The position numbers and the translations under genes are program-made. This document shows positions 1 to 64,000 of a DNA stretch of 64,000 nucleotides, in pieces. The notes beneath the pieces are model-generated. The model was not told the origin of the DNA. It did not search any database and worked only from the letters and a program-made list of their open reading frames with translations. The DNA comes from Brachycybe producta. Its lineage: Eukaryota > Arthropoda > Diplopoda > Playtdesmida > Andrognathidae. Every line of letters starts with the position of its first letter. Position 1 is the stretch's first letter. Location: NCBI GenBank assembly GCA_036925085.1, contig JAUPFP010000009.1, positions 4,264,233 through 4,328,232 of the forward strand, read 5' to 3'.

Positions 1-118
1 AAAAAACGGTTCATTTATTCAAATTGATATAAATTCCGACGTGCTTCAAGGGTTTTGTACAGTGTTACTCCCCACACACACACACACACATACATACACA
101 GACCTGGGATATTATATA
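1..118 (-). mobile_element. Helitron C-terminal fragment, cut by the window edge
   Basis: The block 'ACGGTTCATTTATTCAAATT' followed by 'TTCCGACGTGCTTCAAGG' and a CA-rich run ending 'CAGACCTGGGATAT' recurs at 16,440-16,560 (inverted), 38,820-38,930 and 41,885-41,965. At 41,711-41,947 the same sequence, read on the minus strand, encodes a Helitron helicase tail. The 3' terminus would lie left of base 1. The reading frame is decayed. Confidence 0.55.
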
Positions 119-600
119 TATAAATAAATAAATGTTCAGATAATAAGTACTGAAGTTCATTTGAAACAATCCTGCAGAAAGGGGGGCGGGCCCCGTCCCT
201 CCATTCGAGGGCAAGAATAAAATTCTTGACTTGGGGAACATCACAGCAATTCTTCATGGCAATCAATTGCTACATATGAAACCTCCTTTTCTTTCTAACA
301 TCTGCATCAATTTAGAATATAACCATTGTAATATTTCTTCTGAATATTTTCAGATAGAAAAAGATATCACACAATTGCCTGCCATGTTTTATATCTCTTA
401 CATGGCCCATCATCATCATCATCATCATATATAAGATTAACTTTACTTTGTTACAAACATGTTACTACTGTACATAACAGTAGACAGTGTATCTATCATA
501 CACCAGTTTGAATTTCCGGTACTTTTTGCTTGGCTGGACACAAACTACATTGAAATAGCAAAAGCAAGCAATAGTTACATTTTAAGTGAAGAAAACAGAA
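119..600. other. Unassigned spacer with a (CAT)n run
   Basis: Nothing gene-like is visible. A short (CAT)n microsatellite lies at about 405-428. No splice-bounded open frame was found on either strand. Confidence 0.5.
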
Positions 601-606
601 AGTGGA

Positions 607-608
<2 letters not shown>

Positions 609-643
<35 letters not shown>

Positions 644-692
644 AAGAGAGAGAAAGAAAGAGAGAGAAAGAAAGAGAGAGAGAGAGAGAGAG
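609..692. repeat. (GA)n microsatellite with AAAG interruptions
   Basis: A purine-only tract of GAGAGA broken by GAAAGAAA. Open frames here (Arg-Glu or Ser-Leu runs) are artefacts of the repeat. Confidence 0.95.
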
Positions 693-1020
693 TGAGAGAG
701 TTGCTCAACAGTTTCATCTCTTTCTCGTCTCCCACCCTCTCAACCCCACAAAAAGTGTATATGAAGTCAGCCATGAGTGAATTGTATAATAATGGAAGGG
801 AGGGTTATAAGTAACCACCCCTCCCCCACATAACATAACCCTCCCACTCTTCTCCCCCCCCCCAACCACCACCACCACACAAAAAAACAAATCACACTCT
901 CTTCCACACAGCCACAATTTTCAGTTTTTTTTGTCCACAAAACGAAAAAGATCAAGTCTCTTTACAGATTCAATAATTAATTACTAAAATGTATTTGAAT
1001 TTTGCAGATCCACTAGCAGG

Positions 1021-1152
1021 ACAGGCAAGTGTGCGCATCAGTAAAAATTTTGTTGGCCCCGCCCTTTTCAATTTTTAATTGGTTGATATTTAGTCTGATG
1101 CTCATAAAAGGGCGGTGACAACAACATTTTACTGCTGTGCACACTTGCCTGT
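1021..1152. mobile_element. Family B variant, short hairpin element
   Basis: Inverted ends CAGGCAAGTGTGC and GCACACTTGCCTG enclose the family B core: CCGCCCTTTTCAATTTTTAA, a 'GTCTGATG' box and 'CATAAAAGGGCGG'. Flanks CTAGCAGGA and CTAGCAAGT may be a worn target duplication (7 of 9 match). It has no coding capacity. Confidence 0.7.
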
Positions 1153-1631
1153 CTAGCAAGTTGGTTGTTTTGCAGATTGCCTAGGTAATATACAGATTGC
1201 AGACTGATTCCGCAGATTAAACAGTAAAACATTACGACAAATAACGACATCGATCACATTCTTAAACCCACCCAACACGTTTACTTTTTGATCCACTGAT
1301 GACACACTTGTGTCAATATTTTTCAATACACACAGAATTCAATGGGGACCATTATCACAAGTAATGAAAACTCTTGTCATTATAAACAGGGTGGTTGTTT
1401 GCATCGAGCCTCTATCTAATAACATTTCTTTAAAGCCTCAGGGCATCAAAGACAGACCCGCCTGAGGCCCTCAATACAGAGTAGAAAACTAGTTCTCAAC
1501 TTCTCATAAGTTTCCAAACTTGTCTGACAAGTTATTAATTTATTAAAATGTCCTACTTGTTTCTTACTAAGTTACTAAAGCTGCTGTTCTTAAACTTCAG
1601 CAGTCTGAGCTCTTTTTTCCAGTCTTTTGAA
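1153..1631. other. Unassigned spacer
   Basis: No gene, repeat array or recognisable element end was found between the hairpin element and the minisatellite. Confidence 0.45.
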
Positions 1632-3335
1632 GTCAAATGTCAGATGTTTTAATTTGTCCAAAAGATTTTCCAAATGTTTTAATTTGTCCAAAAGATTTTC
1701 CAAATGTTTTAATTTGTCCAAAAAAATTTCCAAATGTTTTAATTTGTCCAAAAGATTTTCCAAATGTTTTAATTTGTCCAAAAAAATTTCCAAATGTTTT
1801 AATTTGTCCAAATGTTTTAATTTGTCCAAAAGATTTTCCAAATGTTTTAATTTGTCCAAAAGATTTTCCAAATGTTTTAATTTGTCCAAAAAAAATTCCA
1901 AATGTTTTAATTTGTCCAAATGTTTTAATTTGTCCAAAAGATTTTCCAAATGTTTTAATTTGTCCAAAAGATTTTCCAAATGTTTTAATTTGTCCAAAAG
2001 ATTTTCCAAATGTTTTAATTTGTCCAAAAAAAATTCCAAATGTTTTAATTTGTCCAAAAGATTTTCCAAATGTTTTAATTTGTCCAAAAGATTTTCCAAA
2101 TGTTTTAATTTGTCCAAAAGATTTTCCAAATGTTTTAATTTGTCCAAAAAAATTTCCAAATGTTTTAATTTGTCCAAAAGATTTTCCAAATGTTTTAATT
2201 TGTCCAAAAAAATTTCCAAATGTTTTAATTTGTCCAAATGTTTTAATTTGTCCAAAAGATTTTCCAAATGTTTTAATTTGTCCAAAAGATTTTCCAAATG
2301 TTTTAATTTGTCCAAAAAAAATTCCAAATGTTTTAATTTGTCCAAATGTTTTAATTTGTCCAAAAGATTTTCCAAATGTTTTAATTTGTCCAAAAGATTT
2401 TCCAAATGTTTTAATTTGTCCAAAAGATTTTCCAAATGTTTTAATTTGTCCAAAAAAAATTCCAAATGTTTTAATTTGTCCAAATGTTTTAATTTGTCCA
2501 AAAGATTTTCCAAATGTTTTAATTTGTCCAAAAGATTTTCCAAATGTTTTAATTTGTCCAAAAAAATTTCCAAATGTTTTAATTTGTCCAAAAGATTTTC
2601 CAAAAGCTTTAATGTGTCCAAAAGATTTTCCAAATGTTTTAATTTGTGCAAAAAAATTTCCAAATGTTTTAATTTGTCCAAAAGATTTTCCAAATGTTTT
2701 AATTTGTGCAAAAAAATTTCCAAATGTTTTAATTTGTCCAAAAGATTTTCCAAATGTTTTAATTTGTCCAAAAGATTTTTCAAAAGTTTTAATTTGTCCA
2801 AAAGATTTTCCAAAAGTTTTAATTTGTCCAAAAGATTTTCCAAATGTTTTAATTTGTCCAAAAAAATTTCCAAATGTTTTAATTTGTCCAAATGTTTTAA
2901 TTTGTCCAAAAGATTTTCCAAATGTTTTAATTTGTCCAAAAGATTTTCCAAATGTTTTAATTTGTCCAAAAGATTTTCCAAATGTTTTAATTTGTCCAAA
3001 AGATTTTCCAAAAGCTTTAATGTGTCCAAAAGATTTTCCAAATGTTTTAATTTGTCCAAAAGATTTTCCAAATGTTTTAATTTGTGCAAAAAAATTTCCA
3101 AATGTTTTAATTTGTCCAAAAGATTTTCCAAATGTTTTAATTTGTCCAAAAGATTTTCCAAAAGTTTTAATTTGTCCAAATGATTTTCCAAATGTTTTAA
3201 TTTGTCCAAAAAAATTTCCAAATGTTTTAATTTGTCCAAAAGATATTCCAAATGTTTTAATTTGTCCAAAAGATTTTCCAAAAGTTTTAATTTGTCCAAA
3301 AGATTTTCCAAATGTTTTAATTTGTCCAAAAACTT
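1632..3335. repeat. 30/18 bp minisatellite with higher-order structure
   Basis: About 1.7 kb built from an 18 bp block (AAATGTTTTAATTTGTCC) and a 12 bp block (AAAAGATTTTCC, or variants AAAAAAATTTCC and AAAAAAAATTCC). The usual unit is 30 bp; occasional units lack the 12 bp block. Every unit length is a multiple of 3, so long frames stay open: two overlapping plus-strand frames (N-V-L-I-C-P-K-D-F-P or K-C-F-N-L-S units) and one minus-strand frame of 597 codons (L-D-K-L-K-H-L-E-N-L units). A 426 bp higher-order repeat (13 x 30 + 2 x 18) is visible: the junction TGTCCAAATG starts at both 1805 and 2231. It lies 266 bp from the transporter exon, in what would be its downstream intron. I treat it as non-coding, because its frames follow from unit length and no start context or splice evidence supports a gene. 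Confidence 0.9.
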
Positions 3336-3600
3336 TTTAACGAAGTTCCAACTTAAATACAAAATCGTACTAAAGTTTCTCATTACCTAAAAAATCTTAA
3401 TGATGTTCCAACTAAAAAAAAACGGTTTTACTGAAGTTCCGAATTACCCACAATACCTTTTACTGAAATTTCCCAAACCAATAAAAAATATCACTTAAAA
3501 AATGTTAAAAACTTATATAAATTTTTTTTGCAAAAACAAAATTATTCTCGTGAAAAATACTTATCTAAAAATATGTTTTAGTAAAAATTTGAATACATAC

Positions 3601-3907
3601 ATTTCTTGTTTTGTTGGTCGTCATGTCGACGATGGCGACCCCTAGATTACACCGGATTCCAAACGATATAAGGAAACCTATGCTAGTCAACACAGCAATT
3701 GTGTACCGCTTGGTCATATTGCAACAACACTCCGGTTGACAAAACAAACGTCCAAAAGGTGTTGGTGATAATGGTGGTCGGTCACTTGGTTTCAGATGAT
3801 CAGTTTGACCTTTGACCGGAGCCATTTCGCCGTATCCATCACCTCCATCATCGCCATCTTCCTCCAATCGAAGGAAACCTTTTTCATCTTCACTTTTTTG
3901 AAATGGG
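3601..3907 (-). CDS. Internal exon of a vesicular glutamate transporter-like SLC17 protein
   Basis: A single 307 bp exon on the minus strand. The acceptor is ...TTTAG at 3909-3908 after a T-rich tract, and the donor is GTATGT at 3600-3595. After one carried-over base it encodes 102 residues and ends in phase 0. Residues 1-60 are an acidic, soluble N-terminal tail ([10 protein letters not shown] near 15-24). Residues 60-67 (CCCNMTKR) precede membrane segment 1 at about 68-84 ([17 protein letters not shown]). The signature [14 protein letters not shown] at 82-95 is characteristic of vesicular glutamate transporters and related SLC17 anion transporters, and N-K-T (98-100) is a possible N-glycosylation site in the first lumenal loop. 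Family members load glutamate into synaptic vesicles using the proton gradient; the function here is inferred from that. The start codon and remaining membrane segments lie in exons not found. Other SLC17 subfamilies are possible, but the NLGVAIVDM match favours the glutamate branch. Confidence 0.88.
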
Positions 3908-3909
3908 CT

Positions 3910-4084
3910 AAATAAATGATTAAAAGAAATGTATACTTAATTATTAAGATTACATTTATTATTTACTGTCAACATAATAACTGCATTTTTTTGTGTGAAA
4001 AAAGTGCATTTTGTACCATTTTTTAAAAAAAATTTCATGTTGTGTGTTTTTTAGTAAAAGACCGAAAGTAGAGAACGATTTTCG
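3910..4084. other. Presumed intron upstream of the transporter exon
   Basis: AT-rich sequence immediately 5' (minus strand) of the exon, including the pyrimidine tract of the acceptor. No second exon is recognisable. Confidence 0.4.
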
Positions 4085-4505
4085 TTCCATCCCGTCCCAT
4101 TTGGGTTTCATCCCATCCCATCAGTCTAATGAGTCCCACCGAGCCCATCAGTTCTACCCATCCCAATAGTCCCACACATACCATCAGTCCCTCAGGTTCC
4201 ATCCACTCCATCAGCTCCACATATCCCATCAATCCCATGGGTTCCACCCATTCCATCAGTCCCCCAGGTTCCATCCATTCCATCTACTCCACATATTCCA
4301 TCTATCCCATCAGTCTCATGGGTTCCACCCATTCCATCAGTCCCCCAGGTTCCATCCATTCCATCTACTCCACATATTCCATCTATCCCATCAGTCCCAT
4401 GGGTTTCACCCATTCCATCAATTCTATGTGTTCCACCCATCTCACCAGTCTCTCAAATCCCACACCATTCCATATCCGTCCCTCAAGTCCATTAGTCCCT
4501 GGCTT
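4085..4505. repeat. CCATC/CCACC-rich minisatellite, 81 bp higher-order unit
   Basis: Degenerate 15 bp units such as ATCCATTCCATC and GGGTTCCACCCATTCC. A larger unit beginning CCCCCAGGTTCC starts at 4261 and again at 4342, a period of 81 bp. Frames through it (Ser/Pro/His or Gly/Asp/Met runs) reflect the repeat. Confidence 0.88.
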
Positions 4506-5284
4506 AATATTTGCATAAAATCCGAGCCCTAGTTATCAGCCAATAGGATGGTGTCGTCCTTCAGTAGCATTATTTGTCATACCGCCTCCTCCTCCTCCTC
4601 CTCATATTCTTTCAACCATCCTCTCTATAAATTCAACAATGTATTGGATTTTGTGATATCGGTTTATTCGCTTTATCCGTTTTCGCGTTAAACGGTTTTC
4701 ACTGTATCTATGTCTTTACTCTTCTTTCTGGGTCTACAGTACATCAAAGAACACAAACAGAAAACTAAAAAAATAAGACATCCTCATATTGAGTATTGGA
4801 GAGAGAGAGAGAGAAAGAAAGGAATAGAGAGACAGAGAGATTGTCTCTTGGGGGAATTCGGTTTCTGCGGTTTCTACAGAACACGAATTTGCTTTTAATA
4901 TGCAATACGTCAGGGCGATTACTAGTGGTGTCAGTGCAATCGTCCCTTTGAAAGCATCCATAATACACCGACGGAGCGACCGACCGCCCTCAATTTCTAT
5001 TCGATTGACATCACTGGCAGGTCATGCGTAGGATTACATATGCAACCCTCAAATACCCTCTCTCTCTCACCCACCTTCAAAAAAGACAAAAAATCAATAG
5101 GTTTTAGACCTAATATATTCGAAAATCACTGTATCTATTTCAGTGTATTCATTGAAATGATGATGCATAGGTTTATCAAGGAGCTTTTCCACTAGTAGGC
5201 CTACTAGCATTAGGCATACAAATGATATTATTACCATTCCTACTTGAAGAAGCAAATGTAGACGTAACTCCTCCAGATGTTTAA
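4506..5284. other. Spacer with one family C end and short GA tracts
   Basis: TTTGCATAAAATCCGAGCCC at 4511-4530 is one terminus of a family C element whose other half is absent. A GA tract lies at 4799-4842. No gene was recognised. Confidence 0.5.
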
Positions 5285-5935
5285 ATGCAATTCAACTTGC
5301 AAAGGTAAAGCAACATGCAATGCAATGTGAAATGACACTTGCAAAGCAACATGCTATGTAGAATGCAAATCCAACTTGCTATGCAACATGCAAATTCACC
5401 TTGTTATGCAACATGCAAATTAAACTTTTATGCAACATGCAAATTAAACTTGCTATGCAACATGCAAATTAAACTTGCTATGCAACATGCAGTCCAACTT
5501 GCTAAGCAACATGAAATTCACCTTGCTATGCAACGTGTAAATCAACTTGCTAAGAAACACGCAATTTAACTTGCTATGCAACATGCAAATTCACCTTGCT
5601 ATGCAACATGCAATTCACCTTGCTATACATCACACAATCCAACTTGCTAGGCAACATGCAATCCAACATGCTGCACATCATACAATCCAACTTGCTAGGC
5701 AACATGCAATCCAACTTGCTATGCAACATGCAAATTCCACTTGCTATGCAACATGCAATTCACTTTGCTATGCAACATGTAAATCAACTTGCTAAGAAAC
5801 ACGCAATTTAACTTGCTATACAACATGCAATTCACCTTGAGATGCAACATGCAATTCAAATTGCTGTGCAACTTGCTATGCAACATGCAATTCAACCAGC
5901 TGTGCAACATACAATTCAAGTTACAACGACAGTTG
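5285..5935. repeat. Minisatellite of ~22-24 bp units
   Basis: Tandem 'GCAACATGCAAATTCAACTT' and 'GCTATGCAACATGCAATTCA' units with substitutions and indels. Several short overlapping frames (CNMQ/AMQHA) are by-products. Confidence 0.92.
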
Positions 5936-6599
5936 CAATTGCAACATTATATTAACACTCCAAAAGTATATCATCATGTAAGTAGTTTTAACAATAGGTT
6001 TGACACCTTCAGTTCAGTTTATTACTAGAAACAACCACAAGACAGCCAAAATCTGGAAATTTAACTTGAAAACTCCCTGTTACACCAGCGACATTTTCAA
6101 AAATACCACGTGATACAGTTCAACTTGCAATTACATTTGCAACTGCATCTTTGTATGAGACTTCCACATCGCACATAACACTAGTCTTGCAACTATTTTT
6201 CGAACTTTCCATCATGACAATTGTGAATGCAGTCATTTCTTAAAGAGTTTTACCAACAGCTAGCAGAACCTACTAAGTATGAGGCACCACTGATGGCAAA
6301 TTTCATTAACTGAAAGAAAACTAAACTATTTGTTTAAAAATTACAATAACTTTGAGATGAATGCTGCTCTCATACAGAAGAAGCTAATCGAGCTTCTTCA
6401 AAAGCACTTAGATGCTGAACGCGCGCCCAAGGCTAAAATTCAAATTAGAAGATTTAGCACTTTGAACTTTAAACCCTCCATAAAGAGCTCATGGGCAGGA
6501 TTGGAACAGGTACCTCATGAGCCTGGTGCACTTTGTGTGCTTCATATGGGTCTGGTGAGTGTTTTAGGCCTCATGGACTTATATAGGTCAGTGGGCGCT
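5936..6599 (+). other. Unassigned stretch with an unrecognised 95-codon frame
   Basis: A frame starting at 6330 or 6357 and running to 6617 begins with a helix-like segment (MNAALIQKKLIELLQKHLDA), then a mixed segment (SSWAGLEQVPHEPGALC). I do not recognise it, no splice sites or promoter were identified, and it runs into a GCGCCAAACT-type repeat at its 3' end. It may be transposon debris. Confidence 0.2.
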
Positions 6600-6722
6600 G
6601 ATCAAGCGCCAAACTAAACTAGCACCAAACTGAATAAGGGTCAAATGGAACAAACGCCAAATTTTTGGCCTTTCTTCAGTTTGACACTTATTCAGTTTGG
6701 CGTTTGGTCAATTTAATGCTTA
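6598..6722. repeat. GCGCCAAACTGAATAAG inverted repeat
   Basis: GCGCTGATCAAGCGCCAAAC at the left and ATTCAGTTTGGCGTTTGGTC at the right are imperfect inverted copies. A related piece, GGCGCTGAATAAGCGCCAAA, lies at 7679-7698. Probably a short foldback element. Confidence 0.5.
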
Positions 6723-7774
6723 ATCAGTCGCCCCCCCCCCTGTAGGTCTTTATTTATTCAGTGGGCCTTATGTACTTGGTAGACTGGGCTCACTATAAAT
6801 ACCGTGGGCTGGGCTTCAATTTACATACTGTAGGTCTCTACTGAATAGGGGTTTAATTTTTGAAGTTCAAGTGCCAATTTCCATGGGACATAGTGTGGCT
6901 CGCGTGCCAGACACACTTAACAGGACACTTCACTATAATTCTGACTACAAAAAAACATCTTCTCCGACCACCTTCCCCTCCACCCTCAAAAATTTTCTAT
7001 ATTCATATGTGAAGAACAAGAGAAGAACAAAAAAAAATCCAAAGAGAAAGATGTTTGCCGTAGGGTGTATTTATAGGTTATTTAGAAGTACACGACTCTG
7101 CACTTACAACCCAAACAAAATCTGTATCTAAAAGTAACGAGAATTTAATTTCCCAAGGGACCTTCAAAAACATGAGCCCCCCTCCTTTCCTCCTCTCCAA
7201 TCCCACCATATCTTTTTTCTTCTTCTTCTTCTTCTTCTTCTTCTTCTTCTTCCCCTCAAAATGATGAAATGAAACTTTGGTTGTTGTTGTTGTTGTTGTT
7301 TCTTCGTTCTTCTTCCATATATATCAGACAATCTCAGTCCATTGACTGTCAAACATCCTCTGACTGATTTTTATTTGGTGTTGAATCCAAAAAGCCAAAA
7401 AAAAGAATGAGAAAGAGGGAGGAGAAAGATGGCGGAAAGAGAGGGGAAAAAAATCTCTCTTCCTAATTTATTAAAGATCAATGAGAAGAGGAGACCCTTT
7501 TATTTCTGAATATAAATATAATATCAAATGCCAATTCAGAGATCATCATAATAATAATCATAAGTAGACAATATGTATATGATTAAACCATAGACATATA
7601 TCAACGTAATTGTGTGACAAAAGAAACTTTTAGACTTATTTTTTAAAAAAAAAAACTTTCTTGAATATGATAATCTTGGCGCTGAATAAGCGCCAAACTG
7701 AATAAGATAAAATTAGAGGGATATAAAATTAAGAATGCAACTTCATTTAAACAGGAAAAATTAACTAACTGCAG
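6723..7774. other. Spacer with (TTC)n and (TTG)n runs
   Basis: Contains a C10 tract near 6732, a (TTC)n run at about 7212-7252 and a (TTG)n run at about 7280-7300. No supported gene. Confidence 0.5.
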
Positions 7775-8588
7775 TTAAGAATCTGCTACATAACAAAATT
7801 ACTTCAAAAATCTCCACAAAGAGCGCTAGCATCGTTTTTCTATTGAGTCCATAGACCCAATGTTAAAGAAAAAACGTTAATTTTTAAAATACACAGTCGC
7901 GGTGGCAATATGTTTATTTTTCATATTTAAAGTTGTCCAATTTTGATAGTTCAAAGTGCAATATGCACCTTAAATATATGTTCATCTAGTGATATAATGA
8001 CAAAAAATTGGTAAGTGTTTTTCAGTTTTTTAAAAAATATTTCAATATCACGAATTTCTAACTCTTATGTTAAACTCCATTGAGTAAGCCCAAATAAACA
8101 AAAAACATCCATTAAAATGTTGGTAAAAATACCTAAAAATAATTTTAAAATACCAAAAAAAAATCAACACGTCCGTCAATGTGTTGGCTTCACAGTGATT
8201 TAATCGTGTTTTTTTTAAAATTATTTTACATATTTTTACGAGCATTTTAATGGATGTTTTTTGCTTCCGAGCGCGTACTCAATGGAGTTTAACATAAGAG
8301 TTAGAAATTCGCGATTTTTAAATATTTTTTTTAAAAATAGAACCGCACTTATCAATTTTTTGTCATTCTGTCACTCAATCAGCATATATTTTAAGGTGCA
8401 CATTGCACTTGGAAAAATTAAAATTGGACAACTTCAATTATGTAAAATAAACATATTGCCGCCGCGACTGTGTATTTTAAAAAATTAACATTTTTCCTTT
8501 AACATTGGGTCTATGGGCTCAGTAGAAAAACGATGCTAGCGCTCTTTGTGTAGAGTTTTCGAAGTAATTTTGCGGTGTAACCTCTTAA
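7775..8588. mobile_element. Family D giant palindromic element, copy 1
   Basis: Both arms carry the same landmarks in inverted order: ATTACTTC-AAAAATCTCC, GCGCTAGCATCGTTTTTCTA, ATAGACCCAATGTTAAAG, 'AATATGTTTATTTTTCATAT' and a centre with CATCCATTAAAATG and its complement. The outer ends are TTAAGA...CTCTTAA. The arms are about 400 bp, so a transcript would form one long hairpin. Non-coding. Confidence 0.85.
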
Positions 8589-8888
8589 AAAGTTAACCAC
8601 GGTTAATTTTCTAGTGGAAACAAAAATGTAGTTACCTTAACATTTCCGATAATCGTCGTTCTACTGTAAATTCTAAAACAATGACAATGTTTACATATTT
8701 TTTTGTTTGAAATATTTAAATTAAGATCAATAAAAAGTTATTTGAGTTTATTTTTATTAATATTAAAAATTTGAATTGGTCTCCTCTCCTCTTCCTACAC
8801 ACAATAGGAAATGAATTTGTACTCATTTTGATGAAACCAATAAGGTAATAACAAACATATTTGATTACAAATATTGAATGGCATCATA
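8589..8888. other. Unassigned spacer
   Basis: AT-rich sequence with no recognised feature. Confidence 0.4.
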
Positions 8889-8918
8889 AGGGATTCTCTC
8901 CCTCTCTCTCTCTTTCTC

Positions 8919-8965
<47 letters not shown>

Positions 8966-9044
8966 GTCTGTCTTTCTATCTCTCTCTGTCTCTCCCCCTC
9001 ACTCTCTCTCTCTCCCTCACTCTTTCTGTTTAGCTCTCTCTCTC

Positions 9045-9081
<37 letters not shown>

Positions 9082-9405
9082 TTCTATCTCTCTCTCCCTC
9101 ACTCTTTCTCTTTCGCTCTCTCTCTCTCCCTCACTCTTTCTCTTTCGCTCTCTCTCCCTTTCTCTCTCTTTCTCTCTCTCTCTCTCTCTTTCTTTATATC
9201 TCTCTCTTTCGCTATCTCTCTCTTTCTATCTCTTTGCATTTCTCTCTCTCTCTCTCTTTCCATTTCGCTCTCTCTCTCCATTTCTCTCTCTCTTTCTCTC
9301 TCTTTACCTCTCTCTCTTTCTCTTTACGTCTCCCCCTTTTTCTTTCTATCTATCTATCTCTCTCTCTTTCTCTTTCTCTCTCACTCACTCTCTCTCCCTT
9401 TTTTT
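8889..9405. repeat. (CT)n-rich tract, ~500 bp
   Basis: A pyrimidine-only strand of CTCTCT with TTTC, CCCTC and TATC interruptions. Long Ser/Leu or Arg/Glu frames on the two strands are artefacts. Confidence 0.95.
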
Positions 9406-9839
9406 TTCTGAGGGACATTTTTTTAGAGAAAAAATGGAAAGAAAAAAGGAAGAGGAGGAAATGCAGCATCTTGTTCAATCCTTATTATGAGATGAGATTA
9501 AATGAGATGTTAAAAAAACAAGCCGTTGTCATGACAACAACAACAAAAATACAAAACTATATAAGATCAAATAAAAGTTTCTCATTTTGATATAAGCTTT
9601 ATATGAAAAGAAATATAAGAAAATAATATCATAAAGGTGGGTGGAAGAGAGGAAGAGGGGGGAGTCGAAAAAATGCTAAACAGAACAAAAGCTAAATGAA
9701 AGAACAACTTAGAAACTTGAGTAATAATTTGAGTAAAAGTTTAAATAAGGTAAACGCCTCCCCCACCCACCTCTTCGAACTCTAGTTATTTCTGTCTTTC
9801 AGAAGACAAACAAAATTAAGTGAAACTTCAACGTGTTTT
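9406..9839. other. Unassigned spacer
   Basis: No gene recognised; purine-rich at 9634-9670. Confidence 0.4.
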
Positions 9840-10225
9840 AGTAACTAGAAAGGCAATTTTATACCGGAAGTAATAACATTGCTGAAAACACGTGTTATTA
9901 GCAATGTTTTTTTTAACAAATATTAAAAAATCGGCCTAGAAAGTTTTTAACTATTGTTGATAACTATTGTTGATAACATTTGCTATTAACATTGTTAAAC
10001 GTCTGTAAAAATGCTAATAACCTTTTGCTATTAACTTTTGTTAATTTGCTTTCATCGTTTGCTATTTTTTTTTTCTATTAACATGTCGATAATATTGTTA
10101 GCTAACTTTGTTAATAGCAGAAATTTTGCGACCGCTTTCGAAGTGGCGGTGTTGATCAAATGAATGTTGGTAACAAAATGTTACTAGTAAGTTATTTGTG
10201 TTGTCAACATTGTTAATAACACGTG
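9840..10225. repeat. Degenerate TTGTTAATAACA palindromic repeats
   Basis: Many self-complementary words of the form TTGCTATTAACATTGTTA, including GCTATTAAC, GTTAATAGC and GTTAATAACA, closely spaced in both orientations. Possibly the body of a foldback element. Confidence 0.5.
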
Positions 10226-10379
10226 CATTTTTTTTAAAAGTAAATTTTCAAAACATAAATCTTAATTTCCAGTTCACCCTATGTGACAATTATTAATAGC
10301 TACAGCAATACATGTAAGTTTGCAGTGATTGCCATACTACAGGAGCTGCTGCAATCCAATGTGAATACTTCCTACTTAG

Positions 10380-11215
10380 TCTAAAAGCTGGGTATTCACC
10401 ATAAGAGCGAGGAAAAGCAAACATTTACTCGTGTTCGCCGATGTTTTCTCGTGTTCCCTTGAAATTTTCACCTTGCATCCATACCAGAGCGAGTATGTTT
10501 TTGTTCGCAGTTGATCCATCATTTACACTTTACAGCGAGCACGGGACTGCACTGCAACACAGGCATTTTCAACACTACAATAATCACCGTCCACATGTTT
10601 AGTGTGGATCTTTTTTGAACGCGAGCGAGCGAATGTTTGCTCGCTCGCTAACTGGTACTCACCAGGCGATTATTGAGTGAAAATGCTCGCTCGCTCTTGT
10701 TCACTTGCTAGCTAACTGGTACTCACCAGACGATTATTGGGTGAAAATGCTCGCTCGCTCTTGTTCACTTGCTAGCTAACTGGTACTCACCAGATTGGGT
10801 GAGAATGCTCGCTCGCTCTTGCTCGCTTGCTAGCTAACTGGTACTCACCAGACGATTATTGGGTGAAAATACTCACTCGCTTTTGTTCACTCGCTGGCTA
10901 ACTGGCATTCACCAGACGATTATTGCGTGAGAATGCTCGCTCTTGTTTGCTCGCTCGATAACTGGTACTCACCAGATTGGGTGAGAATGCTCGCTCGCTC
11001 TTGTTCTCGTGCTGGATAACTGGTACTCACCAGACGATTATTGGGTGAAAATGTTCGTTCTTGTTTGCTCGCTCGATAACTGGTATTCACCAGATTGGGT
11101 GAGAATGCTCGCCCGCTCTTGTTTGCTCACTCGTCGCTAACTGATACTCACTAGACGATTATTGAGTGAGAATGCTCGCTCTTGTTCGCTCTTTTTGGTG
11201 AATACCTGGCTTAGT
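10380..11215. mobile_element. Terminal-inverted-repeat element with a tandemly expanded core
   Basis: Left end GGGTATTCACCATAAGAGCG (from 10,390) matches the complement of the right end TTTGGTGAATACCTGGCTTA (from 11,189). Between them are about nine tandem units of 56-65 bp, each with CTCGCTCGCTCTTGTTCACT and TAACTGGTACTCACCAG. The motif TAACTGGTACT or a variant starts near 10,649, 10,713, 10,778, 10,835, 10,899, 10,959, 11,017, 11,077 and 11,138. Non-coding. Confidence 0.75.
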
Positions 11216-11851
11216 GATGAAAAAAAGTTGCATATTCCGAATTTTAGTTGATAAAAGAACATTATTATAATTTCTAAGTACAAAATCTGTTTTGTTCTTT
11301 TGTGTTTGTCTTAAAAGCAAGTTGAATTGAATTGCATTTGATGCAACACTTGAAAATAAAAGCTTCCTAGATATATAATAATAATAACATAAATAGTGAG
11401 CTCGACCTCCCTCCCTCCCACCACCCATCCTACCCTCAAATCTATCCTCACCCGCCAACTCCCCCTTTTACTAACAAAAAAAATAAGCTGCTTAAATCTA
11501 ACCTCGAATAAAAAGCAACCAACAAACAAACAAAAAAAAAATAGATGAATGTCTTTTCTAAAAAGTCTCTCTTTCATACAATAACAGAACATTGAATCTT
11601 CTAGTATCTAAAGCTCGTTGAAAAAGATACTTAAGATGACCTTAACAATGTTTGCAATGTTTGAACTCAATTGTGTGTTCGGATAAAAGAGTTGTTTTAT
11701 AATATTTTCGAAGAGAAAATGCAAACTTCATGTTTTTTTGCCTATTTAAATAAAAAAGAAGATTTTACTTTTATGTTTAGAAAACTTCTAATGCGATTGG
11801 AAACGCATTGAAAAAAAAACAAACTAATCTGTGTATTGATATACAGAGGCG
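11216..11851. other. Unassigned spacer
   Basis: AT-rich. Two overlapping frames of about 95 codons on the minus strand show no recognisable domain or codon pattern. Confidence 0.4.
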
Positions 11852-12659
11852 TTAAGAGGCTACATCACTAAATTACTTCGAAAAATCTCCGCAAATGAGA
11901 GCTAGCATCGTTTTTCTATTGAGCCCATAGACCCAATGTTAAAGAATAAACGTTTATTTTTAAAATACACACTGTCGCGGCGGCAATATGTTTATTTTTC
12001 TTATTTAAAGTTGTCCAATATCAAGTTTTCAAGTGCAATGTGCACCTTAAATATATGCTGACAGCGTCATAGAATGACAAAAAATTGGTAAGTGCAGTTC
12101 TATTTTTAAAAAACTATTTCAAAATCGCGAATTTTTAACTCTTTATGTTAAACTCTTAAGAAAATAACATTCATTAAAATGCTCGTAAAAATACCTAAAA
12201 ATAATTTTTAAAAACCAGAAAAAAAAATCAGCACGTGTGCCAATGTGTTGTCTTCACTGTGGTTTAATTGTAGTTTTTTTTTTAAATTATTTTTTAGATA
12301 TTTTTACAAGCATTTTAATGTTTGATTTTTTCTTATTTGGGCGTACTCAATGGAGTTTAACATAAGAGTTAGAAATTCGCGATTTTGAAATATTTTTTTA
12401 AAAATAGAACCGCACTTACCAATTTTTTGACGTTCTATCACTCGATCAGCATATATTTAAGGTGCACATATTGCACTTTGAAAAATCAAAATTGGAAACT
12501 TTAAATATGAAAAATAAACATATTGCCGCCGCCATTGTTGTGTATTTTAAAAATTAACATTTTTTCTTTAACTTATTGGGTCTACGGGCTCAATAGAAAA
12601 ACGATGCTAGCACTCTTTGCGGAGATTTTTCGAAGTGATTTTGCAATCTAGCCTCTTAA
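11852..12659. mobile_element. Family D giant palindromic element, copy 2
   Basis: 808 bp from TTAAGAGGCTACATC to GATGTAGCCTCTTAA-type ends (right end CAATCTAGCCTCTTAA). It has the same arm landmarks as 7775-8588 and 50,463-51,279, including GACAAAAAATTGGTAAGTG at the inner left arm and its complement on the right. Confidence 0.88.
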
Positions 12660-13544
12660 CTTGAAACTCATTTTATTTTTATATAAAAAGCTGCACTTTT
12701 ATTTTTTTTAAAAAAGTATCTTAAAAAGCTATTAATTTTCATTAAAAAAATAAGTCTCCCTAAAAAAACCAACCTCCGAAAAAAAAAAATCCATGTTTCT
12801 CCATTATATTAATGGGTATTTTTACACTTTTTTTCTCCTTCTGTTCGATTGGAATTTTTTTAAGGTCCTTGTGAAGTGTTAAGAAAGGACAACACCTCCT
12901 CCCACCCACTCATTCCTCCCCCCCCTTAACTTCCATTCACCACCCACTCCACCCTTAATTTTCAGCCACCTTCCCTCTTTAAATGTCACCCTCTTTTTAT
13001 CAACTTAATGCATGTAAGTCATTTTTAAACGTCAATAAAAAACACAAATGCAAAAAAAGGTAACATTGAAAAAACTACTATATTTGTTTTCAATGTTCAC
13101 TATTCTAAAAGGCGGGGCTGGAAAGAGAGGGGGGAAGAGAAAAGGGAGTTAAAATGGGGGTCATCGAGGCTAAAAGCTCTATGTGTAGTTGTTTTTATAT
13201 TTATGATTATTAAAATAAAACAAAAATTCAACTTAAGTTCAACAACATTTCTTTTGTTAATAATATACAGTATGTCTCAAAAGCATATTATATACGATAT
13301 ATCAAATTATCAAAAAATAGTTTAAAATGAAATATTTCAGAAATTAAAAATTTTGAGCACTTTCAGTTGATTGTGAGAAATGTAAAAAACGTCGTTTCTC
13401 AAACTTTGGTTATTCTTTTCTTTCAGGTGCAAAATTAAGAAAAACTTGAAACTATTGCTGGTAATATTTTGCAAAAATTGAAATCGGGCTGATATTTTTT
13501 TAAAATTATAATTATATCGATTTTTATACGATATATATCGAAAA
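12660..13544. other. Unassigned spacer
   Basis: AT-rich with C-rich patches near 12,895-12,960 and a purine patch at 13,110-13,150. No gene recognised. Confidence 0.4.
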
Positions 13545-14320
13545 AATTGAGAAAAATCTAAAAAAAATTGAAAAAAAATCAAAAAATATCCAAAAATCTA
13601 AAAAATCAAAAAATCTAAAAAAAAACTAAAAAAATCTAAAAAATCAAAAAATCTAAAAAAAAACTAAAAAAATCTAAAAAAATCTAAAAAATTCTAAAAA
13701 AATCTAAAAAATTCTAAAAAAATCTAAAAAAAACTAAAAAAAATCTAAAAAAATCTAAAAAAATCTAAAAAATTCTAAAAAAATCTAAAAAAATCTAAAA
13801 AATCTAAAAAAATCTAAAAAAATCTAAAAAAATCTAAAAAAATCTAAAAAAATCTAAAAAAATCTAAAAAAATCTAAAAAAATCTAAAAAAATCTAAAAA
13901 AATCTAAAAAAATCTAAAAAAATCTAAAAAAATCTAAAAAAATCTAAAAAAATCTAAAAAATTCTAAAAAAATCTAAAAAAATCTAAAAAATCTAAAAAA
14001 TCTAAAAAAATCTAAAAAAATCTAAAAAAATCTAAAAAAATCTAAAAAAATCTAAAAAAAATCTAAAAAAATCTAAAAAAATCTAAAAAAATCTAAAAAA
14101 ATCTAAAAAAATCTAAAAAAATCTAAAAAAATCTAAAAAAATCTAAAAAAATCTAAAAAAATCTAAAAAAATCTAAAAAAATCTAAAAAAATCTAAAAAA
14201 ATCTAAAAAAATCTAAAAAAATCTAAAATAATCTAAAATAATCTAAAAAAATCTAAAAAAAAAAAAAACTAAAAAAACTAAAAAAAAAACTAAAAAAAAC
14301 TAAATAATCAAAAAATCTAT
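13545..14320. repeat. (AAAAAATCT)n-type satellite, 8-9 bp period
   Basis: About 750 bp of A-runs punctuated by TCT every 9-10 bases, with very few interruptions. It is strand-asymmetric: T and C occur only within TCT or CT words. Confidence 0.97.
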
Positions 14321-14619
14321 CTAAATACCGATATGTCAAAAATTCTGCCAGCCCTGATTAAAAGTGTTTTAGAAACTAGGAGGGTAGTTAAATCATTTTC
14401 GAGTATTTTGATATTAGTATTCAGCCACCTTAAATCGTATTTTTTTTTTCACCATGAGGAAACCCCCATTCTTTTAATTAACTTAGGAGTTTTAAAATTC
14501 AGTTAACTTTTTAGATTTTTTTAATATTTTTTTTTAACATTTTAAATATTGACATCAACTGAAGTTTCAACTGTGAAACATTTATAATTTCTGAGATATT
14601 TAATTTTTAAACCATTAGG

Positions 14620-14890
14620 TTTGGTTAGGATCGATTAGGTTCGGTTAGGTTTAGGTTAGGATCGGTTAGGTTAGAGAGAAAGGGTTTTTTTTAGCTGTAG
14701 TGACGAGAAAGTGATAAAAAAACGTCTATATTTTGTCCCCCTATGACGTCACTGTTAGCCTCCAATCCAATCCCTGAGGCTTGTCGACGAAAAAAATGTC
14801 GACCGAAAGGGATACCGCCCTGGCGAACCGGTCTTATTAGCTCCCAACCGAGCAAACGTGTATGTTCCTCCACACTCAGAATTGACAAGC
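14620..14890. repeat. TTAGG-rich tract followed by a moderately GC-rich repeat-like block
   Basis: 14,620-14,680 holds eight TTAGG words separated by TTT, ATCG or TTCG (GGTTAGGTTTAGGTTAGG). The adjoining block 14,690-14,890 (GCTGTAGTGACGAGAAAGTG onwards) is richer in GC and leaves a 65-codon minus-strand frame I do not recognise. The juxtaposition suggests a dispersed repeat rather than a gene. Confidence 0.45.
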
Positions 14891-15235
14891 CATAACTGTA
14901 CCCAGCTTTAAATGTTTTAATACTAACCTGAATGAGGATGGATGAACATTTTTAAGATTCCTAATAGTTGGCATTTCGAGTTCTTCTCCATGAGGAATCC
15001 GGCTGAAATTATACAAAAAATAAATAACATTATTAAAATAAACTATATTGATTCGTATGAATAAAAAAGTAAGCAATTTGCTCAAGAGTATGAGCACAAA
15101 GAATGAACAAGAAAAAACAATACGGTTAATGGCATAATTTTTTAATCTAAAATATAATAAAAATAACCCGCTTTCTCATCAGATGCGATTTTTGTTAGAA
15201 GAAATTCAAAGTGTACTTAGAAACTAGAAGACTAA
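14891..15235. other. Unassigned spacer
   Basis: No feature recognised. Confidence 0.4.
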
Positions 15236-15545
15236 TACCTAGTACACACCTGATAATTTAAATGCATTTAAATAATAAACGTGTTTTACAGAGCCCTCTG
15301 TGAAGGGCAAACAAACAATATATCGAAATCAATTTATTCAGTTAATAATCTCAAAATATTGAGTTAATTAACTTAAATATAAATTATATAAACTATTGAC
15401 AAAATATTGATTTAGTATTTCAATTTTAAAATATTAATAATAAAAGTCAATTTTTATTTGATGTTCATGTCCTTAACTGGATTCCGTATAATTCACCTAA
15501 ACACATTTTACTTTGAATTCATTTAACTCATGTGTGTACAAGGTA
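15236..15545 (+). mobile_element. Family E element, copy 1
   Basis: About 310 bp from TACCTAGTACACACCTG to GTGTGTACAAGGTA. Shared interior landmarks are AATGCATTTAAATAATAAAC, CAATTTATTCAGTTAATAAT and CTTAACTGGATTCCGTATAA. Ends are imperfect inverted repeats flanked by TA. Confidence 0.85.
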
Positions 15546-15701
15546 TATATGAAGAGGAAACCGTTTAAGAGCCTATAGATACAGTGTTTAATTTGAAATT
15601 TCTCCGAATGTAGGCGCTGTGATCGTTTTTTTTTTATTTGGTATAAAAATGGTTTTTGTCCAGGTTTGAAGTCACATAATAATTGCACGTGCTAAGCTTA
15701 T

Positions 15702-16085
15702 AAAAAGCAATCAGCGTGAAGCCAATGCATGAATGCACGTGCACAATTTTTTGTTATTGCTCTAAATCGCTTTTAACGAGAGTTCCTCAAACTTTTGTAG
15801 GATTTTTTTGGGTCTATGAAATTTAAGATGGAGTTAAGAAACGTACGATTTTAAATGTTATTTAAAAATAGATGGACCTTTTTTAAAAATTTATAAAAAT
15901 AAATCATTGTGAAGCCAATACATGAAAAGCACGTGCTGATTATTTTTTATTGCTGTAAATCGTTTTTAACGAGAGTTCTTCAAATGTTTGTTGGACGCGC
16001 TTTTTGGGCCTATGGGATTTAACATAGAGTTTAAAAAATGTACAATTTTAAACATTACTGAAAAATAGAAAGACCTTTTTCAAAA
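15702..16085 (+). repeat. Direct duplication of a ~190 bp unit
   Basis: Two tandem units share AAGCCAATGCATGAA, GCACGTGC, TCGCTTTTAACGAGAGTTC and TTTGGGTCTATGAAATTTAA (second copy diverged). Vocabulary resembles one arm of family D, so this may be an old derivative. Confidence 0.65.
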
Positions 16086-16368
16086 TTTATATAAAGCGAC
16101 CACTTAATGAACAATACTTTCTATTACATTTTGCGCTTTAATGTATCTTCATTGAATGATTGGGAGACTATTTCTTGCAATTTTAGTAACACCATAATAG
16201 TAACACTCATATGTCTTGTTGTCGTCTGCTCAAAACAACAAGATGGAGAACGCGTATCTAGGTTTTTTAACACGAAATTCAAGAGTATAGTTTTCGTGTT
16301 AAAAGCTTTCTAATGAAGTAGGCTGAAATATATTTTGTGTTATCCGCTTTTTTTTCGTATTATTTTCA

Positions 16369-17066
16369 TAGATGTGAGACGAATCCTAAATCTTCTCGAA
16401 TCTCACGAATCCTTCATATGAGAATCCTATATTATATTATATTATTATATATATAATATCCCAGGTCTGTGTGTGTGTGTGTGGAGTAACTGTACAAAAC
16501 CATTGAAGCACGTCGGAATTTATATAAATTTGAATAAATGAACCGTTTTTTTTTTTCTCAAGGTCAACTATATGTTGAACTCTTCCTTTGGAAAGTGTAG
16601 AAGGATGGAGAGAGAGAGAAAAGTGTGAGGGGGGTGACTGAAATTGAAATGAAAGGAGTAAAAAAAAAAAAAAAAAAACGACGCGCATGCGCACAAATGC
16701 CTGTGAATTTTGCTCCCGTCATTTATGACGGGTTACCCCACTAGTTCATTAAGAAGATACAAATAAATGAAATATTATTAAATATTAAATTATTAATAAT
16801 AAAAAAACAAGTGTGGCACTCGGGATCGCCACAAGGTGATGATATTGGTGATCCGGTTACCACCAAAATTGCAACAATCGCCGGATCTTTTTTGGTTAGT
16901 GAACGCTTCTATTGGACGTCAATGGAGTTAAAACTAATTTTACCAACGTTTTTAACTGGTTTTTTTTATTTTAGGATTCGAAAGAGACGAAAAAAGCTTC
17001 GAAGATACGAGTTTTCGAATCTCAAATATTTTTCAAGATTCGTGTGATTCGAATGGCCCATCCCTA
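16369..17066 (+). mobile_element. Family A (hAT-like) element interrupted by a Helitron
   Basis: Starts TAGATGTGAGACGAATCC and ends GGCCCATCCCTA. The interior has the family landmarks TTCATTAAGAAGATACAAAT, 'CACAAGGTGATGATATTGG', 'CTATTGGACGTCAATGGAG' and ACGAAAAAAGC. The host sequence breaks at about 16,440 and resumes at 16,745 (TTCATTAAGAAG), exactly where other copies are continuous. Confidence 0.82.
16440..16744 (+). mobile_element. Helitron 3' fragment inserted in family A
   Basis: The 3' terminus is diagnostic: hairpin CCCGTCATTTATGACGGG at 16,715-16,732, eight bases, then CTAG at 16,741-16,744 followed by host T. Upstream (16,490-16,580) is the decayed helicase tail seen at 41,711-41,947. 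The 5' end is truncated and not recognisable. Confidence 0.75.
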
Positions 17067-17735
17067 GTTTTCACCATATATTATTATGGAAACCATTTAA
17101 TTTATATTTAATTAAAAAAAAATACTTTTTCTAATGCACTTTTATATTTTCCAGTCAACTCCAGAAATAAAGCTGAAACACTCAACTGAAGAAAAAAAAA
17201 AGTCGCTTTAATGTGTCAAATATTTTCTTTTGTTAAATTTAAATAAACAATCACTCAAATTTTATTTGATTTTTTACTTTGCTCTCAAAAGCGTCTCCAC
17301 AATTTTTTTTAGTTTTGATGTGAAAGTTGTATTTTCTTCCGGAAAAAAAATATAACAAAAGGGGGGGGGGGGGTGGAGGCTAAGGGAGTGAATGTGTGTG
17401 TTGGGGAGAGGGGGGAGGGGGAGGGGTGTAAAATAAAGTAGAGGGGGGGACTAACCATAGTGGCATCATGAGTCACTATTGACTGCCATTGCCAATATTA
17501 CACAGTTGGAAAAGAAGAAGAAGAAGAAAAAAAATCTCTCATAAGTTGTAACCATCGCAACTGATGTTACAAAATCCATCTATCTCATTTATCTTCATGA
17601 AAAGTAGTTGGAGTCACAAAGTCTGGCCACTTTTCCATTGGCAGACATTTTGGCACCAGAAAAAGAAAAGACGTCGAGGTCAAAATAAAACCAGCAACAA
17701 AAAAAAACAGGGAATAGTTTGACTTCGAATATAAG

Positions 17736-17805
<70 letters not shown>

Positions 17806-17887
17806 TATCTTTTAGCATCACTCTGTCTCACGTGTGGCCAACGTTTTCAAACACAAGTGCCAATTTTTTATTTGTTCAAAATGAAAA
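17067..17887. other. Spacer with G-rich and (GA)n tracts
   Basis: A G12 run lies near 17,362 and a purine-rich stretch runs to 17,450. A clean (GA)n microsatellite lies at 17,743-17,801. No gene recognised. Confidence 0.6.
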
Positions 17888-18790
17888 TTAAGCCTCGTTT
17901 TCACGATAGTTGCTGTCATGACAGCAGCAACTATCGCGAGAACTATCATCGTGCCAGATGATCAGATCACATGATAGTCAACTATCGCACTGTTGCGATA
18001 GTGACTATCACACTATCTCGTTTCACACGATAGTTGATAGTAGTATTGCGACAGTGATAGTAACTGTCATGATTACTATCATCGTGCATACAAAAGTGTC
18101 GCACTAGTAAAGCCTCGTTTTCACGGCAATACTTCTTTCGTGAGAGTAGTTGAAATAGTTCACTCTCACGATAGCAACTGTCTACATGTCTTGAAGTAAC
18201 GGTCATACTGTAGTTGTCTGTAATGACAGTGTGACGTCGACTTCACAGATATCATTGAGTCAACAACAGTGTTGCCTCTCTCTCTCTCTCCCTCCAGAAG
18301 CCAAATTTCTCTACAAAATGGATATCTCCCTACAAGTGGTCACTCAAAAGCTATTACTATATTGCGACAGTACTATCAACTATCTAGTCAAACGAGATAG
18401 TTGTGATAGTGCTATCGCAACAGTGTGATAGTAACTATAACATGTGGTCTTCACGATGATAGTTCTCGCGATAGTTACTGCTGTCATGACAGCAACTATC
18501 GTGAAAACTATCATCGTGAAAACGAGGCTTAATAGTTGTTGAGTGACCACTTTGTAGGGAAATATCCACTTTGTATTGAAATTTGGCTTCTGGAGGGAGA
18601 GGGAGAGAGAGACAACACTGTTGTTGACTCAATGGTATCTGTGAAGTAGACGTCACACTGTCGTGACAGACAACTATCACTGTTACTTCAAGACATGTAG
18701 ACAGTTGCTTATCGTGAGAGTGAACTATCGCAACTTTCATGAAAGCTACTCTCACGAAAGAACTATCTCCGCCGTGAAAACAAGGCTTTA
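17888..18790. mobile_element. Family G interleaved palindromes
   Basis: Arm A (17,888 to ~18,100, TTAAGCCTCGTTTTCACGAT) is inverted at A' (~18,360-18,532, ending AAAACGAGGCTTAA). Arm B (18,108 to ~18,350, TAAAGCCTCGTTTTCACGGC) is inverted at B' (~18,540-18,790, ending GAAAACAAGGCTTTA). The order is therefore A-B-A'-B'. Inner words such as CTGTCATGACAG and ACTATCGCGAGAACTATCAT recur throughout. Probably two related foldback elements, one disrupted by the other. Confidence 0.78.
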
Positions 18791-20585
18791 CTCTCATGAA
18801 AATTTTAATTCAAGAGTTGAACGACAGTTTTTTTTTCTTCTTCTAACTTTGTTAGAGAAAGTTACTTGAGAGTTTTCAAACTCACAAAATCTCTTCTTAA
18901 AACCTATTAGGAGTTTCCTAGTTTAGAGTTCTTAAAAGTTTTCTGATCTAGAAAATTTTCTGGAGAGTCTTTGGAGTTTTCTAAAATAACAAATTTTTTT
19001 TTTGGAATGTTTCTTGAAAGTTTTCTAATTTAGAAAGTCTTCTAGAAAGCTTCTTAAGAGTTTTCTAACTTATAAAGTATCCTAGAAAGTTTATTGAGTT
19101 TTCTAACTTCAAAAATTTCCTAACACATTTCTAGCTTAAAAAGTCTTAAGAAGAATTTCTTAAGAGCTAATTAATTTATAGTCTTCTTGTGAGTTTTTTG
19201 AGAGTTTTCTAATATAAAAAGTCTGATCATGTGCTTATTAAGTTGTTTTTTTAACTCAGAAATTCTTTAAAAAGTTTTCTAACTTAGAAAGATTTTGAAG
19301 TGTTTCCGGTGTTTGAAGTGTTTGAAGTGTTTCCTTCCTACCTTAAAAAGAATTTACGACAAATTTTTGAGAGTGTTTTAATTTATAAAGTCTTCTTAGG
19401 GGATTCTAGAGAGCCTTCTAATATAATAAGTGTTTCAGAGTGTTTGTTGAGAGTTTTCTAACTTAAGAGAAAGATCACACACGCTGAAAAAAACAACCAG
19501 AAAACAGAAATTAAAATACAAAATTCTGTGTTCTTTTGCACTTTACAAAGTGAAATTATGTGAAATTTTATTCAGTGTGTGTGTCTTCTTCCCTCAGAAA
19601 AATATTCTGGAATATTTCTGAAGTTTTCTAGCTTAAAAACTTTTCGGAGATCTTTTTTTTTTAATTTATAGTCTTGCTTGTGAATTTCTCGAGAGTCTTC
19701 TAATTTTTAAAGTCTTCTGGAGAGTTACTTGATAGTTTTCTAACTTGTAAAGTCTTCTTGGGAGTTTGTTGATAATTTTCTAATTTTAAAAGACTCTTGG
19801 GATAGTTTCTTATGAGTTTTCTAATATTGAATGTCTTCTGGATAGTTTCTTGTTAGTTTTCTAATTTTTAACATCTTTTGGAGAGTTTCTGAAGAGTTTC
19901 TTGAAAGTTTTCTAGCTTAGAAAGTCTTCTTGGTAGTTTCTTCATGGTTTTCTAACTTGAAAAATCTACTTGGGAGTTTGTTGATAATTTTTTTAATTTT
20001 AAAAGACTCTTGGATAGTTTCTTATGAGTTTTCTAATTTTGAAAGTCTTCTGGATAGTTTCTTGAGAGTTTTCTTGCTTAAAAAGTCTTCTTGTTAGTTT
20101 CTTATGAGTTTTCCAAGTTGAAAAGCCTTCTGGAGAGTTTTTGAAGAGTTTTCTAACTTATAAGACTTTTCTGGAGAGTTTCTTATGAGTTTTCTAAGTT
20201 TGAAAGTCTTCTGGATAGTTTCTTATGAGTTTTCTAAGTTTGAACGTTTTCTGGATAGTTTCTTGTTAGTTATTTAATTTTGAAAGTCTTCTGGAGAGTT
20301 TCTTGAGAGTTTTCTAGCTTAGAAAGTCTTCTGAATATTTTCTTATGAGTTTTCTAATTTTGAAAGTCTTCTGGAGAGTTTCTTGAGAGTTTTCTAACTT
20401 AGAAAGCCTTCTGGATAGTTTCTTATGAGTTTTCTAATTTTGAAAGTCTTCTGGATAGTTTCTTGAGAGTTTTCTAGCTTAGAAAGTCTTCTGGATAGTT
20501 TCTTGGTAGTTATTTAATTTTGAAAAGTCTTCTAGAGAGTTTCTGAATAGTTTCTTGCGAGTTTTCTAACTTCGAAAGTCTTCTC
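18791..20585 (+). repeat. Degenerate ~40 bp minisatellite
   Basis: About 1.8 kb of units like 'TTTTCTAATTTTGAAAG' + 'TCTTCTGGAGAGTTTCTTGA'. Units are 40 bp at the 3' end (for example starts at 20,351 and 20,391) and decay towards the left. One possible element, around 19,480-19,580, lacks the pattern. Confidence 0.88.
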
Positions 20586-21214
20586 CATAGATTGGCCACC
20601 CTGACTCCGTTTCAAGTTTTCCATTCGCTCCCCCCGTTCAGCCTTTCTCCCAATTTCTTCTTTCGATCACTGTATACGCCCCACACTTTCCAGTGTCTTC
20701 AAAATCACTCAGCCAATCTTAATTCATTGTTGTGAACGTTTTTCACTATCTTTCACTCTCTTTCTCTCTCCCTTCAATTGCAACTTCCATTATGCGAACT
20801 GTTAACATAATGGCAATGATACCCCATTGCCACAGGGAGGGAGTGGGGAGGGGAGGGGAGGGGGGGGGAAGAAAAAAAGTCGCAATCTGGGGCACCATGA
20901 AATTCTATCTATTGTTAATACAATGCACATAGGATGCAATGTTACCATTAAACACAACCCTTTTAAAAATGGGTTTCATTTGTTTGAATGATTTTTTTTA
21001 TCGATAATATCAATAAAACCAACCCAAAAAAAAAACTCCCCACCGAAACATTTCTAATAAAAAAACATTAAACTCTTATTTAAATATGACAATAAGAAAA
21101 CTATTACATATTTAGTACAAAAAGTATTAGAAAAAAATTTTACAAAAAAAAATATCTCATAAGTTGCTGATTAATAGGGTCTAATAAAGATGGCCGTCAA
21201 AAAATATCTCTTGA
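20586..21214. other. Unassigned spacer
   Basis: No gene recognised. There is a G-rich tract at 20,840-20,870. Confidence 0.4.
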
Positions 21215-22110
21215 AAGTAGAGATTGGGATTTCGGTTTTACTCGAAACAGAAAACCGCGGTTTTTTGTTGAAAAATCAAAACCGCAAAACCGTCTCTGAA
21301 AACGCCGGTTTTCAGTTTTATCAAAAATAAAATCTAGAGGTGGGACGAATCCTAAATTTTCTCGAATACTAAAAGGTTCTCGAATCTCTCGAATTTTCCG
21401 AATCTCGAATCCTAAAAGGTTCTCGAATCTCGAATCCTTCATATAATAATCCTATATTATTATTAAGAAGATACAAATAAATGAAATAATATTAAATATT
21501 AAATTATTAATAATAAAAAAAAGTGTGACATTCAGGGTCACCACAAGGTCATGATATTGGTGATCCGGGTACCTCCGAAATTGCAACATTAGCCGGTTGT
21601 TTTGTTAGTGAACGCTTCTATTGGACGTCAATGGAGTTAAAACTAATTTTACCAACGTCTTTAACAGTCTTTTTTAGGTTAGGATTCGAAAGATTCGAAA
21701 GACGAAAAAAGCCCGAAGATTCGAGTTTTCGAATATCGAATATTTTTCGAGGATTAGAAATCAATCATTACCACTAAAATAGAAATTTGCAATGTTTACA
21801 AAAAAAAGTGCAAAAAGACGAAGATCCTTGGTTATCTTTACACAGCGCTTTCTACCATAAAACCAACATCAACATAATGAATTAATGATACTGGAAAAAC
21901 CCGAAAATATCCGCAGTTTTCAAAAATGAAACACGAAAAATTGCGGTTTTCAAAAATGAAATCCGAAAAACCACGGTTTTCAAAAATGGTACCCGAAAAA
22001 CCGCAGTCTTTGGAACATCGCTGTTTCTCCAAACTCTACTTGAAAATTTTCAAAAATTAAAAATATGAAAATTACAAAAAGGACGGTTTAGACGGTTTTT
22101 TTTTTTTTTG
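21215..22110. mobile_element. Element with AAAACCGCGGTTTTC words, disrupted by family A
   Basis: Left part (21,215-21,334) and right part (~21,890-22,110) share repeated AACCGCGGTTTTC/AAAAACCGCGG words in both orientations. They are separated by the family A copy. Boundaries are uncertain. Confidence 0.45.
21335..21755 (+). mobile_element. Family A (hAT-like) element, monomer with worn right end
   Basis: Starts TAGAGGTGGGACGAATCC and carries all the family landmarks (TTAAGAAGATACAAATAAAT, GTGATCCGGGTACC, GGACGTCAATGGAG). The right end fades after TTTTTCGAGGATT. Confidence 0.8.
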
Positions 22111-22510
22111 AAAAAATTTGACGCAAAAAACGTCAAACGAACGTTTTTTTTTTATTATGTTAAGTGTCTTTAATGGCCGTAAACAATTAGCAAAGTGACC
22201 TCTATGTGAGGCTATTAAATTTTATTTCAAGAACGCACTGAAAAAAAGACTTTTTATTCAATTTACAATAAAATGTTCATCTTTTATTTTGAATAAAATA
22301 GTTTTCAATTCCGAATTGGGCTATTTTTTTTTGTTCTCGGATTCCACAGACCTGCTGATGTGGGTTGTGATGTGTGTCCGAATGTCCGGTCCTTTCTGGT
22401 ATACACTCACCCCCACCCACATTCCTTTAAATAATATGTTGGTATGTGTTTCCAACCCTCTTTTTTTGGTGTGTCCGGTTCAATCCTATATTTTTTGTTA
22501 CCCTCTCACT

Positions 22511-22520
22511 TATATAAAAG
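22511..22520 (+). promoter_or_regulatory. TATA box of the Gly/Cys-rich gene
   Basis: TATATAAAAG lies about 30 bp before a likely transcription start near 22,541. The first (untranslated) exon would run from ~22,541 to 22,594, with donor GTAAGA at 22,595 and acceptor TTTTTTAG ending at 22,681. Confidence 0.7.
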
Positions 22521-22707
22521 AGGACCCACAAGACTGCCAAAATATCATTTGACTTGACCACTTAATCTGAGTGATTTCTCTCTCTCATATTTCTGTAAGA
22601 ACTGATTTTCTTTTTAAATTTTATTTCAGACAAAAACAAGAAAACATTTCTTATTTTTCTTAATTAATTGTTATTTTTTAGGTTTAAAACTTCACAAAAA
22701 AAGAAAG

Positions 22708-23808
22708 ATGAATTCAACTGTCTTTGCCGTTCTGATGTGTCTTGTGATTGTCGCAATGGTAAGATATATAATTTCACTTATAAATACAACAACAACAATC
22801 ACAACTTAAAAGCCAAGAAAACTATGCAAATTTACATTCAACCAGACCTGTCATAGAGGCTACAATCAAAGGATAAACCTGATTTAATTGCCAGATTGCA
22901 TACATGATTCACTACTACTACTACTAGCCTCTTAATTATTCCTAGGAAATATAACCTCTAAACATGTCTCTTAGCCTGGGTATAATTCATAATCCTTTTT
23001 GAAATATTTTTGAGTAGAAAACTTAAGTCACACCCTAATTTTTAAGACTTGTTAGAGGGTATATTTCTTAATTTTAGCACAAAAACTGAAGTATTGCTAG
23101 CTCTGCCATTAACTAAACTAATAAATTTAATAGAAAAAAAATATTAACATGACACTCGCATTTTACCTTTTTAATTAAAATTAAATTAAATTAAAACAAA
23201 TTTGCGAACTTAATATTAAATTCCTCTCCTACTCTTACAAATGTCAATAATTCCGAGTTCGTTCGCAAACTAATATAACTGGTTCGTTCGCCAGTATACC
23301 GCCAACTAATAACAAATGGTTCCAAACCAAGTAGAAACGGTTCGGTTCTACCCATTCCCACCTCTAGCTACTCTAAATATATATTTTCAATTTTTACTTT
23401 TACACAAATATTTTAAAAATTCACTTTGAAAAATTCTTTCAGGTATTCTGTACTGAAGAAGAAGAAGCACGCCGTGGCGGCTGCCAGGGAGGCAACTGTG
23501 GAGGAGGTGGCGGAGGATGCAAAGGAGGCAACTGTGGAGGAGGATGCAAAGGAGGCAATTGTGGTGGCGGTGGAGGAGGATGCAAAGGAGGCAATTGTGG
23601 TGGTGGTGGCTGCCAGGGAGGCAACTGTGGAGGTGGCGGCGGTGGTGGATGCCAAGGCAAGAACTACGGTGGCTATCCTGACGTCTCAAGTGGTTGCAGT
23701 AAATACTACCAGTGCAAGAATGGTCAAGCATATCCTAAATACTGTCCTCATTCTTACAAATATGATAAATACAAGCACAAATGTATGCAAAATGCTCAGT
23801 GTCAATAA
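22708..23808 (+). CDS. Secreted Gly/Cys-rich protein with a C-terminal chitin-binding (CBM14) domain
   Basis: Two coding exons, 22,708-22,758 and 23,443-23,808, joined in phase 0 (donor GTAAGA, acceptor TTCTTTCAG), give 138 residues. Residues 1-20 (MNSTVFAVLMCLVIVAMVFC) form a signal peptide and the intron falls after codon 17. An acidic-to-dibasic stretch (TEEEEARR, 21-28) follows and may be a short propiece. Residues 31-79 hold five C-x-G-G-N-C motifs (at 31, 43, 52, 64, 74) separated by 3-6 glycines, ending in a G7 run. Residues 87-137 form a CBM14/peritrophin-A domain with six cysteines (87, 102, 108, 118, 131, 137; spacing 14-5-9-12-5) and the aromatic S-K-Y-Y-Q-C core. The domain binds chitin, so an extracellular role in cuticle, shell matrix, gut lining or antimicrobial defence is plausible but inferred. 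TATA box and polyA signal suggest an intact compact gene. Start choice: the first ATG after the 5'UTR acceptor, directly followed by the hydrophobic core. Confidence 0.9.
22759..23442 (+). other. Intron 2 of the Gly/Cys-rich gene
   Basis: A 684 bp intron with consensus ends. Its 3' part (23,250-23,366) contains repeated GGTTCGTTCG/ACGGTTCGGTT words ending CCCACCTCTA, which resembles a worn hAT-type terminus. No exon is visible inside. Confidence 0.75.
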
Positions 23809-23965
23809 CTTTGAAATTTCTTTCATCTCTTTTTAATATTTATTTTACAAAGTCACAAATGTTTCCCCCCCCCCCCCCCCCGTAAATTTCTTATTTTTTA
23901 AATCCATTATTTTAATTTCTGTAATTTTTGACCGTGATGCATTAAAATATGTAAAATGTTCAAGA

Positions 23966-23971
23966 AATAAA
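23966..23971 (+). terminator. Polyadenylation signal AATAAA
   Basis: AATAAA lies 158 bp after the stop codon of the Gly/Cys-rich gene and is followed by a T-rich stretch. A C16 homopolymer at about 23,866-23,881 sits inside the 3'UTR. Confidence 0.75.
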
Positions 23972-24057
23972 ATTTTTCATCTGGTCTAAAACTTTTTTAT
24001 CGGTTTTGTCCTCTCAAATGACTCGCTTGCGTTAAGCTCTATAGGAAGTCTCTTAAG

Positions 24058-24270
24058 CCTGAGTTTCCTAAGTTATCGCGGTACCGTAATGTATCGGCTG
24101 TATTGATTGTAAATGACGTCACACAAAAAAAAACCGTTGTGATAAACGTATATTGGATGTGGTTTTCTCTGACCACATCCAATATACATTTATGAAAACT
24201 GTTTGTGACGTCACTTACCGTCATATTATGGCCGCTAATTTACGGTACCCACTATCATAGGAACTCAAGG
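24058..24270. mobile_element. Short palindromic element, ~210 bp
   Basis: Left GAGTTTCCTAAGTTATCGCG with GGTACCGTAA and right TTACGGTACCCACTATCATA with GGAACTCAAG are inverted. The centre is a perfect hairpin (TTGGATGTGG...CCACATCCAA), flanked on both sides by TGACGTCAC. It lies just beyond the polyA site. Confidence 0.75.
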
Positions 24271-24550
24271 TCCCCCTCCCCCCAAACCTGCGATTTTGAG
24301 AATTTATATATTTTTTTTTTTTCCCCCATGCAAAGGTTTTCAGGAAAAACATAAAATAAAATTCACAAGTGTTTTAGAAACAAGAATAGTCGGTGATAAT
24401 TGTTGGGAAAGTTTTCTTTCTTCAGAAAGACAGAAATTATCAGTTTGAAAAATTAGCTGTTTGTAATTTTTAATTTCATGTTTTGAGAAGAATTTTAGAA
24501 AAATGGGTGATTAGGATCCAAAGGGGGGGGGGACAGAATAAATTATGTGT

Positions 24551-24843
24551 TTAAGGCCTTGCTAGAGAGAGCTCAATGAAACACTCAGAAATGATACTTT
24601 TTGGAAGGTTTTTTTCTTCCAAAAACTGCAGTTTCAGAGTATGAAAAATTTCAGTAATGTTAAAAACATTATTTCAGAGACTATGAAAAAAAAAAATGCT
24701 CTGAAATACAATAGGGAATCTAGTCATTATGCTAATAGGCTGCAAATTATTTTCTGTGTTCCATTTTACGGAATTAATGTTTTTGGAATAATTTTTTTCT
24801 TCAGTGTTTTTCATTGAGAGCTCTAGCTCTAGCAAGGCCTTAA
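24551..24843. mobile_element. Short palindromic element with TTAAGGCC ends
   Basis: Left TTAAGGCCTTGCTAGAG and right CTCTAGCAAGGCCTTAA-type ends are inverted. The inner words CTCAATGAAACACT and AGTGTTTTTCATTGAG also pair. TTAA at both ends could be the target duplication or part of the repeat. Confidence 0.7.
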
Positions 24844-25155
24844 CATTATTTCAGAGTACTCTGAACTACAATAGCTAATCCAGGGAAATGCAACACTGCA
24901 ACGGTCAGGGTGACCATGTGCCAAACAACAGCATAGGGATTGTTTTAAACAATTACTTTTGTTTAGTTTTTTCAATATGCAAAATAGGCTCCAAATTATT
25001 TTCTGAGTTAAATTTTACATAATTTTGTTTTTGGAATTATTCCCCCCCCCCCGGGAGTGTTTTTATTGAGCTCCAGCAAAGCTCAAGTCAATATTTTCGA
25101 GTTATTCAGCTTTACAAACTTAAAAAAATACATTTATATATAACAGGTGGTCCTA

Positions 25156-25770
25156 ATACCTTAATTACACCTAAAAAGTTAAATGCATTTAAATATTAAA
25201 CATGTTCTGCAGAAGAGCCCTTGTTTATACCTAGTACACACTTGATAATGTGTTCTACAGAGCCCTGCGAAGGACAAACAAACAATATGTCGAATTCAAT
25301 TTATTCAGTTAATAATCTCAAAATATTGAGTTAATACTTAAATATAATATATAAACTATTGACAAAATATTGATTTAGTATTTCAATTTAAAATATTAAT
25401 AATAAAGTCAATATTTATTTGATTCATGTCCTTAACTGGATTCCGTATAATTCACCTAAACACATTTAATTTGAATTCATTTAACTCGATGTGTGTACAA
25501 GGTATTAAAAAACACTCACAATTCAATTTATTCCTTTAATAGATTTTTTATCTCTTCGAGTTAATATTTAAATATATTAAATTTTGTATATTTCAATATA
25601 ATACATTTAGTTTACATTGGTTATATTACTAGTAAATATTGATTTAGCATTTTAATTTGTTTAGATATTAAGTAAAAAAAAATTTAATCTTGTTCATGTC
25701 CTTAACTGGACTCTGTGTAATTTAACTAAACATATTTAACTTTTGATTGCATTTAGATCAGTTGTAGATA
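25156..25770 (+). mobile_element. Old family E copy split by a younger family E copy
   Basis: 25,156-25,221 matches the family E left end (TAATACCTTAATTACAC, AAATGCATTTAAATATTAAA) and 25,505 to about 25,770 matches its right part (CAATTCAATTTATTC, CTTAACTGGACTCTGTGTAA). They are separated by the copy at 25,228-25,504. Confidence 0.65.
25228..25504 (+). mobile_element. Family E element inserted in family E
   Basis: A near-complete copy (TACCTAGTACACACTTG to GTGTGTACAAGGTA) flanked by TA on both sides. Interior landmarks are intact (CTTAACTGGATTCCGTATAA), so it looks younger than its host. Confidence 0.82.
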
Positions 25771-25985
25771 AGCTGGACCAAACTCAACATGTATTTTTGT
25801 GTTATCCGTTTCTGTGTTCATTTCCGTAAATAGAACAAACGTGCTCCCCCCCCCCCCCCACTATTATTATTTATTATGATAGTGAATAAGCGAGGGGGGG
25901 GGGGTGCATGTTTCTTTTATTTTTCACCAGTTGAAATTTTCAAAAAGATCCCAATGGGCAGAAAGCCCAATGGAAACAAGGCCTT

Positions 25986-26288
25986 ATATCTTGTACACAT
26001 GAGTTAAATGAATTCAAATTAAATGTGTTTAGGTGAATTATACGGAATCAAGTTAAGGACATAAACCCAAATAAAAATTGACTTTAATATTAATATTTTA
26101 AATTGAAATACTAAATCAATATTTTGTCAATAATTTATATATTATATTTTAAGTATTAACTCAATATTTTGAGATTAATTAACTGAATAAATTGAATTCG
26201 ACATATATTGTTTGTTTGTCCTTCACACGGCTCTGTAGAACGCATTTATTATTTAAATGCGTTTAAATTATCAGGTGTGTACTAGGTA
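25986..26288 (-). mobile_element. Family E element, inverted copy
   Basis: Reverse-complement copy with TTGTACACATGAGTTAAATG at the left and AGGTGTGTACTAGGTA at the right. It faces 25,228-25,504 across ~480 bp, so a transcript across both could form a ~280 bp stem. Confidence 0.85.
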
Positions 26289-26419
26289 TTAGGTTATCTA
26301 TTTTTTTTTCCAAAACAATGCATAAGAAAAACTTTAAATTTGAATCATTTTCAAAAAAATACCCATAAAAAGTTTTTAATTTTAGAAATACCACAACGTC
26401 AAAATAAACGTCTTTACGT

Positions 26420-26759
26420 CAAGCATGTCAAACTCGTGGGCCACATGCGGCCCACAACGAATATCTTTGCGGCCCATCCCTTGTCAGATCTAGAATTACT
26501 GACATTCAATTTGGGTCAGTTTTGAAAGTAATGACTGCGAACAAGATTTCCCTCCGAAGTAGGAAAGATTGCAGCAGAGAAGAGATACCAAGTGTCGGGA
26601 AGAAAACATTAATTTTACCGTTGTCTTTGTTCTTTTTTTCTACTGTATTTTACGAAATAAACCTACGTTTCTAAAAAAATTGAAGTTTTTTTTTGCGGCC
26701 CACATAAACTTAGACTTTGTTTATTTGGCCCGTGTTACCCTTTGAGTTTGACATGCTTG
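26420..26759. mobile_element. hAT-type short element with exact 8 bp duplication
   Basis: Perfect 16 bp terminal inverted repeats (CAAGCATGTCAAACTC) at both ends, each followed inward by GGCCC/CGGCCC words. The 8 bp duplication CTTTACGT is present at 26,412-26,419 and 26,760-26,767. Non-coding, about 340 bp. The 8 bp duplication places it with the hAT superfamily. Confidence 0.88.
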
Positions 26760-26767
26760 CTTTACGT

Positions 26768-27326
26768 GATTTCAATTACATTTGCAAAATTTTTAAAATT
26801 GCTTTTTTTTTTCTACTCCCAACTATTTAATAAAGAAGAATTTCCTTGATAGAAAAATTTACGCCCTTAAGCTTCCTTAAGGTCTATTGATTTTCCACTC
26901 ATAGACATCATTATACAGTTGCAAAAGCACCACCAAAGGGCCAAATATCAAAATCAATTCCCCCTCCCACCCCCTCACCCACAAACCATTCAAATATGAA
27001 ATTATTCAAAGTTTATATTTTATAAACGCGGAAATAATTTCATAAAATATATTCCAAAATTGGAATTATATTTCAACACAAAAAATATTTTAGGGCCTGC
27101 TTCATACGGCTGCTTCACACTAAAGTGGCCGCTTTAAACAGACCATTCATTACATAGAGGCAGCAGGTCACACAAGAAACCACACCACCGGTTTTTTTTT
27201 TTGAGGGTTCGAGTTGTTTTTTTTTTCACTTTTTAAAGACGAAATTCCAATAGAAAAAACTTAGTAGTTTTGAACTCTCTGAGCAGGTTTCTAATGTAGA
27301 AAAATTTCTGTTCAAGAGTATTTAAG
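26768..27326. other. Unassigned spacer
   Basis: No gene recognised. Confidence 0.4.
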
Positions 27327-28056
27327 CTTAGACTATTACTCTACTGGACTGGCAACTCCCTATCTTCTACATGTTAAAGCGTTAAATGCATGTTCATAGG
27401 CAAAATAAATAAGGCAAAAGTGACGCCAGCTCCGCCTGGTGGCATTATTTTAAAAGAAAATCGTTAGCTAGATTGTTTTTTTTTTTGCAAAGGGGAAGAC
27501 ATTGGGGGTGAATCATGTACTGTATGGCAAGTTATTTTAGTTTTTTCACGTTTTACTGGATTTTCCAATTTTAATTCTATTCTAGGAATCCAGTAAAATG
27601 CGGATAAAAAAGTAAAATGAATTTCCATATGTGATATTCTGCTGTGAATTTGTGTAAATCTTAGTGAATCTCGTACATGATTTTTTTTTAATGTCGGCCC
27701 AGTTGTCATTTCGTCTCCTAAGCAAAAAATGGTTGGAAAACGTTGTTGTTACGGTGTTTGTGACTCGCATTTTCCTGATAATAGACCACAACCAAAACAG
27801 GTAACACTTTACAGACACTTTTTGACATAACACAGCTGTAGTTCTTCATCGGCCATACTTTTTATAATAATATATATAAAAAAATCCACCGTATATAACT
27901 ACAAAATGAACTCGTCCAAAGTTTGACTTTTGATATTCATGTTCATATACCATAGTCCCGCTAGAGGCGCCACTTCAAAAACGACGTCACGACGATTCAA
28001 AACTATCCAACAGAAAATTTCGGGAGTTGCCAGTCCAGTAGAGTAATAGTCTAAGG
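27327..28056 (+). mobile_element. Non-autonomous DNA transposon carrying a THAP exon
   Basis: Perfect 34 bp terminal inverted repeats: 27,327-27,360 (begins CTTAGACTATTACTCTACTG) and 28,022-28,055. TTTAAG is present at 27,321-27,326 on the left and 28,057-28,062 on the right and may be a target duplication, offset by one base on the right. Inside is an ATG exon with a THAP-type start (27,729-27,800) and a good donor, but the ~220 bp that follow to the right end hold no further exon. Best explained as an internal-deletion derivative of a P-element-like or other THAP transposon. Confidence 0.78.
27729..27800 (+). pseudogene. First exon of a THAP-domain transposase, remainder deleted
   Basis: ATG to donor CAG|GTAACA, 24 codons ending in phase 0. 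The peptide begins MVGKRCCYGVCDS and continues HFPDNRPQPKQ. The C-C-x3-C pattern right after a short basic start is the usual opening of a THAP C2CH zinc finger, a DNA-binding module of P-element transposases and derived host genes. The distal Cys/His pair and the AVPTF-type box, normally encoded downstream, are absent between here and the right terminal repeat. The frame is intact over its length. A host THAP gene is less likely because the exon sits midway between perfect transposon ends. Confidence 0.72.
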
Positions 28057-28371
28057 TTTAAGAATATATCTATGTTTTTGAACCCTGTTTTGAGGGTTTC
28101 CTTCTTAAGTTGTCTCAACTATGTTACTGACTGTTTTATTATAATTCCCCCATTTTGAATGTTTCTAAAAAAAAATTTATTTAATGTTAATAAGGCCTAA
28201 AATTAAAACAAAAACTTAGCACTGGAAGACTTTAACATAAGAACCTTCCTCAGAGGGTTCAAGTACCAAAGTTTCCTTTTTGAAGCTAAAATTCCAGAAG
28301 AAAAGGTAGCACTTGAACACTTTGAACAGGCTTCTAATGTAAGAAGAAAAAACCTGTTCAAGGTTATATAT

Positions 28372-28893
28372 AGGGTTCGGATTTTCATGCAATATCAAGC
28401 AAAATGTTTCTCAATCTGCGGCCCAAGAGTCAATTGTGAAGTAACAACTCGGCCGTTTAGATCAACCCAACAATTATGATTTTTTTTCAATGAAAAATAC
28501 TGGTTAGAGGCTAAAAATTTCTAGTAACCTAGATAGTAATCAGACATCTAGCTTCTAACCAACCTTGATTAGAAAAAGCATAATTGCAGTTCTACTGATG
28601 ATAATTACAGGCAATTAGAAATCGGGACGAACAGAAGTTGGCTCCGCCCTTTTTACGACAAACGCAACTTCTATTTGGTTGGTTATGTAGTCTGACGTCA
28701 CATGCTCCGCCCCTTTTCAACGTCGAACCACACAACAAACCAATTAGAAGTTGCCGGTCGTCATAAAAAGGGCGGAGCCAACTTCTGTTCATCCCGTTTT
28801 CTAATTACCGGTATGATAATTAGTTGATTATTTTCAACATTGGGCCCCACAGATTGAGAAACATTTGCTTGATTTAGCATGAAAATCCGAACC
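28372..28893. mobile_element. Family C hairpin element interrupted by family B
   Basis: Left end AGGGTTCGGATTTTCATGCA and right end GCATGAAAATCCGAACC are inverted. Inner landmarks are TTTCTCAATCTGCGGCCCAA and its complement, and GGTTAGAGGCT/AGCTTCTAACC. The right arm is broken at 28,608 by a family B element. Confidence 0.85.
28608..28812. mobile_element. Family B hairpin element, exact 10 bp duplication
   Basis: Ends CAGGCAATTAGAAATCGGGA and (inverted) TCCCGTTTTCTAATTACCGG. Inner arms GAAGTTGGCTCCGCCCTTTT and CGGCAACTTCTAATTGG pair with their complements. ATGATAATTA occurs at 28,598-28,607 and 28,813-28,822. Confidence 0.92.
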
Positions 28894-29995
28894 GACATAC
28901 TCCATGTTAGAACCCTGTTTACGAGGGTTAAAGTGTCAAGTATTCTTTATGAATTTTGGACTCAAAATTATGAATGGATTGAAAGAAAATACAAACAAAT
29001 TAAAATAAAACAATTTTAAACTTAACTCTCAAATCCTCCTACACACATAATTAAGCAATTTCCTTATAATCATTTAATTTAACTTCATTATTTCTCCCTC
29101 TTCCTCCTCCCCTCTCCAACTCTCTCTTTTCTATTAACAATCTCTTAATTAAAACTCCCCAACCCTCAATTCTTTCATAAGATCCTTCTCTTTCCTTGAA
29201 GGACCCACTTTTTCCCTCGTGTGTCCATTAGTTTTGGACTTCCCCATTCATTTCACTCAATTCATTCATTTATTTCTCAGAATGATCTTCTTCCTCAAGT
29301 ATTCATTGAGTCAGTCAGTCAGTCATCATAAGTAACATTCCACTTTGGATGATATGACATTCTTTTAATCATGACGTCATTAAATGAAACCCACTTTACA
29401 AAATTAAAAAAGGACCTCACAAAATTCTCAACATTGTATGGGGTTCCAATAAAAAAAAATTGGAAGTTATTTATTGAGGGGCCTTTTATTCATTTCTAAT
29501 TGTGGAATGTTACTTAGGGAACTGACAATTGGTACAAAAACTCTACTTGAAAAGAGTGATTTATCAGAATGACCCCACTATGAAACCGGAAATTCATTCA
29601 AAGTTTTGATGCCACTTCCGGCATACATGCCTGATTGGTTGTTTGTCAGAATGTTTCATAGAAATTCTCTCAGAAGTTGAACATGTGCAACTAAATGAGA
29701 GACAGAATCTCAATAATAGTCATTGAAAAGAGAAGTTTTATCAAGTTGCATGTCACATTGCAAGTTTTATGGCATCAAAAGTTGCTAGTGTGATGGGGAG
29801 CGTTACATTTAACTTTCAAGTCAAAAAAGTTGTATTCAAAATGGAAGTGTATTCAGAGTGGAACGCCATCTTTTCACCTTAAAATCAGCTGTCACATGCC
29901 TAAAACCAACATGGCCTCCTTACCTAACTTTTATACAAAAAGGGAACCTTGATATTTGTATGAAGCCCTGTAGAGAAATTTTGCAATAATTTTTT
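28894..29995. other. Unassigned spacer, ~1.1 kb
   Basis: Pyrimidine-rich at 29,090-29,230. No coding exon, element ends or array were recognised. Confidence 0.4.
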
Positions 29996-30455
29996 AATCT
30001 CGACTTTTTCCAGAATCTCTTTCGACATGTCGACTTTTTCCAGAATCTCGACATATCGACTTTATTCTCGACATGTAGACTCTAACCTCGACATGTAGAC
30101 TTTAATCTCGACATGTCGACTTTTTCTAGAATTTCTCTCGACATGTCGACTTTTTCCAAAATCTCTCGACATGTAGACTCTAACCTCGACATGTAGACTT
30201 TTTTCCAGAATCTCTCGACATGTCGACTTTTTCCAGAATCTCGACATATCGACTTTATTCTCGACATGTAGACTTTAATCTCGACATGTCGACTTTTTTT
30301 CCAGAATCTCTCTACATGTCGACTTTTTCCAGAATCTCTCGACATGTCGACTTTTAATCTCTTTTATTCGGCCATGTTAATTATGCCATGTTGCACGGAC
30401 TACGCATACTATAATAATTAAATTATTGTAGCAGCAAGTCGACATGTCGAGATTT
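29996..30455. repeat. TCGACATGTCGAC minisatellite
   Basis: Units TCTCGACATGTCGACTTTTT + CCAGAATC alternate with TCGACATGTAGACT variants. The palindromic core TCGACATGTCGA recurs at least nine times. Minus-strand frames (HVEIKVYMSR runs) are repeat artefacts. A detached copy lies at 30,438-30,452. Confidence 0.9.
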
Positions 30456-31144
30456 AAAAAAAAAAAAAGAATCTCGCATGTCCTTTACAAGGCTCCGTAT
30501 ATTTGCAATTTGAATGTTCCTATTTTCTCTCTGTCAGTCTCTGTTTGATATCTAAAAACCGTCAATTTTCTCCCCATATATATATTTTCATCATATAAGC
30601 TAAATAAAAACCTCTAAAAAGTTTAATACCCAAAACAAATCTCTGTAAACTTGTTATGTGTTTGCATACAAGTGTGGGGGGGGGGGGCACCGATTCTCTT
30701 TCTCTCTCTTCCACCCCCTCCACCCCCCACCCCCAAAAAATCATTTGCAATTATGACATATAAAATGGAACAAATTTCTCATTGAAATCATTTTTCCCAA
30801 AAAGTGATAAATTTTCATGGAAACATTTTATCCGTCTGTATACATAATATTATAACAATATAGAGGAAGCCCTATAGGCCTACATATACAACATTTTCAT
30901 AAATATCTCCTACTGTTATTATGTACTTGGTTGTTATGACATATATATATATATAAAAAAATTCTCATGTCCTCAACAAATTTATTGTGTACATGTTTAT
31001 GATTTCTGAGTCATTAATTACATTCTTGTCATATATTCCTTAAATGTAATTCTAGTCTACAAAGTGTTTCAAAAATAAAATGTCAGCAAAAGACTTTTTT
31101 GTGTGTGTGTGTGTTTCAGAAGCAATAATAAATTTACTAAGAAA
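30456..31144. other. Unassigned spacer
   Basis: A G12 tract lies near 30,676 and C-rich patches run to 30,733. No gene recognised. Confidence 0.4.
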
Positions 31145-31890
31145 TAAGGATGGGACAATCGAATCCCGCGAATCTTGAAAAAATATTCGAGATTCGAAAA
31201 CTCGAATCTTCGCGCTTTTTTTTTTTTCGTCTTTCGAATCTTTCGAATCCTAATCTGAAAAAAAAAACTGTTAAAAACTTTGGTTAAATTAGTTTCGAAT
31301 CCATTGACGTCCAATAAAAGCGTTCACTAACAAAAAAAACCGGCGATTATTGCAATTTCGGTGGTATCCGGGGATCACCAATATCATCACCTTGTGGCGA
31401 ACCTGATTGCCACACTGTGTTTTTTATTATTAATAATTTAATATTTAATGGAACATTAATTTCATTTATTTGTATTTTCTTAATGAATAATATAGGATTC
31501 TTGAATCTTGAAAAAAATATTCGAGATTCGAAAACTCGAATCTTTGCGCTTTTTTTTTTCGTCTTTCGAATCTTTCGAATCCTAATCTGAAAAAAAAAAC
31601 TGTTAAAAACTTTGGTTAAATTAGTTTTAACTCCACTGACGTCCAATAGAAACGTTCACTAACAAAAAAAAAACCGGCGACTGTTGCAATTTCGGTGTTG
31701 CCCGGATATATCATCACCTTGTGGCGACCCTAAGTGCCACACTGCGTTTTAATATTATTAATAATTTAATATTTATTATTATTTCATTTATTTGTATCTT
31801 CTTAATGAATAATATAGGATTCTTATATGAAGAGATTCGAGAACTTTTAGGATTCGGATTCGAGAAAATTTAGGATTCGTCCCACCTCTA
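31145..31890 (-). mobile_element. Family A (hAT-like) element, dimer
   Basis: One outer pair of ends (TAAGGATGGGAC at left, GTCCCACCTCTA at right) encloses two head-to-tail internal bodies. Landmarks TATTCGAGATTCGAAAACTC, CATTGACGTCCAATA and ATATCATCACCTTGTGGCGA each occur twice. Flanks CTAAGAAA and CTAAGAAG match at 7 of 8 positions, so the dimer inserted as a unit. Minus-strand frames inside are not conserved. Confidence 0.88.
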
Positions 31891-32154
31891 CTAAGAAGAA
31901 ATTAAAAGTGGATTTTATATATAAACTAGGAGCCTCATTATAGAAAAAAAGTCATAAAATTGTGACAGTGATATATGATATGATGTCACTGTTTGTGTGC
32001 TATTATTTTAGTGAATGTCATATTATTCTCTACAAGAGTCAACGACATTTGTATGACAATATTTGTCTTAATAATATTTTGTAAATTTGCTATTATGACT
32101 GTTACAAGGTTATGAGCTAGATATGATAATTTATTTATTGTTATAGGACAGTTG
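31891..32154. other. Unassigned spacer
   Basis: No feature recognised. Confidence 0.4.
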
Positions 32155-32555
32155 TTTTGTCACGGCCCAACCACGTTGAAAACACAACCCAACCACATTG
32201 AAACCACAGCCCAACCACATTGAAAACACAGCCCAAACACATTGAAACCACACTGAAAACACATCTCAACAACACTAAAACCACAGCCCAACCACACTGA
32301 AACCACACAGAAAACACATCCCAACGACATTGAAACCACACTGAAACCACAGCCCAGCCACACTGAAACCACAGCACGATCACATTGAAACCACAGCCCA
32401 ACTACACTGAATGAAAACACAGCCCAACAACATTGAAACCACAACCCAACCACACTGAAACCACAACACGATCACATTAAAACCACAGCCCAAACACATT
32501 GAAACCACACTGAAAACACAGCCCAACGACATTGAAACCACAGCTCAAAGTCGCC
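32155..32555. repeat. CATTGAAACCACAGCCCAAC minisatellite
   Basis: Degenerate 20-33 bp units of CCACA(C/T)TGAAACCACAGCCC. Cys/Val/Trp-rich minus-strand frames (VVGLWFQC) are by-products. Confidence 0.92.
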
Positions 32556-33069
32556 AAAAAGTGGTCCATGTATAAAAAACAACAACCTTGTAAATTAATA
32601 AAAACAGGTCTGGGACTTTAATCAGAAAATTCAAGTGCCAAGTCAAAGTTTCAAGTGCCAAGTTTTCTTCTTGATTCTGAGGCCCATATGCACAGGTGAT
32701 CTTCAACTTATCTCCGACTTAAAACGTGGATTAAAAAACCAGCTGCTCTAAAGTTGTTTCTTAAAAGCTGAACACAATCCAAATTTTCTATTATTCCACT
32801 CCCCCCCTCCCCTTATATTCAGTATAATATTAACATCCTATACACAGTATGTTGAAGAACCAATGTCGCAATTTATTCCATTATATAGTATTGAGTATTC
32901 CAATAATAAATCGTTCAAAATTAAATATTTCAGAAATTATACACGATACACTTTAGCAACATGTCAAAAATGTAGTCTGTATAAAAAACAATTTAACTCG
33001 TAATAAAGTATTAATTAAGTTATTGACTTTTTTTAAAATTGACGACCTAAAACGTAGCGTAAAAGCCGA
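32556..33069. other. Unassigned spacer
   Basis: No feature recognised. Confidence 0.4.
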
Positions 33070-34277
33070 TCCAACATTAAGCTGACAAAAGTGCAACATG
33101 AGTTTGAGACAAAAACACAACAAAAACACCAGAAAAAAAGCCTGATTTTGAAAACAAAACAAAACTGAAACAACTGTCAGTAGTACTCAAGACAAAACAT
33201 CAACAAATTTGTGACACAACACAAACAAATTTGGGGTTTGTTTTGTTTCTGTAGGTGTCCTACGTAAACTACGCAACTGTTCTGTTGTTGTTTTAATGCT
33301 AACTGTATACAACTGCACAGACAAGAGTTGATATAATGTTGCATAATACCGAGACAAAACAAAAACCGCCTTTTGATGTTTACCCACTTAAACCGAGACA
33401 CAGAATAGTTTGTGAAAATGCAAACAAAACAAAAACATAACAATACAAGTCGTAGAAATGTTTTAGAATTGTCGCAAATATTAGTTTCGAACTTTTTTAT
33501 TTAAAATTAAAACAAACCTGAAACAACTGTCAGTAGTAGTCAAGACAAAACCACAACAAATTTACAACACAAACAAATTTAGGTTTTGTTTTGTATTTCT
33601 ATAACTGTCCTACGTTAACCTAGCTGTCCACAACTGCACGGACAACAGTTGACAAAATGTTGCGTAATATTGAGACAAAACAAAAACATTTGGATGTTTA
33701 CCGACTTGAGCCACCGTGACATGGAATTGTTTGTGAAATTGTAGACAAAACAAAAACAAAAGATACACATATCGCAACCATGTTCTAGAATCGTCGTCAA
33801 CTTGTCTCAAAACACTTGAGTTTCTGTTTTGTCAGCTTGATGTGAAACTGGCCTTTAAGGCCCTGTCCACATCAAGCTGACAAAAGTGCAACATGAGTTC
33901 GATCGAGACAAAAACACCAGAAAAAAAGCCTGATTTTGAAAACAAAACAAAACAGAAACAACTGTCAGCAGTACTCAAGACAAACCCACAACAAATTTAT
34001 GAGACACAACAGCAACAAATTGAGTTTTGTTTTGTGTTTCTAAAGCTGTTCTTACAGACAGACAGTTGACAAAATGTTGCGTATTACAGAGACAAAACAC
34101 AAACCTTTTGATTGTGGTGAAAACATGGATTAGTTTGTGAAATTGCAGACAAAACAAAAAACAAAACACACAAAAGTCGCAGGTAATGTTTTAGAATTTT
34201 CGCCAATTTGTCTCGAAACATTTGAGTTTCTGTTTTGTTTGTGTTTTTGTCAGCTTTGATGTGAAACTGGTCTTTAA
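33070..34277. mobile_element. Family H: three tandem ~330-420 bp palindromic units
   Basis: Units at ~33,079-33,490, ~33,511-33,845 and ~33,858-34,277 share AAGCTGACAAAAGTGCAAC, GAAACAACTGTCAG(T/C)AGTA, GACAAAATGTTGCGTA and TTGAGTTTCTGTTTTGT. The clearest boundaries are ACATCAAGCTGACAAAA (33,878 onwards) and TTTTGTCAGCTTTGATGTGA. Units 1 and 2 may be a dimer between one pair of ends. Confidence 0.7.
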
Positions 34278-34558
34278 TAACCCACTTTTTAGTTTTCAAA
34301 ATCTTTTACTTTTATGTCATTTCTCAGATAATATTCTATTTTAAACAATAAATTGTGTCACCCATTATGATTACAATTACAAATAGTACTCTGCTAGCAG
34401 CCAAATAGGCCTATGGCAGAGGGCAGCATTAAGCATTGTCAAGTCAAGTACATATATCTGAGACATATTATATAATTTTGGGGCCGTCAGCTTTCACTTT
34501 GTGGTTCCTAATTTCCAAATATCATTTTTGTCCCATTCAAACTTAGAAAAAATACACA

Positions 34559-34562
<4 letters not shown>
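34278..34562 (-). mobile_element. Spacer holding a LINE 3' tail remnant
   Basis: 34,375-34,450, reverse complemented, matches the tail at 54,975-55,095: CTGCCATAGGCC, then GCTGC..GCAGAGTA and TTTGTAATTGTAA. It is a short truncated LINE copy. Confidence 0.5.
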
Positions 34563-34626
<64 letters not shown>

Positions 34627-34628
34627 AA
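34563..34628. repeat. (GA)n microsatellite
   Basis: A near-perfect GA tract of about 65 bp. Confidence 0.95.
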
Positions 34629-34755
34629 AGCCACACAAAAACCACAACATCAAATCAATACTTAATAAATGTCTCCTCCCTAGCCATACCAATAATGAGT
34701 TTGTCTTTCAGAAAAAAAAGGGGACAACTTTATATTTTAACGTCCCTCAAACTGT

Positions 34756-35285
34756 TTAGAAACTAGAAGGGTAGCTCAATCACTTAAGAGTGATTTCATT
34801 GTGATATCTTTCAAAATAAATTTTTTGCGTCACTTTGAAAATGACCCAACTTTAAGCTGACGTCATTTTTTTTATAATTTTTGTTTATTATGTCTTCCAG
34901 GAGTAAAATTAAAACAAAACCTTTAAAATCTTTTAGAAACTAGAAGGGTAGCTTAATCACATATTGATATCTTACAAAATGAATTTTTTGTGTCACTTTA
35001 AAAATGACCCAACTTTAAGCTGACGTCATTTTTTCTAAATTTTTGTCTATTATGTCTTCTAGGAGTAAATTTTTTTAAAAAAAAAAACTTTAAGATGTTT
35101 TAAAAACTAGAAGGGTAGCTTAATCACATATTGATATCTTTCAAAATGAATTTTTTGTGTCACTTTAAAAATGACCAAACTTTAAGCTGACGTCATTTTT
35201 TAATTAATATTTGTCTATAAAAAAAAGTTTATTTTGAAAGATAAACATACTAATAAATGGATCCAGCTACCATTCTAGTTTTCAA
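34756..35285. mobile_element. Family F: three tandem ~170 bp units ending in an inverted copy
   Basis: ACTAGAAGGGTAGCT starts at 34,762, 34,939 and 35,106, each followed by TTGATATC..CAAAATGAATTTTTTG and AAGCTGACGTCATTTTTT. The end is CCATTCTAGTTTTCAACACA, the inverted terminus. Confidence 0.75.
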
Positions 35286-35910
35286 CACACTTAAGAGCCA
35301 CGACAACTCGTGTTTGCACGTGCTTTGTTGCACGACTCCATAGACGCAATGTTAAGCAAAATTTGATGTTTTCAAAAACATGGTCTCAGATTCTATAGCC
35401 CACCTTAAGTGCCTTTAAGTTGAATTTTTAACGATAATTAACGGTGTAATCTCTTCTTGAATCTGGGTGACCCAGTATCAACATCGGTTTATTGCAATAT
35501 TCAAAGGGTTTGTTTTATTTTATACAATTTCGAATTATGCTAATTTGGTAGACCCACGTAAAAAGACCATTGACTTCAAAATGGTCCATTTTACTAGCCG
35601 ACTTTCGTGTTATTCAGAAACATCTTTCAGTTTTATGAAAATATTGGGTGCATTCCATAGTATGTTCTACAGGTAATAAGGTAAATTCATGACAGTTCGA
35701 ATTGCCGTTTAGTTGCTACCGCCATTTAGGCAACTTCTGAACCGCAAAATGAACCGTGTCCTTCGTGGCACGTTGATACTCTGGAAACTCTTTGTTGCTC
35801 CTAATAAAATAATTCAAAGTATCGACATCATCGAGGATTGTTTTTCTTTAAGAATGGCGGCATCGGAATATCGTCAAAATTATAGTATCGATCGCGCCCT
35901 AGTTATTACC
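35286..35910. other. Unassigned spacer
   Basis: Two plus-strand frames of about 70 codons (35,467-35,676 and 35,713-35,931) show no recognisable domain. Probably unclassified repeat material. Confidence 0.35.
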
Positions 35911-36223
35911 AAGTTTCGAATTTTTAAGTAATATCAATCAAATGTTTCTCAATTTATGGTCCAAGGACCAATTGTTATGTAACAATTCCATTTAGAACAA
36001 CAAACAATTAGTTTTTTCAATCAAAAATACTAGTTAGAGGCTTGAACTCTAGTTTGACAACTAATAATAACCAGAAATAAATAGCCTCTAAACAGCGTTT
36101 TTGATTTAAAAAACAAACAAACATAATTGCAGTTGCTTTAATGATAGTGATTACTTCCTCAATTGGTCCTTGAGCCAGAGATTGAGACACATTCGCTCGA
36201 TATTGCATAAAAATCCGAGCCCT
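35911..36223. mobile_element. Family C hairpin element
   Basis: Body landmarks ATGTTTCTCAATTTATGGTCC, TTAGAGGCTTGAACTCTAG, TAGCCTCTAA, TTGAGCCAGAGATTGAGACA and end GCATAAAAATCCGAGCCCT. The left terminus is worn. Confidence 0.75.
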
Positions 36224-36544
36224 TGGTTTATTACTAGTATTTTTATAAGGAGCAGAAACCCCCCTTGAACATCGGCAATCACTGTAAGCAGTAAAGCTTG
36301 CACTAATTGCCTACTATAAGGGGGGGTTGTTTTTCCATTTAGTTTTGATATTTAAGAAAAAAATGTCATATTTCATCATTTCAAATCTTTTAAGAATATT
36401 GTGATAATCATACGTTTATTATAACTGTATTCTATTATAGATTTTAATAAACAATATTTACTTATTTAAAGATGTGTAATACAGCTAAATTTTCACTAGA
36501 AATATTGTTATTCTCCATTTTTTTTAACAATTTTAATAATAACT
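36224..36544. other. Unassigned spacer
   Basis: AT-rich. No feature recognised. Confidence 0.4.
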
Positions 36545-36775
36545 TGAAAAAAAAAACTTTTTTTAAGAAAAAGACGTGAAAATTGCTTAGAAACTAGAAT
36601 CATCATCACTAAATCGCATAATAAAACAGTATTACTTTCTTACTGTAAAACATCTCACTCCGAGTCGCTACAGTTTTACAGTAATACTGATTTAAAACAC
36701 GCGATTCAGTGATCAATTCTAGTTTCTAAAATAGTTTCACGTCATTTTCTTAAAAAAGTTGTTTTTCAGAACACA
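36545..36775. mobile_element. Family F-like hairpin
   Basis: TTAGAAACTAGAATCATCATCACT and its inverted counterpart AGTGATCAATTCTAGTTTCT bracket inverted ACAGTATTACT/AGTAATACTG and TTTTACAG words. Outer arms AAAAAGACGTGAAA and TTTCACGTCATTTT also pair. Non-coding. Confidence 0.65.
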
Positions 36776-36784
36776 AATTTCACA

Positions 36785-37405
36785 AGTGTAAAAAGGCCGG
36801 CTGTATATGTCATGTTTAACTGCACATGTTCTACACCGTTCTATGTAGCGCCGTTCATGTCCAACAAATACTCCGAATTAGTGATTTCACTATTTGAATT
36901 ATTGACACTAATCACTAATTATTACTCATTCTGGATATTTTTGTCATAAACGGCGCGGCATAGATTGGTAGACATGTGCAGTAAAATTTACGCCAGCCGT
37001 ACACGTAACGTTTAACTGCGCAAATTTAAACTGCACATGTCTACCGTTCTATGCCATGCCGGTTTAAATTAGTGATTTCACTATTTGAAATATTGACACT
37101 AATCACTAATTCTGAGTATTTTTGTCGTGAACGGCGCGGCATAGATCGGTAGATATGTGCAGTAAAATTTACGATGGCCGTACAGGTAACGTTTAACTAC
37201 GCAAATTTATCCGCACATGTTCTGCACCGTTCGATGCCGAGCCATTCATGACCAAAAAATACTCCAAATTAGTGATTTCACTATTTGAATCACGCATACT
37301 AATCACTAAATATTACTAATTCTGACTATTTTTGACATGAATTGCGCGACATAGATTGGTAGACATGTGCAGATAAATTTACGCAGTTATACGTTACGTG
37401 TACGG
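36785..37405. mobile_element. Family I: tandem palindromic units, about three x 200 bp
   Basis: Each unit has GTTTAACTGC.CA..., TCTAC.CCGTTCTATGCC, AAATTAGTGATTTCACTAT, ACACTAATCACTAA, ACGGCGCGGCATAGAT.GGTA and GACATGTGCAG. The flanks are inverted, so each unit is itself a hairpin. Confidence 0.75.
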
Positions 37406-37870
37406 CAGGCCTACATTAGCTTAGAGACTGAAGCCCTAGTTTGTGTGATTATTTTTAATCTTCAAAGGCCCTTTGCTTTTTCATGTCAACATAGGACCTC
37501 TTATAGTATATTTTAAGCAATTTTTTTAGACCTTTGATACTATATTTTTTTTTCCAAGCTTTTATTTAAGTTGACATGACCGTGTCCGTGACATGATTGT
37601 GTCCAGTTTGCGTGGACTTTCTATTTTTCCACTTTTAAACCAACTTCCCCCAACTTCCCCCTCTACTAGTGCGACTCTGTTAATCTATCAAATTTTGACG
37701 GGAGGCTTCTCAAATGACCTCCTGTCCAGGATCCGCTGTTATAGGAGAGAGGGGTACCTTAAATAACGTACTTTTCAACAAAACAAAACATTATTTCAAT
37801 GTACTCAGATTTTCCACTCTGAAACAACAGTTTTTCGGAAAAAAAACTTCCAAAAAACTTCCATTACTAG
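37406..37870. other. Unassigned spacer
   Basis: No feature recognised. Confidence 0.4.
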
Positions 37871-38190
37871 TGTTCAGATTTTGATGCAATATCAACGGAA
37901 ATGTTTCTCAATATGTGGCCCACAAGTGCCAATTCTGAAGTAACAATCTCGTTTAGATAAAAAAACTGTTCTTTCTAATTAACAAAAATGATTAGAGACT
38001 AGAACTCTAGTTGACAACTGATAGTAACCAGACATCTAGCCTCTCTAACCAGCATTTTCTGATTAGAAAAAAAAAAGCATAATTGCAGTTTGCTCTATGA
38101 TGATGATGATTGATTCCTTTGCAATTGGCACTTGGGCCACAAATTGAGAAACAACATTGTGGTTGATATATTGCATCAAAATCCGAGCCC
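37871..38190. mobile_element. Family C hairpin element
   Basis: TGTTCAGATTTTGATGCAAT at left and ATTGCATCAAAATCCGAGCC at right. Inner inverted words are TTTCTCAATATGTGGCCCA and GGGCCACAAATTGAGAAAC. A (GAT)n run lies at its right inner arm. Confidence 0.83.
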
Positions 38191-38398
38191 AGTAGTCAAT
38201 ACTGAGTGTGTCATTGAGCTCTCTATAGCAGCGGTCGCTAACCTTTCGAACCACTAAATTCATAATTTTAAATCCTGCGGACAACTAATATGCATTTTTT
38301 TTTAAAAAAAAGATAAATACGTTTGTCAAATAATCATCAGAAGATATCCATTTTATTAATATAAAAAAATCTTTAAAGGTTGTTTAATTATAACAAAA

Positions 38399-38945
38399 CT
38401 AGTGGGGTAACCCGTCATAAATGACGGGAGCCAAATTCACAGTCAATTGTGTCTTGCCTTAGAATTTCTTTTCCTCCGCCCTTTTATGACGTCAGACCAA
38501 GTAACAAACCAATTAGAAATTGATGACGTTCATAAAAGGGCTGAGCAAAAAAATTCTAATGCTGGGCACAATTGCCTGTGATAAATTCTAGTTTAATTTT
38601 GCTACTATTCTCCCCCTCCCATTTTTTATATTTGAAAGAGAAAATGAGCGTTTCATTTTCTCTGGTGTGCGCATGCGCGTCGTTTTTTCCTTTTTTTACT
38701 CCTTTCATTTCAATTTCAGTCACCCCTCCCCCTTCTACACTTTCCAACCTTTTCCCCTCTCCAATTTAATATCATGGGGTTCTTGGATGGGAAGGGTGCA
38801 ACATATAGTTGACCTTGAGAAAAAAAAGCGGTTCATTTATTCATTTAAATTTATATAAATTCCGACGTGCTTCAAGGTTTTTGTCCTTATTTGTACAGCG
38901 TTAATCACACACACACAGACCTGGCTTAATATATAATATATAATA
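38399..38945 (-). mobile_element. Helitron 3' fragment inside the hAT element
   Basis: Read on the minus strand it ends in hairpin CCCGTCATTTATGACGGG, eight bases, then CTAG (38,402-38,399), identical to 16,715-16,744. The decayed helicase tail lies at about 38,780-38,880. The 5' boundary near 38,945 is approximate. Confidence 0.75.
38440..38580. mobile_element. Family B variant hairpin inside the Helitron
   Basis: CAGTCAATTGTGTC at left and the inverted GCACAATTGCCTGTG at right, with CCTCCGCCCTTTTATGACGT and TCATAAAAGGGCTGAG arms. AAATTC occurs on both sides (38,433-38,438 and about 38,583-38,588) as a possible duplication remnant. It closely resembles 52,051-52,450. Confidence 0.68.
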
Positions 38946-39225
38946 TATAATAATTGAAGCTTAGGGGAGAAGCAGCGTGTGGTGGGCGAAACTGAACGAA
39001 ATGTAGCTCTCTCACGTGCCGCCGTAGAACTGTACTAGACTCTTAGTACCATTTCGTGAATTTAGTGCAATAGAAAAGCGAAAATTGTCATTCAGAATAG
39101 AAGAATTTATTAAGAATATTTTTTATTGTTTTATTATTAATAAAACAAAAAAAAAATGCAAATATTGTCCAGATTTTTTGCGGACCACCAAAAATTTCTC
39201 GTGGACCACCGGTTGGCGACTGCTG

Positions 39226-39667
39226 CTCTATAGCAAGGGCCTTTAGTAGAAATAAAAACTTGTACAAAAAACGTCATTTTTTATATTCACTTGTTTTAAA
39301 TACAATTAATTCTAGAAGGTCTGAAAGGATCATGGCATATCGGTATATTAAGAAAAAAAAATCCACCTTAAAGAATCCTCTCTCCTTTTGTTTTGTTTTT
39401 ATATTCATTGTTATATAATAGTGTTATAATATAACAACACTTTGAAACCACAGTTAAAGCATTTGTCAATGAAAAAGAAGATGAATGCCTTCTAAGCACT
39501 CCCTTGAGATTTCAAATGTTGACAGTTTGCTGAAAATTTAGGAAGGTTTTTGGGCTTTTAAAAGAGAGACAGAAGAGAAAAAAGCTCAGATTCAAAGATT
39601 TCTATATAAGATACATTTAAGAAGAAAAAACATTTCAGAGCCTTAAAGGTATCATATCTTAGTTATA

Positions 39668-39702
<35 letters not shown>

Positions 39703-40109
39703 AATCTGTAAAGAAATCAGTGACTGTCACATAAAAGATTGATGACATACTGTGAGTGTGATCAGTGATCTTTCTCTCTCTCTCTCTCTCAGGGTAAAAT
39801 TGTGTGTGGTTTTTTTTTTCTATAAAACCCCTCTATTGTGTTTTATTGAGGTAGAAAAAAAAATCACAATTTTTATTTTAAAAAAACTGGAATAGCTTGG
39901 AATAGTGGCACAACTCAAGAAACCACTTTTTTAGGGAAAAATGAGTTTAAAAGTTAAGAGAAGATTCATGGCTTACTTTGCTAAGCTTTTCAAAAGTGCA
40001 GAAAAACCCGTTTTAACTATTCACAATATCGGTTTAATTGGATCTCCTATTATAGATTGAGATAGAAAAATTATAACTTTAAACTCATTTTTACCAAAAA
40101 AAAATGTGT

Positions 40110-40141
<32 letters not shown>

Positions 40142-40404
40142 GGGTTTCCTACTATAGAGTTTTTCGGAGTGAAGTAAAACCGATTGGAAACGTAATTATG
40201 AGAGTTAGTTAAGTTAGTTATAACAAAAAGGCGATAAGAGGCTATCCTACATGAAGAAAATGAGTATGATGCAATATCTGGTATAGCCGTGATATTTTTG
40301 CAAAACCTAGTTATGATTTCCTTATATTTTTTTAAAAAAAATTTAAATATAAAATACATGTTGCCTGATGAAAAATAGTAGAAAAGTAGGCCCTCGCCCA
40401 TTCA
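39226..40404. other. Spacer with GA and CT microsatellites and a long G run
   Basis: A (GA)n run lies at 39,668-39,703, (CT)n at 39,772-39,791 and a G20 homopolymer at about 40,121-40,140. No gene recognised. Confidence 0.5.
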
Positions 40405-40728
40405 GTATCATAGGCAGAGGCCGCCACTTTTGTTCAATTTTTCACCAGTTTTTGAAATTTTCAAAAAAAAAGTTCAAATATTCATCTCAATAGAAACAAC
40501 ACGCAGTTAGAAATAGGTGAAAACTTCAGTTGGCTCCGCCCCTTTTTTATGACGACTGGCAACTTCTAATTGGCTGATTATGAAGTCTGACGTCACATGC
40601 TCCACCCTTTTCAACGTCGGACTACATAACCAGCCAATTTTAGAAGTTGCCAGTCGTCATAATAAGGGCGGAGCCAACTGAAGTTTTCACCTATTTCTAA
40701 CTACCTGTATAGAAACAAGGCTTTAGGG
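40405..40728. mobile_element. Family K remnant split by family B
   Basis: TTTTTCACCAGTT...GAAATTTTCAAAAA and 'AGTTCAAAT..TTCA' followed by AATAGAAACAAGGCTTTA also occur at 25,925-25,985, 51,500-51,570 and (inverted) 52,750-52,915. Here the family K sequence is broken after AATAGAAACAA by the family B copy. Confidence 0.6.
40500..40708. mobile_element. Family B hairpin element, exact 10 bp duplication
   Basis: Inverted ends around GCAGTTAGAAATAGGTGAAA and TTTCACCTATTTCTAACTAC. Arms TTGGCTCCGCCCCTTTTTTA and GGCAACTTCTAATTGG pair with their complements. ATAGAAACAA occurs at 40,490-40,499 and 40,709-40,718. Confidence 0.9.
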
Positions 40729-41169
40729 GAGAGGTAAAATATACTGTATGAAGCTATATGTAGAACTATGTATTTTTTTAAAAAAAAAACACACAACAAC
40801 TCTATACGTTGTGGGGCGCAGACTCGACAAAAAAAGTTCTTTTTGCTTCGATTTCGATGATGATGGACTCAAAATGAAATTGCTTCTGTCTCTTTATTTG
40901 GTTGTGTACCAAACAGATTTTCTATGGTTGACAGAATCACAGAAAGAGAGAAAGAGAGAGAGAGAAAACTCAAAGAAAAAGTTGTAAGGTTGCACTCAAT
41001 TACAACTTAAGTCTATATTACATATTGAAAGAGGAAGAAGAAGATGAAGAAAAAAATAAGCTACAAAAAAAAAGGAGAAAATCATTTCCTATCAATAAAC
41101 ATCGTCTATTCATTCATAACATAAAAACTAGATGATTAAAAAATATATCACTGCACTTTGTAGAAATCA

Positions 41170-41207
<38 letters not shown>

Positions 41208-41689
41208 TATCAGGTGGCTGGGAACTAATATCCTTTAAAGAGAGACCACCATTACCTCCAGAAATTTCTTGTCAAAATATTGTCAAGAATTATACAACGA
41301 TTACCAAAACGATTTTTAAAATTTAAAATAAGTGATTAATATAATTAAAAAAAATTAAAAATCAGGTGACTTCATGTAATTGAACTTTATAAGATCGATG
41401 CGCCACCAAACAACAGACATTGGCAACAAAACCACCCCAAAGTCTACTCCTCTACTGGAATTCTGATGTGTTGCGATCACCTCACTCATTACTTTCATTT
41501 CAAAGTACTATGGATTTAATATTTGAATTATTCCACTTAGAAGGTTGCAATTGAGTTGAATACGAATTGGGAATACATGTATTTCATTAAAGAATTCTGG
41601 AAAAGTGAGGTGACAACCTTTGTCCCAAAAATAGAGGGGAGACTTTCGTATTTGGAAATTTAAAATGGCGTCCTTTGGTGCAAAATTCT
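40729..41689. other. Spacer with (TTA)n microsatellite
   Basis: (TTA)n at about 41,171-41,208. No gene recognised. Confidence 0.45.
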
Positions 41690-41967
41690 AGTTTAATTTT
41701 GCTACTAAAATTATTTAACTATTTTATTCAAATACTTCATCATAAATGACATTTTGCATGAATGTCCGGTTGTCATGAAATAATTTGCCTTGACCGTTTG
41801 TATTTTTTTAAGAAGCACCTCAATATTGTTTGGGTTCTTGGATTGGGAGAGTGCAACATAAAGTTGACCATGAGAAAAAAAAAACGGTTCATTTAAATTT
41901 AAATAAATTCCGACGTGCATAAACGTTTTTTGTCCTTGTTTGTACAACGTTATACACAGACAGACAA
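41690..41967 (-). pseudogene. Helitron helicase C-terminal remnant
   Basis: A minus-strand frame at 41,947-41,711 contains HVGIYLNLNEPFFFSHGQLY followed by VALSQSKNPNNIEVL. The S-H-G-Q-L-Y-V-A-L-S segment corresponds to the conserved C-terminal helicase motif (usually followed by R-V-R) of Helitron Rep/helicase proteins, which unwind DNA during rolling-circle transposition. Here Arg is replaced (SQSKN) and the frame starts midway, so it is not functional. This copy is the best-preserved of four in the window. The left end (TTCTAGTTTAATTTTGCTAC) is shared with 38,585-38,604. It directly abuts a truncated family A element. Confidence 0.72.
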
Positions 41968-41974
41968 AGCTTTT

Positions 41975-42110
41975 TTATATTGTTAATAGTATTTCATTTA
42001 TTTGTATCTTCTTAATGAATAATATAGGATTCTTGTAGGAAGGATTCGAGAGATTCGAGATCCTTTTAGGATTTGGATTCGGATTCCAGAAAAATTAGTG
42101 TTCGTCCCAT
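41975..42110 (-). mobile_element. Family A element, truncated
   Basis: ATTTCATTTATTTGTATCTT, CTTAATGAATAATATAGGAT and the terminal TTCGTCCCATC are the right third of family A. The rest is missing at the Helitron junction. Confidence 0.7.
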
Positions 42111-42715
42111 CGTTTACTTTTATTGAATTCGTCAGATTCGCAAGTTGTAGCTTAATTTCCACCTTATTTTTTCAACAATGGAAAATAATGAAAGACAATC
42201 TTATTTTTGTTATGTGATCAAATAACACTAACAATAAAATGAACTGTATATTTGTTTTTTGTTTTTGTCTTTCTTGTTTTGAGACTTTTTTCAAGAAAAA
42301 GTTTTTCAAGAGAGAGAGAGAGAGAGGGGGGGGGGGAGAGAGAGAGAATTTTATCAAAAAAAAAGACAGAAAAATAAAGTATATTAGCACTCCTGTGCAC
42401 TTTAATGAGAATTTTTCGCTTCAACTGGTTCTCTCACTTGTAGTCAACATCAAGGACCATTGAAAACTTGATGACGTCACACAAGTTGTATTTATATACA
42501 AACATATATATATATATATAACTTTGTATATAAATATATATAGAAAGTGGGTTGGAGATGCTTGGAGAGTGGAAAAAGCAACCTAAAGCTAAAAATTCTA
42601 ATTCTATCTCAATATATATATATATATATATACATATATATAGGGAATATTGTATTGCCTAAAGAGCTTTTTCAAAGAGGATTTTTTTGTTGTTGTTGAA
42701 AGAGAAGAACTTTAT
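42111..42715. repeat. Spacer with GA and (TA)n microsatellites
   Basis: GA/G tract at 42,311-42,347 and two (TA)n runs at ~42,505-42,521 and 42,614-42,632. No gene recognised. Confidence 0.6.
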
Positions 42716-43570
42716 GAAAAGTTCTCTCTCTCTCTCTTTCTCACTATCACTTTCTCTGACTATCTCTTTCTATCTATCTCTTTCTCTAAATAACTATCTC
42801 ACTTATTTTGTGTTTTGTTTCTGTCTGTGACTTTTTCAGTCACTCTCGATATCACTGTGGTTCTCTTTTCATCACTCTGACTCTTGATCACCTTGGTTAC
42901 TCTCTTTTTATAATTTCAATCTTTACCTCTTTCTATATCTAATGTAACTCTTGTTTTTTTTTTCAGGTTTTATTCATTACTTTGACTCTCTCCTTTCACT
43001 TTTGGTTCATCTCTCTGGTTCATCCTACTCTCTACTATTATGGTTCTATATAGCTTTTTTTTCAACCTATCTCTCTATCACTATAATTCTTTATTCATCA
43101 CTCTGGCTTTCTCTCATTCTCTGTAAATTGTAATCTCTACATCACTCTCTCTATTACTCTGGATCTCACTCTCTCCATCACTGACTTTCTCTTTCACTCT
43201 GACTTTCTATTTCACTCTACTTTCCCTGTCACTCTGACTCCTCTGTCACTCGGACTTTCTCTGTCACTGACTCTCTCTCTCTCTCTCTCTCTCTTTCACT
43301 CTGCCTTTTTCTGTCACTCGGACTCCTCTCTGTCACTCTGACTCTCTTTCTTTCTGTCACTCTGAGTTTCTACATCACTCTGCCTGGCTCACTCCGTCTT
43401 ACTCACTATACATATCATCCCTCCCCTTCCACTACACCAAACTGGCGCCCATCTATCACTCTAGCTCTCTACATCACTGAATATATCAAACCATGACTAT
43501 ATTTCTCCTCCCCCTCTTTTTCTCTCTCTCTATTTCCATCAATCTGACTCTCTTTAAGATCAAATCATTC
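42716..43570. repeat. Pyrimidine-rich degenerate repeat (TCACTCTGACTTTCTC)
   Basis: About 850 bp of CT-rich words, especially TCACTCTGACTCTCTC and CTGTCACTC, with a clean CT run at 43,269-43,295. Poorly phased. Confidence 0.75.
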
Positions 43571-44204
43571 TAAGTTTGGTAATAGAACCCTGATGATTTC
43601 CATCAAAATCCATCCCTCTTTTAGCTCTCCCTTTCCATTCGCAACCGGAAATGACAACATTGCTCAGTCTCAAGTGATATTACTAAACTTTTGCTAGTCT
43701 CTATCATTCTGAGCATGCGCAGAACAACCACCCCCCAAAAAACTGCAATAGCAGCTATTATATGATTCATCAGATGATCAACAAACATTGTTTGTTCTAA
43801 GCTTTTTTTTTTGGGGGGGAGGGCTATATATTATGTATCCATATATATAGAAATACATGGTATTTTGGTCATTTATATGGGGTCATTGACGACCAGCATC
43901 ATTACAGAAAATCAGCTCCATGATGTTTTTTATTGGTTCAACATGTCAAAAGGATTGATTGGAAAAAATTGTTTCCAGATGCAGAAAAAAAAGCCAAACA
44001 CTTCTTTTACAGATTGCGGAAAATACACCCGAACTTACTGATAGAAACTAGAAGAGTGATTCTGCAACTTAAGGGCATTTTCACTGTTGATATATTTAAA
44101 AATAAACTTTTATGACAGTTTGTTAATTACGAATTTACGAATTTTTTTAAAAAAAATGCTTTTTTTCGATTTTTCATTTATTTTGAATTGAAATTGCTAT
44201 AAGC
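43571..44204. other. Unassigned spacer
   Basis: Two overlapping plus-strand frames at 43,811-44,115 are not recognisable. The right part (from GAAACTAGAAGAGTGATTC at 44,044) is a family F end. Confidence 0.35.
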
Positions 44205-44529
44205 AGGGCCCGGATTTTTATGCAATATCAATCAAATTTTTCTCAATTTGTGGCCCGAGAGGTAATTGTGAAGTAGCAATCCCGTTTAGATCAATCAAAG
44301 ATTAAAGTTTTTTTTCAATTAAAACACTGGTTAGAGGCTAGATCGTCATAATTGACAACTGACAGTAATCAGACATCAAGCCTCTAACCAGATATTTTGA
44401 TTAGAAAAAGTACTGTATAATTGTTGTTGTTTTAATGATAATGATGATGATGATGATTACTTCACAATTGGCACTTGGGCCACAAATTGAGAAACAATTG
44501 CTTGATATTTGCATAAAAATCCGAGCCCT
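44205..44529. mobile_element. Family C hairpin element
   Basis: AGGGCCCGGATTTTTATGCA at left and GCATAAAAATCCGAGCCCT at right. GGTTAGAGGCTAGA and AAGCCTCTAACCAG inner arms, with a (GAT)n run in the right arm. Confidence 0.88.
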
Positions 44530-44639
44530 AACTATAGCGTGAAATTCTTTTTAAGCTGGTTTTAAAAGTGTAAACCCTACTTAAATTCTTGTTATCTGTC
44601 TTTCAGAAGAGCAAAATGAAGAGAAACGTAAGTGTTTTT

Positions 44640-44990
44640 ACAAACTAGAAGGGTAGCTCAACCCCTTATAAATATTTTTACGTTGATAAATTTTTAAAAT
44701 AGGCTATTTTATGTCAGTTTGAAAATGATTCCAACTTTTTAAGCCGACGATATTTATTTTTAAATTTTTGTATATTTTGTATATTTTGAGTTTAAGTAGA
44801 AACTGAAAATGTGTTAGAAACTAGAACAGTAGCCTGAAATCACTTAATAGCATATTTATGTTGATGATATTTTTCAAAATAAACTTTTTTGTTTATTTTG
44901 AACAATGAAAATACTATTAAGTGATTCAGGCTACTGTTCAAGTTTCTAACACATTTTCAACAATTTCTTCTTAAACTCAAAATAAACTAG
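44640..44990. mobile_element. Family F hairpin(s)
   Basis: Two head words (ACTAGAAGGGTAGCT at 44,646, ACTAGAACAGTAGCCT at 44,821) and one inverted tail (AGGCTACTGTTCAAGTTTCT at 44,928-44,947). TTTTCAAAATAAACTTTTTT is shared with other family F copies. Confidence 0.65.
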
Positions 44991-45336
44991 ATTTCGCAAA
45001 TCAACAAAAAAAAAACTTGTTGCAAAATGCAAACAGGTTTCTTTTTCAATTATTCTAATTCATAATATGCAAATTTATTTACTTTATAAAGTTAGCTTCT
45101 TATGTTTATATATTTGTTTTTTCATATTGCAAAATGAGTTCATTCAAATCTTAACCCTAAGGCCCTCCTCTTGACCCTAAGAATCATTTTCTCCCCAACC
45201 TTTTTTCCTTATTTTTCCACCCAATTTTCAAGTGAACCACATTTGGCTTTAATACATTTCAGACAACAAATATAAATTTGCATAAAATGCTAAACAATCT
45301 TCCAAAACTTCAATCACTGAAAAATCTAATTTCTAA

Positions 45337-45373
<37 letters not shown>

Positions 45374-45974
45374 TCTCTCTCTCTATCCCTCCATCTCTCT
45401 ATCTCTCCATCTCTCTAAACATTAATTTGATTTTTGTATGCACTCCCCCCTCCTCTCCCCTCTCCATTTTCTTGTGTTAAAACTTATGATTTTTAATAAT
45501 AATCAATACAATATAAAAGAGACTATACTACCCATTTCTGAGGATCCTCTCTACCCTCTCTTTCTCTGTCTCTTCCCCATCCCTCCTCCTCCTCCTCCTC
45601 CCTTCCATCCATCCCCGTCCATCACATTTAATGCAAAATATTCGGGTTTTCTAAAAATCCATTTATACATTGAGAATGATTTATAATGACAGCCTCATAG
45701 TCACTCATGTATATAGTCCATAGACACCCCTTAATACTAAGGCGTGTGTATATTAAAAGAAATCTTTTCTCATCTTCTTCTTCTCTCTATTAAGAAGAAG
45801 ATAAAAAAAATGTTCTATATTATATCGTATGCATTGCAATTCTCTCTCAATCAAGAGATATAGAGATAGGTTTTTTTTTTCTTAGCTGGAGGGAGGAGGG
45901 GTATGGGGTGAGGCTAAAAATGATGGTCACAATGCGTTTATTTCAACCACTTTTTAGACTTTTGGGGTTTTTTG

Positions 45975-45975
<1 letters not shown>
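44991..45975. other. Spacer with (CT)n run
   Basis: (CT)n at about 45,341-45,370 plus CT-rich DNA to 45,415. No gene recognised. Confidence 0.45.
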
Positions 45976-46030
<55 letters not shown>

Positions 46031-46128
46031 CCTCTCTCTCTCTCTCTTTCTCTCTTTCTCTCTCTCTCTTTCTCTCACTCTCTCTTTCTCTCTATCTCTC
46101 TCTCTCTCTCTCTTTCTTTCTCTCTGTT

Positions 46129-46165
<37 letters not shown>

Positions 46166-46170
46166 TTCTT

Positions 46171-46223
<53 letters not shown>

Positions 46224-46330
46224 TTCTTTCTGTCTCTCTCTCTCTCTTTCTGTCTTTCTCTCTCTTTCCCTCTCTCTTTCTGTCTTTCTCTCTCTTTCTG
46301 TCTTTCTCTCTCCCTCTCTCTTTCTGTTTT

Positions 46331-46366
<36 letters not shown>

Positions 46367-46367
46367 C

Positions 46368-46399
<32 letters not shown>

Positions 46400-46615
46400 G
46401 TCTTTCTCTTTCTGTCTTTCTCTCTCTTTCCCTCTCTCTTCTGTATTTCTCTCTTTTTCTGTCTCTTTCCGTCTCTCACTCTCTCTCTCTCTCTTTCTGT
46501 CTTTTTCCATCTCTCTATTTCTGTCTTTCTTTCTCTCTTTTTCTGTCTCTTTCCATCTCTCTATTTCTGTCTTTTTTATCTGTCTCTAACTCTCTCTCTC
46601 TTTTTCTCTCTTTCA
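45976..46615. repeat. (CT)n-rich tract, ~640 bp
   Basis: A pyrimidine strand of CTCTCT with TTTC and TGTC interruptions. The longest such tract in the window; Ser/Leu and Arg/Glu frames on both strands are artefacts. Confidence 0.95.
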
Positions 46616-47804
46616 TAAGTGAAAATCCTTTTTGAACGGTTGCTCATAAATTTTGCCTTGTAAAAACGAAGGAAGGTTAGGAAGATTTTGAGAGAGATTG
46701 GCTGAGAAAGAAGATGAAAAAAAGGGTAAAGGATGGAGGCTAGAATGGGTAAGAGGGGGTTGTAAAAAAGAGAAATGACGATTTTCAGAGGGATTGATTA
46801 AGGAATGAAGACATGTTGTAAAAGGGAGGAGGAGGAGGAGGGTAGAAAGAGGGGGGTCAGACAGATCATAAGAGAGAAGAGGGCGGAGTGGAGAGTAAGA
46901 AGGTTATTAGAATGAAACGCGGTCCATGCAATTACAACATTCATGCTATGAGCTCCAGATTAACTTTTAGGTCAAAATTCAAGAATTAAAACTTAATACT
47001 TGAAATTTCAAATTTCAACCATTTGAGTAATTTTAAATTAACATAGAAAAACTATTTTTTGTTTAAACATAGTTTTTTTTTCTTCTTCTAAGTTTTGAAC
47101 CTCTGTTCTGAGAGTTCAAGTTGATGTTCAAGTGTTAAGTTTTGGTATCTTGAATATGGGCCTTAAAAAACTATCTCTTGATTTGACTTTATATTCAATG
47201 ACACAGTTAACAATACAGTTCAGTTACATAAATATATATTGGAGTCAATGGTGAATCCAACCTCTTTCAAATTTAGCTCAATTTTGAAGTAAAAAATAGA
47301 AAAAATTTGCATAAAATCCTTAGAACCCCCCTTTTGAAAAATGCAGCAAATTTTTTTTAAAGAAAACGTTTCAAAAACTAGAAGACAAAATTATAATGTA
47401 GTGCATTCAGTGCGTTTAGTCCGTCTTTCAGAAAAAAATTAAGAAAATCTTGAAATTTGTTTAAAACAAGGGATTCAAGAAACTCTATGAACCTCCATAG
47501 CTTTAATATATGCTTTGATACATCAAACTACAAAAAATATGACAAAAAACTCAAAATTTGTTTCTAAAAAATTCATAAAAAAAATAACCCCTGGGTAAAA
47601 TTTTCTGATTTTTTGTCAGGAGCATCATATTGATCCACTGAATCAAATAAAAAATATTGCATGTATTTATCTCATTCCGTTCTTGAGTTGTTCGACCAAC
47701 AATCTCGGAGATCCAGACATATGGACATACTGACATTTTTTTTGGACCCTTTTTTTGCATGATCCTATATACCTCTATTGCTTTATAGAGCAATGGAGGT
47801 CAAA
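46616..47804. other. Unassigned spacer, ~1.2 kb
   Basis: Purine-rich at 46,680-46,910. A minus-strand frame of 80 codons at 47,551-47,793 has no recognisable domain. Confidence 0.4.
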
Positions 47805-47990
47805 AACTAGAAGAGTAACAATCACTTAAGGGGTATTTTCATGTGGCTATCTATCAAAATAAACACAAATTTGACACAATTTTAAGCTGCAATATTTTTT
47901 TTTTAATTTTTGTCTATAAAAAGTTTATTTTGAAAGATATAAATCATAAAAATAATCTTTAACAATTGAGCTACTTTTCTAGTTTTTATA
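47805..47990. mobile_element. Family F hairpin
   Basis: AAACTAGAAGAGTAACAATC at left and the inverted ATTGAGCTACTTTTCTAGTT at right, with TATCAAAATAAA and TTTATTTTGAAAGATA arms. Confidence 0.65.
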
Positions 47991-48959
47991 ACACTTTCAA
48001 GTTAGTCTTTGTGCCTTGGCACACAGACAACTTTTTAGTGGCCAAGTTTGACTGCAAAATGTAGTCGGCATATTGCTCGTGTGCAAAAGCATGGTGTCTT
48101 TCTTTATAGATACGTTGCAAACACAGTCCAACTACCTTCAGCAACATTTAGCAGTCAAACACTACAACTGGAAAGTGGTCAGTGTGCTAAGGCTCAAAGT
48201 CCATTTTGTCCTGTCCACCAATTTCGACCACTTTTCGCGACCATCGCGGCCGACTCGAAGTGGTCAGGTTTCGGTGACAAACCGACTTCGGTTTGTAGTC
48301 GAACTCACCAACCACTCAAAAGTGGTTCGTCCGTCAAGGGCTCTTAAAAGTGAAACTAGAATACCAAATGCTTGCAGTGATTGCCGAACTTCAGGGGGCT
48401 TTTTTATTTTTGTACTTTAGACCTTTGTTACACTTTCAATGGTTTAAACAGTGTAAAGTACAACTAGGAGGAAAAATACACCTGTTATGATTTTATGAAA
48501 CAATTTCATTTATTAGTCTGATATATAGTTCAATTTTGAAAAGCAATGCATAAAAAACGCTTAAATTTGCATTCATTATTTTTTCTTTTTTTCATTTTTT
48601 TGCTAAGTGAATTTTCAAACCCGGAAATATTAAATAATGCTAATAGATTGACTGCTAATTGACTCATTAAGCGGCGACCCTAAGGCCAAAATATAACATT
48701 ATGAAGCAAAATAGTAAAATATGGACCTCCCCTCCCTTAAAGAGCCTAAAGTAAAATAAAAATAGATAATAAAAAATCATTCAAATTAATTAATTTTGTG
48801 TTTAAAAAAATATTTATTTGAATGGTTTTTATTATTCACTTTTAAGTTGCTGTTTACATGTTGTCCGGTAATTATCGCTCTGTCTGCACTAGGGCTTTTT
48901 GCACTAGCTCCAAACAAAATATGGGCTCCAATTAGGGCTGACGATAATTTGGAAAAATC
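47991..48959. other. Unassigned spacer with a GC-richer block
   Basis: 48,020-48,345 is GC-richer and repeats GTGGTC/GACCACTT words, probably an unclassified short element bounded by TGCCTTGGCACACAGACAAC. No coding exon recognised. Confidence 0.4.
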
Positions 48960-49880
48960 GAAATCCGTCTGATATTTAAAAATAATCAAATTTTTCCATT
49001 TTTCAATTTTTTTATTTATTTTTTTTTTTCAATTTGTTAGATTTTTTTCAATTTTTTTCGATTTTTCGATAACACGAGTACGATATTTTTAAAAAAAATC
49101 GATTTTTAACGATATATAAAAAAAATAAAAATTTTCGATTTTTTTTTATTTTGTTAGACTTTTCGATTTGTTCGATTTTTTTCAATTTTTAGATAACACG
49201 AGCACTGATATTTTTTAAAAAATTGATTTTTAACGACATATCGAAAAAATTAAATTTTTTGAATTTTTCGACTTTTTTTTATTTTTTAGACTTTTCTATT
49301 TTTTTTTATTTTTTAGACTTTTCTATTTTTTTTTTTATTTTTTAGACTTTTTTTCTATTTTTTAATTTTTTTCAATTGTTAGATAACACGAGTACTGATA
49401 TTTTTTAAAAAATCGATTTTTAACGATATATTGAAAAAATTAAATTTTTTGATTTTTCGATTATTTTTTAGACTTTTCGATTTTTTAATTTTTTTCGATT
49501 TGTTCGAATTTTTTCGATTTTTAGATAACATGAGCACTGATATTTTTTAAAAAATTGATTTTTAACGATATATCAAACAAATTAATTTTTTTGGATTTTT
49601 CGACTTTTTTTATTTTTTAGACTTTTCTATTTTTTAATTTTTTTCGATTTGTTCGATTTTTTTCAATTTTTAGATAACACGAGCAGTGATATTTTTTAAA
49701 AAAATCGATTTTTAACGATATATTGAAAAAATTAAATTTTTTGATTTTTCGATTATTTTTTTAGACTTTTCGATTTTTTAATTTTTTTTTTTTCGATTTG
49801 TTCGATTTTTTTTCGATTTTTCGATAACACGAGTAGGATATTTTAAAAAAATCGAAATATCGATATATCGCAAATTTTGC
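48960..49880. repeat. Tandem ~150-230 bp repeat of TCGATTTTT words
   Basis: At least five units with GATAACACGAG(T/C)A(C/G), GATATTTTTTAAAAAAATCG and TTTTAACGATATAT, separated by variable TTTTTTAGACTTTTC runs. The ATTTTTTAAAAAAAT core is palindromic. Confidence 0.8.
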
Positions 49881-50462
49881 CATCCGTAGCTCCAATAGAA
49901 GCCACAAAACTCAAATTGGTGATCCGATGAGCCACACATAAGACTCTCGAGATTCCAATAGACAATATATAATATTAAGTTCAAGACAGACAGACTGGCT
50001 CCTTTGAAATGCCGATTTAAGAACCCCTACTGGGTTGTTAGAGATTTTTCCTTATGATATTATGTACATCTCTCTTTCTCTCTTTTCATAAATTCACTTT
50101 CCATATTTTGCCAGTAGCTTGTTGTAGAAAATTGAATTTATTAGTGGCATGGTTTGGAGCTTAATGTCATTAACTGAAAAGTCACTTGTATTCTAGTTAG
50201 AAACTTATAGCGTGTGTATTGTCTTCGTGGAAAACATCACATAAAAAAGTCTAGACATTATATGATTGGCCATTGCAAAATGATACAATGGTGAGCCAAA
50301 AATAACTCAAAAAACCGACTTCCTGCAACCAAAAAGTTGTTGTGGCAACTTAAAACTAACCTAAATTCAAGAAGAAAACTTGGCACATGAACTTCAACTT
50401 GAATAAAATTGAATCATAGAACAATCTTTATTCAAAAATAATGATTAAAAACGAGTTTTCTA
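49881..50462. other. Unassigned spacer
   Basis: No feature recognised. Confidence 0.4.
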
Positions 50463-51279
50463 TTAAGAGACTACATCGCAAAATTACTTCGAAAAATCTC
50501 CACAAAGAGCGCTATCATCGTTTTTCTATTGAGCCCATAGACCCAATGTTAAAGAAAAAAATTTAATTTTTAAAATACACAAATTGCGCCGCGATATGTT
50601 TATTTTTTATATTTAAAGTCGTCCAATATTAAGTTTTCAAAGTGCAATGTGCACCTGAAATATATTGCTGATCGAGTGATAGAATAACAAAAAATTGGAA
50701 AGTGTGCTTCCATTTAAAAAAAAATATTTCAAAATCGCGAATTTCTAACTCTTATGTTAAACTCCATTGAGTAGTACGCTCAAATGAGAAAAAAACATCC
50801 ATTAAAATGTTGGTAAAAATACGTAAAAATAATTTTAAAATATCAGGAAAAAAACCAGCACATGCACCTAATGTCTTGGCTCCACTGTCGTTTAATTGTG
50901 TTTTTTAAATTATTTTTACATAGTTTCACCAACATTTTATTGGGATGTTTTTTTTCTTATTTGGGCGTACTCAATGGAGTTTAACATAAAGAGTTAGAAA
51001 TTCGCGATTTTGAAATAGTTTTTAAAAATAGAACCGCACTTACCAATTTGTTGTCGTTCTATCACTCGATCAGCACATATTTAAGGTGCACATTGTACTT
51101 TGAATAATTAAAATTGGACAACTTTAAATATGAAAAATAAACATATTGCCGCCGCGAACTGTGTATTTTAAAAATTAACATTTTTTCTTTAACATCGGGT
51201 CTATGGGTTCAATAGAAAAACGATGCTAGCGCTTTTTGCGGAGATTTTTTCGAAGTAATTTTGCGATGTAGCCTCATAA
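50463..51279. mobile_element. Family D giant palindromic element, copy 3
   Basis: From TTAAGAGACTACATCGCAAA to TTTTGCGATGTAGCCTCATAA. The two ~400 bp arms carry the same landmarks as copies 1 and 2. Confidence 0.88.
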
Positions 51280-52050
51280 TATGGTAGAATCCTGTTTAAG
51301 AAAGCAAGTAGATCATTTATTTTGTGGGTGTGTCGTTAGATGGCGCCATTAGCCCTCCTCGCATAGAAATGTACTGACACTCCGTCCAACTCCTGACTCA
51401 CCACCTTCTTCCTTTTTTTGACGCAAACTTTTAATTGCATCGCTATTTCTACATTCCACATGCTGCCCATTCACTATCATAGGCAAAGGCTACGTTTGTT
51501 CAATTTTTCACCAGTTAAAATTTTCAAAAAAAAAGTTCAAATTTTCTCCCAAAATGGAAACGAGGCCTAAAAATTGCAAATTTTTCCTTTTTTTTCTCAC
51601 TAAATTTCATTCTATAAATATCTAAACAAATGAATGAGTGAACCAAGTTTTGTCCAAATTGTAAACAAAAGAATAAAAGAAGAATCGCCTCACTGATTCT
51701 AATCAGTTTAAGTTACATATAGTTGAATAATAACAAGACAAAAGAAGAGAGACCCTCTCTCTATAATGCAATTTTGTGTCAATTGATTACATTTTCAGCT
51801 GATGTAATAATGATGATGATGATGACGGTGATTCAATCTTCTACAAATATTCAATTATACCATTGTTGTAGGGTCCATTCCCAAGTTTCATACATTAATC
51901 GAAATGAAAATTTGCAATTTTTTTTTCTTTCTCTTCTGTAAAACTTCAAACTTCACAAAAAAAAAAGTACCTTGGCTTTTTGGCTATGTTTACACTTAAC
52001 ACAAATGAGGGTGAAAATGAATTTTAAGCTGGAAAAAAGCATAAAAATTA
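51280..52050. other. Spacer with fragments of two repeats
   Basis: 51,335-51,440 (GATGGCGCCATTAGCCCTCC onwards) is an inverted match to 55,925-56,045, and 51,470-51,570 is a family K piece. No gene recognised. Confidence 0.45.
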
Positions 52051-52450
52051 CAGGCAGTTCTGCCCAGCACTGGAATTTTTTTGCCCCGCCCTTTTATGAG
52101 CGTCATCAATTTCTAATTGGTTTGTTACTTGGTCTGATGTCACATGCTCCGCCATTTTCAATTTCTAATTGGATTGTTACTTGGTCTGATGTCACATGCT
52201 CTGCTCTTTTCAATTTCTAATTGGTTTGTTACTTGGTCTGATGTCACCTGCTCCGCCCTTTTCAATTTCTAATTGGTTTGTTACTTGGTCTGATGTCACA
52301 TGCTCCGCCCTTTTCAATTTCTAATTGGTTTGTTACTTGGTCTGATGTCACATGCTCCGCCCTTTTCAATTTCTAATTGGTTTGTTACTTGGTCTGATGT
52401 CATAAAAGAGCGGGGCAAACAAAATTCTAGTGCTGGGCACAGACGCCTGT
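52051..52450. mobile_element. Family B variant with a 52 bp tandem core
   Basis: Outer ends CAGGCAGTTCTGCCCAGCAC and (inverted) GTGCTGGGCACAGACGCCTG. Inside, a 52 bp unit (TTCAATTTCTAATTGG, TTGTTACTTGGTCTGATGTC, ACATGCTCCGCCC) repeats with exact spacing: starts at 52,157, 52,209, 52,261, 52,313 and 52,365, plus a partial first unit at ~52,105. Confidence 0.88.
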
Positions 52451-53041
52451 CGAAAATTAGGTCCTTAGCACATAGGCGACTTTTCAAAAACGTTTTCGAC
52501 GACAAAATGAAGTCGAAAGAGGATCGCGCACGGCTGTCGTCGCAATGTATTTTCTATGAAAAGAAGGCAACCGTGACACAGAGAGGCGACTTACTGTGTG
52601 CTAATTAATTGGCGTATTTTCATAAAATAAAAATTGATTGCGACAACAGCTCAGTGACCTTTTCAACTTCATTTTGTCGTCCGAAAGTCTTTCAATAGTC
52701 GACTTGTGTGCCAATGCACCTTAGTTGGAATTTATTTTCAACTTTTGAGGGTGATTCTGGCCTTGTTTCCACTGGAGTGAAAATTTGAACTTTTTTGAAA
52801 ATTTCAACTGGTGAAGAATTAAAGAAACGTGGCACCCGAAGTGGGCCACATTTGTAACATTTTTCACCAGTTGAGATTTTCCTAAAAAAGTTCAAATTTT
52901 CACCTCAATTACTAAATTTTTGTCAGTTTCTATTTTTAGCTATTCCATTCATTATTCATCATTTCAGGTACTTTAATGCAATTTGTGTTCCTGAGGTTGA
53001 AAGGAACATTTACACTTTAAAATCCTCTTAAGTAATTTAAC
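52451..53041. other. Two short unclassified elements
   Basis: 52,460-52,735 has related ends (CCTTAGCACATAGGCGAC and GTCGACTTGTGTGCCAATGC) and GACGACAAAATGAAGTCGA words. 52,750-52,915 is an inverted family K copy (CCTTGTTTCCACT, TTTTTCACCAGTTGAGATTT). No gene. Confidence 0.45.
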
Positions 53042-53443
53042 TATAGGGATGGGCCATTCGAATCCTCGAATCTTGAAAAATATTCGAGATTCGAAAACTC
53101 GAATCTTCTCGCTTTTTTCATCTTTCGAATCGTAACCTTAAAAAACCTGTTAAAACTTCGGTAAAATTAATTTTAACTCCATTGAAGTCCAATAGAAGCG
53201 TTCCCTAACAAAAAAAAACCGGCGATTGTTGCAATTTTGGTGGTATCCGGATCACCAATATCATCACCTTGTGGCGAACCCTGAGTGCCACACTGTTCCG
53301 TTTATTATTAATAATTTAATATTTAATATTATTTCATTTATTTGTATCTTCTTAATGAATAATATAAGATTCTTATATGAAAGATTCGAGGAATTCGAAA
53401 ACCAATTCGGATTCGAAAAAATTTAGGATTCGTCCCACCACTA
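53042..53443 (-). mobile_element. Family A (hAT-like) element, monomer
   Basis: TATAGGGATGGGCCATTCGA at left and GGATTCGTCCCACCACTA at right, about 402 bp. Flanks AATTTAAC and ATTTTAAC match at 7 of 8. Family landmarks complete. Confidence 0.87.
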
Positions 53444-53970
53444 ATTTTAACTCTTCTAGTTTATAAAACATTTTCAATGCTGTTTCTTTTACAAAAATTG
53501 TTTTGATTTATTTGCACACAAAAAACAAGTCTTAAATCATTTTTCATTCATATTTTTAATGATTTAATGGCGTTTAAAAAAGCTGATATAAATAAACTTG
53601 CTACTTTCACCATTTAAATAATAATAGGTCTTCTTCTCGGTGTTAATTAAACTAATGTAGCTATTTTTTTTTTCTTCTCCAGAAATATAATATCACTTAT
53701 CAGGTGTTCTGGATCATTAATTACAATGGCACATTATTACTTCATTACGGACACAGATTAATATTATTATTATAGCCTTTTGGGAGAAAAGATTCACATT
53801 AGGCTTAATGGTTTAATCTGCATGCGAATCCTAATGAGTAATGAAAAACTGCGTTTTCTGTTTGTCAGGTCGTTTTGAGAGTCTTTATAGTAATTCAGTT
53901 AAAATTTAAAATTTCTGTTCATGTACATTATGCATGCATAACAATCCAGGGTACATTAATTAATATTCAA
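53444..53970. other. Unassigned spacer
   Basis: No gene recognised. Confidence 0.4.
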
Positions 53971-54001
53971 CTAGTAAACCCGTCGTGCAACTTGCACATA
54001 A
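53971..54001 (-). mobile_element. Possible Helitron 3' terminus of a second type
   Basis: On the minus strand: GTGCAAGTTGCAC (a short inverted repeat), GACGGGTTTA, then CTAG followed by T. The layout resembles a Helitron 3' end, but the stem is short and the rest of the element is not identified. Confidence 0.35.
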
Positions 54002-54077
54002 AAAAAAGGGAAGCACAAAAGCCCCTCTACAAACTGTGTAGCCTCTTGAGGCCTCTTAAAACTTGGAAACCTCCTAA

Positions 54078-54376
54078 TACCTTGTATACACACAGGAGTT
54101 AAATGAATTCAAATTAAATGTGTTTAGGTGAATTATACGGAATCCAGTTAAGGACATGAACACCAAATAAAAATTGACTTTATTATTAATATTTTAAATT
54201 GAAATACTAAATCAATATTTTAATGTCAATAGTTTATATATTTATATTTAAGTATTAATTCAATATTTTGAGATTAATTAACTGAATAAATTGAATTCGA
54301 CATTGTTTACTTGTCCTTCACAGGGCTCTGTAGAACACGTTTATTATTTAAATGCATTTAAATTATCAGGTGTGTT
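54078..54376 (-). mobile_element. Family E element, truncated at the right
   Basis: Starts TACCTTGTATACACACAGGA and carries TTATACGGAATCCAGTTAAG. It stops at ATCAGGTGTG without the final TACTAGGTA, next to family B. Confidence 0.8.
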
Positions 54377-54380
54377 ATTA

Positions 54381-54556
54381 TTTGGCTCCGCCCTTTTTAT
54401 GGCAACCGGCAACTTCTAATTGGTTGGTTATGTAGTCTGACGTCACATGCTCCAATCTTTTCAACGTCGACACAAACAACAAACCAATTAGAAGTTGCCG
54501 GTCGTCATAAAAAGGGCGGAGCCAACTTCTGTATGTCCCGATTTCTAATTGCCTGT
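54381..54556. mobile_element. Family B hairpin element, left end missing
   Basis: Begins TTTGGCTCCGCCCTTTTTAT and ends CCCGATTTCTAATTGCCTGT. The first ~30 bp seen in other copies are absent, so either a deletion or a rearrangement joined it to family E. Confidence 0.82.
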
Positions 54557-54779
54557 TACAGACACTGTGAAGCCATAGGGAGCTTTTCGAAATTAGGCGG
54601 CCCTCGAGAGCTTTTCAAAACGGTAAAATGTAAATTTACGATTACAATTACGTTTTCATGTTTGGTGCTATACTGCAAAAAAAAAATTTGCTACATTTTT
54701 GTGTGGTTCGCTTCGCTTGCAACTAGAATATGTAAAGCATTGTATGTGGGAAGAGGTGGTGGCCACTCAAGAAAAATTA

Positions 54780-55100
54780 AGAGAGATTTTTGCCACGACT
54801 AACTCTTATTACTGGTCTTTTTTCTTTCCCAGAGGGTTATTATACGACAATGGAATGCTCTTCCTAAACAGGATATTGATGAAGTCATTAATGAATTGTG
54901 GGTTTAAATTTTTATGACTGCATATAATTTATATATTTTTTTTAATATTTGCAATGCAGGTTATTTTTTTTTGTAGTTTTAAATTGACAGTGCATCTTGC
55001 AGCACTTGAATCTTAAGGTCTCTCTGCCATAGGCCAACAGGCTGCTTGCAGAGTATTTTTTTTTTGTAATTGTAAGTGTAATTAATTGTTATAGAAAAAA
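54780..55100 (+). pseudogene. LINE reverse-transcriptase C-terminus and 3' tail
   Basis: TNSYYWSFFFPR (54,797-54,832) is followed, after a +1 frame change, by VIIRQWNALPKQDIDEVINE and a TAA at 54,905. F-P-R-x-I-x-x-W-N-x-L-P is the usual C-terminal signature of several non-LTR retrotransposon ORF2 proteins. The 3' tail (CTGCCATAGGCCAACAGGCT, GCAGAGTA, T-run, GTAATTGTAAGTGTAATT) recurs inverted at 34,375-34,450. 5'-truncated and frameshifted. Confidence 0.62.
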
Positions 55101-55262
55101 ATATATTTTGGGGATAGCGAGGTGCTGGCCTAGGATCCAAGATTTTGTAGTCAGTACGTGTCTCGTGCTAGTTAGAATCGTCCGAGCTGGAAAAAGACCA
55201 TAGGACTAAATATTTCAGTCTTATATATGGTTGTAAAAATTAAATATTCCCTAAGACAGTTC

Positions 55263-55265
<3 letters not shown>

Positions 55266-55337
<72 letters not shown>
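55266..55337. repeat. (TA)n microsatellite, ~72 bp
   Basis: An uninterrupted TA run. Confidence 0.98.
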
Positions 55338-55339
<2 letters not shown>

Positions 55340-56049
55340 CATCATATATGAAATGAACATCATTTTTATGAGAAAAATAGAATGCAATTCCTTATTTTTG
55401 TCTATTGAGAAATGAGGTGGTGTATAGGAAGGGCTTCTGGTGGTCCTTATTTTTACTGTCAAAATGCAGTGAAACAATTTCTGGAATGTTGTACCAAGTA
55501 CCAAACATATAGATGTACAAATATGTTGTTAAACTTGAAATTCCATGTGTTCAGAAGTTCAAATATGTTGTAATATAATAAACTCTTTCTTGTAAGGTAG
55601 TTTATTAAATATATATATATATATAGTATTTGTGTTATGAATTTTTAATATGGCTTCAAATAGAGAGGTAGGTATTTTTTTAATAAAAGAAATAAAAGTT
55701 TAGAAACTTTATGAGGGCTCTACAGGAAAAAAAAAATACTTGTGTAAATGCAAGGTAGATGGCGCCTGCAACCCTTCCATAGGTGGCCAACTCCACTCGT
55801 CGCCAATTAGTTGAAATAGAATGCAGCCTCTTTTTGGCTAATAAAAGCGTCCTAAACAACGTTAATTATCAGCACGTGACAAACTTAACCGACAACACAA
55901 TATAAGTAAAAAGAGGGCACGTGTAGAAGTAGCGATGACGCAATTAAAAGTTTGCCACGTGCAAAACAAAACGAAGAAGGTGAGTCAAGAGTAGAAGAAG
56001 TGTCGTCAGGACATTCCAATGGGAGGAGGGCTAGTACTGGCGCCTACTC
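55338..56049. other. Spacer with one unclassified element
   Basis: 55,752-56,040 is bounded by AGATGGCGCCTGCAACCC and GGGCTAGTACTGGCGCCTAC (inverted, imperfect) and repeats CACGTG words. It shares its right arm with 51,335-51,440. No gene. Confidence 0.45.
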
Positions 56050-56445
56050 TTGAAGTTTATCAGAAAACTTTACTCTTCTTGTTTCTAAAAAAAAAACTTT
56101 ACTCTTCTAGTTTCTAAAAAAAACTTTACTCTTCTAGTTTCTAAAAAAAACTTTACTCTTCTAGTTTCTAAAAATAACTTACCTCTTAGTTTCTAAGAAA
56201 AACTTTAACTCTTCTAGTTTCTCAATAAAATTTTGCTCTTCTAATTTCTAACAAAACTCTTGAAGTTTATCAGAAAACTTTACCCTTCTAGTTTCTAAAA
56301 AAAACTTTACTCTTCTAGTTTCTAAAAAAAAAACTTTACCCTTCTAGTTTCTAAAAAAACTTTACTCTTCTAGTTTCTAAAAAAACTTTGCTCCTCTAGT
56401 TTCTAAAAAAAACTTTGCTCCTCTAGTTTCTAAAAAAACCTTTGA
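56050..56445. repeat. ~27 bp minisatellite AACTTTACTCTTCTAGTTTC
   Basis: About 13 units of TTCTAGTTTCTAAAAAAA + CTTTACTC. TTCTAGTTTC equals the complement of the family F end, so this may be an expanded transposon terminus. Confidence 0.9.
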
Positions 56446-57579
56446 ATTTCATCTTAAGTTGGGTTTAAAATATAAACCTCCCTCGAAATTTGGTATATTC
56501 TAGCTTTCAAGTGGAAAATTAAAAACTTGAAAGTCCTTTAGAAACTAGTAGGGTCGCGAAAATAAAAATTTATAATAAAAAGTTTATTTTGAAAGATATC
56601 AAATATGATTACAGTATTGAAAGAATCCAACTAACTCCATTCTAGTTTTTAACACACTTTTAATTTTCTCCTTTTTCTTGAAACACAGGAATAACACAAG
56701 AGTTCTCAGTTTATTCATAAAACATCTTCATTTTATTAACGAAACTTTTAAACCAAAACACAACACTTGTGCAATGGTCCCTTTTTGTCCCTTAAAAGAA
56801 CCCTACACTAAAGACCACAAAAAGCCCTTATATAAAAAAGTGCCCTAATAAAAATAAAACCGGATTTTCCATTAAGAAGAAGAAAGAAAAAAAGGAAAAA
56901 AATTTCATATCTCATATTATTTACGTTACAATAGTAACTTAAACTGATAGACATTCTGACGTCATCCGATATGTTTCTGCACCACTGAACAAAAAGGGAG
57001 GAGGAGGGGGGACTGGGTGAAGGCTAGAAGAAGAAGAAAAAAGAATGAAAAGTGTATAATATTGGGTTTCTATACACATTATACCAAATATCATAACATG
57101 GAGCTTAAACGAACAGAACAATGTTCACTGCTTTTGATCCAACAAAAGATAATCTTGTTTTCAAAAGCCTGAAACATTTTCAAAGGGACTAGGGAAAAGA
57201 TTCATCCTCCCTCCCCATGAAAAGTGATGGGGGGAAAATAGGAGAGGAATGGGTGAAGAGAGAAAGAGAGAGAGAGAGAGAGAGAGCCTTATCGCCTTTA
57301 TGCTCCAATTCATACACACTACCCGAATTCAATGCAATGTGTGAGAGAATAACTAACACCCTTTTTATAATATCCTGTGTGTGTGTAACATTCATAAGAA
57401 TGTCACAATGGAAGAGACAATGTTTAATATTTTACGTCACACTTAACCCATTCAATGGTCACCCATAGATAGACATTATATTACTGTCAATGTTATTGTC
57501 AATCTGCGGAATCAGTCAATCTGTAGATTGCCTAGGCAATTTGCAAAACAACCAACCTAGGCCCCTGTTTCTCAAAAAT
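56446..57579. other. Spacer with a family F piece and a GA run
   Basis: A family F-like piece lies at about 56,540-56,660 (GAAACTAGTAGGGT... CATTCTAGTTTTT). (GA)n at 57,260-57,287. No gene recognised. Confidence 0.45.
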
Positions 57580-58319
57580 TAGAGATGGGACGAATCCTAA
57601 ATTTTTTTACGAATCCGAATTCGAATCCTAAAAAGGTTCTCGAATTCCTCGAATCTCCCGAATCTTGAATCCTTCATATGAGAATCCTATATTATTCATT
57701 AAGAAAGATACAAATAAATGAAATGATATTAAATATTAAATTATTAATAACAAAAAACAAGTATGGCTTCACTCAGGGTGATGATAGTGGTGATCCGGGT
57801 TCCATCACCGAAATTGCAACAATCGCCGGTTTTTTTGTTTGTTTGTTAGTGAACGTTTCTATTGGACGTCAACTGAGTTAAACTAATTTTACCAACGTTT
57901 TTAACAGTTTTTTTTAGGTTTGGATTCGAAAAACGAAAAAAAAAACCGCGAAGATTCGAGTTTTCGAATCTCGAATATTTTTTCAAGATTCAAGAATCCT
58001 ATATTATTCATTAAGAAGATACAAATAAATGAAATAATATTAAATTATTAATAATACAAAACACAAGTGTGGCGGCACTCAGGGTCGCCACAAGGTGATG
58101 ATATTGGTGATCCGGGTCTGACCACCGAAATTGCAACAATCGCCGGTTTTTTCGTTAGTTAATGCTTCTATTGGACGTCAATGGAGTTAAAACTAATTTT
58201 ACCAACATTTTAACAGTTTTTTTAAGGTTAGGATTCGAAAGATTCGAAAAACGAAAAAAACGGCGAAGATTCGAGCTTTTGAAACTCGAATATTCGAATA
58301 TTCGAATGTCACATCCCTA
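57580..58319 (+). mobile_element. Family A (hAT-like) element, dimer
   Basis: TAGAGATGGGACGAATCC at left and ACATCCCTA at right enclose two head-to-tail bodies. CATTAAGAAGATACAAATAAA-type, GTTTCTATTGGACGTCAA-type and ATTCGAGTTTTCGAA-type landmarks each occur twice. Flanks TCAAAAAT and ACAAAAAT match at 7 of 8. Confidence 0.88.
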
Positions 58320-58430
58320 ACAAAAATACAAGTCTTGTAAAACAAAGTGAATTTTACAGAGAGCTCTAAAAGACACATTGCCAATTCACAATTTGTCATT
58401 GGTACACCCATTATGAATTGTTAATTCGTA

Positions 58431-58637
58431 CAGGCAGTTAGAAATCGGGGAGAACTTCAGTTGGCTCCTCCCTTTTTATGACGACCGGCAACTTCTAATT
58501 GGTTGGTTATGTATAGTCTGACGTCACATGCTCCGCCCTTTTCAACGTCGAACCACACAACAAACCAATTAGAAGTTGCCGGTCGTCATAAAAAGGGCGC
58601 AGCCAACTGAAGTTCTCCCCGATTTCTAACTGCCTGT
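58431..58637. mobile_element. Family B hairpin element, exact 10 bp duplication
   Basis: Ends CAGGCAGTTAGAAATCGGGG and (inverted) CCCCGATTTCTAACTGCCTG. TTAATTCGTA occurs at 58,421-58,430 and 58,638-58,647. The best-preserved family member (207 bp); the arms pair almost throughout. Confidence 0.94.
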
Positions 58638-58647
58638 TTAATTCGTA

Positions 58648-59401
58648 ATAACAAATTGTGAATTTTCAATGCATGTCCTGATCAGGGCTCCGTAAAATTC
58701 ACTTGTATTTTTTGTAAAACAGGGCCCTTTGCTAGTGAATTTGCAAAATTCAACACTTAACGTGTATTGAATTATTTTTTTTTCTTCTAGAAGTTCATCA
58801 GACACTCTCAGTAAAAACTTTCTTGAAACTTTTTTAAAATTTCAAAGAATTCACAAACCAATTGTTTATTTCAATAAAACAAAGGAGTTTCTCAACTTTG
58901 TATGTTATGAGCACTCGCCAATTTCTGCATTTCTATATGACTTCTCAAGTGAGCTCTACTGGCCCTTCCTTGAGAAACTGATTATCTTGAATGTTATTTT
59001 TTTTTTTTTTCCTTGGTACTTTTTTTTTTTGAAAACAATTGTTTGAACTTCAATCGAAGACAAGTCCAAATATAATAATAATGTCAAACCTTCAACATAT
59101 TTAATCTTTTTTCATTTTGTTGAAGATAGGCAAATGAATTCGTATATTGCCTAATTTCGATAATGGAAAAGTGAAGACATGTGGGCGACCAACATTCCCT
59201 CCCCTCCCTTCTCTCTCCACACAACCTCCTTTACTCTTGCATCTCTTTCTGTCTCCTGGGACGCGACCCACTACATCAACCAGATCATAATGTAATATGA
59301 CATCAAGTCAAAAAAATAAGAGTAATTACAGGGTGTCCTTAAAATAACTTAAGTGGTTTTTTTTTTATCAAAAATCGAGCTATGGACGAGAACCAATCTA
59401 A
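58648..59401. other. Unassigned spacer
   Basis: No gene or element recognised. Confidence 0.4.
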
Positions 59402-59711
59402 TACCTAGTACACACACCTGATAATCTAAATGCATTTAAATAATAAATGTCTTCTACAGAGCCCTGTGAAGGACAAACAAACAATATGTCGAATTCAATT
59501 TATTCAGTTAATAATCTCAAAATATTGAGTTAATACTTAAATATAATATAGAAACTATTGACATTAAAATATTGATTTAAGTATTTCAATTTTAAAATAT
59601 TAATAATAAAGTCAATTTTTATTTGGTGTTCATGTCCTTAACTGAATTCCGTATAATTCACCTAAACACATTTAATTTGAATTCATTTAACTCATGTGCG
59701 TGTACAAGGTA
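59402..59711 (+). mobile_element. Family E element
   Basis: TACCTAGTACACACACCTG to GCGTGTACAAGGTA with all interior landmarks, about 310 bp. Confidence 0.87.
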
Positions 59712-59982
59712 CAATATAATAATTTGGTTGAACCGATGGTCGAACCATAACCCTATAACTAACATTGTGATTGGCTACTGTGTAATACCGTATATGCCGT
59801 TTACTGATTAGTTTATATATTAACGAGACTCAACTCTCCACTTCCCTTGGCTAGATCGATCTTGGTTCTTTATTTTCAGTAACCGATTATAGCCAAACAT
59901 AAGAGTAACTGGTTCAAGATTTTAAACGTCATTGTCAAGTACCATTTACTGATTGTTGGTTTATACAGTGATGTGTTTCATA

Positions 59983-60389
59983 TAAGGCTGTACCGAGCCG
60001 ATTTTGCCAATTTATTGCTAATCGGCAAAAATCGGATCAGCGAACAAATGTTAACCGATTTCCGCACTCAAAAATTAGGTCTGCTTTCCGATAAAATGGC
60101 AGCGGTCGAGGGTCAATCAATTTATCACCCAATTTTAACATTAATTCATCTTTAAAAGGAAATTGTTGTCTTGCCATTGCTTTGTAAACTCAAAAATTAT
60201 AATTTAACTTATTTTTCCATACATTTTCGTGGGCGAACAGCTTCTTTCTTGGCCGACGCAAGCAGCCAAACTCGGTAGTGAAATTCGGCATGATTGGCTC
60301 AGTTAAATCGATCGGCATGCCAATTTGTTTTGTGTGATCGGTTCGGTATTGGCTCAGTAAAAAAAAAAGGTGTAATCGGTACAGCCTTA
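59983..60389. mobile_element. hAT-like short element, exact 8 bp duplication
   Basis: Ends TAAGGCTGTACCGA and (inverted) TCGGTACAGCCTTA. GTTTCATA occurs at 59,975-59,982 and 60,390-60,397. Interior has many CCGATTTT/AATCGG words in both orientations. 407 bp, non-coding. Confidence 0.87.
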
Positions 60390-60397
60390 GTTTCATA

Positions 60398-61176
60398 TAT
60401 ATATAGACGCAACTCAGAAATTGGTTATAACTCGAGTTACACTTGATAGATTCGCCTGAAATTTTCAACATAATAGATGCACTAATGAACTTTTCACTTT
60501 TATTAATTATTGTGACAAAATAACATGCTGAACACAACAGTAACATTAAAATTAATAAATTATATGACTGTCCTGATGTTTTAAAACTTTTAAACATGGG
60601 GTCACTGCACAGGTGTACACAGGCCCAAGGTATAAAGGTGTCTCAATCAACTCGTGGTCCATTTACTGATTCACAATACTTGATATTGCTAACATCAGAT
60701 TGTACCGGTAGCAACTCAACACCATATGTCTACGTAACACTTCTGTTTTAATGTATCTGCGGTTGAGTTGCATTAAAGTCAGTATATCGTTCAACCATCA
60801 TTCGTTTCGCATGGTTATTCATTCTTTTATTCTATGGCTACGAGTTTATGGAATCTGGGAAAACGGTCCCTGGCACCAAGATGGGATCAAGTCTAAACAT
60901 TAACAAGCTCTCTAGTTAAAAGCAGTTCCTGCCCGAAACAAGTCATAGTTTTGTCGAGGGTTTACTCCCCGGAAGCGTAACTTTTTTTACCATTCTCAAC
61001 GTATGGCTACCATGACCAGTTTTGACCACGGTAAGCCCACTTTTGACCACGGTTGGCTCGAAGTGGCCCCGGGTTGCCCACCACCCTGCCGGGTCCTAAC
61101 AGACCGGAATCGGTCGACGCTTTTTCAACCGCAAACAAGAGTATTTAAGCCTGAGTCTCGTAACAGGGGCTCTACA
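60398..61176. other. Unassigned spacer with a GC-rich patch
   Basis: 60,990-61,165 is unusually GC-rich (TTTTGACCACGG twice; CACCCTGCCGGGTCC). The 106-codon frame starting at 61,003 runs into the next element and is not recognised. Confidence 0.35.
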
Positions 61177-61187
61177 CAGTTACAACT

Positions 61188-61388
61188 AGGCTTGCCACCA
61201 TTTCTCTTTTGTGGAGGACAGTCCTCCACGAGTAAGAAATGTCCTCCAGACGCCACGAAGGCAAAAATGTCCTCCATAAAGAACACCCGTCCTCCATTGT
61301 GGAGGACATTCCTTCATTCGTAGGAAATGTCCTCTGTCCTCCACGAAGAACAAAAATGTCGACCACAATGGAGGACAGATGGCAAGCC
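61188..61388. mobile_element. 201 bp palindromic element with 11 bp duplication
   Basis: AGGCTTGCCACCATTTCTCT at left and AGATGGCAAGCC at right. Interior GTCCTCCAC/GTGGAGGAC words alternate in both orientations. CAGTTACAACT occurs at 61,177-61,187 and 61,389-61,399. Confidence 0.85.
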
Positions 61389-61399
61389 CAGTTACAACT

Positions 61400-62300
61400 G
61401 ATACTTTCTTTATATTTTGGCTGTCTTTTTGCAACTTTTCAAGACCTGTTGAATATTTTACAGCATTCTTGAATACTTTTCAGGTCTCATAAATGCCTTT
61501 TTGGCAGTTTATAGAACTTTTGACAGTGATGATTTCTCCTGAATGTCTTTGAAGACACTTTTAAAGACTTTTTTCAAGCCTCCTTACTTCATTGGTCCTC
61601 AAATCCTCAAAAATTATCAACACTATCACATTGTCTATTTAACATATCGATTTAGATCCAACTGTTAAGATTACTTTTAATATCTTAACATTTTAATTGC
61701 TTAAGCACATTTTATGGCTAAGTGGCAATAAATGTCAATTGTTTCAATCACCATTAAAAAAACAAAAGATTTATTAACAATAAAAAAAAGGAAATTTAAA
61801 AAGTTCATTTGAATGAAATGCGTTTTAAAGAAGATTTTTCACGCATTTTCAACTGAATAATAATAAAAGTGCCAAACACAGTATTATTTTTTATTTTTTT
61901 TGCTTTTCTTTCCTTTTCATTGTCATCACTTTTAGTAGAAAACAGTTTAAACTAGCCCCTTGAGGCTCAAATCTAATCTCCACTTAATCTCTAGATTATT
62001 AATAGATCAAGTTAAGGGGGGGGGGGGTTTCCCCCCTCATGGGATTCATTTTATGGAGTGCTAACAAAAAAAAAGAGAGATAGTTCGAGGTTAATACTTG
62101 GAAGGGGGCGCTTCAGATCTTTTCCTTTTTTTTTATTTCGTACTAAAAGGACGCCTGTATATTCAAGGCAATATATAAAATAAATTCCATTTCACACGAA
62201 TTCATCTCGTATGATGACGAGGATTGGAGGTGGAGGCTAGCTACACTGCATTTAGAGGGCTTAAATTAAAAGTACGAAGTGTAAGACCTAATTAATAACT
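61400..62300. other. Unassigned spacer
   Basis: G9 run near 62,016. No gene recognised. Confidence 0.4.
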
Positions 62301-62605
62301 AGGGCTAGGATTTTTATGCAATATATCTAAGCAAATGTTTCTCAATTTGTGGCCCAAGTGCCAACTGTGAAGTAATCATCATCATCATCATCATTAGAGC
62401 AAAAAAGCTGGTTAGAGGCTATAGATATCTGGTTGCTGTCAGTTGTCAGCTAGAGTTCTAGCCTCTAACCAGTGTTTTTTTTTAAATTTAAAAGAAAGCC
62501 ATAATTATTGGTTAATCTAATCGGGACTGTTAACTTCACAATTGGCTCTTGGGCCACAGATTGAGAAACATTTGCTTAGATATTTTGCATAAAAATCCGA
62601 ACCTT
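62301..62605. mobile_element. Family C hairpin element, exact 10 bp duplication
   Basis: AGGGCTAGGATTTTTATGCA at left and TGCATAAAAATCCGAACCTT at right. ATTAATAACT occurs at 62,291-62,300 and 62,606-62,615. A (CAT)n run lies in the left arm. Confidence 0.9.
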
Positions 62606-62685
62606 ATTAATAACTGTTAAGTGAAAATACTTCTCGAATGCTGTTTATTCTGTTTTTCAGGAGAGCAAAATTAAGAGAAACTTGA

Positions 62686-62930
62686 ATGTGTTTTAGAAAC
62701 TAGAAGGGTAGCTAGCTCAAATCACTTAAGGATATTTTCTTGTTTGATATCTTTCAAAATAAGCTTTTTTTTTAAATAAATAAAACATTTCAAAATATCG
62801 TCTGCTTATAAAGTTAATTTTCAATTTTCATTTTCAAACTCATATAAAAAAGTTTATTTTTACGTGAGTTTGAAAACGAAAGTGACTGAGCAACTCTTCT
62901 AGTTTCTAAAACACATTCAAGTTTCTCTTT
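62686..62930. mobile_element. Family F hairpin
   Basis: GTTTTAGAAACTAGAAGGGT at left and the inverted TTCTAGTTTCTAAAACAC at right, with TATCTTTCAAAATAAGCTTT inside. About 245 bp. Confidence 0.72.
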
Positions 62931-63010
62931 ATTTTTCACCTGAATAACAAAATTTAATCCGAGTTCGAGGAACATTATTTACTCATTAAAACCACCTTAA
63001 AAGAAAATAA

Positions 63011-63439
63011 TAGAAGTGGGACACAAATCCTAAATTTTCTCAAATCCGAATCCGAATCCGAATCCTAAAAGGTTCTCGAATCTCACGAATCCTTCATATA
63101 AGAATCCTATATTATTCATTAAGAAGATACAAATAAATGAAATAATATTAAATTATTAAATTATAAATAATAAACGAAACAGTGTGGCGGCACTCAGGGT
63201 CAGGCCACAAGGTGATCCATTGATGATCCGGGTACAACACCGAAATTGCCAACAATCGCCGGTTTTTTTTTTGTTTGTGAGCGGCTTCTATTGGACCTCA
63301 ATGGAGTTAAAACTAATTTTACCAAAGTTTTTAACAGTTTTTTTAAGGTTAGGATACGAAAGACAAAAAAAAAACACGAAGATTCGAGTTTTCGAATCTC
63401 GAATATTTTTTTCGAGGATTCGAATGTTCCCCATCCCTA
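63011..63439 (+). mobile_element. Family A (hAT-like) element, monomer
   Basis: TAGAAGTGGGACACAAATCC at left and CCCCATCCCTA at right. Flanks GAAAATAA and CAAAATAA match at 7 of 8. All family landmarks present. Confidence 0.87.
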
Positions 63440-64000
63440 CAAAATAATTTTATGCTATTTCTATGAAAGCGAATCGAAATATATATTTCGTGTTAAACGG
63501 TTTTCAATGTAGTTTATCTACTTTAAAAAAAAAACCTTCTGTATGTGTAGTTATATATAGAAGGCCCAAAAAAAGGTCCTATTTATAACTTAAAAGCAGC
63601 AATACAACACTTAATATTTAGGCTTATTATTATTTTACGTTGTCTCTTCTTCAAATTTCAGTCCAATTTCCCCCCCCCCCCCCCCCCCAACAAACAAAAA
63701 TCTGATGAGTCTATTAAATGGAACAAAATGAAAGCTAAAAGCAGAAGAAGAAAGAGGGGGGGGGGAGTTAAAAGTGAAGGGTGAGAAGAGAGGGGGGTGT
63801 GACCAAAATGGCTAACCCCAATGCAATTTTCAATACTATAACCTCCTCCGCCTCCATTCAACCCTCCTTTTTTCTGTTCATTTTTGCAAATGATATAATG
63901 GTAAGGAGGGGGGTGTGGAGAGAAAAAAAGAGGGGGGGGGGTTATAAAAGTAAGTTGAGAGGGTTGAATGAGGAGAGGGTGGAGGAGAGGGGGGGTAATC
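63440..64000. other. Spacer with homopolymer and purine-rich tracts
   Basis: A C20 run lies at about 63,669-63,688 and G-rich tracts at 63,755-63,800 and 63,905-63,995. No gene recognised. Confidence 0.5.

Follow-up and report, generated by a model that had tools for sequence, protein, structure and literature searches.

The window, a 64,000 nt stretch of Brachycybe producta DNA, contains a 729 bp element at positions 27327–28055, bounded by terminal inverted repeats (TIRs) of 34 bp and flanked on either side by a heptamer that forms the target-site duplication (TSD). The coordinates of the element and its parts are given in Table 1. The initial annotation had placed the element at 27327..28056, with perfect 34 bp terminal repeats. 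The repeats were confirmed, as was the start of the element; however, base 28056 opens the right copy of the TSD and does not belong to the element. No second copy was revealed when the element was compared with the window by BLAST, and a search of 26800–28600 against Rfam gave no match at the gathering score.

Several other features are present within the window. A long minisatellite-like tandem repeat at 1590–3386 is open in several frames on both strands. An exon-like frame at 3565–3936 (−) resembles vesicular glutamate transporters (PDB 8sbe, E 1.1e-11), with no Pfam match at E 0.01, and another at 23377–23808 (+) combines a glycine-rich repeat with a chitin-binding peritrophin-A domain (E 1.6e-8). 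The single tRNA call, a tRNA-Asp with anticodon atc at 37984–38058 (−), is possibly a pseudogene or SINE-derived.

Table 1. Parts of the miniature element and its flanks, in window coordinates
Feature	Position	Strand	Remarks
Left TSD copy, ATTTAAG, 7 bp	27320..27326	+	6/7 identical to right copy
Left TIR, 34 bp, perfect	27327..27360	+	564 genome matches at ≤3 mismatches; 0 for the reversed control
5′ subterminal region	27361..27728	+	Common to the ~875 bp copies and the longer C16 copy L091
THAP exon relic, 33 aa frame	27729..27830	+	Approximately the first 28 parental codons, then unrelated residues and a stop
CAG/GTAACA string, proposed splice donor	27798..27806	+	Codons Q-V-T in the intact sister frame
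21 bp filler at the internal-deletion junction	27815..27835	+	Replaces 175 bp of L069 (584–758); from alignment
3′ subterminal region of the parental element	27836..28021	+	91.8 % identical to L069
Right TIR, 34 bp, perfect	28022..28055	−	Inverted match to left TIR
Right TSD copy, GTTTAAG	28056..28062	+	6/7 identical to left copy

The genome searched comprises 295,300,729 bases in 442 contigs. The TIR matches within 3 mismatches divide into 274 + 290, the reversed pattern giving 0 + 0, and would correspond to approximately 280 elements if each has two ends. Twenty-four distinct family copies with both ends present, mostly picked as good matches rather than at random, were examined for TSDs. 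The flanking heptamers were identical in 19 copies, agreed at 6 of 7 positions in three (the window copy among them), and agreed at 4 and 1 of 7 positions in one copy each; a recognizable TSD is missing in two of the 24. Mismatched pairings of flanks, used as a control, reached at least 6/7 in 38 of 552 cases. The 19 perfect duplications follow the pattern GTTNAAC, with T at position 2 in all 19, A at position 6 in 18, and G at position 1 and C at position 7 in 12 each.

The internal junction that distinguishes the window copy and its like, hereafter the 730 bp type, occurs at 106 genome places (55 + 51, ≤3 mismatches), while uninterrupted THAP exon DNA occurs at 26 (14 + 12, ≤3 mismatches); the reversed controls gave 0 in both cases. 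A family with a 729 bp member that encodes no transposase, has TIRs and a TSD, shares a junction at 106 places and shows identities of 95–100 % in the long matches listed from a whole-element search (40 of 1557 first-look candidates scored) has the makeup of MITEs.

Sister copies of 870–879 bp, the ~875 bp type, have the same ends as the window copy and carry an 88 aa THAP frame that begins at the same ATG. In the 873 bp copy L069 this frame (MVGKRCCYSVCDSRFPDNRPQPKQVTFYKLP...CGLHF...) matches PF05485 with an E-value of 7.7e-9 and, by phmmer, two chains of THAP domain-containing protein 1 (2ko0, E 5.6e-4; 2jtg, E 0.0033). Positions 2–488 of the window element are 94.3 % identical to L069, and positions 9–488 are 88.7 % identical to L091, a longer copy on contig C16. 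Further in, the 175 bp of L069 at 584–758 correspond to 21 bp in the window copy, and half of the zinc ligands are gone. The family exon sequence of the window copy ends 8 bases past GTAACA. In all 11 aligned rows of the 730 bp type (the window copy and ten others) TTTACAG is followed by a shared filler and then by the 3′ subterminal region.

The ATG frame of the window copy, MVGKRCCYGVCDS..., accordingly differs from its 88 aa counterpart in lacking W43, C64 and H67, and the first cysteine pair alone remains; the C2CH ligands and the conserved W thus do not stand together in one frame. Neither the complete 33 aa frame nor the 24 aa peptide upstream of the proposed donor letters matched Pfam at E-values up to 10. 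We infer that the frame is a fossil without THAP function.

In the ~875 bp type, at least 87 of the 88 residues are read without a stop at eleven of the places listed, and the same holds for the C16 copy; two further places of this type, C71 and C1:19053392, are frameshifted. Divergence from the respective consensus is 0.2–0.7 % in ten ~875 bp copies versus 0.7–3.7 % in eleven copies of the 730 bp type, and the ~875 bp type looks the youngest of the family. Two copies in the ~875 bp set, L083 and L084, share flanks and count as one insertion within a larger duplication. Intact frames in copies of younger appearance raise the possibility that the ~875 bp type acts in the manner of the KP element of Drosophila melanogaster, whose protein, the product of a small non-autonomous P element, is described as a known repressor (PMC7776569; PMC12393704). 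Under such an arrangement the 88 aa THAP-only protein would occupy transposase sites within the ends and repress or shape mobilization, and the 730 bp type would be a further-deleted passenger. However, among ten ~875 bp copies there are 5 distinct nonsynonymous codon changes and a single synonymous one; this count excludes L077, in which an in-frame repeat is altered, as well as L076 and L094, which are frameshifted. By this measure the THAP frame shows no sign of being under selection within the type, and at such an age an intact frame is expected even without selection. Additionally, the copies compared are best matches rather than a random sample, a protein of 88 aa is far shorter than the 207 aa KP protein, and the THAP-less junction is the commoner one at 106 places versus 26. 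A KP-like role is for these reasons improbable. Between L069 and L091 the dN/dS ratio is approximately 0.35 on 19 differences, a value that may reflect the parental lineage only. A broader form of the idea is slightly more doubtful again: that the ~875 bp subfamily unites the ends with its own end-binding protein, as a KP-like regulator or a self-immunizing decoy, and would represent the most recent spread of a family whose transposase lineage has all but vanished from the assembly, with the 730 bp type as passenger.

The initial annotation had read the ATG frame as a surviving THAP exon with a clean CAG/GTAACA donor, and had proposed that this exon might be spliced from 27,800 to a host acceptor to create a new THAP fusion. 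The letters are indeed present, and GTAAYA stands at the donor position in all eleven aligned 730 bp type rows. However, in L069, L091 and L092 a single reading frame continues through the GTAACA point. Exon DNA runs through the site at the 26 places noted above and, in L069 and L091, leads, with the frame kept, to a complete THAP domain. In the window copy the 24 residues encoded upstream of the site hold only one half of the C2CH zinc site and draw no Pfam match. In L091 the exon extends by eye to GAAGAG/GTAAAT, 270 nt after the ATG and 198 nt beyond the proposed donor; this is likely the exon end, and it falls in sequence that is absent from the window copy.

The sole sequence that leans towards the donor reading is L087 (C4:3619394-3621400). 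Around its positions 564–611 it carries 34 extra bases exactly at the donor site, which creates a 48 nt stretch beginning GTAACA and ending ACAG. Because the L087 frame runs for no more than a few to approximately 18 codons before a stop whether or not this stretch is removed, and because L069, L091 and L092 read through, the extra bases are probably an insertion with repeated GGTAACAC. Nor was a host exon recognized nearby among the 4 of 30 listed window frames of at least 110 aa that were searched, the nearest recognized exon-like piece being the chitin-binding one at 23377–23808. CAG/GTAACA may serve as a cryptic donor. The frame was not confirmed as a THAP exon with a true donor, though, and the splicing of this exon into a host gene, for which the sequence offers no support, is very unlikely.

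Internal variation within the family goes beyond the two types. A marker located just 3′ of the exon, inside the 3′ subterminal region, was found at 261 places (133 + 128, ≤2 mismatches; control 0); set against 106 + 26, this number indicates that approximately half of the family is internally different or more diverged at these mismatch limits. One of eight further marker places with no THAP match nearby, L101 (C1:20643738), is missing a different segment of approximately 97 bp that includes the ATG. At another place without a nearby THAP match, the variant L102, the 1,014 bp read match the family in their 3′ part only. In the alignment the exon of L080 and of L087 ends a few codons earlier, and several of eight further relatives contain frameshifts or stops. 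Together these variants look like a set of internal deletions. The 1728 bp copy L078 (C3:12331361-12333288) was considered as a less-deleted parent and rejected, as it consists of a window-type copy with an insert of approximately 1 kb flanked by ATAT, in which the longest stop-to-stop frame is 71 aa. Sequence related to this insert is also present in the P-type transposase loci L059–L062, L067 and L089.

A protein search with the 88 aa frame led to a frame at C16:2921187 that is identical at 79 of 88 residues. In this copy, L091, similarity to the family begins close to the left end and extends across the exon (88.9 % over 660 columns); L091 has an imperfect left TIR, and its THAP frame matches PF05485 with E 4.7e-8. 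Its continuation, L099, contains further frames, one of 228 aa. At E-values up to 1e-5, relatives of the 228 aa frame were found elsewhere in one region of C68 and two of C1, and the frame is approximately 49–50 % identical to part of L090 on C1. L090 encodes a TNP-like RNase H_N domain (PF21787, E 3.2e-20) and a GTP-binding insertion domain (GBD; PF21788, E 9.6e-17), upstream of which lies a THAP stretch that is 67 % identical over residues 24–87 and contains one stop. Within 5,751 bp the C16 copy has neither a match to RNase H nor a right end, and so looks like a relic. L090, although it combines THAP, the middle exon and RNase H/GBD, was rejected as the parent since no family ends were found in its 4,901 bp (best 19/34).

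The association of TIRs with transposase sequence was compared for 100 of the 564 TIR places, those listed individually and all exact matches. By eye, among these 100 places and the 93 PF21787 matches listed, PF21787 lies within 10 kb of a TIR at C9:495145 and C2:522736 only. At C2:522736 the TIR belongs to an 870 bp copy, L070, which has its own perfect TSD and is located entirely on one side of the PF21787 match. At the C9 locus, L089 (C9:494845-501500), a P-type RNase H hit follows one family TIR at a distance of 1.7 kb, yet the similarity to the family stops after approximately 70 bp (301–368) and the transposase sits between a different inverted repeat (620–661 / 4385–4426). Neither locus was retained as an autonomous element of the family. 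The initial annotation had suggested a search for a full-length autonomous relative with the 34 bp ends. In L091 a THAP-encoding relative that shares the 5′ end does exist, but a complete autonomous copy uniting the family ends with RNase H was not found in the comparison over 100 of 564 TIR places.

Additional P-type sequence was encountered in the course of these searches. Positions 620–4426 of L089 constitute another P-type element, with its own 42 nt inverted repeat (88 %), beside the truncated family end, and near-perfect hairpins occur at 3630–3719, 3724–3767 and 3864–3924 of the same locus. In L100 (C68:645001-648500), positions 89–122 resemble the left end of the family in diverged form (8 of 34 positions mismatched); this end follows GTTAAAC between exons of a THAP/P-type locus and represents a related family of ends. 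On contig C1 (22.2 Mb in an assembly of 295 Mb), counting by eye placed 38 of the 93 TNP-like RNase H_N matches listed in the interval from approximately 6.1 to 18.8 Mb; some of them are pieces of one gene. On C7, four THAP matches with open frames of 88–96 aa lie approximately 1 kb apart on one strand (C7:2962745-2966279 and C7:2960596-2960805) and form a tandem THAP array, with a P-type RNase H piece approximately 2 kb beyond on the same strand.

On sequence grounds the family is very probably a member of the P superfamily, to which it is tied by the 228 aa exon that the C16 copy shares with the RNase H/GBD-encoding L090. An N-terminal THAP domain is present in the longer copies L069 and L091, both with the family 5′ end. 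RNase H with a GTP-binding insertion is present in the related L090 and was seen in no copy bearing the family ends. The perfect 34 bp TIRs compare with the approximately 30 bp TIRs of the superfamily, a feature that is not universal within it, and the 7 bp TSD is one of the two lengths, 7 or 8 bp, expected there; the classic P element has an 8 bp TSD, which is a point against the assignment. Membership of another THAP-bearing superfamily such as Kolobok, whose transposases also contain THAP domains, is most unlikely, as Kolobok duplicates TTAA and not 7 bp, and as the C16 exon that follows THAP recurs at a locus with TNP-like RNase H_N and GBD domains.

Among known elements, Galileo of Drosophila, also of the P superfamily, is similar in its THAP-type transposase, its many non-autonomous copies and its 7 bp palindromic TSDs of the form GT...AC, but its TSD consensus is GTANTAC (PMC4168063) as opposed to GTTNAAC, and its TIRs are described as unusually long and foldback-like (PMC3688188) as opposed to 34 bp. 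The P-element MITEs of Anopheles gambiae are likewise miniature, retain 5′ and 3′ parts of P and exist in numerous full-length copies, with TIRs of 27–31 bp in P subfamilies; unlike the window family, with its 7 bp TSD and THAP exon remnant, they are reported to have 8 bp TSDs and a centre that bears no relation to P (PMC1562414). In D. melanogaster, KP and other P elements with internal deletions also keep both ends, and some encode a transposase remnant, the ~875 bp type being the most similar to them; the KP protein, however, has 207 aa and has been studied as a repressor (PMC7776569), whereas the window copy is without a THAP domain. The titles and abstracts surveyed on P elements, MITEs, THAP and 7 bp duplications do not describe the window family. 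It is filed as new, although its kind, P-derived miniature elements, is already known.

The window feature is thus very probably a non-autonomous, miniature member of the P superfamily, an internal-deletion derivative of a longer THAP-transposase parent, and was probably amplified in trans. That the element is a miniature derived by internal deletion from a THAP/P-type transposon had been proposed in the initial annotation, and is borne out by same-ended sister copies with the full THAP exon and by a C16 copy that continues into transposase-like exons. The longer parent would have had the same ends and a transposase with a THAP domain in its first exon. Internal deletions would have retained the ends and the 5′ and 3′ subterminal DNA, with nearly the whole THAP exon kept in the ~875 bp derivative; a further replacement in this exon, of 175 bp by the 21 bp filler, would have given rise to the 730 bp type. 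We infer this order of deletions. Interrupted gap repair is a usual route to internal deletions in P elements, and the replacement probably arose by gap repair of this kind after excision, as suggested by the resemblance of the filler ACACTTTTTGAC... to the adjacent AACACTTTACAG. The 730 bp type was then probably amplified by transposase supplied in trans, by analogy with P copies carrying internal deletions, which may be mobilized by transposase from full-length insertions (PMC12393704), and insertion at the window locus would have generated the 7 bp GTTNAAC-like duplication.

The splice donor and the THAP exon that were inferred from one copy dissolve on alignment with sister copies. At the level of the genome, internal deletions of a P-type element outnumber their source, with 564 TIR matches versus four places that hold the middle transposase exon of the lineage. 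A family so rich in deletions resembles the dead end that has been proposed for P invasions dominated by non-autonomous copies (PMC12393704). A THAP-only mini-element would offer a simple system in which to ask whether a stand-alone DNA-binding remnant affects mobilization.
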